Positions 1 through 64,000 of a stretch of DNA of 64,000 nt are shown here, one piece after another; position 1 is the stretch's first letter, and each line of letters opens with the position of its first letter. The stretch lies in contig BCKL01000015.1 of the NCBI GenBank assembly GCA_001600635.1, forward strand, positions 124,001-188,000. Direction: 5' to 3'. Both the position numbers and the translations under genes were made by a program. The DNA is from Leucosporidium creatinivorum. Its lineage: Eukaryota > Basidiomycota > Microbotryomycetes > Leucosporidiales > Leucosporidiaceae. The notes below the pieces were generated by a model. It did not search any database and was not told where the DNA came from. It worked only from the letters and a program-made list of their open reading frames with translations.

Positions 1-397
1 TTTGAGTTCCAAACCGCCGAGCAGGCTCCGAACTTGCCCTGACGTTTCAGAGCATTCTTTGTCCGCCGCTGACCAGGCTGAGAATGGCAGTTGGGGTGTG
101 AGGACCATAGAGAACATCCCTGAGACATCAGGATCCCGACTAGGGAGCAAGAGCGCGTCTAGCTGGCAGTTGCAAGGGGCAGCTCGGCGATGACCGCGTC
201 GGCTGGCGAGGCCGAGCTGAAGCTCAAGCTGAGTGGAGGACCTGTACCGTAGTAGAAAAGGCTTGGAAGTGCTGAAAGGATCTAGTACAGCAAGCAGCCG
301 CATCGCAAGGACAACGAGAGAGCCAAGTCTCCCGCCGCTCTCGCCTCTGTCCTTCCGCTTCTCATCTGACTCGCTTCGACGCCTCGACTCGCCTACG
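1..397. other. Left edge, no assignable gene
   Basis: An open + frame runs from the edge to a stop at 191-193 and could be the tail of an exon, but it matches nothing I recognise and shows no splice signals. The remainder is the presumed leader of the coiled-coil gene that starts at 398. Confidence 0.3.
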
Positions 398-2082
398 ATG
401 GTCAAACCGATCTGGAGCTCTTCCTGTAAAGATAGACGCGACAAGCAAGAGAAGGCGATGGGCGATACTCTCCTACAGCGTCGCGAGCAGCGGGAAGTCG
501 AGGAGGGACAAGCCGTCATCAAGGCGCTCGAGGACAAGCTGCAGGCGATGAAGGCAGCGGGAGCAGGCGGGAGTCGAGACACTTACACACAGTCCTCGAG
601 TGAGGTGCAGCTAGCTGAGCAGCAGCTCAAGAGCGAGCAGAAGAGAGTGAGCGGTTCGTGAATGAGCCGGGGCGGAGCAAGCTGACCGTTCGCGCTGTAC
701 GTCTCTCGCCTCGAGGCAGAGCTGCAAGAACAAAAGCGAGCTACTACGGCCGCAGAGCTCTCTGCTTCGACCGCTCTTCGCGACGACCAAGCTTCAGCCA
801 TCGCTCAGCGCGCTCAGCAGGACGCCGAGCAGCTCAACGCTCAACTGCTCGAGAAGGAGAAGTCGCTCAAAATCGCCCGATCGAGACTCGACCTTCGAGA
901 GACCATTCACACCTTCTTGACTGTCACGACGATGGACGAACTCGCCATCTTAGCGGTAAGTTTGACTCGGAACGCCGAACCACATCCACTCAGGACTGAT
1001 ACTCGCTTCTAGGAGCAATCGTACGCCCTGCAGCGTCAGCAGGGGGAGACGGAGATAAATGGGCCACGTTCACCGCCGTCCGAGCAAAAACAACCTGATA
1101 CGCCCGGCGCAACTTCCAGCTCGGCGCACGCGACCCCGATCAAGGAGCCCCTTACTCGTCTGCTGCAGGCCGCCTTAGTCTATGAAGGTTCTCTGAGTCA
1201 TAATGCCATGCTCAAACTCGCGTATCCGCCCTCGGGACCAGACGGCGTGACTAGAGCGGGGCTCAAGCTAGGACAGCGCATGCTCGCCGAGAAGTCGGCG
1301 CTCACCGAAGCTTGGCTTGCGTCGGGGGACAAGAGTCCGGTCGAGGAAGCGATGGATGGCCTCAAACGGCGCAAGTACAACAAGAGAGGTCTACTAGATG
1401 ATCTGTAAATAGCGGCGGTGCTGAGACCGGCGGTAGAAGAAGGCATACTGATCTCATCCTTAGCTTGAGCAGGCTGGGAGAGATGCAGCTATAGATGCTG
1501 CTAGGCGGAGTGAAGATCCGGATCGCGCTACCTGGGGTGCGCGCTGCTGCTGCTCGGTGAGTTCGACGTGAACTGCTGCGACTCATCGCCGAAGCTAAGC
1601 GGCGGCGACCTTGCTCTTTCATCTCGTTCGAAGCGAGGGCAGGAGGCGGAAGCTGATAGAAGAGTTAGATGAGCATCGGTCAACACTCGACTACCAACTC
1701 CAACGTGGTTCGGAGCTCGAAGCCAAGCTCACCTCGGCGCGGGAGAAGCAGACTCCAGGTGAGTCGAGCGATGCTCTTCCCCATCTCTCGCACTGCGCAC
1801 AGCGCTGACCGATCCCTACACATGTCGTCACAGCTTCCCCTCCCCCTACTACTCTTCCACTCCCCACCACCCCGAGCGACTCTCGCTCCTCCCCTCTTCA
1901 TCAACTCGCGACGACAGCCCACTCGCTCAACTCGACCATTCTTCATCGGCGCGAGGAGAACGGTGAGTCCAGTCCAGTCTCTTCCTCCTCCCCTCGGCAG
2001 CCTGAACTGACCCTGACCCGCTCCTTTCTGCGCGCAGTGGAGTTGCTCGGTCGACTTGGACTCGGCGAAGGAGGAGCGTGAG
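398..2082 (+). pseudogene. MVK coiled-coil family, copy 1, decayed
   Basis: This is the first of three long copies of a family of unknown function. Exon 1 (398-646) begins MVKPIW and carries the family signature RRE-REVE-GxAxIKALE-KLQA, then AEQQLKSEQKR. The next segment (701-955) is open and continues the coiled coil (VSRLEAELQEQKRA). Exon 3 (1013-1408) has its own C-terminal half. A last part (1600-2082, introns at about 1757 and 1972) matches the end of copies 2 and 3, closing VELLGRLGLGEGGA. It looks broken. Where copy 2 has the acceptor CTGCAG, this copy reads CTGTAC, so exon 2 has no in-frame acceptor. The exon 4 region has a stop in the expected frame, and the phase into exon 5 is off by one. 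Family membership is seen directly; function is unknown. Confidence 0.6.
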
Positions 2083-2410
2083 GGGACGAATAGCAGCGAA
2101 GGAGGGGCGTTGAGCCATCGCCATCGAAGGTGTGCTGCATAATCAGACGAGCGAGAGGAGAACTCTCGAGAACCGCTGTCTGACGAGCTCTCGCCCCAAG
2201 TCGGCCGCCCCACGCAGCGCTGCTCTTTCCTCTCTCCCGCTCAAACGACCCAGTAGATCTATCAAACGCATCATTCCTCCGTACCATGCAAAAAAAAACT
2301 TCTCTCACTATCCTACACATCTTCCTCCCTCTTCCCCCTCTCCCTCCCTCCTTCTTAGCGCCAAAGCCGACGCCGATTCGAGCCGTTCTATGTAACCCCG
2401 TCGAACAGGC
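2083..2410. other. Convergent intergenic spacer
   Basis: This gap lies between the 3' ends of the coiled-coil relic and NDUFS7. It holds a pyrimidine-rich tract at about 2284-2355 and nothing I can name. Confidence 0.4.
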
Positions 2411-3982
<1,572 letters not shown>

Positions 3983-4201
3983 GATGAGCTACAGAACGAG
4001 GATGTGAGAGAGAGCGCAAGAGGCGACTTGTAACTTGGCCGCGACGAGCAACAAAGTCGAAGCGAAGCTCGAGTAAGCGCGTAAAATGGCTTGTATTCCG
4101 ACCATTACTTGCTCTTTTAATATCTCGGAGCTAATTCAGAGTTAACAAGGCTACAGCTTTGAATCTTCGGTCCAGCCCTATCGCCCTACCGCCCTACAGC
4201 C

Positions 4202-6665
4202 ATGCCCTCCTCCTCCAGCTCCGGCACCTCTCTCCTGCCTTCCCTCTCCCCTCAAAACACCAAACTGCTCCTCACAGCAACAGCTACAGCAGCATTTACC
4301 ACCCTCTCGATTCTCACCACTCAACACTTGCACCGGCGGCACAAGCGGAGCAGCTTGAGGGACGATGTAGAAGGGAGGTTGAAACGAGGGGCAGCCGGCG
4401 AGTATGCTCCCGGTGTAGCAGAGCAGGAGGAGGAGGAGGAGGAGATGATTGATTTTACGAGGCCTTTACACCCTCACGCCTCCTCCGCCGAACGCTCTCG
4501 GTTCACCACCTCTGGCACCACCAGCTCGGCGCCGACTCCCTCCAACTCGAAAGGCAAGAAACCCACCTCCGAGGTCATCATCCGCGAGTCCCTAGCACGC
4601 AACTATGTCTTCTTTGGCGAGGACGGGATGGACAAGATTAGAGATGCCTTCGTTGTGATTATTGGCTTGGGAGGAGTCGGGAGCGCGGCGGCTACTATGT
4701 TGGTGAGGAGTGGAGTGAGGAAAGTTAGGCTGGTGGATTTTGATCAGGTGTCGTTGAGCAGTCTGAATGTGGGTTCTGGCTCCTTGCCTTCCCCTGCGTT
4801 CTCTCTTCCGCGCCCGCTAACTTATCGCCGAACTTTGAACCGAACAGCGCCACTCCACCGCCACCCTCTCCCAAGTCGGCACTCCCAAAGTCCAATCCTG
4901 CGCCGACTATTTCGCCGCTGTAGCCCCCTGGGTGGAAGTCGACGCCCGAGTCGAGTTGTTCTCCAAGGACGATGCCCCGAGCTTGTTGGAGGGCAAGCCG
5001 GACTTTGTGGTGGATGCGATTGATAACATTGATTCCAAGGTACGTGCTTGTCTTCTTTCTCCTCGCGCCTTTTTCTCTTCTCGTTCCCTTCTCCTCTTTC
5101 CACTTTTTCGCTCTCTCAGCGCCGAGGCTGACCGCTCGCTTCACTCTTGCTCTCTCTCCCCTCGCCCCCGCTCTCTCTGACCTAACAACACAACAACAGG
5201 TCGACCTCCTCGTCTACTGCCACAAGCACTCCATTCCCGTCTTCTCCTCCCTCGGCGCAGCAGCAAAGTCGGACCCGTCGCGGATTCAGGTTAGGTGGGT
5301 CCTTGTTTCTTGCTCCTCCTTTCCTCCTCCTTCTTTCTTCTGTCTCCTCCTGCACGAACGTAAGCTGATGAGGCAACACGCATGGACAGCGACATCTCGA
5401 CCACTTTTGAGGACCCCCTCGCCAGGTCGGTGAGGAGGAGGTTGAAGCTCGAGGGCGTGCTCAGTGGGATTCCCGTCGTCGTTCGTCGTTTCCCTTTGCT
5501 TCCCCTCTTCACTCGCTGACCTTCGCCCTCCCTCTTCCCCTTCTCACCTCTCCACTCCTCCCTCCCTCCCTTCCGCACCTCTGGCCCCCTTGTTCACCCT
5601 ACCTCCCTCTCCCACCCATCCTTCTTCCTCCACATCCCACTCGCCCCCCTCGCCATGCCCATAGTACTCGACCGAAAAGCCCCGTTCCGACATTGCGCTC
5701 CTCCCCCTGCCCGAGGACGAATTCCTCCGAGGCCAAGTGGACGAATTGAGCGCCATTGCCAATTTCAGGGTGCGCATCTTGCCCGTGTTGGGGCCCTTGC
5801 CTGCTATGGTGAGTTCTGTTCCCCCTCTTGAGGTTTGAACGAGGGGGAAGCTGGTGGGAGAAGGGGAGGAGGAGGGCAGAAGAAAAGGAGAGAGCTGACC
5901 TCTTCCGCTGGGTCGAACAGTTCGGCAACGCAGCTGCCGCCTACGTCCTTCAACAACTCGCGGGATTCCCGATGGAGCCGCTGCCGGTCAAGTATGCTCT
6001 TACTTCCTCTCCTCGCTCGTCTTGGTGGGTCGCTGACCTTCCCCTCCCCTTCTCCTCTCGCTCGCTCGCTGCTCGCCGCTCTCGCTCGCTCCTCATTACT
6101 CGCACTCGCTTCGCTCAACTCGAACAGGAACCGCCACAAGATGGCGACGACTATTCACCGCCAACTCTCTGTCCTCGAGTTCAAGCTCACTGGGTCCAAG
6201 TCCGTCTCCTCCCTTTCCCCTCGCGCTTCTTCTCGCTGACCCTCTCTTTCCCAACCTTCCTCTCCAAACTCGCCACTCCACAGCAAGCTCCCCTTAACAG
6301 AGGAAGACGTCCTCTACCTCTTTGAAGAAGTGTTCCGCGCCCGGTCGGTCGCTCCTCCCCTCGCCGTTCCTTCGCGCCCGTGTCTTGTGAGGTGGAGGAA
6401 GGAGAGGGGAGTGGTGTGGGATAATCTGGTGGTCATGGATCGGGAGGAGGCGGTGCAGTGAGTTCTCTTCTCGCTTTCTTCTCTCGGCGTTTGTGGGCGA
6501 GGCGCGGTGGAGGCGAGAGCTAACCCATGCGTGTGTTTGAATAGGCATGAGCAGCGTGTACTGTTTGGCAGTGAGGATCCCGAGGCTGTTTGGGGCGAGG
6601 AGGTGACCAGGTTGGTGGAGAAGAGGGTGAAGGAGGAGAAAAGGATTCGGAGCTATCGCGTTTGA
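4202..6665 (+). CDS. TCD1: tRNA threonylcarbamoyladenosine dehydratase (TcdA/Tcd1 family)
   Basis: This E1-like enzyme cyclises t6A37 of ANN-decoding tRNAs to ct6A using ATP. Nine exons (4202-4768, 4848-5039, 5200-5294, 5390-5480, 5665-5808, 5921-5991, 6128-6199, 6284-6457, 6545-6665) give 508 residues. A hydrophobic segment near residues 20-36 fits the membrane anchor of yeast Tcd1/Tcd2, which sit on the mitochondrial outer membrane. The ThiF-type nucleotide site is clear (GLGGVGSAAATML, then VRLVDFDQVSLSSLNRH across the first intron), followed by DAIDNIDSK and SSLGAAAKSDPSRI. The acidic C-terminal part ends RIRSYRV. It is transcribed divergently from NDUFS7, with 219 bp between the start codons. 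Yeast has two paralogues; I cannot tell which this corresponds to. Confidence 0.93.
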
Positions 6666-7159
6666 GGGAGGTGAGGGAGGTAGGAGATAGACTGTGAGAG
6701 GTGGTGCAACGAAGCGGTATAGAGCTTGTCAAGCCGCGCTTGCTACCTTTGGGCGAGAGAGGAGCAGCACGGCGAGTCGAGAGCGCCGCGCTGGGTTGAG
6801 CTGAGCTGAGCCGAGAGACTCGAGCCGAGACGCGAGCTCGCTGGACAGCCTGCTCTCCAAGCCTCTTAACCTCTAGTGGTAGAAATTGACAGCTCATCAC
6901 ATAGTACTCAGTTACCCATCGAGCCCCTGCTCCCTCGCGTTCTCTCCCGCTTCCCCCTCCTCCCTCTCCTCCACCCACCTCACGAACTTCGCGCAAACCC
7001 ATCCAGCGCAAACGGACTTCCACTCTCCGGCGCCTCCTCATAATGCAGCTCAATCCCATGCGCCGCGCAGAACGTGGCAAACGTCCTGCATTCGGCCGAG
7101 GTGTAGAATGCGAGGTTGTAGGGCGGACCGAGCGGGAGGAGGGAGATGTCGTTGAGGCG

Positions 7160-8423
7160 CTAGATAATGCCTTGGGTCTGGTCGAGTAATTTGATCCTCA
7201 GATGGTCGAATACAGCTGGTGTAGCTGGGATTCGGAGCGTTTTGAGTGACGAGGCAGCGGTAGGAGGGAAGGCCAAGTTGAACGGGTACTGAGGTTCGGT
7301 GGACTCGGCTGGAGTGAGCTCCAGTGCTTTGATGAAGGATAGAGGAATCTGAGCCAAGTCCTGCTGTGGTTCGAAGAACTTGGTGTGCGCCGAGTCGACC
7401 GAGAGGATTTGAAACGAGGGGCTGAACGAGGAGAAGAGGTTATAGAGCCGCTCGGTCGGGGCGATGATATACCAGGTCCTCGGATCGGATACTAGACGTG
7501 GTCCTTGATGCTGGACAGGCGGTACACGAAGTCCAGCCGACAGCGCGAGGGCCCGGACGTTGGGCCGCTGGCCTAAAGGCCATTCGACGGAGGGTGTGGA
7601 CTGGCCGACAAGACTGCAGCCATGTAGGCGAAGATAGCGTATAGTGGGGCAGATTTGCGCGTCGCCACAGCGCGGCACTCGGATCGTAGAGTGCTCGATA
7701 CAGAGCTGTTGGAGCGAACCTGCTCGGCGAAGCGCGGTCAGCTCAAGGTCGACCTCGGGAAGCGAGACGACTCACCTCGGTGTTTTACCGAGCTTGAAAG
7801 CGACAATTCTTCGACATAGGCGAGGTGTAGCGTCCTCAGGTTCGGGCAGTCGAGCGTGATCTGTTCCGCCATCTGCGCCGGGAGCGCCTTCCTCGGTGTA
7901 CCGCCAGTGCTCAGCTCTTGGACCCAATTGGCTAGCTGGCGCCCTCCCTCCACCTCCTTGAAGGGTTTCAGCAGCGAGGCGAGCTGTTGTTGACCCTCAA
8001 TAGCGACGAGCCGAAAGAGCTCCTTCTGAGCAATATCTCTCCAGCTCCTGAGAGCGAGGGAGCAGGCGCAGAGCACAGCGAGTCGCTCGGTGTATATTTG
8101 GTCAGGAGGGCTGGGGAGCTGAATGATGCGGTGGATGAGCTCGGGAGGGAGAGCGGGAGCTTCTCGGCGAGGGGGCGAGTCGGGGAGGCCTTCGACCAGC
8201 GGGAATGAGGAAGAGGGCGGCACGGTAGAGCAGTAGAGCTGTAGGTGAGCCGAATATGTCAGCTGTCTGCTAATAACGTAGAAACGAAGGAAGATGCACA
8301 CTGGAGACTGGAGACGAGAATGACTGAACGCACCTCGAGCGCCTCGCCGAGAGTTTGAAGATAGTCGGCGTAGGTCCCTAGCAGTGAAGCGACAGCAGCT
8401 TGCAAGTCGGTCTGTGGCTCCAT
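7160..8423 (-). CDS. F-box protein, type B copy 1 (premature TAG near 3' end)
   Basis: This is a probable SCF ubiquitin-ligase adaptor. Three exons (8423-8334, 8238-7776, 7719-7160) give 370 residues to the first stop. The first exon encodes MEPQTDLQ...LGEALE. The F-box follows: LPPELIHRIIQL, then YTERLAVL and SLALRSWRDIAQKELFR. The rest is leucine-rich with weak repeats. Translation in the same frame beyond the TAG at 7160-7162 continues to a stop at 6980-6982 and includes DISLLPLGPPYNLAFYTS, which aligns with the end of F-box type B copy 2 (AISLLPFGPPFDFSLYSS). The TAG is therefore probably a recent truncation rather than the ancestral end. The gene stands head-to-head with the F-box gene at 8917; that arrangement recurs at 35-38 kb. 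Confidence 0.82.
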
Positions 8424-8916
8424 AGCGAGCTGAACGGTCGACGCAGCCTAGACGAGGAGATATGGCGGAGGGAGAGCCGTTTAATTTCCAAGTCTCTCTC
8501 CCACGCTTACCTCGTCTCTCAGTCTCGACTCGCTTTGGGACAGCTGCTGTGCATCAGATCAGAAGCTACAAGGTGCGCTCACTGCTCACCAGCTCGCTGT
8601 ATTATTTGCTGAGCTCGCTCGCCCACTCGACAGACAACAAGCTCGTCGGCCGGTTCGCTCGACACTGGACTGCTGCACTGCTCCTTCGGCGTCGGTCTTG
8701 CATCCCAGGTAAGCCTTGGCATCTCTTCTCTCGCTGGCGCAACGACAGCACTTGCGCACCCGATGTCGGCGTCCGAACGGGCCGTCACCTCGACGTGTAA
8801 CCTGCAACACTCGCCGACAGCTCTCATGACCGACCGAGGATGGCGCTCACCTCTCTCAACTCCCTTCAGAGACATCCCCCGCAATCCTCGCACCCCTCCC
8901 GGCCCTCCCCACCACC
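8424..8916. repeat. Duplicated divergent promoter and 5'-leader block, copy 1
   Basis: This lies between the start codons of two divergent F-box genes. The stretch beginning GAGCTGAACGGTCGACG at about 8428 recurs, diverged, at about 36565. Both share GACAGCTGCTGTGCATCAGA, a leader intron donor after GAAGCTACAAG (GTGCGCTCAC), its acceptor ending GACAG, and a second donor context CCCAG|GTAAG. A weaker version lies at about 32960-33200. Conservation of leader splice sites without open frames indicates duplicated 5' UTR introns. Seen directly in the sequence. Confidence 0.75.
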
Positions 8917-10152
8917 ATGCCGACTATCTCTCTTCCCGCCGAGCTCGTCGACCACATCCTCAGCTATGTTCAGAAGCAAGAAACGCTGGCGATTTGCGCT
9001 CGAGTCGTCAAGTTGTGGCTTCCCATCGCTCGGAGCCGACTCTACCGCACCCTGAAGGTCGACCGGGAGAAGATCGAATGGCCCGGAGAGGATGGACCCC
9101 TTCTGCTCGCTCTTCGTTCCTACTCGGAGCTGGCCGCACTCGTGCACTCCCTCGAGTTCACTGCCTGGTATTCCCTCGGATCCGACGAACTGACGGAGGA
9201 GGCGTGGTCGGACGACGAAGAGGAGCTCTTAAAAGCAACTAAGGCCGAGGAACCGCTGCTTGGACGCTTCCTTGGTTGCTGCACCCGGCTAAGAAGCCTG
9301 GATGTTGAGGGGGGATCCCTCTGGATTGTGGATCTCATCAAGGTGCCGAGTGAGCTTTCTTCTGTGTCTCTGCTGCAAGGAATCAACTGACAGCTCAACG
9401 CCGCAGATCTCCTCTCCCTCTCGCTGTCTGGCTCGACCAGGCTTCGGTCCCGTGCGAGTACCATAAGCCATTTGACGCTACCGCGCATCAAGCATTTCTC
9501 TGGCACTCGTTGGTGTCCGAGCATCGAGGCCTTCGATGGCGACCGCAGCTGGGAGCTCGAGGAGCCGTCCGAGTTCGAGGACCTCGGTCAGCTCAACGGC
9601 ACCCTCTTCAAGTCTCTCACCCACCTCGAGCTCGACTCCCACCTCCACCTCTTCACTTCCGAGGCCCACGTCGACGCCATTCGCCACCTCGCCCCTCAGC
9701 TCGTATCGCTCGCTCTCCGCGGTACATGCTCCGATTGGAAACCTATCTTGCCGCTCTGCACCTCTCTCCGCCAGACTTCGCTCCTGTTCTACCGTACGGA
9801 GGAAGCCGACATCATTCCATCCCTCCCCGCCAATCTCAAGCTCATCAAGCTGCTCATCCCCCGCTGGTCGGACCCCGAGCACTCGGCGTTGTTGCCCGAA
9901 GACTTCCTCCTGCGCGTGGTCGGTTGCACAAGCTCGCTATTGAAGCAGCGAGAAGGATTGTGCTCTTTCGAGATCGCGCGCGAGCAGCGGGGGCAGGCCT
10001 ACCGTCGTGCGGGCATTCGGAGCTTGGAGCGAGTGTGCCAGGAGAAGGGGATCAGCCTACGTAGTAGGCTGTGGGTGGCTAAAGAGGGGGACTTAGTGGT
10101 GGAACCGAGGGTGGGGAACGCAGAAGTGAGGTGGACCGAGTTCAGGTGTTAG
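8917..10152 (+). CDS. F-box protein, type A copy 1
   Basis: Two exons (8917-9349, 9407-10152) give 392 residues. The F-box is right at the N terminus (MPTISLPAELVDHILSYV, then ICARVVKLWLPIARSRLYRTL). An Asp/Glu-rich patch follows (WSDDEEELLK), then CCTRLRSLDVEGGSLWI, which is conserved in all three type A copies just before the intron. The rest is a leucine-rich C-terminal region, presumably substrate-binding. The intron position and phase are the same in all three type A genes, so this is one duplicated lineage. The partner would be Skp1 in an SCF complex; the substrate is unknown. Confidence 0.85.
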
Positions 10153-10556
10153 TAGGCGTGGGGCGGGCACTGGTTCGGAGGCGACAGTTCGGCGATAGGG
10201 AAGAAACGGGAGCTGTAGACGAGTAGAGGTAATGAGCTCGACGTGCGCTAGCTAGCACATATGTGACGCCCTCCGAGTCGAGTGCGAACCCGCAGAGCCC
10301 TTCTTCGACTACAGCTCTGCGAAGGACGAGCCGACGACCGCTCGCCTCGCTTCTTTCCCTCCTCCGCTTCACTTCGTCTCGCTCGCTTTCGACCGTTGCT
10401 ACTACCAGTCGCTCTGCTGGACTACACGTAAGCTATGGACTCGCTGTTATACGGCTGTATGCTGTCCTGACTGTCCTGCACCTCTTTCAGCGCCTCTTAT
10501 CTCGAGCCGCCGCCAACCTCGTTCGTCTCCCTTCGTCGCTCCCCTACTCTCCCAGC
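10153..10556 (+). other. Leader region upstream of the next F-box-like gene
   Basis: The + frame is open through here into the next gene, but without an ATG before 10557. It contains GT-AG candidates consistent with a spliced 5' UTR; nothing else was recognised. Confidence 0.35.
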
Positions 10557-12197
10557 ATGTCGCAAGAGCAAGCTGTAGGTTCTCAGAGTTCTCGCAGCCC
10601 CGTCCTGGCCAGCTCACCAGCTCTCCACTTACAGCACAAGCCCTTCCTGCTCACTCTCCCGCCCGAGCTGCTCGCTCCCATTTTTCAGCAAGCCAACATC
10701 TCGCTCAGCAACCTCATCATCTGTCGCGCTCTACTCCCCTACACCCTCCACGCCCTCCTCGTCGAAGTCGACCTCTACTCGCAAGCTCAGATTCGCTCCT
10801 TCCACCGCGCGGTCCAGGACGACGAGAAAGCGAGGCTCGTGCGTCTGTTGACAATGTCGACCTCGAAGGACCGCGACCCCACGAGTGATGAGGAGAGCAG
10901 TGAAGAAGGTAGCGATGAGGAAGGAGATGGTGAGAGCGATTGGACGTCGACGGAGGATGAGGAGGCGCCGAAGCTGAGCAAGCCGTTGCGCATTGGCGGT
11001 GTCGTGCAAGAGGAGAAGAGGCAGTACAGAAGCTATGCGGTGGCTGAAGCTTTGCGTGAGTACTCTGTTATTGTGCTGTGAGCGGACAAGAGACGAGCAG
11101 CAGCTGACCTGAGCACCTCGGCGCAACTCGTCGCAGGTTCTCTCTCGCTCGACAACTCGGCCTCGCCATCGCCTTCGAGCTACGCCAGCTCTTCCTCGGA
11201 TGGAGTCGAGCTTTCGAGCGAAGAGGAGGATCAGCTACCCTTCGACGAAATCCTCGCCGACATGGTGCGACGCCTCATCAACCTCGAGCTCTTTTCCGCG
11301 TACGGCAAGGACGTCGCCTGCATTTTCCGCGACGACTTCTACAGTCCCGGCATCCTTTCCAAGCTCCTCCACGCCGAGATCCGCCTACAGCCATCCGAGG
11401 AATACGAGGTTGAGGACAGCGCTCTCTTCCTCGCCGCCAGCCGAATCCCCTCGCTCCGCCATCTCGACGTGGAAGGCATGAGCGAGTTTCTGCCTTTCGA
11501 CCTCTCCTCCTACTCCATCATCGACCCTCACAAACGACCGATTCCTCTGCACAGCTGGGGACTCACCTCCCTCATCCTCTCGCGCATCTGGCTATTCGGG
11601 ACCGAGTTGCGCTTTCTCTTCGCCTCTCTGGCCCAACTCGAGATGCTCAAGATTGAGGGGTACGGAACGGAATCAGCCTTCGCCTTCGCCCAGTCTCTCT
11701 CCCTCCTCCCCAAGACGCTTCAAAACCTCACCATCACCCTCCTCGGCGACGACGATGGCTCCGGCTCGGCCTCCCTCCCCACGCTCGACAACCTGCCTCT
11801 CTGGTTCCCCAATCTCCTCCATCTGCACCTCACCGGCTCAATCTTCTCCCACATCCTCTTCCACAACCTACACCTCGCGCCCAAGCTCTCCTGCCTCTTG
11901 TTCGGGCACGACAGCCCGATCAGCACCGAGGAGCTGCTTCTCCTTGTGGATCCCGCGTCGCCGGACAAGATAGATGCGCTCGAGTGGTTGGACGTGCATG
12001 TTTGCTGGAGGCCGGGAACGGGAAACACGACGGCCAAGAAGCCGATTTGGAATGAGGAGGGGATGACGAAGAAGGGAGCGAGGAAGCTGGCGAGGAAGTG
12101 TCGGGAGGCGGGAGTGGTGCTGACTGGGGGTGTGGCTTGTGCGTTGAAGATGTGTCAGTGTGTGGAGAGGGGAATGAAGTGTCAAAGGGAGTTTTGA
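10557..12197 (+). CDS. F-box-like leucine-rich protein
   Basis: Two exons (10557-11055, 11137-12197) give 519 residues. An F-box-like start (LLTLPPELLAPIFQQANIS, then CRALLPYTLHALLVEVDL) is followed by a strongly acidic serine-rich tract around residues 100-145 (SDEESSEEGSDEEGDGESD) and a second Ser/Glu patch after the intron. Leucine-rich segments follow (SLRHLDVEGM, LEMLKIEGY, LLHLHLTGSIF). The C terminus is basic with several cysteines. It is more diverged from the type A and B genes than they are from each other, but sits directly behind type A copy 1 on the same strand. The start is the first ATG in the open frame. Confidence 0.75.
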
Positions 12198-12487
12198 GGT
12201 GTGTTTGAAGGAGGGTAGGCTTTGCCGCCGCTGACTTTGACTTTCGACAGGGCGAGGACGGCTGCTGATAGGGAGCGTTCCGGTCTACCCCAATCCCGAT
12301 GCTAAGAATCTACCCGCTTGATAACCCCCAGATCTCTCGGCTCGACTCGGATCCAGGGAGCTCAGCGAGTCGACCGAGCGAAGCAGCGAAAGCGAAAGCG
12401 AAGCAACTGCTCTGCCCCTCTCTGCTCTATCGAACGCTCGAAGAGATCTTGTACATCCCTCTTTCGATCTTCGAGCCGAGCCTACAT

Positions 12488-14936
12488 CTACCACCCATCG
12501 CTCGTCTGTCCCGCTCCCCCTGCTCCTCCTGCACCACCATAGCCCGGCGCCGGGCTCCTCCCTCCGTAACTCGGGAACGGCGTCGCTCCACTCGCCTGCT
12601 GCTGTTGCTGCTGGCCTCCATATCCTCCTCCTCCTCCCGCGCCGCCATAATTGTACCCACCCCCACCCTGACTCGGCGGCTGATACCCTCCATAAGCCCC
12701 ACCGCCCGGCGCAGCTCCTCCATCCCATCCTCCTCCTCCTCCGCCCCCAGCGTTCCATCCCCCTCCAGCGCCTGATGAAGCAGCAGCGGCCGCTTGCTCT
12801 TCGGCTTCGGCGGCGGCCGCGGCGTCGGGGTCGGAGAGAGCGAGGAGGGAGCGCGAGATGGATGCGAGGTTGAGGATTAGCGAGTCGATGCCCTGTTTGC
12901 GGTGAGGAAGGGCAGGGAGGAGAGGGCGAGCGACGGTGAGAGAGGGAGAGGGAGGGAAAGGAGGAGGGGCGAGAAGGGAGAAAAGGGAGTAAGGAGACAA
13001 GACACAACAAGGAGAGGAGCAAAGTCAGCGTCCATCCTATTCCCCATCCCTCCTTCCTCGCTCCGCACGCTTCCCCCTTCTGACACCCAACTCTCGGCGC
13101 GAACATCCTTCGATCAGATCTCGCACCAAGGACACTCTGCGCTCACTCACCTTGCTAACAATCTCCTGCGGCGGCAGCTGGCCCACACTCTCGACATCAA
13201 AGTAGAACCTCGAAGGCTTGGCGTTAAAGTCAAAGGGGTCCGAGCCGTCCTTTGCTGGTTCGCGCTCGTACTGTCGTTCGGGGAGCGAGGGGAGAGAAGA
13301 GGGGACAGCGAAGAATGAAGAGGCGAGGTAAAGGTGCGGTGCGAGAGGTCGAGGTAGGAAGATGGACGTATTAAAGGGGGAGTCCACTGTCAGCGTCCGC
13401 CTCGTCGCTCGGCACTCGCAAAGTCCAAAAGCTGCTCACCTGGCCATTCCCACTAACCGGCCACTCATCCACGGGGTTGGTGCCCACCTCGAACCACAGA
13501 TCCGTATGCCTCAACTTGTTGTAGGGGTCGTATTCGAACCCGACGGCGGCGCAGGGGGACCATTTGGCGTGTTCGAGGGCGCGGCCCTGTGGCGTTCGAA
13601 TGGAGTGCGGCGAGGGGGATGAGTAGGAGCGAGAGGTGTGAGGGGTAGAAGGGAATAGGCCGGGAGAGGAAGAGGAAGAGGGCGAAGGGAGAAGGAGGAG
13701 GGACAGGGTCAGCGCCGAGCTCCGTCAAGAGAGAGGGCAGAGGGAGAGCGAGGACCCACCTTGACAGCAATACACCTCATATCGATCTCCTGCCCCTTGC
13801 CCAGCTTGACCAACAAGATGCCCTTCTCCCTCTCCGGTGCTGTTTCAGCGCGCGCCCAAAGGTCAGCTCTACTCCTTGCTTCTCCCTTTCCTCTCTTACT
13901 CACAGAAGCTCGGCCCCCCAACCCCCAATCCCCCACTCGTATCCTCCCCCTCGATAACCAACATCTGCGTAGTGACCTCCATGATGCGATCTTCGGTGCA
14001 CTTGGCTTTGAGGGTCAGGACGACGGAACACCGCGGGCAGTAGGAGTCGCAGTCGCAGTCCTGTTGTAGTCGTCGGGTATGAGTGAGGTGGATCAGTTGA
14101 GAGGAGAGGTGGATAGATGGCGGGGCAAGGAAAGGGAAAGCGGAGGTCAGCGAAGTGGGCTTGGGCGGGGGAAACAGTAGCAGCAGCAACGCGCGACTGC
14201 AAGCGATGGAACGCAGCTCAGTTTCAACCCAGCAGCCCTCCTCACCCCACTCTGTAGCGAGGTGCAGAGAGACCGCGAAGGTGAGAGCGAGGCGCGTCTT
14301 GTTCCCGGCTTCGGAGCGCGCCGAGGCGGCCTGGGAGGCTACAGCTAGAGCAGCGGCTCACGAACTCGAACAGCAACAAAAACCCATCTCCTACAGGGAG
14401 ACAGGCCCCCGCCGCTGCCCGCGCCTGGCTCAGCTGCTCGTGGCCCGCCGCGCTGCGCTTGCTGCTGCTCCTGCTCGGCTCCCTTCCCTACAGCCTCGCA
14501 GCATAGCACCCCAGACTCACCCTATTGTAGTTAACCACCCTCTTTTCCATCCCACTCGACTTCAACGGTACCATGCCCAGCCTATGCGCAATCATCTCAT
14601 CCGGCAATACACTGCTGTTCTCGTTGATTTGGACTTGGTCGATGGCCAACGTCTCGATAGAGGAGATCATCGTTCGGCGGAGAGAGTTGGCCAGGCTGTT
14701 GTAAGGGTGTACAGGGAGCAGCGAGGGGGGGAGAGCGAGGAGGAGTGTTTGGCAGTCAGCGAGTCAGCTGGAAGGCTACAGAACTGCAGGAAGCCGTGGC
14801 AAGATAGAAGAACATACGCGAGATGTACCCCATCCAGTACAAACGCACAGCGCTCATGATCCAATTGATTGACTCGAATCTTGAGCTCTGAGCCATCGTG
14901 GGTGGTGGGAGGCGAGAGGGCCAGGTCCGATTGCAT
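12488..14936 (-). CDS. RPB3: RNA polymerase II subunit RPB3
   Basis: This alpha-like assembly-platform subunit of Pol II pairs with Rpb11. Seven exons (14936-14818, 14695-14521, 14060-13904, 13839-13760, 13586-13440, 13270-13151, 12892-12488) give 400 residues with the frame closing. Visible hallmarks are [20 protein letters not shown], then HDE-like [14 protein letters not shown], the zinc site [10 protein letters not shown] (spacing C-x-C-x3-C-x2-C as in yeast Rpb3), [12 protein letters not shown], and [18 protein letters not shown]. The third exon is preceded by a 460 bp intron, long for this window. Beyond the conserved core there is an extra tail of roughly 110 residues rich in Gly, Ala and Tyr with a run of six glutamines, absent from yeast Rpb3 (318 residues). 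Identity is certain; the role of the tail is unknown. Confidence 0.97.
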
Positions 14937-15088
14937 CTTGAGCTGTAGCCTGTCTGCTGGGCTCTGTTGGAAGAGCTAAAGAGGTACAGAAACGAGGCGA
15001 CGAGGGGGCGGAGGCGAGAGACGAGACGACGACGAGGAGGTGTGGGAGAGGCCAAGAGCTGAGAGATCTGAGAGCGGCCGCGAGAGGG

Positions 15089-16080
15089 TTGGCTTTTGAC
15101 CGTTCACTGCTGCTTGACTACAGTTTCAGGCACGCTTCGACTGAACTATCAAACTACAGACTGCTTCCTCACTCTGCTGCTCTGCTACACTTCAGATTTC
15201 GCCCGTCCAAAAGAGCTCGCCTTCTCTCATTACGTTCCCTCGCTCGCTCGGCTGGTACAGAGGGGCGGTCGCTCGGCTGGTACAGAGGGGCGGTCGCAGG
15301 GGGTTGAGCAGGTGGTGTTGGCTCATAGTGAGTTGGTGCTGCCGCTCTGAGACCTCTGCCCTGCGCCTATACGTTCGCCGAGCCCATCACTCGCCGACCT
15401 GCCTTCGAGTCAGCTCGCTCGCTCAGAGCTTAACCGCGGGGAGAGGGAGCTGAGCTCGGCTACTGCTGCATCGTGTAGGCTGGAGCTGAGTTACAGCTTC
15501 CGGAACAGCTCCTCGCTGATGATCCCGCCCCTTAAGCCTCTCGGCGAGACTCTCGCACTGCCTCGCTGCCCGAACCCAAGCCGCAGCTCACCTGGCCGTC
15601 GACCCGCTCAGCAGCTCGACTCCTCGCTCAGAGGGGTCTGGGATGTGAGCTGACCACCGTCTGGTGAGGCTGCAGCGCCCATCCTTGCCCTCCCAGTCTC
15701 TTCAGCTGCCTCGGCGCGGTCTCCACTCCGCTCTCTCGGCTCGCTTCGTCGGCTGGTCGGCTGGCGGGGGGGACGAAATGCTGGTGTCGAGCCACTCCGG
15801 TTCGCATCACCTTTTTCAAGGGCTCCATGCGCGCGCACCCCAGCCTTTTCTCCGCCGGCAGCTTGATCGCCGACAAGTCTCTGTCCTGCTCCTGCTCTGC
15901 GGACCTCTCGGCGCTTATCGAGGGGTTTGTGAAGCTGGAGACGACAATTCCTTTTCTATGTTGATCAGAGATACGGAGCACTTGACTTTCTTGCGGTCCT
16001 CTGTATCTGCAGCTCTCGTCAAGCTCCGGCGTATTTCGGAGCCGAGCACCCTTTGCCTTCGCAAGGCGTGTTTCCGCTGA
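15089..16080 (+). repeat. Anonymous duplicated segment, copy A (inverted copy at 45.4-46.4 kb)
   Basis: About 1 kb here matches the minus strand of 46380-45400. Shared landmarks in the same order include CTATCAAACTACAGACTG, GCTGCTCTGCT, TCGTTCGCCGACC-like, GAGCTG with a GGTCTGGGATG-like core, and CTTCGTCGGCTGG with GGCTGGCGGG. Both copies converge on the 3' end of a DUF6534 gene. Open frames exist (15664-16080 in A, 45396-45848 in B) but share little protein similarity, so I cannot decide between a decayed gene and a conserved transcribed spacer. Confidence 0.6.
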
Positions 16081-16169
16081 TGTGGCCTTGAGACGACGAA
16101 ATAACAGATAGCAGACTTCTCCTCACAACGAGTTTCGACGCAGCAACCGAACCTCCAACCAGGCAAGGA

Positions 16170-17961
16170 CTAAAAATTGCGAAGCTCGTGCTCCTCCTGC
16201 TTTGTTCCTCGTCGATCCTGACGCCAGCGAGGGACAGCGCGAGTCAGCAATGGGACGAGCGGAATGAGGCGCAGTTAACTTACGGGCTGGTCAAAGTGGA
16301 TGGCAACGGGGTTGCGGTTCAGCGCGGCCACCTCCTGCTCCCACGGCTGGCGAGCACTCTCGACGTCGACCGAGATGTTCTGGGTGCGTCTGTGGGGGAG
16401 AGGAAAAAGAAGGGTCAGCTACAGAGCGTCGAGCTCGACTCAGAGACAGCTCACGAGACATGAACGTCGAGCTTGTCTCGAGCGCTCTTCGAGGCGGTAG
16501 GCTTCCAGTCTGAGACCTGGCCGACGGGGGTTGAGCCAGTGGTGAGCCCTCCTTCTCCAGATCCTTGACGGCGAGTGAGCGAGATGAGGAGGGAGTAGAC
16601 GTAGATGCTATCGGGACGAAACGAGTCAGTTTGAACTTTGAACGCCGAGCGCCGAGATTCGACGAGCCCAAACTTACGGCGAGACGAGGAAACCGGGAAG
16701 GGCGAACCAGAGTCCTGAGACGGTAGGTGTGAGTAGAAGAGGCGGCAGTTGAATCTGAACGAGCAAAGAAAGTGTGTTGGTCTGCACGGCGCGGAGGACG
16801 ATCTGTCTGAAGGCGTCGCCAGTTGTGGTGAACTTGGGAGTGCGGAAGATGAGGTAGTAGGTCAAAGAGACAGTGATGATGATGTCGGAGGCGCTGTGGG
16901 GTGTAGAGATGGGTGATGATGGCCGAGGTTGAGAGTGAAAGAGTGAATGGAGGTTTGAGTGAGGTTGAGAAGCCAAGGTTAGCACGCAACTAGGGCGATG
17001 AATACAGCCTTAGAGCCACTTACATGGCACTAGCGAACCACAAGTATGCGACAGGGCTGCAGTGGAAGGGCATAGTGAGCTGTTGAGCTTTCGGCGGTCG
17101 CGTCAACTTCGGCTTACAAGAGCTTGCCCAGTGTATCCATAGTATGCATGGTCCTGGAGAGGTTGGTGAGGTAGAGTACTGTTGCCCATCCAGTGAATGC
17201 CAAGACGGAGACAACAGCAGGGATGACCCAGGCTGAAGCGGGAAGATGGTCAGCGAGGCGGCTCGGCGCCGAATCGAGCTGGCAATCCAGGAATCTCACC
17301 AAAGCGCCCTCCAAAGCCTGCTGCAATCCTGTAAATTCTCCAGCCGTAAAATAGCTGAACAATCAAGGCCACTGTACCCTGTAGATGACAAGGTCTGCCT
17401 CAGCAAAGGCGTCGCCGAAGCTTGGAGGCGACCGAAGCTCGGGAAGCGCTCACCGACTGCCAGGGCAATTGTTTGAGCTGCCAAGGGACTGCACCAAGAG
17501 CAAGGGGGTTGGCAAAGTTGGTGACGACCCAGTTCCACACCCAAGAAGCGTTGATGCCCTGCACAAACCAGCCGCTAATTAGCTCCGAGTCGGCGCCGAG
17601 TGTTCAATTCCGGCGCCTGAGACTCACCGTCTCCAGGAGCAACAAGGTAGTCAGTACTCCTACAAGCGCTTTAAATACCCACTTGTCGTCTGGGAAGCGG
17701 CGCATGTAGTTGCCTCTGCGACGAGCAAGCAAGAAAGACATCAGTTGCTGCTCGGCCAACGTCGACTATGCGACGGTCAGACTCACACTTCAGAGAGCAC
17801 GATTCCCATGGTAAAGAACGAGATGAGAGTTGAAACGACCTGTGGCGAGAGCATAGGTCAGCTCGCTTCAACCTGCGCCGAGCGGGTCCACTTGCCAGCG
17901 CTCCAAGGGAGTTGCTAAAGTCGGGCAGCTGAGGGACCTGAGGGAGCTGAGTGGACGCCAT
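16170..17961 (-). CDS. DUF6534-type multi-pass membrane protein, copy A
   Basis: This belongs to a fungal family of polytopic membrane proteins of unknown function. Eleven exons (17961-17896, 17839-17787, 17715-17628, 17558-17454, 17378-17300, 17232-17118, 17056-17024, 16893-16678, 16607-16455, 16389-16284, 16217-16170) give 353 residues. About seven hydrophobic segments are visible. The DUF6534-like block is ASDIIITVSLTYYLIF, then TPKFTTTGDAFRQ and VQTNTLSLLVQIQLPPLL. The cytosolic tail ends EEHELRNF, shared with copy B. The first donor is GC (GCAAGT) where copy B has GTGAGT, giving a GC-AG intron. This copy looks intact; copy B has lost part of the region. Function, ligand and location are inferred only from hydrophobicity. 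Confidence 0.85.
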
Positions 17962-18343
17962 GTTGCTTGGAGAAGGTGGTGGTAGGAGACAGAGAGCTGG
18001 GAGAGGCGCAAGGACAACTGGCGAGCGCAAAGCACAGACGAGGACCAAGCTGAGCACAGGCCTCCGCCGAGCTTGTTCCGCGCAGTTTCGGGGACGAGCG
18101 AGGGGGGCCCAAGCTGAATTCACACAGACCCCATAGAAAACTGAGACGCTGGTGAAGGTAGATCACAGAAAGGGAGAGAAGAGGAGGAGAAAGAGCGGTG
18201 AACGACAGTAGACCTGCTCGGCGCTCAGCTGTCGGCCTCCTCCCAGCAACAGCAGACTTCTTTCGTCGGGCGGAGGGGAAAGACGGACAAAACCAGATTG
18301 GCTTCGCGTCCCCACGAACGAGCTCCACGCTAAGCGGCCGGCA
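17962..18343. other. Upstream region of DUF6534 copy A
   Basis: No gene was recognised. The minus strand reads an open frame upstream of the start codon with a KLRGTSS-like patch that also occurs in the leader of copy B (about 43720), so the duplication extends into the 5' flank. Confidence 0.4.
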
Positions 18344-18736
18344 CTAGTGGGAGATGAAGAGTGATTGGAGGTTCAAAGGGGCAATTGAGCTGATGTTAGC
18401 GAGAGACATCCCACCGGCTTCGAGCGGCTCGACCACCAGATCGTGGACTAAGAGGGCACAATGTGGACGCCAGCGAAAGAGCGAAAGAGAGGACTCGTGC
18501 GCTTCCTCGGGTCCCAGTCTCGGACTTGAAGATGGCGCCTCGCTTCTCGCTACATCTGCCACCTCAGACTCGAGCTCTGCACGAAGTCGAGTCAGGTTTG
18601 CCAGTTCGGTAATCTGAAATTTACGAACTGCTACAAGTCGACTCGTCAGCACCAGCTCTCGGGCGATCGAAGATGAAAGCTCGGCGATGGCAAGTGCTCG
18701 CTGCGAGCGTCGAGATGAAGCTACATGAAGTTCCAT
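18344..18736 (-). CDS. Hypothetical small protein
   Basis: An open frame from ATG 18736 runs to TAG 18344-18346. It is also compatible with one short intron (donor GTAAAT near 18622, branch CCTGAC, acceptor TGCAG near 18575). The N-terminal part is helix-prone (ALAIAELSSSIARELVL, then LRAELESEVADVA). I recognise no family. It is divergent from coiled-coil copy 2, with about 150 bp between the starts. It could equally be non-coding. Confidence 0.3.
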   Translation of the reverse strand: MELHVASSRRSQRALAIAELSSSIARELVLTSRLVAVRKFQITELANLTRLRAELESEVADVARSEAPSSSPRLGPEEAHESSLSLFRWRPHCALLVHDLVVEPLEAGGMSLANISSIAPLNLQSLFISH

Positions 18737-18887
18737 GGGAGCGTCAGAGCGCCTAGAATGAACTGGAGAAGAGCTCGGGCGGGTCAATGACATGACTGTA
18801 GATGTCAGGGCGTATCAAGTCGAGCCGTTTCGCCCTTCTCGTCTTTCTCCCTCCTCCGCTTCTCGTCGTTTCAACAACTCGCCTCCG

Positions 18888-20719
18888 ATGGTCAAGAATC
18901 TCTACGCGCCCCGAGCAGACAAGAGGGATCGCAGGGACGACAGCACGAAAGCCAAGCAGGACAGCCTCGCGCAGAGACGCGAGGGGAGAGAACTCGAGGA
19001 CGGGCGAGCGTTGATCAAGTCGCTCGAGGAGAAGCTTCAGGCGGCGAGGGCTTGCAGAGGAGGGTCCACGGAGCAGGGGCGCTATTTGGAGACGTCTGGT
19101 GAGCTTCAGTTGGCGGAGCAGCACCTCAAGGACGAGCAAAAGAGGGTGAGCGGTTCGTGAATGAGCCGAGGCGGAGGAGAGCTGACGTTCGCACTGCAGG
19201 TCTCGCGCCTCGAAGCAGAGCTGAAAGAGCAAAAACGAGCTACTACCGCTGTAGAGGGATCGACCGCCGTCATCCCTTCCTTCGACGACCCTCAAGCCAC
19301 GACCGAACGCCTCGCCCAAGACGCTTCGCAGGCTCGAACGGCGGTCAAGCAGAAGGAGGAGGAGCTTCTGCAGCCCGCGCACAAGCTTAGAGTTCTACAG
19401 CTAGTGCTCGATTTCCTCACTAAGTCCTCCGCCGTCGAGGAGAAACCTGCCGAGCTCTACGTGCGCCGAGCCTCCTTTAGCCATCGCCGAACAGAGCACG
19501 CTGAACCTCTGCTCGCTCACAGCTATCTCCCGGAAGCAACATGTTCGACGCGGAAGGTGGCTCGGCCTCCTACCAATCTGACTTGAGCACCATCTGGGCC
19601 AAGGCGGGGCAAGCTCTCCCTGCGCCGATCTCCTTGGTTCGTAACGAAACTCACTCGTCAGCGATGAAGGCTGACACGATTGTCGGTCACTCTCAGAAAC
19701 GCACTATCATCAACATCAGCGGACCCGGAGACAAGCTCGAAACGCCCTTCTTACCTCCCGAGCCAACTTCCGCCTCCCTCACCGCCGAGTACCCTCATCC
19801 AGTCGCCTACCTTCGATCGCTCATGGGAGTGCGCGGCAAGTCGCTCTCAGGCACTTTGACTGCAGAGATGGAGCTCGTCCACCATGCTATTCTGCTGGCG
19901 ACGAAGATGCTCGAGCTGGATCTTGCCGAAGGCGAGCGATGGGCGGGTCGATTTCTCCAGGGAGACCAGTCTGCCACAGACAGCGTCACTATCGGGTACA
20001 TGGAGATTAGCTACCATGCTACGGGTGGAGGGAGGTATCTCTACTCTGTGTGAGTCCGAGTCTACTTCCACTAACTCCCGGGCGCCGAGCTTTGCAGTTC
20101 GGATGGCTGATGAGCTTGCTGATCTCCACAGGGACTTTCCCTTCCTGAAGATTGCTCTCGCAGCCTCTTTGATCTACGCTCGCCAGCTCGAGCTTCCGCT
20201 GCAGGCTGCGAGGCAAGTCTCGCCGTCTCGTCTCGGAAGGCAGCGCCGAGGCCGAAACTGATCCTTCTGTCATCACAGGCTCGCGGCTCATCAAGAATCG
20301 ATGGAGGCCTCGAAGGAGATCTTGGAGCAGCTCAACGGAGCTCGTGGAGTGCTCAAGCAGGCCGAGGACCGTTGCTTGAAGCTGAGGGAGGAACTGGCTT
20401 CGGCGAAGGGCAAGCTCTCTCGTCGTGCGCTCATCTCGCTTCAGCTCTCCTCGCCAGCTCTAGGAAGCTAAACCATTGGTTTCACACAGGCACTCCGGTT
20501 ACCTCCCCGCTTCAGACTCTCTCCTCTAACTCGACAGCGACGACAAGCTTCGCTCTCGGGAAACTGGCGTCGACGGCCAAGCAGCTCAACGAGACGATCT
20601 TGGCGCTACGCAAGAGCAACTGTGCGCTATGTCTCATCCCGTATACCGAAGAAGAGACGCTAACCCTGCTTCGGTTGATAGTAGAGCTGTGCATGCGCTT
20701 GACGGGCGGCGAGAAGTGA
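18888..20719 (+). CDS. MVK coiled-coil family, copy 2 (intact)
   Basis: Function unknown. Six exons (18888-19145, 19200-19460, 19523-20049, 20132-20212, 20279-20409, 20490-20719) give 495 residues. The N terminus is MVKNLYAPRADKRDRRD, then the family signature RREGRELEDGRALIKSLE and heptad-rich helix up to about residue 170. A globular middle domain follows (TIVGHSQKRT, PVAYLRSLMGV, ELDLAEGERWAGRFL), then a second coiled coil (EQLNGARGVLKQAEDR) and a helical end VELCMRLTGGEK. Introns 4 and 5 start with GC (20213, 20410); copy 3 has GT at both positions. By alignment with copy 3 a further 60 bp intron (20622-20681) may be removed, giving 475 residues; it is in frame, so both forms are readable. 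No homologue outside this window comes to mind. Confidence 0.8.
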
Positions 20720-21143
20720 GCGCTGAGCGCGCCGAGGCGGGGGGAAGGATGGACGACAGCTTACGATGCAAAGCGAGCTCGAGCCTCACATGGCGTGAGA
20801 AGTGAGACAACGAAGAGACAGCGAGCAGAGAAGGGCTTTGCAGCTCAGCTCGAGTCGCAGCTCGTCTCTCCCTTCGCTCGGCTCAGTTCTCTCACTGTCC
20901 ACCACTTCCGAGTTCTGCAAAATCATGTAAAGCACTCTGATGTTGACGAAGGTACTAGAACGAAAGGTGTGTGTTGTGAGACGTGGAGGAAGAGCAAGAC
21001 GACAATACGAGGGAGGAGGGGGAGGTCGAGCAAGAGGGGCGCGAAAACCTAAAAACAAGGGGTATCGTGGTAGGTCGATCCTGTGGGTAGGTAGGTGGGC
21101 GTATAGGCATAGTGGGTATGACCGAAAGCGAGAGCTAGCCTGC
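20720..21143. other. Convergent intergenic spacer
   Basis: This gap lies between the 3' ends of the coiled-coil gene and the RhoGAP gene. I see no gene or repeat in it. Confidence 0.4.
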
Positions 21144-22972
21144 TCAACTCCGCAGATTCTCCTTCTCCTTCCTCTCCCTGCTCCTCGAGCCGTCGCTCCT
21201 CGCCGTCTGCATCGTCGTTGTCGGACTGCCGGTGGACTGCGGTGTGAGGTGCTGTTGGTCGTGTACTGGTGTCGGGACGGGGATGGGCGTAGGCGCAGGA
21301 GGAGTGGATTCGGCGTTGGGTGGGGTAGGGCCGTTACGACGAGGTTTCGACCGGCGGGAGTTGGGATTTGGGGAGCCGGAGGGAGAATCGGAGGCGTGTG
21401 CGGGGGACGAGCCTGTGATTGTCGAGTCAGTAGCTGGAAGCGAAAGCAACGGCGATCTCGAATTCACCTTCGGCGTCACCCTTTCCACTCCGCCCCGGCA
21501 GCGTCTTACTCCTCTTGACCTTCCCATTCCCCCCATCCTGACTCTTCCTCAACCTCCTCCTCTCCACGCTCTTCTCACTCCCCCTCCTCGCCAAATCAGC
21601 ACCTCCAGCAGCAGCTTCCCTCCGCTCCAACTCAGCCGCCGGTCCCGCCATCCCCACCGCCCTCGCTCCCGATCCACTCGAGCTCCCTCCAGGACCACTC
21701 GCTCCATAGCCACTATCCTCCGTCGTCTCCCTCCCCTTGGAGCTCTTCAACGGCGGCTCCAAACCCAGCATAAAGTGCGCCTGCTGCTCAATCAAGAACT
21801 CCAGCACCTCCTTGCCCCTGCCATGCTCCCCTGCTCCTTCAGCCGCCCTCGCTCCAGCTCCACTACTCCTATTCGGCACTTGTCCCCCCACAAATCCAGG
21901 GAACCCAAGCAACGCTCCTTCCCCTCCTGAACCGCCCTTGCCTGTCCCTTCTCGGCGAGTAGAGACGAGTCCAGGTTGGAACACGACGGCGAGGTTGGAA
22001 GCGGTCATTAGGTTTGCGGAGGCCGAGCGGACAAAGACGGAGAGGAAGTCGAGGAGGTAGAGGAGGAGGTAGCGCGAGGAGGGGGGCAGGAGGGTGATGA
22101 GGTGCTGGTAGGCGGCTATTGCTTCGGCTTCGGGGAGGTTGCGTTCTGTTGTTGGATAACAAGGAGACGATTAGCAAGAGCGACCGAACGTAGAAGAGAC
22201 AACCACGGACGAAGGACGGCGGTGAAGTCGAGGTAGAGGTCGGCGGGAATGACGGGCTCCTGGAGACGTCCGAAAGGGAGGTCAGTGGGGTGCTGGAAAG
22301 CACGGAGATGAAGGTACACACCGGCATTTGGTTGAGATACCTCCTCAACACGCTAGCAGCATCATGCACGCTGTAGCCCGTCCAATCGAGGTCCTTGCCA
22401 TATCTCGGCGGTTCATCAAAGAGGGTCTGAAGCTGGTTGATGCGCTTGTTGGATCCTGATACACGGAAGATTCCCTCGGTTTGGGTGGCTGTATTGCAGA
22501 GAAGGTCAGTCTCACTGATGAGCGTGCGCGGAGACAAAGCGACAGAGCCATGAGACGCACCTGTCTCTTTGAGCATCATTCCGCATTTCGCGACGACGAT
22601 GGGGACGTAGCCGTAGACGTAGGGCTTGCCGTCACTATGAGAGCCAGCGTCGAGGATTAGTACGCGTTCTAACTCGCTACAAGAAGAGCGAGAGACGGGA
22701 GAGAGAGAGAAGCGAACGCACGGTCCGACCATGGAGATAGCCACTGAAGCATACTTCAAGCTCTGCTCTGGACTAACGCCAAACACTCTGCCTTCGCCGC
22801 TGCTGCCCTGCGGTAAGCCTCGGCCTGCAGGTTGATAGGGAGGGGGAGCCGGGCGCGGGTTGTTGGTGCTGGTCGAAGCTGTTGGCGATGAGGACGAGTG
22901 GGATTTGGTGAAAGCTTTCCACCACTTGAGTAGCGAGGCTTTGCTCGGAGGTGGAGCGTCGTAGCTCGACAT
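21144..22972 (-). CDS. RhoGAP protein, Sac7/Bag7 type
   Basis: This GTPase-activating protein is probably for Rho1-type GTPases, which control cell-wall synthesis and actin. Six exons (22972-22722, 22634-22561, 22488-22322, 22259-22211, 22145-21468, 21412-21144) give 495 residues. The RhoGAP domain spans about residues 65-240: FGVSPEQSLKYASVAISMV, YVPIVVAKCGMML, the arginine finger in EGIFRVSGSNKR, YGKDLDWTGYSVHDAAS and LRRYLNQMPEPVIP, then SNLAVVFQPGL. This wording is characteristic of the Sac7/Bag7 branch. The C-terminal half is Gly/Ser/Pro-rich and basic, presumably disordered. The fourth donor is GTCCGT. The substrate GTPase is inferred from the family. Confidence 0.9.
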
Positions 22973-23478
22973 GCTCCTGCTGTAGCTCGATACGAGAGCA
23001 GCGAGCGAGCGAGAGTCGACAGGAGGAGTGAGCGCGGAGGGAGAGGGAGGTGCGAGAGGACGAGGGATTGGTGAGCTGTAGGGAGATACGAGTGAGCACT
23101 ATTCTGTAAGACACCATACCCTGTGCTACTACTCACCTAGCTGTAACGAAGTAGAACCGAGAGAATCGCAGGAGACGAAGCTGTTGTTCGCGACGGCCGA
23201 CTCTTTGTGCGGAGCTCGCTCCTTTCGAGTTCGTCGCAAAGCTCGTTTCTGGATCTTTCTGCTGGTTCCCGATTTGACTGCTGCAGCGCGACCACCTCAG
23301 CAGAACAAGGTACAGACTCGACCCGCTATCTCGGGACGTCATCCAAGTCGACCTCTCGTCGGCGGTTCTGTAAAGCAACTGGCCACGACTGAGGTGCTGC
23401 CCGTGGACAGATCTGAATACACGGTATCGAGCTACAACAACATTTCTCTGCACAAGCCGACCTCGGTCCCCTCGGAAC
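22973..23478. other. Intergenic, no gene seen
   Basis: This lies between the RhoGAP start and the transporter 3' end. Short open frames on both strands lack coding character. Likely RhoGAP promoter and leader. Confidence 0.4.
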
Positions 23479-26404
23479 TCAATCCATCACGGTCCTCACT
23501 CCGCCGAACTCGGCTAAAGTGTAGGGAAACTGGTCGTCCATCGAACTGACGAAGCAGCGAGAGATGGGGATATCGAGCCTTGAAGTGAAGGCGTTGACGA
23601 GAGAGGGTGAGAAGGCGCCTTGGAGGAGGATGAGGTCCTGCGAGGGGAGTTCGGGGAGAATTAATGAAGGAACGAGAGCAAGGAGGAAGGCGGGAGAGGT
23701 GATGAGACGTACGACGGTGATGGAAGGGAACACCTCGTCAAGGACTGTGGGCGAGAGGGCGGGGGAGATCAGCTGAAAAGTCTTCGCCAGCTATCGCCGA
23801 AGCCAGAAAGTGGGAGCCTACTCTTGCAGCTGTAGACGCCGGATCAGGATCGAGAGTCAGCAGAGTTCGTACATCGCTTGAGAGAGCCCTGCGATACTCA
23901 CTTGGGCTCCAACTCGCTCGGGATGTCCTCGGTCTGGCGGTAGCAGTGCACGACCTTGACGCAAGCCGTCTCTTCGTTGTTGCGGACATACGTGAGGAGC
24001 TCAAAGAGCTTGTGAATCTGCGGTGGTCGTTCGAAACGGTCAGCTTTTAGCCTAGATGGTCACGACCAACCTCGCCGAAGTCAAGGCTCGACCTCTCGGC
24101 GCCCCCTCAAGCTAGACTCACCTCATCAGTCGCGACAAACAGCACCACCGGCCCGCCCTTCATGCTCTTCATCCATCTCACGACCCTCTGACTCCAACCC
24201 CCTCTCTTCATCCACCCGACCCTCTCGGACACCTCAATCCCAACTTTCATCGCCCGACTCCTCTTACTCAGTCCGACCATTAACAGCCCCATGACCAACA
24301 CATAGGCCGCCAAGTACCCAGCGATGATCGGGGACATGACTATGTTGCCGATGATGAGAGTCAGGGAGAGGACGAGGACGAGGAGGGAGAGGGAGAGGGA
24401 TGTTCGGGGCGCGCGGGGAAGGGAGGGGCGTGAGAAGGAGAGGAGGAGGAGCGAGATGGGGAGGAGGAGCATGGTCGAGAGGAACACGATGGCGAAGCTT
24501 TGGTAATGTCACGGAGTCATTAGCTGCTGATTCGAGGGAAGGCAAGCATAGCCGAGAAACTCACATGCTCGACATGATCGTCAGACTGGCTCCTGTAGTA
24601 CCGTAGATGGCGAGAGAGATGGCGGCAAACAGCGCGAGAGAGACGTAGGGCGCGCCTGTCCATCGCATGCGGCGCAGGAAGATGGAGGGGAGGATGCCAT
24701 CGCCGGCGAGACGACCGATGAGCGCGTCGGCACTGACGGCTCCTGAGAGTAGTAGAAGAGTCAGCTCGAGTCCTCTCACTAGCACTAGCTGAGATTGGCT
24801 CACCAGTGAGGATCGTAGCCGAGAGGATCAGCACCGCGTCGACCGAGACCCAAATCCTCAACCACCCTCCCGCCGCCTGCTGCGCCACGCTACTCAGCAC
24901 GCTCGAGTTCCCCAGCACGTCCTTCATGGGTAGCACAGCGAAAGTGACGAGCATGAGTGGGGCATTGGTGACGACAGCGAAGGACTGGAGCGAGCGGAGC
25001 ACCGAGGGGTAGACGCCGGGGCGAACGGAAGAGATGTAGTCGGGGGCGGTTTCGAATCTGTAGGGCCATGAAGATCAGCGACAAGGCTCAGTTGACCAAG
25101 AAAGAACTCGACTCACCCAGTCACGCCGAGAAAGCCAACGCAAACGCCGAGGAAGATCTGCTTGACGATCCCGCCTGCGCTGCCGGGCTGCGAGGTCGTC
25201 CAGTTCTCGCGCAGAACCGCATTTCCTACTTGGCCCCAGTGAATGGCACCGGCGATGAAGATCATGGCGAAAGTGAGAAGGTGCTATTCGGCGAGAAGGG
25301 TTAGCTCGCTCGCTTTCTTCGCACGAGGATAAGGGAACGACTCACGAAGACGAGGATAGCAGTCATCACCTCCGCGTTTCCCTTGATTCCAGCGAGGCCG
25401 AAGAGCACAATCCCGACGATGAGGATGATGGTGAGGGCGACGTCGATTCGCAAGCCTGCCTCGGTGGCGACATAGGCTGCTGCTGTGCCAGCCGAGACGA
25501 CCGAGGTAGCAACATCGTCGAGAAGAGTGAGAGCAGCCCCGAAAATGGCGACGTCTTTGATGGCTGAGGCGTTGAGGCTGTGAGGTACAGCAGGTCAGTG
25601 AGCGAGCCGAGAGGTTCAGCGAGAGGCGAACGCACAGGTAGGAGTAGTTGGCACCGTCGATGCTGATGGCTGTGGCGAGTTCTTCCATGATCGGTCGCCA
25701 TAACGAGAGCATAAGAGTCGCAATGAGGAGGGAGATGGGCGAGCTGTGAGAGCGACGAGGTCAGCGCTCGCTCGGCTGGAGCGGGCGGGAGCAACTCACT
25801 AGATCCCTGCGACTCCGACGAGAGCCGGGAAAGCATACAACGGTGAACCAGCTACCGCAACTCCCGCTACACCAGCCGCTCGCCTGTAATCGAACAAGTC
25901 AGCCGCTGCTGCCTCATCGCCGAGCCCGAGTCAACTCACCAGCTTCCCAACGCTCCCTCACCCGCATTCTTCCTCTCTTCATCCTTCTTCTTCTTAGCCT
26001 CCCGCACTTCCTCCTCTGACACCTCAGCGAAAGACATCGTGCCCCAGCCAGCGAAGTCCCACTCGTGCACCGTCCTCGGCGGGTAGCTCTGCTCCTCTTC
26101 ATCGCCGGCTGTTGATGTGGAATCGGCGGTAGTGGTGCGGTAGAGTCGGTGCGGAATCTTGAGCGCGTTGTGGATGCCTGTGAGGGTAAGGGGGTCAGCC
26201 TCGGCGAAGGGGGCTTGGATCGGCGGCGACAATTTTACGCTGACGGCGAATGACGGTCTCGTACTGCGATTGTGCGTAGCTCGGTGTACGACCACCTCGA
26301 TTTGAGACGCCAGTAGAAATGGGAAGCGAGCGGATCGTATCGTTGTCGCGAGCGACTCCGGCGCCGGAGGTCTTGCTCTCCTCCTTGTTCTTGTCTGAAG
26401 GCAT
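23479..26404 (-). CDS. APC-superfamily amino-acid permease-like transporter
   Basis: Thirteen exons (26404-26239, 26177-25940, 25883-25800, 25743-25636, 25577-25346, 25283-25117, 25057-24804, 24742-24565, 24497-24122, 24017-23902, 23829-23822, 23744-23713, 23637-23479) give 705 residues. The first 130 or so residues are soluble, with WDFAGWGTMSF before the membrane part. About twelve membrane segments follow. The family-typical AISIDGANYSYLLN and GFLGVTGFETAPDYI are visible, as in AA_permease_2-type carriers. A C-terminal soluble domain of roughly 150 residues (VVLFVATDE, CYRQTEDIPSEL, LDEVFPSITVDLILLQGAF) ends the protein. The eleventh exon is only 8 nt. The substrate is unknown. Confidence 0.85.
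23822..23829 (-). other. 8-nt microexon of the transporter gene
   Basis: The microexon CTGCAAGA is flanked by CTACAG and GTAGGC. It joins the neighbouring exons in frame to give EPNCKILDEVFP; skipping it shifts the frame. Both flanking introns have branch-like motifs (CTGCTGACTC, CAGCTGATC). Confidence 0.8.
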
Positions 26405-27469
26405 GGTGTTGTACTGGGGGACATAGTGTGATCAGCACTGTCAATCTCGTGGTATGCGCACTGGAAGCGAGAACTCATTGCAGCACATGCATCGCCGAGA
26501 GTTACCCTCGCCGAAAGCGAAGGCAGCCGTCGCCGAAGCTAGCCTTCCCCAGCTGCCTCTGCCTCGCCGGATAGTTTGAGGATGCGTTTGAGCCTGGCCG
26601 CTCTCGTCCCGAGCCCTGTACAGCTCCACCGGCTGTACAGCCGAGCGGACACCTTACGCCTCCGCTCTCCAGCCATTCGCAGCGGATCAGGCCAGCAGCG
26701 ACTTGCTGCTCTCAAGCAGGCATCAGGAGGGTACATCGAGCTCGGATAGCGCCTCCTGCAAAGCAGCAGACCCCACTGAGCAGCGAGCAACTCCTTAACG
26801 TCTGCGCTCCCTGATGCCTCTGACCGGGACTACGAGGGCGGACGTGGCGTTGCTAGAGCGAGGACCACACTTGCTCGTCAAGTACAGCCCTCTGCTCACC
26901 CAGCCACCGAGTCGCCCCTCAGCTCGACGACCAAGCGCGTCTCTTCCCCCTGCCAGCGTGAAGCTTGAGCACTCACCTATAACCCCTGCAGCAGCTCAAG
27001 TAGCACACTAGACTCCTTTCACTGATCCTCCGCTGTTCTTCTGCTCCCAAGCGCGCTCTAGAGACGTTTGAAGCTGGCGGCGAGGTTTGAGAGTCGACGA
27101 CTGCAGGCCGTACAGACGTGTAGAAGGCGGAAGGCGCTGGGTATAGGCGAGAGAGCTGTACAGCTACTCCTCTTGGTAGCGTAGCGAGTCGAGACCAGAA
27201 GACGAGGTGATGAGCGGAGGGAAAGCGAGATTCTTGGCGCTCGCCGATCCTTTCGCACAAGGCGGCGAGCCAACATCTCTTCTTCGCGGCTTTTAGGTGG
27301 GTCTTGAGATACGGCACAGTTACAGAAGCGCCCGAACTGCACCAGGCTAAAGTGTCTATGAGTTCGAGACGTGCTCTGCGCCTCGGCGACGAGAGAGCGA
27401 GGGGGATAAAGAGGCGAGGGAATAGGTGTAGAGTGCTACAGGCGCCCAGAAGGCGAGAGGGAGACCTAA
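26405..27469. other. Intergenic, no gene recognised
   Basis: This is about 1 kb between the divergent transporter start and the GH17 3' end. It contains several GAGCTGTACAG-like words in both orientations (about 26620, 27150) and fragmentary open frames. Nothing here is homologous to the annotated families at a level I can defend. Confidence 0.35.
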
Positions 27470-30148
27470 TTACGGCGCTTGGCAGGTTGGTAGTGTGATG
27501 TCCTTGAGGATCTGCGAACGAGTATGAAGGAGGGTCAGCACGGCGCCGAACGAGAGCCTGGCGGCGAGTGAGGACAAACTTTGTTGGAGTCCATAAGGCC
27601 CCAGTACGGCTCCACTCCGCCAAACTGGTCTTTCCAAGGCTCGTCGTAGGGTGAGAAGTAGAAGTACACTGCACAGAGAGGGTGATCAGCTCGGTGTCTC
27701 CCTTGAGCAGCTCGCGAAATTGAATTCGAAGCGCACTGGTACCATTGGTGTTGGCGGTACCTGTAGAGCGATCAAGGTCAGTGATGGCGTAGTTCTCTCG
27801 CTCGTCGGCTCGACTCACAAGGATATGTGTCGAGGAAAGTCTGCAGCTCGGAGACGCCGGCGGTAGCTCCCTCATACGTGAGGTTCTCGGCGGTCATCGA
27901 GTTCGTAGGCCAGCCCGTCTCAGCGACGTAGGCGTCGATGCCTGCTGGCTTGGTGATGATGACGTCGTTCTGCTCGAAGAAGTCCCACGTCCAGCTGGCG
28001 GCGTCTTTGATGTTCAGGCCGCCGAACTGCAAAGGGCGAAAAGGCGAGGGTGCGGCGGTAGACGGCGGGCGGAAGATAGAGGAATGGACAGGTAGCGGGG
28101 TGTTTGGATTGTGGTTTTGAATGATAAGATGAAGAGAGGATGAGGCGAGAGAGGGAGCAGTCAGCTCGGATCTAGGCGAGAGGGGTGGCGCCGAGCACGA
28201 GGGGGGCGCTGCGCGCCGTGCAGCGGTGGGACGGCATAGCGCGAGAATCGCTGAGAACGAATCAGATACTCACGAACGGATGCACGTTGGCGGCGAAGCT
28301 ACAGCGGCGAGGGAGAAGTCAGCGTCGAGAGCGAGGTAATCGGCGAAACCGAGCTCACTAGTCGATGCCTGTTGCAAGGGTAGCAGTGATCTCGGATCCA
28401 GCGTCAGCAGTTCCGACAGGAATTGCCTTGGGGAGTTTCAGCGCGGCGAGGCGGGTCTTGAACTGCGTCGATCGAACGGTGTAGGGTCAGCGCCCTGGGC
28501 TACGAGCTGAGGACGAAGCGGAGCGGGTGCCAACTTACATCAGCGACCTCGGACAGAATGAAAGCACCGGCTGTAGCCTTGTCGACAGCGTTGAGGAGGT
28601 ACTCGTTGCCCACGGTCACGCCGCTGACATGGTCGGTTCCGTAGTCTTGAAGCACCTGGAGGGCCTCAGACTTCTGCTGCTCGTTAACCGTCGCATTGTC
28701 GCCGATGTACACTCCCATCCAGATCGTCACTGGTTGTGGGTCAAACCCGTCAGCATCCTCAAAAGGATTTGTCGAAACGAACGCCGAGCAGCCGGAGGGT
28801 CGCCCCGACTCACTGTTGACCTTGGTCCTGGCGATAGCGTCGAGCACAAACTCGGTTTGGTTGCACGCCATTCCATACATGCGAATACGACCAGTGTGCC
28901 GCAGAGTGAAGGTCAGCTTGGTTTCTCGCGAATCGGCGGACCCAGCCGCGAGGACAAGGTGGGCCGCCTGAAGGGGCAATCTTGAGACATGATGATGGCT
29001 TACTGGTGAGCTGAGAGAGTTGCTGAATATCCTCGGTCACGTTCTCGCGGGTAGCGCCACACCTTATCCAGAGAACAGCAAGATCAGCTTCGGCGCTCAC
29101 TCGGCGACGGCTGCTTCTTCGATGCTGCATCGGCAGGCTTACCAGGGTTCCTGCGATAGGAACGGCGTGTAGGCCATACTATTAAGAGAGGTTAGACGAG
29201 CTCTTGAAGCCGGTAGTCGACCCACTCACCCCCAAAATGACTGGTGGAAGCTGCGAAGCGCCGAGCCGATTGGTATCATCGAGAGTGACGTGGAGGGTGT
29301 TGTAGACGAGGGATGGAGTGGTGATGGAGAGATAGTATGCGAAATTCCCGCGAGCGAAGAGGTGGAGTGATGAGGATGAGAAGAAGTACAGAAATAGACG
29401 AGTCAGCCTCCCAGTCCTCGCCGAAGCTGTTTAGGGCGGGAGACGTACCGGTCGTCCTTCTCGAAGTCAGAAGGGTCGTTAGGGTTAGACTTGACAACCT
29501 TGGCGGTTCCGTCAATGTACTGAACCTTGCTCGACCCGCCGCTGCTGGTCGAACCCGAGCCCGAGCCGGAGGATGAGGATGAGTCGGTCGAGTTCTCCTT
29601 GCTCTTCCAGACGCCGATTCCCGCTCCGACTCCGCTGTAGTAGAGACGTCATGTCAGGTAACGTCCCCTCCATCTCAGAAACCTTCCCGTCCCCTGCATC
29701 TCAAACTCCGAACCTCGCGAGGTGTTTACCGCCCCACTCCGCCGAGCGGCAGTCAAATAAGCAGCACTCACCCAGCAACCACCAGCAGCAACACAATCCC
29801 ACCAATCCACCACCACTTCTTACTCCCCCCACTTCCACCTCGATACCCCGCCGCATAAGGGTTGTCCTTCTCTCGCTGGATCGCAGCAGCTCCGTACCCT
29901 GCTCCTCCAGCCGTCGCGCTTCGAATGGGCACGTCCCCATCATCAAATGAATCTGCACTTTGATGCGCGTAGTCATTTTGATACGGTCGAGGCGGGTAGA
30001 GCGAGGGATTCGATGCTTGAGAAGGGTACGAGCCGTCCTGGAAAGGATCGCGCGCTGGTTGCTGTTGCTGAAGGTACGAGGGCTGGTAGTGGTTTGATGG
30101 GTAATCCGAGTAGCCGTAGCCTCCTCCTTGTTGGTTGTTATACGACAT
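27470..30148 (-). CDS. Membrane-anchored GH17 beta-1,3-glucanase
   Basis: This is a cell-wall glucan hydrolase or transglycosylase. Thirteen exons (30148-29772, 29634-29449, 29250-29230, 29178-29143, 29062-29004, 28891-28814, 28729-28539, 28462-28359, 28298-28274, 28026-27819, 27760-27737, 27668-27580, 27511-27470) give 479 residues. The cytosolic N terminus is Gln/Tyr/Pro-rich, with a single membrane segment at about residues 108-130 (WWWIGGIVLLLVVAG) and a Ser/Gly linker: type II topology. The catalytic domain has WGMAYTPF, RIRMYGMACNQT, the acid/base Glu in GVTVGNEYLLN, the nucleophile Glu in VAETGWPT, and DQFGGVEPYWGL. Exon 3 is only 21 nt. The intron 28892-29003 appears to end in TG rather than AG, yet the frame on both sides demands that junction. 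Confidence 0.9.
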
Positions 30149-30599
30149 TGTGGTCGAGGTCAAGTCGTGGTTCGAGCGCAACCTTCGAAACGCGCTTGCT
30201 CCGCTCACTCAACCAGCGAGAGGGCAAGGCTCGGTGATTCTTTCTGGCGACTTCTGAGCCTGTACGTGTAGCTCTCGATACAGTCGGAGGTTCAGCATGT
30301 ATCTCTGTATCGTTATGTCCTCTCCCTGCTTTACCACAGCTTGAGCACAGCCCTGTTGCTCAGCTCTCGGCGTTCCCTGGGCGAGGTTGGCAGACGACGG
30401 AGGGTCACGACGTCGACGCTCTGCTACACAGACGACGCCAGTCCAAGGTGCCGGTCAACCTGTAACATCCCTCGCTTAGCTGACGAGCTGGCCACCAGCA
30501 GTTTTGTAACCCCCCTTTCTCGGTGATGAGTGCGCCGAGCTGCAGAGCGCTTCGCCGTGCGCAGGCCAGAGCTGCTTCCGAGTAGCTGGAGAGGGTGTT

Positions 30600-30850
30600 C
30601 CTGATCTTTGACATCGCTGGGCTCAATTCGAGCTCAGAGGTACCCGGCTCGGTCGAGAGGCAGGCCAAGGAGTCACGGTCGCCGAGCAGCCTCCGAATCG
30701 CAGCGGCGAGAGGTGGAGCCGACTGCTGAGTACCGCACGACGTGTGAGATACGATAGTAGCGGCTTTTTTGACGAAGCTAGTATTCATTTGTCGTCCTGG
30801 TAGTGAACTCGAGCGGCGAGCAATCCAGGGAAGAGTGTCGAGCGGCGAAG
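30600..30850 (-). pseudogene. Relic of the MVK coiled-coil family (middle domain)
   Basis: Inside an open minus-strand frame (30896-30405), the stretch LDTLPWIARRSSSLP, KKAATIVSHTS, AAAIRRLLG and ELELSPAM runs parallel to copy 2 (LSTIWAKAGQALP, MKADTIVGHSQ, PVAYLRSLMG, AEMELVHHAI). No flanking family exons were found, so it is a fragment. It sits between the GH17 start and the SEM1 3' end. Confidence 0.45.
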
Positions 30851-30926
30851 CAGCTTCTCCGATCCTCTCCAGGCGGCCGATTGAATGGTACAGCACTTCG
30901 AGTCGACTTCCATATCCTGCGCGCGC

Positions 30927-31385
30927 CTACTCCTGCATCTCACTCTGCTTCAACAGCTCGCCCCTGCTCGTCCAGAGTGGTTGCGTCAGCTCCCCATCGC
31001 CTGCCATCTGTAGCCCACCAGGAACTCACCTGAGCTGCACCGAGAAATCATCCCCAACATCATCATCGTCCCACGAGTCCTCCCACAAGCTATCGAGCCC
31101 TGCGCTGCCCGTCCCCTTCTCAGCGGCAGCTCCCTTGTCGAGGGAAGCGGCGAAGGTGTCCTTCTCGTCCCAGTCTGTTGCAGGAGCGTCCAAGCGATCA
31201 TAGAGAAGTACAAAGAGGATCAGCAAGCGCAACAGTGATACAGGAAGAGCTGCAAGCGCACCTTCGCTAGGGAACTCTTCGAACTCGTCGTCCTCCTCGA
31301 GTGGCAGCAGTTGAGGAAGCTCCTTCTTGGCTGGGGCGGCGGTAGATGCGGCGGCTGGTGCAGCTCCTGATGGTGTAGACGACAT
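30927..31385 (-). CDS. SEM1: 26S proteasome lid subunit SEM1/DSS1
   Basis: This is a small acidic, intrinsically disordered subunit of the proteasome lid, also part of TREX-2 in yeast. Three exons (31385-31262, 31174-31030, 30963-30927) give 101 residues. After a Ser/Ala/Pro-rich start, the conserved block is PLEEDDEFEEFPSEDWDE across the first intron, then a variable linker and LWEDSWDDDDVGDDFSVQL. The last exon contributes RGELLKQSEMQE, matching the basic helical end of the family. Clear identity despite the small size. Confidence 0.96.
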
Positions 31386-31979
31386 GCTGTGAGGTGAGGT
31401 GAGAGGGTGCAGGCAGGGAGTTCGAGGCGAGAGACGCGTAAGGCTGAGCGAGAAGAGGGGTCGGGTGCAGATAATTGCTCGAGGCTTCCCCCCAGAGGGC
31501 TGAAGCTACTCTGACCGCTCTATGAGGCCTGCTCAGTCCTCGCAAGAGCCCCCTCTCTCTCTCATCTTCAGCGAGGGCTTGCGAAGGAGTGCTCGAGTCG
31601 CTTCTCTTGTAGAGCTTTCTGTGGGGCCAGTAAGGCAGCGGACATACTCGATACTGTGGCTCACCCGGCCCAGACTTGAGCTTGTGATATCAGACTCACG
31701 GCGAGCCGCCTCTGCCCAATGCAGCTCGGCGCTCGCTTGAGCTGGCCTTCTCCTTGGTCAAGAGCGTTGCGCTATCTTGCGCTAGCTTGGGTTTCGTGTG
31801 TTAATCAAAATGAGGTGCAGTATGATGGTGGCCAGCCTGCAGCCTCAACGTCTCCCCCCTCCGAACTGTTCAACCCTCCATCTGCTGTTCTTCGATGAAG
31901 CCTTCCAACGGGCAAGCAGGGAGAGGTTAGCGAGTTGGAGAGGGCAGACGAGAAAGAGCAGCATTGCATAGCTCACCAC
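31386..31979. other. Intergenic, no gene seen
   Basis: This lies between the SEM1 start and the pyroglutamyl peptidase 3' end (same strand). No supported gene; probably the SEM1 promoter plus a 3' UTR. Confidence 0.4.
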
Positions 31980-32903
31980 TCACTCTTCAGGATCGTCCAG
32001 TCCGCCCTCGTTTACGATGGCCCAGACGAGCAGCTTCAGCGCCGAGGTGAGTTGCTCGACGTTGTAGGGCTCCTTGAGGCTAGTGTGAGTGGATGCGGTC
32101 AGCTCGAACAATACAGGGTATTAGAGAGGGTGACGTGAGATTCACGGTGGAACATGAATAAACTGGACTGGTGTCGGAGGTGACCCTTGCGCAGAAGCCT
32201 TCCTCTCGGCCGTCGCGAGGGAACAGAAGAAGGTGAACTCGCACAGGTACAGGCCTGTGTAGCATGGAGTCAGTTCTTGAACTGCTCGACCACATGGCCA
32301 GCACTCACCAGCATCATTCGACAGCCCCAGCTTCTCCACCCCCCTTCGCCGAGCCCACTCCACGACCTTCTCCCTCTTGACCCTCGTCTGCAGCTCCTCT
32401 TCAACGTTCCACTCCTCGCCCACAAACCCTCTCTTCTTTCCATCCTTCTCCTTCTCAGCGAGCTTCCCATCCGCTCCCTCTTTGGTGTAATTCCACCTCC
32501 TCGCCCGCCTTTCGAGGACGATCTTGCCGGGCGCGCCGACACCGACGTGAATGATGAGATCGTAGGGCTCTTCCTTGTGGTGCAGTGGTGGGACGAGAGC
32601 GAGCGCGTCGGTGTAGTTGACTGGGATCAGCGAGGTCGAAAGGGAGAGGTGTCGGTGTGGGGCAGGCGAGGCGAGCTCGGGTTCTGAAGGCGTTTCGGTT
32701 GTAGTGCGAGCAGGAGGAGGCTCAGTGATTACCAGGCCTTCCAGCTCTCGTACAGCAAGCCACGAAGGATTCTCGCTGTACTGTCGGAACGGCTGGTGAT
32801 GGGACAAAGGATCAGCTTGTCATTGTAGAGGAGGAAGGGCGGAACTTACGCCGAAGCCTGTAAGGTGTACGCGGAAGGGTCGCTCTGGTGGTGTAGGAGC
32901 CAT
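31980..32903 (-). CDS. Pyroglutamyl peptidase I (peptidase family C15)
   Basis: This cytosolic cysteine peptidase removes N-terminal pyroglutamate. Four exons (32903-32850, 32792-32309, 32254-32146, 32079-31980) give 248 residues. The family N terminus is clear (VHLTGFGPFRQYSENPSW across the first intron), then IIHVGVGAPGKIVLERRARR. The nucleophile Cys is in NDAGLYLCEFTFF and the catalytic His in VQFIHVPP. An insertion of acidic and basic residues between the two halves (around residues 130-165) makes it longer than the bacterial enzymes of roughly 215 residues. The C-terminal helix is EQLTSALKLLVWAIV. I could not place the catalytic Glu with confidence. Confidence 0.93.
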
Positions 32904-32949
32904 CTCGTGTTGCTGTAGCTGACCGAGACGATGAGGGCGGTATTCAACC

Positions 32950-33200
32950 TGTGAGCGGCGCGCCGTTTCCAGGTATCTTTCCTGCGCTAACCTCGTCTTT
33001 CTGCTTGGACTCGTTTCGGGGCAGCTCCTGTGCTTTGGATTGCAAGCTACAGGGTGCGCACACTGCTCTTGCGCTCGCTGTAACCCCTGCTGATCTCGCT
33101 CGCTCACTCAACAGAAAACGAGCTCGTCTTGTATTTCTCACTGAGCTTTGCCGGCGTCCACTGCACTTCGCGCTCGCTGTACATCACAGGTGAGCAGCTC
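32950..33200 (+). repeat. 5'-leader block shared by type A F-box genes, copy 3
   Basis: This is a diverged version of the leader at 8424 and 36560. The words GACTCGTTTCGGGGCAGCTC, TGCAAGCTACAGGGTGCGC and the intron end CACTCAACAG recur in the same order and spacing upstream of the F-box start. Here the left-hand divergent partner is pyroglutamyl peptidase, not an F-box gene. Confidence 0.6.
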
Positions 33201-33390
33201 TTGTCCCCTTCGCCGGCTGTAACAAGTCAGGACGCCTCTGCTGCCGAGCTCGGCGCCGAAGGGAGCTGGAGCTTCTACTTCCGAATGGCCTACAGCTTCT
33301 GCAGACGACCGAGCTCAAAGCTGACCCCTCCTATCACTTCCAACAGATACATCACATCCCTTTCACCCATCTTCCCGTCGCCCTACCGCC

Positions 33391-34709
33391 ATGCCCGTTC
33401 CCTCCCTCGCCCCCGAGCTCGTCGACCAGATTCTCGGCCGCGTCGACGAGGAAGGAGCCCTAGCAGCATGCGCTCGCGTCACCAAGTCATGGCTCCCCAC
33501 CGTCCGCCACCAACTCTACCATTCGCTGTCCATCCGACGCCCCAACGAGCCCGAGGTCACGCCTGGCAGGAGTACCCTCCTTCTCGCGACACTCCAATCT
33601 TACCCAGAGCTGGCCGCCCTCGTCATCCGGCTATCCTTCAATGGGTACTACACCGTCGAGCTCGCTCGCCGACCCGGTGAGGGTGATGCCAAGTACAAGA
33701 AAAGGCTGGAGAAGCATAATAGCGAGGATACGCCGTGGCCGAAGGACGACAAGCAGCTCGGGCTGCTGCTTCAATGCTGCAACGAGCTCGAGGCTTTACG
33801 AGTGAGGGGAGCTCAGCTTTGGCTTGAAGATCTCGTGGGCAAGAAAGGTGAGTAGCGAGAGCTTCCAGGACAGAGCCGTGACCAGAGCCCGACCTGATCA
33901 GCTCCCTTCGCGCAGATCTCGTCTCCCTCATCTTCGACGGTCCCGTCACCCTTCGATACCGAAGCAAACGACCCGAGCTCCTACCCCTGCCTGCCCTTCG
34001 CCATCTCTCCGCTGCCGAATGCGACGAATTCGACTATGACGAAACCGAGGACCGCTACCCCGATCTCGACCCCCGCACCTTCTTCTTCTTCAACAACATC
34101 ACCCACCTCGCCGTCGGTGGCCTCATCGGTCAGGGCTTCGGGCCCGGCAAGGCCGCACCAGCTCTCATCCGACTGGCGCCCAAACTCCAAACCCTCATCC
34201 TCACCGGCGAGCCTCTCGAATGGCCGTCAGTCCTACCCCTCTGTACCTCTCTCAAACAGCTCTCGTGGAACATGATGCCCCGGATCTTCGAAGCCGTCAG
34301 CCTCATCCTTCGACTCCCTCCTCGGCTCCAACTCGTCGACATCACCTGCAACGCCTCTCACATGCCCGACCCCAAGGGCGCCCTCGCCAGCGTCATGGAA
34401 CCAATCATCAAGTCTTTGGAGCAACTCCAACACCTCCGAGCAGTGCTCTTTAATCCTCGGCAATCATGGCAGTACATTGATTGGGAACCGTTGAAGGCGG
34501 CTTGCGAGAGGAAGGGGGCCAGCCTTCGCTGTGGGTCGCAGCGGGAGGACAGTATGGGGGAGCTGCTGGTTCAGCCAAGGAAAGGGGAGGAGGAATTGAC
34601 GTGGAGCACGTTTGCGCCGCAATGCCCTGGTGGTGACTTCTCCCGGCGCGGACTACGGAAGGCTGAGGACTGGATGGATTGGTCGTTGCTGTGGAGAGGC
34701 GAGTGGTAG
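33391..34709 (+). CDS. F-box protein, type A copy 2
   Basis: Two exons (33391-33847, 33916-34709) give 416 residues. The N-terminal F-box is MPVPSLAPELVDQILGRV, then CARVTKSWLPTVRHQLYHSL. CCNELEALRVRGAQLWLEDL precedes the intron, in the same place and phase as in the other type A genes. An Asp/Glu/Tyr stretch (CDEFDYDETEDRYPDLD) and leucine-rich repeats (LQTLILTGEPLEW, LPLCTSLKQLSW) follow. The C terminus is slightly longer than in copies 1 and 3. Role as for other F-box proteins; substrate unknown. Confidence 0.85.
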
Positions 34710-35183
34710 ACGATCAGATCATCTCCGTAACAAGCAGCACTTTAGAATGCGTTCTAAGAGCTCTGCGAGCTTGACAGCCAGTTTGTAGCTACAGCTCGGC
34801 GCCTCGGCGCACGAGGTTGAGCAGCCATCAGCTTCAGATTCACGTTGCCTCGGCCGTCCCTCGCTGCGAGTTTGCGTACACCTACCAGTTACTTCGATGC
34901 GCTGTACCGACTCGAGCGCTGAGCGCGTGAGCTGGAGGCGGCGAGGGAACAGCAACGTTCACATGCTCGGCCTCTCAAACCTCGCGGAGCGTCTCACTCA
35001 TGCTGCTCAGTCACTCAGGGGTGGTAGCAGAGCAGCGCATCTCTTTCAAAGCATCACCCTCGCCAATCCCCCAGCAATCTCTACTTCCCCGTCACCCTCG
35101 GCGAACTCTCCTTCCTCGATTCGTCGGACGAAACGCCAGAATCCGCTCTCCGAGAACGGCGTAGCGGGCGAGGGTCGATCTCC
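34710..35183. other. Convergent intergenic spacer
   Basis: This lies between the 3' ends of two F-box genes. A short stretch near 34920-34970 reads RELEAAREQQRSHA on the + strand, reminiscent of the coiled-coil family, but too short to call. Confidence 0.35.
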
Positions 35184-36375
35184 CTAGACCAGTCGGATCC
35201 TCCGCTCGTTGCAGAATGTCTCGAACGCCTTGCACTCGGGCGAGCTGTAAAGCGAGAAGTCGAAAGGAGGGCCAAACGGGAGGAGGGAGATGGCTTTGAG
35301 GCTGCGAGATCCGCTGTGTCCACGTCGTAAGAAGAGCTCGGGGTTTTTCAGGACTCCCGGCGCAATGGATAGCCTCAGAAGCTGCGGCGAAGTTGATGCG
35401 AGCAGGGAGAGGGCTTCGTCAGGCGAAGTCGCTCCTTCGGGATATGCTGGTGGGGCGATATCGAGCGCCTTGATGGAAGCCCCGACATCAAGTTGAGGGA
35501 TGCTAGCCAGGGCAGCGTAGCTCGAGTCGGCGGAGATGATCTCGAGCGACGAGCCAAACGAGGAGAGAAGGGTGCTNCATCGTTCGGTCGAGNTTGGTAC
35601 ATGCCGGCTTNGATAGACTGACNGAGCNGATCGTCCTTTNTAGGCNGGNGCGCGCTGNCCNTGCNNNGNAGGCTCTGCNNGCGTTAGGCCAAGAGCGCGA
35701 ACGTTGGGGAAGAGGCCGAGAGGGTGGTCGAGGAACGGGGAGGAGAGGCCGACGATGCTGCAAGCGTGCAGACCGACGTGTTGGACGGAAGGGAAGACAT
35801 CGTTGTCGCCTCGATGATTGACTCGGAAGGTGGTGTGCTCGACGATGAGGGTTTCGAGATGGGCTGTTCGGCGGTGATGGAGCGGTCAGCGATACTCGCG
35901 GCGCAGGGACGTGCGAATACTCACCCTTGCATAGAGGCTGATCAGGCAGGCGTAGTTCATCGATCCAGCTCAGCTTCAGCTTCCTTACGTCCAAGCATCG
36001 GCTCGTAAGTTGCCCGAGCGAGCGCGCCGAGATCCGCTGCGTCGGTCCACCGCTGACGCTCAGCTCGACGATCCAGCTAGCAAGCTGCTTTCCGCTTGCT
36101 CCTTTTCCGAGAACCGATACGAGACTTTGCACCTGTCGGCTTCCTTCGACGGCGACCGAACGGACCAGCTCTCGTTGAGCTACGTCCCTCCAGCTTCGAG
36201 CGATGAGTGAGGCCGAGGTGAGGATCTGTAGGCGTTCGGTGTACAGCTGGTCGGTCGGAGTGGCCAGCTTGACAATCCGGTGTACGAGCTCGGGAGGGAG
36301 GGAAGGAGTTGGCCGAGGAGAGGCGGCGGCTGGGCTGCCTTTGACCGGCGAGGCAGCAGCTGGCGAGGTGAGCAT
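35184..36375 (-). CDS. F-box protein, type B copy 2 (interrupted by ambiguous bases)
   Basis: The first exon (36375 to about 35931) encodes MLTSPAAASPVKGSPAAA and the F-box LPPELVHRIVKLATPTDQ, YTERLQILTSASL, ARSWRDVAQRELVR. The second exon starts after CGAACAG near 35865 and continues the leucine-rich part (AHLETLIVEHTTF, FPNVRALGLT). A patch with many Ns (35577-35680) makes about 35 codons unreadable. The frame then resumes and ends ETFCNERRIRLV at TAG 35184. The layout matches type B copy 1, including the split after the PLCK/VKHR position. A small upstream coding exon like that of copy 1 was not found. Divergent partner: the F-box gene at 37062. Confidence 0.75.
35577..35680. other. Cluster of ambiguous bases
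   Basis: Roughly twenty N calls are scattered over about 100 bp inside an F-box gene. Scattered Ns rather than a solid gap suggest collapsed alleles or paralogues. Confidence 0.9.
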
Positions 36376-36559
36376 GGTCTAGAGGGAGATCTGGAGAAAA
36401 GCGCGATCAGCGGCGTCCCACTGAGCTACAGTAGCACCACAACGCGAGCTCGAAACGAGCGTCACCCAACTCACCTTAAGCAGCGTATCGAGTACACGAG
36501 AGCAGAGCTAGTCTAGCAGTAGCGGATCCTCAGCAGCTTCCGGCTCAATCTGTAGTCCT

Positions 36560-36850
36560 ACAGCCAGCTGAACGGTCGACGAAGCCTGGACGAGAAGATA
36601 TGGGGGAGGGAGAGCCGTTTCATGGTGTCTCTCCTGCGCTCACCTCGTTTTCCGGCTTCGACTCGCTTTCGGACAGCTGCTGTGCATCAGAGCAGAAGCT
36701 ACAAGGTGCGCTCACCGCTCCCGTTGTCACTGTACCATCTGCTAATCTTGCTTGCCCGTTCGACAGACAAGCTCGTGGCTCCATCTCGTCGTTCCGCTCT
36801 GCTCGGCTCGGCTGCTCTTCCTGTACCCTCTCTGGCAGCCCAGGTAAGTC
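36560..36850. repeat. Duplicated divergent promoter and 5'-leader block, copy 2
   Basis: This is the counterpart of 8424-8735: AGCTGAACGGTCGACGAAGC, GACAGCTGCTGTGCATCAGA, the leader donor AAGCTACAAG|GTGCGCTCAC and the second donor CCCAG|GTAAG are all present. It lies between divergent F-box genes exactly as in copy 1. Confidence 0.75.
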
Positions 36851-37061
36851 TCTGCATTGCTGCTAGCTGTGCTGTGCTAGACTGGCTTCGGCTTCGTTGT
36901 CGAGCTCGCCGAGCCGGCCTATCCCTTCCGCCCTCGACGCGCTCCAGTATCGGCCTACAGCTTCTCCAGACGACCGAGCTTGAAGCTGACCCTTTCTCGC
37001 ATCTCTACAGCTACCCACTACATACCCCACGCCCTCATCGACCCTCTCGCCGCCCCCAGAT

Positions 37062-38226
37062 ATGGCCATCCCCTCCCTCCCCACCGAGGTCATCGGCCTC
37101 ATCCTCGCGCAAGCCGACCAGAGGTCTCTTCTGCGCTGCGCTCGGGTGCATAAATCGTGGCTTCCCTTCTGCCAGCCTCTCATCTACCGCGCGCTCGACA
37201 TCAGCCGACGCCGCGACTTCCTCGGCGACCAGCATCGCACCCCACCATTGCTCGCAACGCTAATATCACACCCGGCGCTTGCTGCACACGTCCGAATGCT
37301 TCACTTTGACGGATGGAACCGCAACAGGTCAGCCCTCGAAGCCCCCGATGAGGTGTACTTGGCTCAGCTGCTCGGATGCTGCACCGGGCTCAGGCGCCTC
37401 GAGCTACGAGGAGCGTATCTTTGGATCGACGACCCCGTTCTCATACCAAGTGAGTTTCTATTCGCCGCTCATGGCAGCTCGCTAATCTGCTGCTCCGGTA
37501 GGGCTCGTCTCGCTCACCTTCGCCGATGGAACCAGGCTTCGCTCACGTCACAAAAACCCCGAGCTGCTCGCTCTTCCGCCGATCAACCACCTCGGCGCTG
37601 GCGCCTGGGATACGCCAAGCAGCAATCACCGACGTGGCTCAGATGCTCTGGATTTCGACGACCTCGGCCCAGCCAGCATGTCACTCTTCTCCTCCCTCAC
37701 ATACCTCGATCTCGAGAATCACGGTCCGCAAACCACCGAGCAGCTCTCCGAAACCATGCACCGTATCCTCCCGCACCTTCAGTCCCTCTCCTTCTACAAC
37801 GACGCAGGCCTCAATTGGCAGCCGCTCCTGCCGCTTTGCACGTCGCTCAAGCAGCTCTCCTGCCATATCTTCCCTCGGAACTTCGACGCCACCTACCTCC
37901 TCGATCACGGACCCCCTTCACTGGCCTTTCTACACCTCGGCGCCGACTCCCCTCCGTACAGCCCAAGCGAGCGCAGGGCGTTTCTCGAGGCCATCGCACG
38001 GTCGGTCAGAGGGCTCACAGGCTTGAGGGCGCTGCAGCTCGATTTCGAGCACCCGTCGCATTCGATTTATGAGCTCGAACCGCTGCTGGAGGTGTGCTCC
38101 AAGCGCGGGGTGGCTGTTCGGATTGGGCGCATCGGGGCCAAGAGCCTTGGAGAGCAGTGGGTGGGGCCGAGGCGCGGGGAGAAGGAAGTCAAGTGGACGA
38201 AGGTGTGGAGTCAAGTGCCGCTGTAG
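37062..38226 (+). CDS. F-box protein, type A copy 3
   Basis: Two exons (37062-37449, 37502-38226) give 370 residues. The F-box is MAIPSLPTEVIGLILAQA, then RCARVHKSWLPFCQPLIYRAL. CCTGLRRLELRGAYLWIDDP precedes the intron at the family position. The C-terminal part has leucine-rich strands (LTYLDLENHGP, LCTSLKQLSCHIF, LAFLHLGADSPP). It forms the right arm of the second head-to-head pair. Confidence 0.85.
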
Positions 38227-38554
38227 ATGCGAGGGTGGTTGGAGCGACGGCGATGGCGACCTCTGGGGAGGGAGAGAATGGGAGCAACGTTCTTGAGCTG
38301 TAGCTGGTCTGACTTGTACTGATACAGGATGAGTCGAGCTACTCGTGAGCCCGCTGGGGGTGTGAAGGTGGAATACCAGCGCGAAATGAGAGGAAGCTGA
38401 GAGCAGCTCGGCGATCATTTGCGCTCGCGCTGCCTTCGCTCGGCGGGCTCTCAGCTCTGTTCGCAAGCTCGCGCAAGGTCTGAACATATGGCAGTATCGA
38501 TTGGCGTGCCTTCCTTGTACTGATTCGTCCTTCAACCGCTCGTGCGCACCGGAA
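38227..38554. other. Convergent intergenic spacer
   Basis: This lies between the 3' ends of the F-box gene and coiled-coil copy 3. No gene seen. Confidence 0.4.
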
Positions 38555-40375
38555 TTAAGCTCCCTCCCCGCCCGAGAGACGCGACAAGAGCTCCACTGCG
38601 ATGGAAAGGAGCGCAGAGATCAGCTCGCGCTCGAGAACAGGGTCGAACAGAACTCACAGTTCTCCTTGCGCAAAGTCAAGCTCGCTTGATTGAGCTCCTT
38701 CGCCGTAGCTGCCAGACGACCAAGCACGAACTCCGATCGAGTCGGCCTGTCGGAGCAGGACGTCGATGCGCTGGGTCGAGGACTCGGACCAGGCTCTGTG
38801 TACGCGAATCGTGGATCAGCTTCTTCCTTGAGGGATCGGCTCGGCTCAAGCGCTAGGAGCAGCCAACTCACTCCGAAGCAGCTCGGCTCGAGACGCTTCA
38901 ATCTCCTTCTCGAGCTTCTGCGTGCGATCCTCGAGCGAGGTGAAGGCGCTTCGAGCACGGGATAAATCCTCTTGAGCCTTCTCGAGCTCGCGGGCTGAGT
39001 GAGTCTCAGCCGCTCGTCTGAAGAACAAGGGGAAGCCACAAGCGGTCACTGGTCAGCTCGGAGATCGTTTGGCTCGGCTCCAGCGACGACAAACGCACCG
39101 TAGTACCTCCAGAGCGTGATTCAATTGCTTAGCAGAGAGGAGGGAAGCGGCGAGGGCAGCCGTCGACAGCTTGAGCTTGCTGCACAAGCGAGCCGAGTCA
39201 GCCGTGATGAACGCCGATGGAGGACAAAGACTCACACGGCGATTCGAGTCTTTACAGGCGGCGTCTTCTCCTGATAGTAAAGCAACACGGTCCTCGAAGT
39301 CTCTTCTTCGTTCCCGGCGAGGTAGGGCGCCGCCCAGAGCTTGGCGCGAGAGGGGTCCTCCGCTTCGATACGTACGGCGAGCAGCTGAGCCGCCTCGATG
39401 GGTTCCAAGACGAGCGCCGCACGCGGAGGAGCGATGTCTCCCTCCAATCCAGCGAATCGACGTAGAAAGGCGATGGCGGCAGGCGTGTTCCCGGCGATGG
39501 GCTCAGGCTCGGCGAGAGCGGGCGAGGTGTGGGGAGCGTGCTCGGGAGTAGGAGGGTAGAGACCGGGAACGGGAGGTCCTGGGGACAGCTCCTGTTTCGC
39601 CGAGGAACGTAAGCCTGTCATTCGACTGTCAGACTGTGCAGTAGACTGACCAACGCTGGTTCGACGGCCACCCGCGAGCCGCGACGAGGAGTGAGAGGAT
39701 AGCCTCCGGGCGGCAGCGTAGCATTCTCCTCAGTTACCAATGTAGAGGTTGGAGTCGAGGGAGACATTCGAGTCTATTGGATCGCCTTGTTAGTCCGAGC
39801 CTGAAATCAGCGCACCTCGGTCGAAGCTTGAAGCGCCGGGAGCGGCTCTTTGACGAATGCGATGATCTCCTGCAGTAGATGTACCTGCTGGTTCGACTTG
39901 GCGAGCTGCAGGTGCTTCTCATTCAGCTGAGCTTTGGCCTCGGCCGCGTCCTGCTGAGCGCGCTGAGCGATTGCCAAAGCCTCCTCATCGCGGGGAGCAC
40001 TTGATGCAGCATCCTCAGCGGTCGATGATGCTCGTCTGCTGTCCTCAAGCTCTGCTTGGAGGCGCGAGACCTACAGGCCAGACCGTCAGCTCTCCTCCGC
40101 CTTGTTCACGAGTCGCTCACCTTCTTCTGCTCGTCTTTGAGCTGCTGCTCGGCCTGTTGAAGCTCGATTGAAGCTATCACATATGTATCTTGCTGCGTTG
40201 CTCCTCCGCTCGCCCTGGTCGCTTGCAGCTTCTGTTCCAGCGCCTTGATCACCGCTCGCCCGTCCTCGACCTCCCGCTTCTCCCGCCGGAGGGTGAGGTT
40301 GTCGCCTTTGTTTCGTTCGCTCTTGTCGCGAGTGTCCTTAGCATCCGCGCGGACTGTGTAAGCCGGCTTGACCAT
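38555..40375 (-). CDS. MVK coiled-coil family, copy 3 (intact)
   Basis: Function unknown. Eight exons (40375-40121, 40070-39816, 39773-39651, 39591-39236, 39179-39099, 39017-38872, 38795-38658, 38595-38555) give 464 residues, all junctions GT-AG. MVKPAYTVRADAKDTRD opens the protein, then RREKREVEDGRAVIKALEQ, a long heptad region, a Pro-rich insert (SPGPPVPGLYPPTPEH), the middle domain (AAIAFLRRFAGLEGD, EAAQLLAVRIEAE), a second coiled coil (ARELEKAQEDLSRA), and the end LELLSRLSGGEGA. The 81-nt fifth exon has exactly the same length and phase as its copy 2 counterpart. It forms the inner edge of the inverted duplication with the 15-21 kb module. Confidence 0.8.
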
Positions 40376-40639
40376 GGCGGCGAGAGTATCCAGAGAAATG
40401 AGGGAGGAGGCAAGCTGCAGCAGGCCGACTTTCGCTCTTCTCCTTGAACACAGAGAGGCGTTTTTCATCACCTCAGAGCTGGTTGAGCCTAATCAGTGAT
40501 GATTTCGACTCGTCTCGGTCTTGGCTGGAGAGTACGACAGGCTCCCGCTCGAGGAAATCCTCGAGGCATTGCCGCCCGAATTGCAGAAGTACTGAATAAC
40601 TGAAGCCACCAACACGCTAAGGACCCACGGAGCACCTAG

Positions 40640-43401
40640 CTAAGCATGGTCAACATCCCTAGCCGTCATCTCGCACCAGAAGTCGCTCTGAGCGGCGAGC
40701 TACAAGGAAGCAAGATCAGCGAGGCCGAGCGCCGAGCCGAGAAGTGGCTCACGAATCCCTCATCCTGCGTGGGTGAGGAGCGTCAGCGCGGCTCCGTAAA
40801 ACCTTCTGGAGAGATGACTTACCACCCTCCAAGGCTCGTCCTCGGTGTTGCCGCCGTACCCGCGACCAGCGCTTTTGTGGGGCGACGACGCCGAGCGAGG
40901 AACGAAGGCGATGTCAAAGTGGTACAGGAAGTTGACGAGGAGCTTAGAGACTCCCATCAAAGCGATATGCTGGGTTGTGGAAGGCGGATGATGGAGCAAA
41001 GATCAGCTAACGCTCTGCGCGAGTCGAGCACGAAGCTCGGCGATAAGCTTGGCGCCGCCTTGCGCGACGTACCTTCCCAACACAGACTCGAGCGAGCGTG
41101 CCAAAGGTAATGACGTTGGCGTGCATGACGACGCGCTCCTGAACGGTCGCATCGAGCCAGCGCGAGGGCTTGAACTCGTCGGCGTCGGGTCCGAAAGCAG
41201 CCTCAGTGCGCTGGACCACAAAGCTGTGGGGCAACAAATCAGCGAGTCGGTCGAGAACGTGGAATCGAGCTGAGCTGTACTCACGGGGACATCCCGACCT
41301 CGAATCCTTCAGGGAAGAAATGACCGGCGAGAACGGCTCCTCCTTTGGGGACGACTCGGGGAAGAGGCATGGGGACGGCGGGGTGGAGGCGAATGGTCTC
41401 GTCCACACATGCTTTAAAGTAGGGAAGCCTGATTGTCTCGGCGTAGGTAGCAGGGAAGTGCAAGTCGCCCTTCTCGACGGCGGCGGTGAGCTCTGCCATC
41501 AGCTTGGCGTAGATGTCGGGGTTCTTAACCATGTAGTAGACGAAAGCGCGCAAGATGACAGCAGCCGTGTCGGTGCCGGCGCCTGTAGAGAAGTGCCGAG
41601 GTCGGTGAGCAAACGCCGAGCTGGAGAGGCGAGCCAGAGCTCACCGAAAAAGACGGCGGCCATGCCCTCGATCTCCTCCAAGCTGTAGCGACCACCGTCC
41701 CAGTGCTTGAGATCCAGCATTTTTGCCCTGCACAAAAAAAGTTGAGGTCAACATCAGCTCTCGTCGTACAGCGAGGCAGGCTGCCGGCGCTCACATCAAG
41801 TCCTCGCGCTCAGCTCCAGCCTTCTTGCGAGCCATGCTCTTCTGGAGTGCGGCATCCGCGGTACGGCGGGTAAAATTGATGTCGCAGAGGTTGAAGTACC
41901 TACGGCAAGTGATGTCTTTGTCAGCCTCCCGACCCCAACGCCAAGCATTCGGCGATGTCCCTGCCAGCGCTTAAAACTCACTGAGCGATCTTGATGAGCG
42001 TAGGGGCGATTTGAGGGTGAATACCACCAAGCGTGATGCCATAGACAGCGCTGTGAGACGGCATTGTACAAAGCGAGGTCAGAAACGGCGACACAAGTCA
42101 GCGGAGAAGGGCCGACTTACACGTCAATCTTGTCGAGGATGTCGCTAACGGACTTATCATTCCTCTTCAGGGCATTGAAGTTCTCACCGAACTGCCGAGT
42201 GCACCGAGTCAGCATCGTCGAGCAGCAGCGAGCGGCTCAGCATCGCCGAGCAGCAGCGAACTCAGATTGGGAGCACTCACAGCAACTTCTCCGATAATGT
42301 CGAGAGTGTAGTAGCGAAGAGTTCGGCCGAGGTTCTAGACCGTCTTGCCGTTCACCGATTCGCGCCGGAGCAGGTCCTGTAGCAGCCGTAGCGTGAGCTC
42401 GGCGAAGAAGGCGACGCTCGCTGCGAGAGCTTACGATGAAGTCCTCGGCGCAGACGTTCATGTAGGGCTCTTGTTGTGCCAAGCTACCCTTCGTGAAAAG
42501 GGGTCCATCCTGTGAGCATGAGTAGATCAGCGTGTGAAGAGCGCACGTGAGGCGAATTGCGCCGAGCTGGCGCCGAGAGATGTAGCCGACTTACCGACTT
42601 GACTTGACGTTTGTGCGCTTCATGCTCGAGGATAGACATGCCCGTGTTGATGTTGGTGAACTTGAACCTGCGATGGAAGCGTGTCAGAACGGCGCCGGAC
42701 TCCGGAGCGAACTCGGCGGCGGACAATTTGTAGAAGCCGGTCTTGTTCCAGGTTCTGCATCGGTTGCGAATCAGCGAGGGGCAGAAAAAGAAAAGTTGTT
42801 ACACCTCCGACTCACTTATAGATCAGAGGGATGGCAGCGGGGTCGGCGACGGAGACCTGAGGAAGGAGCGGGTCAGCGCCGAGCACCTTTCGCTGGCGCA
42901 TTCAGCCCACGCACCTGATGCGAACTGATCCTGATCAAAGGGCTACCAGTCTTGAGGTGCCACTGCTGAAGCTCTTGCACAAAATCGAACTTGAGAGCGT
43001 GGTAAGTCTGCGAGTGCCAAAGTTGAGCGCCGACGTCAGCCTTCGACACTTCCAGCGGATCGCAGTCGCTCTGTCGAAAGTACGGAAGGCTTACCCTCCA
43101 TCCATAGAGACCACATCGGACGGTGAAAGGTCCAGGGATCCCGGCGAGCGGCGAGAAGTAGTACTGAAGAATGGGCGAGCCGAGGTAGCGAAGGCGAAGC
43201 AGGCGAGTGAGGCAGATGGAGACAGGCAGATTCGTCAGAATGTGGTAACTAGACGACCTCCACTCCGCCACAGCTCACCTGGTACACGCAGTAGGCGACG
43301 AATCCAGCGAGAAGCGAGCCGACAACGCCGAGAGTCGAGACACGGCGCTGTACCTCTGTCGGCAGCTGACTGAAGTCAAGCGAGCTGCTGCTGTGCTGCA
43401 T
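40640..43401 (-). CDS. Cytochrome P450 monooxygenase, frame interrupted by one TAG
   Basis: Seventeen exons (43401-43279, 43163-43095, 43007-42915, 42856-42816, 42754-42725, 42667-42595, 42509-42435, 42376-42281, 42191-42121, 42050-41982, 41899-41795, 41727-41645, 41582-41285, 41223-41073, 40969-40823, 40764-40753, 40699-40640) give 532 codons with all phases consistent. An N-terminal membrane segment (VVGSLLAGFVAYCVYQ) precedes SPLAGIPGPF. The I helix is GAGTDTAAVILRAF, the ExxR helix DETIRLHPAVPMP, the heme loop FGTLARVCVGK (Cys ligand) and the end QSDFWCEM. Exon 16 is 12 nt. A single TAG at 42335-42337 lies in a conserved stretch (before NLGRTLRYYTLDIIGE). Either a recent pseudogene or a base error. 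Substrate unknown. It separates the two halves of module B. Confidence 0.85.
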
Positions 43402-43865
43402 ACTCTGTCGAGGGTCTTGAGGATATGGTAGAAAGGCAAGAGGCGAAATGGGGCTCTCACCTTCTCCCGGCCGGCGCGTTGCCCTTCTCACCGTGCACGC
43501 CGCCACGCTGAACCGACTTAGCTTGAAACGCCATCGAAGCGCATGCCTCAATCATGAGACGCCGCCTGACAAGACGAGCAGGCTTCTAGAAGACCGAGGT
43601 GCAGAGGGGAGAGGCAGAGCTCAACGCCGAGCTGTTCTGGCAGTCTTTCTCCTGCTCCCTCCGGCCACCCTCGTCGCTCCCTTCTCGTCTCGTAAAATCC
43701 TTCCTTCCATGTGCCAAGCTTCGCGGGACTTCCTCCAGTGACCCCTTAATTTGGACTCGGCTCCGCTCCGTCTTCGCCGAGGAGGAGGGTCCGCCGGTTT
43801 GGACAGCGCGCTGGTGCGGTGGAAGGGAGGGAACAATTGCTTGCTCCTGCCACACATCACCAAGC
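43402..43865. other. Divergent promoter region, P450 / DUF6534 copy B
   Basis: No gene. It shares short leader words with the upstream region of DUF6534 copy A (AAGCTTCGCGGGACTTCCTC versus a similar word near 18085, opposite strand). Confidence 0.4.
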
Positions 43866-45320
43866 ATGGCTGCTCCACCTATGCCAGACTTCAGCAACAC
43901 GATTGGAGCGCTGGTGAGTCTCCCTCTGCGCAGAGTCGAACGCCGAGCTAACCGTTTCTCCCTTTCGCAGGTCGTTTGCCGTTACCAACTTTGCCAATCC
44001 CGCTGCTCTCGCCATCATCCCTTGGCAGATGAAACAGCTGCCTTCGCAATCGGTAGGTCGCTTCCATCGCCGAGCTTCGGCGACGCCTCTGCTGAACCAT
44101 CTGGCCTCACAGGGCTCGGTTGCCTTCGCGGTACAGTGCTTTTTCCTATGGCGCATTTGGAGGATTGCTTCAGGGTTTGGGGACCGGTTTTGTAAGGGCT
44201 CAGGTGGACCCCCCGCCGAGCGGTCGGCTGACTCTTTCCCGTTTCAGCTTGGGCTATGCCCTTGGTCATCTTCGTACTGTCGCTCACCGGATGGGCAACT
44301 GTAATCTGGGTTGGCCAATTTGCATTCACCCTCACGACGATGGATGAGTTGACGAAGATTTTGTGAGTCGCCGCCGCCGAGCAGCGCCGAGAGCTCTCCC
44401 CGCTGACGCCCATGCCTCCGCAGCCCAATCGGATACCTGTGGTTCGCCAGCGTCATGTAAGAGCTCCATCTTTCATTCAAGTGTCGCCGTAGATCGCTGA
44501 CTGAGCGTACTCGACACTTCGGACCCCCTCCCCTTGCCCCAATCACGGCTTCTTCCTCCGTCTCTCCTTCCTTCTGGCCTTTTACTGCCCTCCGTAGTCT
44601 CTCCGACATCCTAATCACGGTCTCTTTGACCTACTACCTCATCTTCCGCACCCCCAAATTCACCTCGACGCGCGACGCCTTCAAGCAGATCGTCTTCCGT
44701 GCCGTACAGACCAACACGCTCTCGTTGATCTTCCAGGTCCAGATCCCGCCTCTCCTTCTCACCGGCGCAGGGTCGGGCATCTGGTTCTGTCTCCCTGGCT
44801 TCCTCATCTCGCCGTGAGTTGTGATTCTCGGCGCTCGGCGCTCGTAAGCTGACTCGTTTTGCCTCAATAGCATCTACCTCTACTCCCTCATCATCTCGCT
44901 CACTCACCGCAAGGGGATGGGAGAAGGATTGGCTACCGGTTCGACTCCCATCGGCAACACCTCGGACTGGAGGCCCTCCGCTGCGAAGACGAGCGGTCGG
45001 GACCAGGTCGGCGTTCACATCTCGTGAGCTCCTCGAGCTGCTTGAGGCTTTGAGGGAGCGATAGCTGACTCTTTTGTCTCTTTTTGCGGTTGCAGGCGTA
45101 CTCAGAACGTCACCGTCGATGTTGAGAGCGCTCGTCAGCCGTGGGAGGAGGAGGTCGTCTCGCCGAGCCGCAACCCCGTCGCCATTCACTTTGATCAGCC
45201 GGTGAGTAGGCTCGCGCTTCGAGGCGCGTTGCTCTCTTTTTCTTGCGCTGACGTCTGCTGTAGCAGTCACACAACCGTCGAGGAGCCAAGGAGGAAGAGC
45301 ACGAGCTTCGAAACTTTTAG
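43866..45320 (+). pseudogene. DUF6534-type membrane protein, copy B, internally deleted
   Basis: This is a paralogue of the gene at 16170-17961, in inverted orientation. Exon pieces are 43866-43913, 43971-44052, 44113-44191, 44248-44362, 44424-44456, 44598-44813, 44871-45023, 45096-45201 and 45264-45320. From the third piece onward, exon lengths are identical to copy A apart from the last, and all splice sites are kept. The second piece fuses the start of copy A exon 2 (GTCGTTT) to the middle of its exon 4 (VTNFANPAALA). The rest of exons 2-4 is gone, and 82 nt replace 246, leaving everything downstream out of frame with the start. A shorter product could begin at the ATG in WQMKQLP. Called a pseudogene on this basis. 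Confidence 0.65.
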
Positions 45321-45399
45321 CGCTTCCCTGGTCGGAGGTTCAGCTTCATATCGCTTCATTTACCAGCGCAAGCTATCTGCTATTCAGCTATCCGGTCAT

Positions 45400-46380
45400 T
45401 CATCTCCGTTTTCCGCTTCCTGTTCAGTCATGTTCCCGGCGCGAGGCGAGCTCGGCGCTGAGAGAAGACTCGGGGCTTGACGGACGAGAGCTGAGGAGAG
45501 AAAAAAAGGACTGCGAGACAGGCTAGCACCCCTTCTTACAGACGGAAAGGGGCGAGACGCCGACCCTCTCAGCCCCAAAGCCCCCTCGACATACTCCGAG
45601 AGAGCCGCGAAACAAGCAAAGCTCCCGTGGACGAGAGTCGCTGCTGGCGAGCAGCAGCCCACGCTGAGCGCTTCGATGCCGTACCAGCGGTTCCCTAGCT
45701 TGGCAGCCGCCCCAGACCTCCATCTCATCCCTCCCGCCAGCCTACAGCCAACGAAGTGAGACGAGAGAGCGAAGGGAGCCAGCGCCGAGGTAGGCTGGGA
45801 CTCGGAGGGAGAGGCCTGCAATACTACGGCTCTAAGCACAGCTCCCATCCCAAACCTCTTTTACTGAGGACCGAGCTACTGAGCGGGCCCAAGACGAAGT
45901 GAGCTGCCAAGTATACGCTCAAGCTCGGAAGCGAGGTGCGCGAGAGCAATTAGACGGGGGTCAGGCTGGGCTGCGAAACTGTACTGGACATTACAGCTCA
46001 GCTAAAGCCTCCAGAATACAGCGGTAGACGAGCTCAGGCGCTCCCTCTCCTGCGACGAAGCTGTGAGCGAGCGCGAGCGAGACGAGAGAGGTCGGCGAAC
46101 GATCTGCTCGGTGAAGGTGCAGAGCCATGGCATGAAGGGGGCAGAGCACCAGAACCAGCTTATCCAGAGCCAGAACTAGCTACTCGACTCCCTGCAGCAG
46201 CCCCGATACCTCAGCCGAGCGAGCTGATGGCAGAGATGAGATGAGAAGGCGACCTCCTGGAGGAGCGAGATCTGTAGCAGAGCAGAGCAGCCATGCAAGC
46301 AGACAGTCTGTAGTTTGATAGTCCATTCGATGCGAGGTGTCGAAGATGTAGCTGAGTAGTAGTGAACAGTCGAAAACCAA
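45400..46380 (-). repeat. Anonymous duplicated segment, copy B
   Basis: Inverted match to 15089-16080, with the same order of shared words on the minus strand. It abuts the 3' end of DUF6534 copy B, just as copy A abuts copy A. No confident coding frame. Confidence 0.6.
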
Positions 46381-46505
46381 CCCTCGTCGCCTCTCCCCTT
46401 CAGCTTGGCCTCTCCCACACCCCTCGTCGTCGCTCTCGTCTTTTCCGCCTCCGCCCTCTCGTCGTCGTTCCTGTACCCGAGCAGCTCTCTCGTTCCTTTA
46501 CAGCC

Positions 46506-48842
46506 ATGTCGGATCCTACGACCCAAGTGCTGCCTTCCATCGACCACTTGATCCGCAAGAGCGTCAAGCGCACTCACACCTTGTTCTCCGCCGAGGAAGC
46601 TTTCCGTGGTGTAGATGATACAGACAGGGCGTACGTTCTGTCTCTCTTTGCCCTCTGCTGCCTCCAAGCCACTCTGTAGCCTTACAGCCAGAGCACAGGA
46701 GCAGCAAACACTCCCGCCCTCGCTCTCGAGCTGCTCGCTAACTCCGCGATGAATTGTACAGGAGCAAGCTACGCCTAGCAGCCAAGATCAACGCCGAGTA
46801 TGGTAACGCCAAGACGCTCCCTGCCGCTCTTGTAGCACAGCAGAAGGGCGGAGCTGGTCCTGCTCGACCAGGACCTCAGGCGCCCGCTGGACCAGGACGG
46901 AAGATGATTGAAGGTGAGCTGTCGCGCTGTCCAACTCTGTAGGACTACATCTCACCCATCACTGCTCTACAGGTCCCCAATCAGCGCAAGCCAAAGCCGT
47001 AGACGACCACCTCTCCTCCTCCTCCGCCCTCACGCTCAATCAACCCGCCTCGCACGCTACTCCCACCCTTCTCTCCCAATCCCTCATTCGTCGCCGAGAA
47101 GCTCGTCAAGTCAAGCCGGATTATCATGCGCAGTGGAAGTTGATGAGGGTCATTAGTGGGCATCTTGGGTGGGTGAGGGCGGTGGCCGTTGAGCCGGGGA
47201 ACAAGTGGTTTGCGACGGGTGCGGGAGATAGGGTTGTCAAGGTGTGTACTAGTCCTCGCTCGGTCTCTGACCCTGCTCTGCCGCTGGAGGAGCGCCGAGT
47301 AGGGCGGGGCGGATTCACAAGACGCGGCTCGCTGACCTCCCCTCGCTCGTTCATCAGATCTGGGACATGGCTTCAGGCGAGCTTAAGCTCTCGCTCACGG
47401 GACACATCTCCACCGTCCGAGGTCTCGCCGTCTCCTCAAGGCATCCCTACCTCTTCTCTTGCGCCGAGGATAAGGTGCGTTCTTGCTCCCGCCTCGCTCG
47501 CTCTGCGCTTGCTAATGCTTCAATATGCGGAACAGATGGTCAAGTGCTGGGATCTCGAGACGAACAAGGTCATCAGGCATTACCATGGTCACCTTTCGGG
47601 TGTTTACTCGCTCGCGTGAGTTGCTCTTTCGCCGATCCTTGCTTCTACTGCGCCGCGCTGACTGTGCTCTCCCTCTTCCTCCTTCCCCTCATCCACTGAT
47701 GCGATCCGACGACGCAGCCTCCACCCCACCCTCGACGTCCTCGTCACCGCTGGTCGTGATGCTTCGGCTAGGGTGAGTTTCGAGTCTCGGCGCTCGTCTT
47801 GGGTGAAGCTCGGAAGGATCGGGAACGCTCGCTGACGGATCTTCCTACACCCTCCTCACCTCGCTCGCTCTCGCCTTCGCGATCACTCCACCTCACCTGG
47901 CCTCGCTCCTCGCCCCTCTCCTTCCTCACTCCTCAACGTCCTCCCACCTGCATTCGCCACCTCCGCTCGCTTCTACATCTCCCTTCTCCCGCCTCGAACG
48001 CTCTTCCTCGACTCTCGTAGGTCTGGGACATGCGCACCAAAGCCCAAGTGCACATTCTCGCCGGCCACACGGGCACCATCTCGGACGTGCAGTGCCAGGA
48101 GAGCGACCCACAGGTCATCACCGGTAGTATGGATTCGACTGTTCGGTGAGTCTTGTGCTCCTTCTGCTCGTCTCGCCCGACGTGGTCGACGAGGAGATGC
48201 GCCGAGAGAGCGCCGAGAACTAACCCCATCCCCCACCTCCAGCCTCTGGGACCTCGCAGCAGGCAAGACGATGACCACCCTAACACACCACCACAAGTCG
48301 GTCCGATCGCTCACCATCCACCCTACCGAGTACTCGTTCGCCTCGGGATCATCGGGAGGCAACAACATCAAGAAGTGGGCCTGCCCGCAGGGAACCTTCG
48401 TGCACAACTTCTCGGGACATGATGCGATCATCAATACCGTCAGGGTCAATCAGGATGGTGTGCTGTTCAGTGGAGGTGCGTACTCTCGTCTCTAGCGCCT
48501 ATTTGCCCCCCCTCGGCACCGAAAACTGACCAAAACTCGCCTCTGTACCCTCTTCCACGGCCTCTAAACCCCTCCAGCCGACAATGGCTCAATTACTTGG
48601 TGGGACTGGAAGACCGGGTTGCCCTTCCAGACGATGCAGGACATTCCCCAGCCTGGATCGCTCGACGCCGAGGCAGGCATTTTCTGCTCTACCTTCGATC
48701 AGACGGGGACGAGGCTGATTACTGGTGGAGCGGACAAGACCATCAAAGTGGGTTCTCTCGCTGCTTTGTCTCGGAGAGGAGATGCAAGGTCGAGGGAGCT
48801 GACTATCCTCTCGGCGAACAGGTCTACGCCGAGGTGGCATGA
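46506..48842 (+). CDS. PRP46: Pre-mRNA-splicing factor PRP46 (PLRG1), WD40 protein
   Basis: This is a core component of the Prp19/NineTeen complex in the spliceosome. Ten exons (46506-46630, 46762-46913, 46973-47241, 47358-47474, 47536-47615, 47718-47772, 48021-48145, 48243-48475, 48578-48747, 48822-48842) give 448 residues. The N-terminal 120 residues are poorly ordered (Gly/Pro/Ala-rich). The WD40 propeller starts at [20 protein letters not shown] and shows the family wording: [99 protein letters not shown]. The final exon encodes only VYAEVA. A single-copy orthologue; identity is secure. Confidence 0.96.
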
Positions 48843-49429
48843 GCGTATGAGGGCAAGACGAGACGAACGGCAGTGGGCTAGGAGCAGAAGAATTAAGGGG
48901 AATCTGTACACTTGTAGTTCTGTCAAAAAAGCGAGGCTGTGCGCCAACGCACTCGGGAGAAGTTCGGCGAAGAACACCGAGAGCCGCTGAGACTTTACCT
49001 ACAGACTCTGGGCTGACTTGCGAAGAGAAGGACAAGGCTGTGACACAGCTTTCACGGGAAGCCCTCGTTCTGACATGCATTCACTTACACCCTCCTCACC
49101 TCTCCGAACGCGCTGTCGCTCTTTCGCTCCCTCCTCATTTTCCCTCGTCTCTCGAATCGCCGCCAGCGCCGAACTCTACACTACTGGCTCACCCGTACGC
49201 TTGCTAGTAGAGCTATCGTACCCCAGCGACTAACCTACAGAACTTATACACGCTCAGACCTCATCACTCAACACCTCGCTTGCTCGCCTATTTGGCCTTC
49301 TCTTTCGCTCTCGTTGTCGGAGTTAAAGTCAGCGCAGAGGATCGTAAAAGGAACAGAAGAGCACCAGTAGGCTTCTCTGCAGCCTGTAGCCTCTTACATC
49401 CCGCTAACGAAGCTTGTTTGACGACGCAG
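48843..49429. other. Intergenic and leader of the GBD/FH3 gene
   Basis: No gene recognised. The right end carries a branch-like CCCGCTAACG and acceptor ACGACGCAG just before the next coding exon, indicating an upstream, probably non-coding or nearly non-coding, first exon. Confidence 0.4.
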
Positions 49430-52400
49430 TGTCCGCTCCCTCCTCCTCCAGCGCCGTCTCCCCTCCCGCCTCCCCCTCCAAGACTTCAGCCCTCCTCCGA
49501 AAAGTAATGACGGGCGTCACATCACCCATCTCACCAGAGGAGCACGCTAAACGCTGGGGTCGCTCAGCTCCCAATCCGTCTTCGACGCGTCCAGCAGCGG
49601 GACAAACGGGCTCAGTCTCGGCTAGGGTAGCCGCTTTTGAAGCTGCTAGTCTCAGCAGTGGAAGTAGGGCATACGAGAGGATCCCGCTACCGCCTAGTCC
49701 GGTCAAGACAAGTTTCGCTGCGACGGGCGCCGGAGGAGCAGGAGGAGCAGCGCGAGCGGGACAGACGAGCCCGACGGTACCGGCTAGCTTCTTCCAGCAG
49801 CAGCAGGGAATGAGGAGGAGTCCTGTAGGAGATGTCGGTGGGAAGGGCGGGTACTTTCCTCGCCAACAACAGCAGGGGCAGGGACAGGCCGAGGCGACGA
49901 CGGGCAACAAGGAGAATCATCATCAGCAGCAACAACATCAGGGACGCTCAGCTCCTCCTCCCCAGCACCACCGCCAGCAATCCACTGCGCCTCAGGCCCA
50001 GCAAGCCCACTCCTCCTTCCCCGAGCCCCCTTCCCGCCGCGCTCCTCCTCCTTCGGCGCTCCCTCCGACTCCCAGCTTCTCGGCCAACACCTCCTCCTCC
50101 TCACCTCCAATGATCCCCCTCCCTCTCGCCTCTCCTCTCTCGCTCCTCTCGGCCTCATACTCCCCCTCGCCCTCCTCCGAAATCGACGGCGGAGGCTCCG
50201 AAGTCAGCGTCTGCACGATGGCTACTCGTTCCTCCGATTCCACGCATGCTAGCTCGTTGGTTAGCGGTGTGAGTGGGGAGACGGCGAGTGTGGAGCATGC
50301 GAGGGTGGGAGTAGCAACGAGGGTGGCTGCTCCCCCTGCGCCGAGCGCGCCGGTGGGGAGGCAGCAGGGGGAGATGAGGAGGATGGTCGTTCAGCAACAG
50401 GCGCCGAGGATCGTGGAGACGGCTCCTACGCCTAAAAAGCCCTCCGCCTCGGCCCAGCAGCAGCAGCAAGCTCCCGTCCCGGCGCCGAGGCTAGCGCATC
50501 AGCAGCTCCCCGTCGCGGCCCTCTACCAACAACAACCCTCTTTCGCTACTCAATCCCACCCTTTCCAACAACCCGCTCCTCGCCCTCAGCAGCAGCCTCA
50601 GCCCCAGCGTGCTCTCTCAGCTTTCTCCGAATCCCTCCCCGCCTCATACCCTTCCTCTTCCTCTGCGCCCACCTCTCCTACGGCGACCCACCCGCCTGCG
50701 TCGCCTTACGATAGCGCCGGGCAGCAAGGCTTCAGGCCTCTGCCTCTTGATCATCAGCCCGCGTCGAAGGAGCAGGTCAAGGGAGGAGGAAGGAAGAGGG
50801 CCAATACGCTCGGCGCGCGAGAGGGAGAGCAGCAGTCGGCGATGGTGGAGACGTTGGAGGAGAGGGAGAAGCGAGTGGATGAGGCGTTTGGGAGGTTGTT
50901 GGTGAGCTTCGCACTTCTCCTTGTCTCTCCTCGTCTCCCCGCAGAACGCTCGCTGACGACGCCTCTCAACTCTCAACAGGACACCATGCAACTCCCCGAC
51001 CGTTCCGTCCGCCAGAAGATGCTCTCCCTTGCCCTCCCTCTCAAAGAAGAGATGCTCCGTTCCGCTTCCTCCGCTTCCCCCTCCTCTCTCAGCGTCAGCG
51101 CCCGCCCAACTCACTCCCGCGGCCGTTCCCTAAACGTCGACTCTTCTCACTCGCCCAACCTCGCTCCGATCCAAACGCACCAAGTCCCCTTCCTCATCAG
51201 CGGCAAAGAGGGCAAGGACAAGGAAGGGAAGAAGGAGAAGCGCGCCCGCTCCAACTCGTTCGGCTCGGCCCTCGGCGTCGGAGTGAGGAAGACGAAGAGC
51301 TCCCAATCCCTTCGCGCTTCAGCCGCTTCTGCCACAGTCTCCTCCTCCGCCGTCGACCGACCCACTCATTCCCGAACCCCCTCCGCCTCCTCCCTCTTCC
51401 GCTCTCTCGGTCGTTCGACACCCTCTCCCTCAGCTGACCTCTCGGCGAGCGAGGAGGACGCCACGTTCTGGGCTGTGAGGATTAGGAGTGCTAGCGTTGG
51501 TGTATTGGAAGTCAAGGAGGTGGGCAGGTTGAGGGGCAGGCTGAGGAGCGAGCAGCCGGGGTGGGTGGAGGAGTTTTTAAGGGCAGGAGGGTATAAGGGG
51601 TTGTTGGAGAGGTTGGGAGAGGTGATGGGTGTGGAGTGGAGGTGAGTTTGCTTCTGGACGGGAGAGCGAGACGAGCCAGGGGACCGGAGGAGCGAGAGCT
51701 GACCGATTTGCGCTTACAGAGAGGAGCAACACGACGACCAGATTCTGCACGAGCTGCTGAGGTGCTTCAAGGCGCTCACTCTGACCTCTGTACGTCCCAA
51801 TTCTCGCTCTTCCCTCAATCACAATCTTGATTTCGCCTCGCTTCTCGCCGCGCTCCTCCTCTCCGCCTCGTTGACGTCCATTCTCTTCCTCCTCATCCAT
51901 CGAACAGGCCGGCCGCCACTCCCTCGCATCCCTCGCTCCCACTCCCTTCCTACCCCTCGCCGCCCTCCTCTTCTCCGAGAAGCGTCCCGGCGACCTTCCC
52001 TGCCGCCAGCTTCTTGTCGAGCTGTTGCAGGCCGCCTTCGACGTCGCTCCCGGAGGAGAGGGCGTCAAGCCCATCGGAAGGAGATGTGCGGACTGGGAGG
52101 GCGCAAGCGTCGTCAAGACCGAGCTCGCCGAGGGAGCAGGGAGCGGAGGAGTTCGGCGCTACACTCGACCCATCAAGGGCGCCGAGGACGATGTTGAAGG
52201 AGGAGGCTGGACGACCCTCACCCCCGAGCGCAAGACCGAGGTCCACCGCTTTGTCTACACCCTGATGCAGGGGCCGCCGAACGAGAAGGAGGAGAACAAG
52301 GTCGACTTTATCCAGCAGACGCATCAGGAGAGGAGGTTCAAGGTGTGGGTGACGGAACTGAACGATTGTGTGAGGGACTACTTCTGGTGAGCCTAATCGC

Positions 52401-53091
52401 TTCTCGTTCCGCTGGTCTCTCCTCCAAGCCAAGGGGCGAGTGCTGACCCTTCCGCTCGTCGACGACCGAAACAGGATCTTCTGCCACTCGCAAAACCTTT
52501 TCTGGTCCCTCGAGCAAATCGACCAGTCCCAGATCGAGGCGCCCAAGGTTCCCTCGGGCATGACGGGAGGAGTAGAGTACGAGGCGATGGCCTACTGCGT
52601 GAGTTTGGCGCTGAGCTCGCTGGCTCCTCGGTGGGTGCGCTGACGCTGACCACATTGCTTCACTACAGGCCGCCCACTTCCGACTCCTCAACGCCCTCGC
52701 CAAGACCTGCCCTACGCGCGAGGAAGCCTTCAAGTTCCACAACGACCTCTTCGACTCTGGCCTCGAGCGAGTGCTCCTCGTGCGCTTCCTCGCTTACTCT
52801 CTTCTCCTCTTCGCATCCGCTGACCCTCCTCCAACCCACACACAGACCCTCCGCCGCGCCTCCCTCGTTTACTACCAATCCCTCCACCTCGAGATGTCGC
52901 GCTACATCGCCCTCGCCCGTTCCGTGGGCTTCAATCTCGGTCCCCGCATCCTCGCGTGCCTCGACGCTCGCTCGCTGGGAAGGCAAGAGCAGATGGTCTT
53001 GCAGATGGCGAGGGAGCGGGAGGCTGCCTCGGCGAAGGCGAGGGGAAGGACCGAGTCGGGTGCGCCTCAGCTGGGGGAGGTGCAGTTCTAG
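49430..53091 (+). CDS. GBD/FH3 (formin N-terminal-like) protein without FH2
   Basis: This is a Rho-binding, formin-related regulator of polarity by family inference. Coding exons (49430-50901, 50980-51641, 51720-51789, 51908-52386, 52475-52598, 52669-52779, 52846-53091) give about 1054 residues. The first 490 residues are low complexity (Ser, Pro, Gln runs). The GTPase-binding part begins FGRLLDTMQLPDRSVRQKML and the FH3/armadillo part includes EEFLRAGGYKGLLERLGEV, HELLRCFKALTLTSAGR and NDLFDSGLERVLL. There is no FH1 poly-proline plus FH2 actin-nucleating region before the stop (QLGEVQF). The first coding exon lacks its own ATG: the acceptor leaves TG TCC GCT, so an upstream exon ending in A would complete ATG. 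Confidence 0.82.
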
Positions 53092-53549
53092 AGGGTTGTG
53101 TATTATCCTGTATGTCGGTAGATTACGTATAGCGCTGCAGATTCGGCGTGTAGATTTCTTAGCCTCTCGGTTTCGTTTCCCCCCCATCCCTCTTTCGCTT
53201 TCTTTCGAGTCGTTTTGCTTAGTCCGACGCCGCCAGGTAGAGGCTGGAACTCGCTTTTCTTTCACACTACAGCGAGAGGCGCTGCTTACGGGAGAAAATG
53301 AGGTGAAGAGCAGGTTCGGCGATGAGGCCTGAGGGCTCGGTCGACGGCGGTGGCCAACCACTGCTCTCCTCCGTCTCTGCTTTTTGTGATGCCGACTCTC
53401 TCTTCGCTTGCTCGGCGCCGAGATCTCGACATTTTGCACAGCTCTACCGCGTGGCAGGTTTTGGGATCTGCAGTCCGTCTCTGAGGCAGTGAGGAGTTGC
53501 GCTGTCCGAGTTGCTTGAGTTCGCTGCTTCGTCCCTTTACTTCCTAGAG
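53092..53549. other. Intergenic, no gene seen
   Basis: 3' flank of the GBD/FH3 gene and probable promoter of the next gene on the same strand. No supported element. Confidence 0.4.
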
Positions 53550-54761
53550 ATGGCCGAATCTACCACCAAGCAACACAAGCTTCATGTCATCGGCGCGGGA
53601 CTGCCTAGGACTGGCACTGACACCCTTCGCAAGGTGAGCCAGCGAAAACGTACGAGAAACGCCAGGAAGGACGGCTGATGATGATTTGCACGAGCAGGCG
53701 CTCAACATCCTGGAGCTCGGACCTACGTACCATGTAGGTGATCGCTGGCTCGCTTATTCCCACACACGCCAGACTAACCCTGCTTTCCCTCTCCGCAGAT
53801 GTGAGCTCGGCGCAGGCCTCTAACGGAAAGACGCTCAATCTCGCTACTACAGGTTCGAAATGTTCGCCGGAGGTATCGAGCACCCGAAGCGCTGGTACAA
53901 GGCTCTCAAGGAGATCGACCGCGCGGACCAAGCGGGCGAAACGCCAAACGTCAACTTCGCCGAGCTCTTCCCAGGGTTCCATTCGGCCGTGGACGCCCCC
54001 GCTTCCGACTGCTACATCGAGCTCTCCAAGGCGTACCCCGAGTCTAAAGTCGTGCTCACTGTCCGTGACCCCGTCAAGTGGATGGAGAGCTCCAAGGCGA
54101 CGATCCTGCGCTGCCACGACTGGTTCTACGGGTTCTGCGTATACTGGGTTCCCATCTGTTGGATGCAGAGGAGGATGTGGTTGGAGTGCAGCATCCCTCT
54201 CTACAATCGCAAGTATGGAGGCTACTGCGAGGCCGCTCTGGTAAGTCTCGGCGCTTGAAAGAGGCAGCTCGGCGCTTCAAGCTGACGTTGTCGCTGCGTC
54301 TACAGCCCTTGAGGATCGTCGAGGCGAAAGCCAAGTGAGGGCAAAAACTTCTAAGGCTTCTCCGTGTACCTCGCTAACCTCTTCATTGCTCAACAGCATT
54401 CCCGCCGACCGCCTCCTCATCTTCCGAGTTCAAGAAGGGTGGGAGCCTCTCTGCAAGGTATCTCGGCTCCCAATCCTTCGTTCGCGCAAAGCTGAATGCC
54501 ATCGCTTCTGCTCAATAGTTCCTCAACGTGCCCATCCCCAACGTGCCCTTCCCAAATGGCAATGCGACGGACGAGATCAACGCCTTCATCGCGGACAAAG
54601 TTCGCACGGTACGTTCTCACCTCCAGTGCATCACAAGAAGACGAACGCTGACTTGAATCTCCCTGTAGGGCATGATCCGCTGGGCTGGAGTCCTCGCCGG
54701 CCTCGTCGCCGCCGTCGCCGTCGGAGTCTCGCAGGCTGAGAGCATCGACAAGCTTCTCTAA
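53550..54761 (+). CDS. Sulfotransferase-fold P-loop protein (Sulfotransfer_4 type)
   Basis: Eight exons (53550-53633, 53698-53733, 53799-53800, 53853-54240, 54306-54334, 54397-54457, 54519-54608, 54669-54761) give 260 residues. The 5'-phosphosulfate-type loop is GAGLPRTGTDTLRKAL and the second nucleotide motif LTVRDPVKWMES; AELFPGFHSAVDAPAS and RLLIFRVQEGWEPLCKFL are typical of this fungal family. A hydrophobic C-terminal segment (AGVLAGLVAAVAVGV) suggests a tail anchor. The third exon is just two nucleotides (AT) between canonical acceptor CGCAG and donor GTGAGC. Only with it does the conserved YHMFEM and everything downstream stay in frame. Whether the protein transfers sulfate is not established for the family. 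Confidence 0.88.
53799..53800 (+). other. 2-nt microexon (AT)
   Basis: This lies between TCTCCGCAG and GTGAGCTCGG. The upstream exon ends ...TAC CAT and the downstream exon starts G TTC GAA; AT plus G makes Met. Without it the next exon is frameshifted, and no alternative AG supplies two bases. Confidence 0.75.
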
Positions 54762-54959
54762 GGTTGCGGGGGAGTGAAGAGGGGACTCGTAAGGATGGTA
54801 TGGAGCCATTAAGACTTCCTCGAGTGGTTTGTGGAATGCAAGCTCGAGCGAGAACAGCTGCAAGCGAACGCCGAGATTCGCTCGCTGGTCTGGCAAGTCG
54901 GATCGGAGAGCCGAAAACGCGCGTCTATGTACAGGAAGCTCGACCTGAGTTCCAGAGCC

Positions 54960-56846
54960 CTAGTTCTCCTTCCCCAACTGCTTTCTGAGCCACTCAATCT
55001 GCCCCAGCAGCACCGTAGCGAAGTCGAGCTTCTCGTCCTTCTCCTCGCCAGCGAGGATGAGCAAAGATGCGACACTGCACGCTCAAGCTCATCAGCGTTA
55101 TTTTCCCGGCGCTTGAAGGCGAGATGCGACAACTCACAAAGCTTCCTTCATGTAAGCGAACGAGAACCGCTTGGTCTTTTCGGCGACCGAGTCGAGAAGC
55201 GAGTCGGGGAAAGAGATCTTGGCGTTGGAGGCGAGCTTGCGTTGCCAGTAGAGGGCATAGGCGCGGCGTTCGGAGAGGGAGGGGTCGGGGAAAGTGCTGT
55301 GGGGAGGATCAGAGGCGAGGGAGAGAAGGAGACGACGGGAAGGGGAGAGGAAGAGCAAGCGAAGGTCAGCGAGACCGCGCCAACGTCCAGTAGCGTTCGG
55401 TAGGACAAGGGAGGGAGAAGGTAATACGACTCACTACTTGCGATCGAAGCGCGAAGGGCGGTTCGAGAGAGCAGGATCGAGCTTGTCGAAGTGGTTGGTC
55501 GTCGCAATCTGCGAAGGCGGCGTTCAGCACGCGAGCATCTCCTTCCTCTGCTAGAGCGTAGCAAGCAGCTCGAGGTCTTATTCCCACTCACCAGCAGCAG
55601 CCCGTCATTATCCTCGATGCCGTCGACCTGGTTGAGGAAGAAGGACCGATTCTCCTCCGTGATGAGCGAGTCGAGGTCCTCAAGCACAAGAAGGCAAGGT
55701 GCCTCCGCACGAGCTCGTTCGAAGATCATGCGAATCCCTTGCTCATCGCCGGCGTACGCTATGCGGTGATGCACATGTCAGCGAGCTGCCCCAACAAACC
55801 GAGAGCCGAGACTGAGGCCGGAAGCGACTCACTCTGGAACGTCTTGACGTAAAGAGTAGGTACACCACTATCCTTCATGATGGCCTTGAGTGAGATGGTC
55901 TTGCCATTGCCGGGAGGACCCAGGAAGATGATGCCTCGTTTCCAGGGAACGCCGAGGTCTCGGTACGTCGACTCGGAGGAGAGGAAACTCTTGTACTCTC
56001 GCTGCAGTTGGTTCTTGAGGTCCTTGTCGAGGATAACGTCGCTCCAGCTTGCCTGTTGGAGAGGGAGGATCAGCGAAGTCATCGCCGAGTGAAGGAAAGA
56101 GACCCGCCTTCTGAACCGAGAGCCAAAGCCCATGATCAGCCTCCCAGTGCGAGTTGTCGAACACAAGGATAGACTCTCGGATCTCAGTCGTGTAGCTCGA
56201 TACGGCAAGAAGGAGCAGGTCCGAGTCATCGGTGGAAGTTTCCTCGGCGCCAATGAGGTGAGATTGCCGAATCGTTTGAAAGCCCTCGGACCACTGCAAG
56301 AGGAAGCGGTCAGTCGTGCCCACAGCACAGGCTCGGAGAGATACTCACTTCGGCTGTAATAACCTTCCACTCCTTTCCTCCCCATTCGACATCCCACTCT
56401 GCCCAGATTGCATGCTCGGCCACGACTCCCGCTCCGTCTCTCCTCCTCACAGCCGGGAGAAACACCTTCTTGCTCATGCGAGCACCATCCTTCGGCTTGT
56501 GTAGTTTGAGACCGTTCGAGGGCTCTGCCGCGAAAGCAGGGAGCGAGAAGGACGAGTCGGTCGTCACGACGAAGGAGCGGTTCGGGTGGAGGCTTTCCAG
56601 CGTGTTTGAGAGATAGACGGAGGTTGAGGGAGTGGGAGAGGAGACTGTGTGGTTTACTGGTGAGCTTGAGATGCTTTAGGTGCTCGTTGACGACCTACAA
56701 TGCTCGAGAAAAGCGCTAAAAGGTGTGTGCTTGCTGAGCGAGGTCGAGTGGGGTGTGGGGAGACCGAACGGTAGCTGTTGTACGCTGGGAAGAGCTGCAG
56801 CAGTGCAAAATAGCGCTGCTAACGTTAAAGATCCGAGACGAAGCAT
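54960..56846 (-). CDS. AAA ATPase, BCS1-like
   Basis: Eight exons (56846-56699, 56644-56349, 56293-56108, 56052-55833, 55758-55592, 55508-55435, 55296-55138, 55074-54960) give 454 residues. The N-terminal half (to about residue 210) is the variable BCS1-type region ending HGLWLSVQKASWSDVILD. The AAA domain has Walker A GPPGNGKT in PWKRGIIFLGPPGNGKTIS, Walker B CLLVLEDLDSL, sensor ATTNHFDKLDPAL and NRPSRFDRKY. The predicted start (MLRLGSLTLAALFCTAAAL) is hydrophobic like a signal peptide or anchor, odd for a AAA protein. Intron 3 starts with GC (GCGGGT), inferred because the junction restores QKASW. BCS1 itself is mitochondrial; this is probably one of the fungal BCS1-like paralogues, function unknown. 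Confidence 0.88.
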
Positions 56847-57140
56847 AGTCGAGGTGAGCGTCGGAGCAAGAGAGCCGAATCGACCTCAAGGGAGCCTAGG
56901 GAGCGAGTTCAGCTCGGTGAGGCGCACATCTTGTAAGGCTTCAAAGATCTGCAGAAGCGGCCGAGGTCACAGTCAGATACCAATAGCGCCCGCGTCAGCC
57001 TCTACTTGACTGCAACATCTAAGGGGCCTTGCCCTTCAGCAGGCGCAGCCGGCTCGTGACGTCTTGCTCTCTTTCTCTCTCCAAACTCTCGCATCTCGCT
57101 TCGACCACTCGACTAAGACTTACAGCGAATCTACTACATC

Positions 57141-58143
57141 ATGTGAGTACTATAGCAACCTCTCAAAGACCCACAGACTGCTCACAGCCTTCACCTACAG
57201 GTCCTACGCTTCCATTGCCTCCCACGGCGTTTCTGCCAACGACCACGGCGCCGTTCCCGATCCCAGCTTCCTCGAAGGCTCGCACCACCCTCAAGTAGAT
57301 GCTGCTCTCGGACACGAGGATGCTGCTCCCGAGGGAAACGTCAACGGTGAGTTCTCGTCGTCGTCTCGACACCGAAAGCCATCTGACGCGTTTCCTGCTC
57401 TACAGTCGTCGACCCCGCCGAGGCTGAGCGCATGCGCGCTGGCTTGGACAAGGCCGAGCACGCTCCCGATGGAACTGCTCACGAGATCAAGTTTGTCACT
57501 CCCCCACCAGCGGAGAAGGTCGAAGAGGTCAAGGAGGAGGCTCGCGACGTCAAGAAGGAGGTCAAGAAGGAGGGAAAGAAGGTCGCCGCCGAGGGCAAGA
57601 AGGTTGCTGCTGAGGGCAAGGAGCTCGTTGAGGAGGCTGAGGAGAAGGGCAAGGAGTACCTCGCCAAGGCCGAGAAGAAGGGCGCCGAGTGGAAGGAGGA
57701 GGCTGCTAAGGACGTGCGTCCCACTTTCTCTCTTTACGTTCTGCTGCTGAGATGCAGCAGTGCGGCTCACCTGCTCGAATCGCTGAACTGACTTGCTCTA
57801 CTCTACCACAGGCCGAGAAGCTCAAGAAGCGCGCTCTCCGAGCAGACAAGGACGCCCGCGCCATCTACCACCGCTACCCTGGAGCCGTCACTGGAGCTGT
57901 TGGACTCGGTGGGTCGAGCGCATTACAATCTTTCGCTCTAAATGCTGACCCTGCTCCCCTTCAGTCAACGTCGCTGTCCTCGCCGCCGTCGGAGCCGTCG
58001 CCTACTCGCACTGGGACCAGCCCCGGTGGGATCGTCGCGCCGTCACTGGCGCCACCATCGGCCTCCTCGGATTCTTCGGTGCTCAGAGCGCGCTCGGATA
58101 CTGGGAGGTCGAACAGGACAAGAAGGAGCAGGGCCGCAAGTAA
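57141..58143 (+). CDS. OM14-like membrane protein with Lys/Glu-rich helix
   Basis: Five exons (57141-57142, 57201-57346, 57406-57713, 57812-57908, 57965-58143) give 243 residues. The start codon is split: AT ends the first exon and G begins the second, giving MSYASIASHGVSAND. The middle is a long charged helix with repeats (KKEGKKVAAEGKKVAAEGK, then AKAEKKGAEWKEEAAKD). The C terminus has YHRYPGAVTGAVGLVNVAV and YSHWDQPRWDRRAV with two short hydrophobic segments, ending EQDKKEQGRK. This layout resembles the C-terminal domain of the yeast mitochondrial outer-membrane protein OM14 and related fungal proteins; the assignment rests on architecture, not on a catalytic motif. OM14 is a receptor for ribosome-bound NAC. 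Confidence 0.7.
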
Positions 58144-58352
58144 AGCGGGTTTCGCAGACGTGGGGGAGGCGGTTTTACAGAAGTGTAGTATTTTGTCGTT
58201 CTGGATTTCCAAGCTCAACTCTATCAGTTCCGTAGTCGAACCTCGAAGCTGTACGAGAGCAGGTGAGCGACCGAGGCTTTTGAAACCGAGAAGGCGCGCC
58301 TCGCAGGTTTCGCTCGCCTCTTCGCTTCCAACACCACTCGAAACCATTACAG

Positions 58353-59721
58353 ATGACTATGGGAGCTACCAGCAGCATCAGACACCTACTCCCGGCTCTC
58401 ATCAACCCTCCCTACCTCTCACCCCACCTTCCTCGACGCCCATCGAGCGCCTGCCCGCCGAGCTACTCACCAAGATCCTCAAGCTGGCTGGAAGCAATCT
58501 CGACACACCTACAGATCGACTCGCCCTCTTCCAGTCCTGCTCCCTCGTCTCGCGAGGCTGGAGAGATTGCGCCCAGAAGGAGATGTTCCGCCAGGTCGCT
58601 CTGAGAGGAAGCGTCAGCCTCCGTCGCTTTCTGCAGTCGTTGAGCAGTGTTGGAGAGGTTACTGGGTGGGTCCTCGAGCTCAGTGTGACCTGGCCGTTGT
58701 TGCAGCGCGGCGCCGAGAGGGACGACTCGGCGGGCTCGCTGCTGATTGAGCTGGCGCATCGGTGTGAGAATGTGAGGAAGCTGCAGCTCGCTGGAGTGGA
58801 CCGACTTCCTTTGTTTAAGGTGGCTGTGGGAAGTGGTGAGTTCCTTCGCAGCGTGTCAACCAGCCGGGTGCCTTCGCCGAGCTGACCTCCTCGCCGAACT
58901 CAGCGCTTCGCTCCCTCTCGCTCGAGGACTGCGCAATCGTCAAGCCATTAGGACCGTACCCAGCTCCCACAGTTGAACACCTCTCCCTCAACGCCTGCGG
59001 AATCCTCGGCCTTAAGTCGCCCAACGACCACGCTCCCCTCGGCTACATCCCCTCCGCTCGCGCTCTCTCGATCTCCGGACAGATGGAGTCGCTCTTCGAC
59101 CAGGAGCCACTACACTACCTCTGCTACTCTTACCTCTATCAGCCCTCCTCGCAACCCCCAACTTGGACCTTCCACCCCCACGAAGCTGTCCCCACCGACC
59201 GATGCTCTCAGCTCGCCTCTTGCTTCGGCGAAAGGCTCGAATACCTCTCGTTCGACCATCACCATCTCACGAGCTTTCTCAACAAGCTCAAAGATGACAT
59301 CAAGCTGCGTCGCTTCAGCCTCGACGTCAAGACAAAGCCCTCGAGCGCTGACCGCGACTTGGGAGCGCTCGTCTCGGACACAATCTCACTACTCGGCGCT
59401 CGCTCCCCGCCTCCTACTATCCTACGACTACCCGCCGACGTCACCATACTCCACCTCCTCCTCGCTCAACTCATCATCAACGCTCCAGCGCCCATCAAGC
59501 ACCTTCGGGTCCTGTCGCTCTACCCGCTCGGCGCTTTATCTTTTCCTTCGGTCAGTGCCGGCACCGCTGGACCCTACGCTGAGCTCGAAGAGTTGTGCAC
59601 GCAGAGAGGGATCGAGCTGGTGTTGGAGGAGGGAGCATGTCCGAGTGGCTCGCCGTTCATGGTCGAGGGCTTTTGGGCGTTTGTGAGGAAAGTGGAGAGG
59701 GGCGAGTTCGGCGCTGTCTGA
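58353..59721 (+). CDS. F-box protein, type B copy 3 (start not found)
   Basis: Two exons (58353-58835, 58904-59721). The frame reads DYGSYQQHQTPTPGS and then the F-box ERLPAELLTKILKLAGS, PTDRLALFQSCSLVSRGW, RDCAQKEMFRQVALRG, closely related to type B copies 1 and 2. Leucine-rich sections follow (VRKLQLAGVDRLPLF, LRSLSLEDCAIV) and the end is WAFVRKVERGEFGAV. The ATGs at 58353 and 58359 are in another frame, and no ATG lies between the OM14-like stop and 58353. Copy 1 starts in a separate small exon. Here a first exon was not found, so the 5' end is unresolved: missing exon, frame error or early decay. It lies about 200 bp behind the OM14-like gene. Confidence 0.7.
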
Positions 59722-59861
59722 GGGGGAGTGGGAAGGCTGAGCTTTTGGAGTGGAGAATAGCAAGCGTTGAAGGCCTTATGATACACTGAAGGTCGACCCA
59801 GCGCTTCCTGTCATCGCCCAGAGCGAAACAGCGGCAGAGCAGCAAGTGTCCAGACCGAGAG

Positions 59862-60037
59862 ATGAGCGAGATCACGGCCGACCTCGAGTTTGAGAAGTCC
59901 CTCGGCCTTGCCACTGACGCTGACTGCTACAGAGTAAGTCTGGTCTTGCTTTCCCACCTTGCTACAGGCACACCTAGCTGACCTCCCTCCCTTTCCCTCG
60001 CCTCTCACAGAGCGGACACAACGGCATGCTCGGCTGA
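59862..60037 (+). CDS. Possible tiny two-exon reading frame
   Basis: ATG 59862 opens MSEITADLEFEKSLGLAT and runs to a good donor (AGA|GTAAGT, 59934). A branch-like CTAGCTGACC and acceptor CACAG lead to SGHNGMLG and a stop at 60035-60037: 32 codons. Both splice signals are canonical, which is why it is listed. It may instead be the 5' remnant of a longer gene or chance. Confidence 0.25.
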
Positions 60038-63000
60038 ACCATGTGCGGTATCCTCGTCCAGATGTTACCGGAGTTACCTTCATCTTCTAATTTACGTCTA
60101 CAGCTCGCTCCGTCGTGCCATCTCGGCCGTGGGAGCGCTCGTGGCTTCGTCACTCGTCGGCGGTTCACGCTACACCGAGACACATTGCTAACCCTGCTGC
60201 GTCCACTTTCTCAAGGCTCAGAGCAGGCATGATCAGACAGACTCCCCTCCATGCACTCCCTGTAGCTTTACCTCCGTCTCCGGCTCCTAGCAGCAGCCTG
60301 TCCTGTCACTCAGCCCTTGCCGATTAGGCTGGCGCCTGATGAGCCTCATCCCCCTCCCCCAGCAAGCAGTACACCATCAGATGCACTACCTTCAGTAGCC
60401 TGGTATCGGCGTACGCCGGCTCAAGAACCTTGGGAGACAGCAGCCATCGGCCAGCCTGTCACGGCGTTCATCTCGCCGCCCCGTCTCGCCCCTTTCGGGC
60501 TTCACTAGCTCGGTGTGCTGCAGCTTACCGGTGTACAAGCTATACTGTACTGGTGCTTCCTAGCCGAGCACGTCCGAAAGCTCAGGAAATTCAGCGGCGT
60601 GAGAAGGTCAGCTTTCGGTTCTCGGCGCTGGAGTCAACATGGTACAAAACCTGCAAGATTCGGCCTCTGTACTTGTATCGTACCGGTTTACCCCGCAATG
60701 TTACGCATACAGCTCAGTACAGGTACATCGTGTATCTGTATCGGCCGGAACGGGCTGAAGAAGGGAGAAAAGGTCGCGAGGTCAACGCCGAGCTGGCAAA
60801 TTATCACATGTTGTGCTACATGCAGGCAGCGAGAAGTCGTGTAGTAAGTTAAGCGCAGCAAAAGGATGAACTTCTGACAAAATGTACATGTCAATACAAG
60901 TTTTCTGGCGAGAAAAGCCGGCGCCGAAGGATAACGAGTGAACTTCGAAGCGAATTGAACCCGCCTCGAGAGCTTTGAATGTGCAGAGATAGACTGAAAA
61001 TAACCACTCAACTACTTGGCCATCGATTGAGAGCTCTCGAGCTGTTTGAGGACCAAGTCGAGCTTCGTAGACCACTCGCCGAGCGCCGAGCTGGCTACTT
61101 TCGACACTCGGTACACGCCTGACGGATCCGAGGAGCTGTGATTGTACTGTCAGGCTCAAGATAGGGGCTGTATTTTCCGCAGTAAGTTACGGTACAGTCC
61201 GGCCTTGTACTTGTACCATGTTGAGTCCAGCTCGGCGATGAGTCGGGCCCGCCGGATCCCCTCCTCCTTCTGCGCCCTCAGCCCAAGCGTAAGCAAATCC
61301 CGATGGAAGCAACAGGCTATGATGGCGTGGTTGGGGACTCTCGGGAGTCATCAGCCTGCCCGCCTCGCCGTGCAAAGCGTCGATTCGGACACTCGCTGAG
61401 CGGCTGGTGGCTCGGCGAAGGCAGACCTCGTCCCTCGCCTTCCCAAACCCCATAGCTCTCGAGGCTCATCCTGGCAGACGGCTTGACTTGAATGCTCTGG
61501 CGTAGCGGGCGCCGAGGAGGGGACGGCGGGCGGTGACAGAGAAAGGGACTTGCCTTCACGTGATCATCCGAGCGCCGAGCTCGTCGATGAGAGACGTCTG
61601 CAGGCGAGAAGGGAGGTCAGCTTCGGCTCTTCGAGCAGCGGTGAGTGTGCTGTAGCATGCTCGTACGGCTCCTCGGATGTCCACTCCCTCATAGCCTCGC
61701 CTTCCTGCACCTCAAGCGCTCCCTCACCACTTCGCCCTCCGCTGCGACGCCTCCCTCTAGCTTCAGACCCGAGATAGAGGAAATCTACTCACCTGCAAAG
61801 TACCCCATTTACTAGAGAACCACCTACGAAGCAAAAGCAACTCGAAAGCTGCATAGGAAGACTCGTAGCGCGCCTCCCGTCGACGCTTGAAGGGGNTGAG
61901 GAGCACTTGCTCGCGGCTCCTCGTTGCGAAGGCGTGCTGTGTNAGCAGCAGCCTGAGGGTCTCCACCACTAGGATGGCGCGGGGTCGGTTGGGAAGTCTT
62001 TAGCGGTCTTCTCATCGCTAAGGAGGAGTAAATGGCAGCGAGCTCCTCCGGCGCTGTATCGCAGTCGAGCCGCTCAGAGAGCAGCAGCGAGCTGTTGGGA
62101 GGCTTAAGCGGTCGTCCCAGGGTCGTGAGTGAGATACTCCCAAAGCCCCCGGAGGGAGGAGCACTGCTTCTGCGACCCTTCGCTGAGAGAGGTTGGAGGT
62201 CGACGAGCACTTCACGCGAGGAAGAGTCGGGCCTTGATCCAGTGGCAGAGCCCTTTCCAGAAGGCCTACACAGCAAGAACGAGAGCACCACGCGAGGGTG
62301 CTGCACGCAACGACTTACTCCAGAAGGATGTGGTGAGAGAGAAAGAGACAAAAGAGGTCAAGNGAGCCGTTTTGGAATCTCGGCGCTTGGACCTCTTCGC
62401 CAAGCTCGCTAGTCTTCCCATTGCTGCTGGGGTGCAGCTGGCATTCGGATATGCTCGAGAGCACTCAGCACATCTCTGGCTACCTCTCTGAAACCTGCCC
62501 CGACTTCCCGGTCCCAAGTCAGCTTTCTAAGGCTCGCCGAATCGAGATGACTCGGAGGGGCGTCTCCCGCTCCCTGCTGGGCGGAAGTTGTACAGGGAGA
62601 CTCTCCGACGGGCGCCAGCGGATGAGAGCAAGTAATAGAGTGAAGATCAAGAGACAGCTACGCAGTTCTGGCCAAGTCCTTCCACCGCCGGCCACCGCCG
62701 GTCGGCTCTCCGTCCGCCTGCTTCCTCGACCTCGGCTCTCGCCTCCAGTCGCCTCCGAGTCTCCTGGTCCAAAGTGTGCGCTACAGCAAGGGTGATCCTT
62801 ACGGTTACGCTGCTCAACGGCATCCTGAGAGCCTCACTGGGCTATTTCGACCTCTCAGACCGCCCACCTGCTTCTCGCCTCGTTCCGAAGGAGCTCGGCG
62901 AAGTCAGCGTCGCCTCACAGCTCTCAGTAACGGCTCGCGAGGACCTGACCGGGCCTTGAGAGTAGATATGTAGCATTATGAGTGCATTCGAACTTAACCA

Positions 63001-63078
63001 AGCCTAATTAAGTTGTCCAATGAGAGAAAGCGGAACCTAGATAACCTCCCGGCGACGACGAGCTGCTCCTGACCCTCT
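60038..63078. other. Gene-poor region with repeat fragments
   Basis: About 3 kb lacks a supportable gene. It contains an inverted pair of short similar stretches (about 60610-60660 on +, 61250-61190 on -) that both read STWYK, a Pol III-box-like stretch near 60945-61015 (-), isolated Ns at 61896, 61943 and 62363, and open frames on both strands at 61.8-62.4 kb rich in Ser, Pro and Arg with no recognisable domain. It probably holds decayed sequence plus the 3' flank of the MFS gene. Confidence 0.4.
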
Positions 63079-64000
63079 CTAAGCGGTCTTCTCAACATCT
63101 CCGTGGTCGTGCTTGATGTTGGTGGAGGCAGGGGAGAGGACAGCCGAGTCCTCGGGAACCCAAGCGGCAGTCTGCCACGGCCTGTGGGAGCGCGAGATGT
63201 GAGCTGATTGAACGCTGAAGGAGGAGAGAAAGGCGTACTTCAGTCCAGCCTCGAACATCTTGTCGAGCTGCTCGAGCGAGTGGGACTTGGTCTCGGGAAC
63301 GTACTGAGGGAGGGTGAATGTAGGTCAGCAATAAAACTCGGCGAGGCCTCGAGGGCGAGGACGGGAAGATGGGCAACTCACGAAGTAGGTCCAGACAGCA
63401 CCGCAGAGAGAGGTACCGAACCAGATGAAAGCAATCTTGGATCCGAGGTTTCCGTATTGAGCGTCGGTGATGTCTGTTGGTGGCAGCGTGAATGTCAGCT
63501 CAGAGCTCGGCGCCGAAGCAGCAACCGGGGGGATCGGTCGGAGTCTCGGGAACTTACAGGGAACGCAGAAAGCGATAGCCCAGTTCCAGCTGTAGTCAAG
63601 AGAGGGATCAGTACAGAGCCGAGAGAAGGGGCACAGAGAGTACTCACAACCAGTTGGAGGCGGTAGCGAGCGACATGGCCTTTCCACGGAGCTTGAGAGG
63701 GTAGAGCTCCGAGATAAGGACCCAGGCTCCAGGTCCCCAGGTGGCGGCGAAGGCTCCAATGAACATGAGGTTGAAACCGACGAGGACTTGGTTGGCAGCG
63801 TCGGTTCCGGCCTTGGTGACGGCGACGACACCTAGAGGTCGAGGAAGAAGGTCTCGTCAATCGGGATTCAGCGGAGAGTAGGGAAGAGAGAGCGCACCGA
63901 TGATGAGGTTGCACACGGACATCCAGACGGCTCCGTAGATGAGGAACTTGCGGCGACCGAGCTTCTCGACGAGGTAGATTCCGGGGAAGGTCATGCCGAC
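63079..64000 (-). CDS. MFS sugar (hexose-type) transporter, 3' part
   Basis: This is a plasma-membrane sugar porter; the 5' part lies beyond the window. Exons seen are >64000-63898, 63831-63648, 63589-63558, 63473-63382, 63303-63239 and 63181-63079. Family motifs are VEKLGRRKFLIYG (loop 8-9 GRR motif), WGPGAWVLISELYPLKLRGK (PESPR/PETK-type loop), NWFWNWAIAFCVPYI, and WTYFYVPETKSHSLEQLD after the last helix. The cytosolic tail ends NIKHDHGDVEKTA. The wording is that of fungal hexose transporters; the substrate cannot be told from this part. Confidence 0.92.

Follow-up and report, generated by a model that had tools for sequence, protein, structure and literature searches.

The question raised by this locus is whether two letters, AT, lying between two complete short introns, form an exon in their own right, or whether a more conventional reading of the same interval suffices. 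The window, as the term is used here, is the whole stretch of DNA that was analysed (64,000 nucleotides, GC content 59%). Together with the short introns, this GC content suggests a red yeast from the Rhodotorula group. The two-nucleotide interpretation, a prediction from sequence, was supported: a gene of the PF17784 family very probably carries a constitutive two-nucleotide exon, the splicing of its RNA being deduced from the genomic letters.

Gene structure and protein family

Direct reading of positions 53550-54761 of the window, plus strand, gave an eight-exon gene with seven introns (Table 1), and splicing of all seven introns produced a 783-nt reading frame of 260 codons plus stop. The sequence-only reading had proposed 65-nt and 52-nt GT-AG introns with just AT between them and 260 in-frame codons when AT is included; its coordinates were correct and exact to the base, and its codon count was reproduced by splicing (783 nt including the stop). 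Both introns flanking AT are complete, each having a donor, a branch point, and an acceptor. The interval that contains AT spans 119 nt, about twice the length of the remaining five introns of the gene (60-65 nt). The assembled letters around the end of exon 2 (within 53720-53740) include CATGTAGG, and splicing through the AT exon predicts CATATGTTC in the joined transcript, where CAT-AT-G is read as Tyr-His-Met. When position 53733 was joined straight to 53853, skipping AT, the frame shifted and a stop was reached after 104 residues, which bears out the earlier claim that the frame is lost without AT. Inclusion of AT looks constitutive because skipping breaks the frame.

Table 1. Exons of the predicted gene and the first three of its introns, with positions given in the window.
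Feature	Position	Strand	Description
Exon 1	53550..53633	+	84 nt; ATG to ...CGCAAG; encodes the P-loop-like IGAGLPRTGT; also predicted by the self-trained gene finder
Intron 1	53634..53697	+	64 nt
Exon 2	53698..53733	+	36 nt; ALNILELGPTYH; ends TACCAT, phase 0
Intron 2	53734..53798	+	65 nt; GTAGGT...GACTAAC...CTCCGCAG
Exon 3 (predicted)	53799..53800	+	Two nucleotides, AT; bases 1-2 of the Met codon in YHM
Intron 3	53801..53852	+	52 nt; GTGAGC...CTCTAAC...CTACTACAG
Exon 4	53853..54240	+	388 nt; starts G|TTC GAA ATG; GTTCGAAATG from 53853
Exon 5	54306..54334	+	29 nt; also predicted by the gene finder
Exon 6	54397..54457	+	61 nt; also predicted by the gene finder
Exon 7	54519..54608	+	90 nt; also predicted by the gene finder
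Exon 8	54669..54761	+	93 nt including the stop codon; hydrophobic C-terminal segment (by eye); also predicted by the gene finder

The product matched the Pfam profile PF17784 (Sulfotransfer_4) with 186.4 bits against a curated cut-off of 22.8, residues 13-219 corresponding to profile positions 2-214 of 215. On this match the gene, earlier described as a sulfotransferase-fold gene, is predicted to encode a PF17784-family protein with putative sulfotransferase activity. Solved relatives include SgdX2 (8y9p, E 4.6e-33); other chains are named sulfotransferase, and some are named oxamniquine resistance protein, which we take to be schistosome enzymes. A search of viral contigs for relatives of the gene found none.

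The Met codon begun by the AT exon sits in the segment GPTYHMFEM, and conservation of this segment was assessed in bacterial relatives, which were used as intronless length markers. The best 80 of 568 confirmed loci (from 595 candidate stretches) were fetched, and 78 of these were aligned, two (L013 and L043) having been dropped by a motif filter. The search patterns for these relatives did not contain YHM, yet the ranking query did. With the relatives so chosen, the His of YHM was kept in all 78 aligned sequences and the Met in 77, as would be expected from the earlier remark that YHMFEM is family-consistent, and the columns of GPTYHMFEMF were free of gaps throughout, the junction included. 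Outside the alignment, L013 and L043 likewise show HM.

The completeness of the product also bears on whether the locus is a pseudogene or a mis-modelled gene without productive splicing, for which there appears to be little room. The AT-exon gene model is itself a prediction, which leaves space for such a reading; against it, all exons join in frame and give a 260-residue protein that spans almost the entire profile.

Gene prediction and chance expectation

For prediction without homology, a small gene finder that models codons, splice sites, branch points, and intron lengths was used, with the window itself as its training set (23 genes, 151 introns). It was seeded with a general donor, branch-point, and acceptor consensus, and the near-invariant G that it assigns to donor position +5 partly reflects this seed. 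After retraining without the present gene (144 introns), the identical eight exons were returned. Forbidding individual sites then gave the cost of each: 10.6 nats for donor 53801, upon which a 126-nt intron at 53727-53852 was picked; 9.9 nats for acceptor 53798, upon which an intron at 53801-53872 was picked; and just 5.1 nats for donor 53734, upon which the parse dropped exon 2 and retained the AT exon. The splice sites of introns 2 and 3 are ordinary, not strong. Relative to the 144 predicted introns of other genes, the donor of intron 2 lay at the 19th percentile and its acceptor plus branch point at the 20th, and the corresponding values for intron 3 were the 49th and 38th percentiles.

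Short exons carry no penalty in the gene finder, and 6 of the 128 internal exons that it called, the AT exon included, were at most 8 nt long (lengths 7, 8, 3, 2, 5, and 0). Margins of at most 4.3 nats were obtained for four of the five others. The AT exon, with a margin of 10.4 nats (9.9-10.6 in the retrained finder), and an 8-nt exon at 23829-23822 (13.9-17.7 nats) stand apart. One of the four with low margins, a 3-nt exon called at 43971-43973, had a margin of 1.7 nats and was contradicted by a paralogue. The gene finder alone is not proof, given this false 3-nt exon and a probable gene fusion at 21144-26404.

Several other places in the window were recorded in the course of this work. The 8-nt exon on the minus strand (23822-23829, CTGCAAGA) lies between 72- and 77-nt introns and may be a further genuine microexon; the gene that contains it resembles, by eye, an amino-acid permease. 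The predicted 1325-residue gene at 21144-26404 (minus strand) has by eye a transporter-like and a RhoGAP-like part and probably consists of two genes fused by the gene finder. Paralogous membrane-protein genes are found at 16170-17961 (minus strand) and 43866-45320 (plus strand), the second of which, when scanned, matched PF20152 (DUF6534); set side by side, the two point to a false call of the 3-nt exon at 43971-43973 and to an N-terminal stretch that may be missing from the 43866 copy. Two further predicted proteins, at 18888-20719 (plus strand) and 38555-40375 (minus strand), resemble each other, measure about 460 residues, and form an apparent paralogue pair by eye, and their introns at 19146 and 40120 are 80% similar over 45 nt. 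Two adjacent predictions with WD40-like repeats at 46506-48842 (plus strand) may belong to a single gene that the gene finder divided; Pfam was run on the first of these predictions.

Chance expectation was estimated by shuffling. The first 6 and the last 8 bases of the interval were kept, and the interior was shuffled with dinucleotides preserved for 20,000 rounds; the score comprised the acceptor plus branch point of intron 2, the donor of intron 3, and both lengths, with the branch point of intron 3 left unscored. Any AG-NN-GT at an allowed place was found in 396 of the 20,000 shuffles, and a 2-nt exon scoring at least as high as that observed was found in none. When exon lengths of 0-6 were pooled, two shuffle hits reached the observed score, one of length 0 and one of length 5. 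Both strands of the window were also scanned for exons of 0-6 nt flanked by introns of 45-110 nt whose sites scored well, and this place alone was returned, with thresholds that were taken from the observed scores and are therefore post hoc.

These counts also weigh on an assembly or base error, by which exon 2 would in truth close with CATAT, followed by a single intron of about 119 nt. The last two letters of exon 2 are AT and GT comes directly after them, so that an original ATAT could have been shortened by one AT, and 19 scattered N elsewhere in the assembled window (16 at 35577-35680 and 3 at 61896-62363) suggest a draft assembly in those places. There is no N near the gene, however, and under such an error the acceptor, the letters AT, a good donor, and normally spaced branch points would all be coincidence, a combination that arose in 0 of 20,000 shuffles. 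An error of this kind is judged to be very improbable.

Enumeration of alternative splicings

All splicings with 0, 1, or 2 introns in the region 53698-53930 were enumerated using GT or GC donors, AG acceptors, and a length of at least 30 nt, with the other introns fixed. This yielded 744 in-frame open splicings that encode 666 distinct proteins. In-frame single-intron alternatives with other splice sites thus do exist, and none of them yields [YFH]HM; a single one of the 666 proteins, that of the AT-exon model, carries this motif within its first 70 residues. Splicings were scored by donor, branch point, acceptor, length, and a per-intron cost, using the retrained model from which this gene had been left out. 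Among all 744, the AT model ranked first with 2.3 nats against -3.4 for the next, despite paying for two introns, and it ranked first on the joint splice and profile score as well (141.1 versus 128.0 nats), where the runner-up was the same AT exon with different outer sites.

When scored by the bacterial profile only, the AT model came second of the 666 proteins with 200.3 bits. The top score, 201.0 bits, belonged to a splicing that uses a 31-nt GC-AG intron and lacks YHM, the scores just below were 198.9, 197.6, and 197.5 bits, and the best single-intron model reached 194.6 bits. With rivals this close, the whole-protein profile score is a weak judge, and motif and splice scores were therefore used alongside it. 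On the Pfam profile, the AT model was the best of seven scored, six rival proteins falling 9 to 146 bits below it: its 186.4 bits compare with 177.4, 171.3, 171.1, 167.3, and 166.8 bits for five in-frame single-intron rivals and with 40.9 bits for the frame in which AT is skipped.

One of these rivals is the 126-nt intron that uses a donor within exon 2 (TAC|GTACCA, 53727) and the acceptor at 53852, giving GPTFEM without YHM. It is in frame and open and was the choice of the gene finder once donor 53801 was forbidden. Its donor, at -3.64, is weaker than that of any of the 144 catalogued introns, although weakness at the donor is not in itself enough to exclude a rival, since the gene also appears to use a weak one at 54458 (-0.31, 1st percentile). 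Its remaining properties argue against it more broadly: a splice score of -8.3 nats against 2.3 for the AT model, the loss of a His kept in 78 of 78 aligned relatives, 171.3 against 186.4 Pfam bits, and twice the usual length. Taken together, they leave this intron with hardly any credibility.

Other single introns with one weak site, such as 53801-53872, GC donor 53748 to 53852, GC donor 53744 to 53872, 53734-53880, and 53738-53830, are equally implausible: they are in frame and open, with bacterial-profile scores of up to 194.6 bits, and 53801-53872 was picked by the gene finder once acceptor 53798 was forbidden, but all of them lack [YFH]HM and lose the Met of YHM, the best single-intron splice score is -3.4 against 2.3 nats, acceptor 53830 lies at the 1st percentile, four introns of these kinds (53738-53830, 53752-53901, 53734-53880, and 53744-53872) give 166.8 to 177.4 Pfam bits against 186.4, and residues are deleted or inserted at a place where the family is free of gaps.

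Origin, order of splicing, and comparison with known tiny exons

With the two-nucleotide exon as the preferred reading, several origins and related arrangements were considered. It is conceivable, although on balance unlikely, that the AT exon began as a cryptic exon whose capture made good the loss of two bases: CATAT|GT in an ancestor would have lost one AT, and AG-AT-GT within what was then a single intron of about 119 nt would have replaced it, turning one intron into two. If this were true, skipping would give a decay-prone transcript, and inclusion could also tune expression. Introns 2 and 3 showed no similarity to each other up to E 0.5, and their best matches among the other introns of the window, which was the extent of the search, were weak (E 0.05-0.24). 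Within the window, these comparisons gave no convincing sign of an origin by intron duplication or from introners. Insertion with a target-site duplication (ATGT at both ends of the 65-nt intron, by eye) was dropped, as the ancestor without the insert would be out of frame. A stwintron was rejected because both introns have intact splice signals before splicing and AT is needed in the product, and a zero-length recursive exon was rejected because two bases lie between the acceptor and the donor and the frame depends on them.

In fungi with short introns, the sites of a 52-65-nt intron are expected to be paired across the intron. The introns of this gene are of that size, so intron definition is the expected mode, and introns 2 and 3 would each be recognised as a unit. 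The earlier suggestion that so short an exon challenges exon definition is for this reason weaker than it was put, and the near-fused acceptor and donor on which it was built are a real constraint. With 2 nt between them, these sites would be difficult to occupy simultaneously, so removal of the two introns would be stepwise. Of the two, the 52-nt intron downstream would probably be removed first; its higher site scores (donor 6.03 versus 4.13 and acceptor 6.34 versus 4.50 for intron 2) suggest this order without showing it. Were intron 2 removed first, the second donor would score 6.55 instead of 6.03 in its new context, so the opposite order is also possible. Direct joining of the outer sites would give a frameshifted transcript open to nonsense-mediated decay.

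The AT exon would rank among the smallest exons known, but exons of its kind have already been published for plants and Fusarium. Its size itself is not new, since exons of 2-5 bp are known in Arabidopsis, Drosophila, and humans, according to the introduction of PMC12940212. A search of the library for a two-nucleotide exon found no paper on one, and no two-base exon of a fungus stood among the matches listed; a search for microexons together with Rhodotorula gave no mention of a microexon among the matches listed. Tiny exons readily escape annotation pipelines and read aligners, as PMC12940212 and PMC8831610 note, and an annotation that overlooks this two-base exon could misstate the protein at a motif that hardly varies. 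With 119 nt, two short introns, and clear wrong products, the present case is compact and makes a convenient substrate for asking which of two near-abutting introns is removed first and what minimum exon size the spliceosome can handle.

Among paired introns and microexons of fungi, stwintrons (PMC5639578) are alike in being adjacent introns that need consecutive reactions; they differ in that the internal intron splits an outer splice signal, whereas here both introns are complete and AT is kept. The Trichoderma Xlr2 microexon (PMC11121469) is also fungal; its alternative inclusion switches isoforms, whereas inclusion of the AT exon looks constitutive. In plants, a 1-nt exon has been described in Arabidopsis APC11 (PMC4674806) and 1-nt exons in APC11 and VPS55 across plants (PMC8831610), which like the AT exon are ultra-small, not a multiple of three, and needed for the right protein. 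For its 1-nt exon, PMC4674806 proposes intron definition with stepwise removal, and it refers to earlier work on a 9-nt exon of potato invertase in which the second intron was removed first.

In Fusarium, CYP621A P450 genes are described in PMC12940212 as having a 1-nt exon that occurs in 20 Fusarium orthologues and is supported by RNA reads. Both the plant and the Fusarium exons measure one base instead of two, and the gene family in Fusarium is unrelated; the plant exons were shown by reporter constructs, RT-PCR, or RNA-seq and the Fusarium exon is backed by RNA and its 20 orthologues, whereas the AT exon is predicted from sequence. CYP621A is likewise fungal, and the same argument was made for it, from the reading frame, an intronless relative, a conserved motif, and a doubled intron length.
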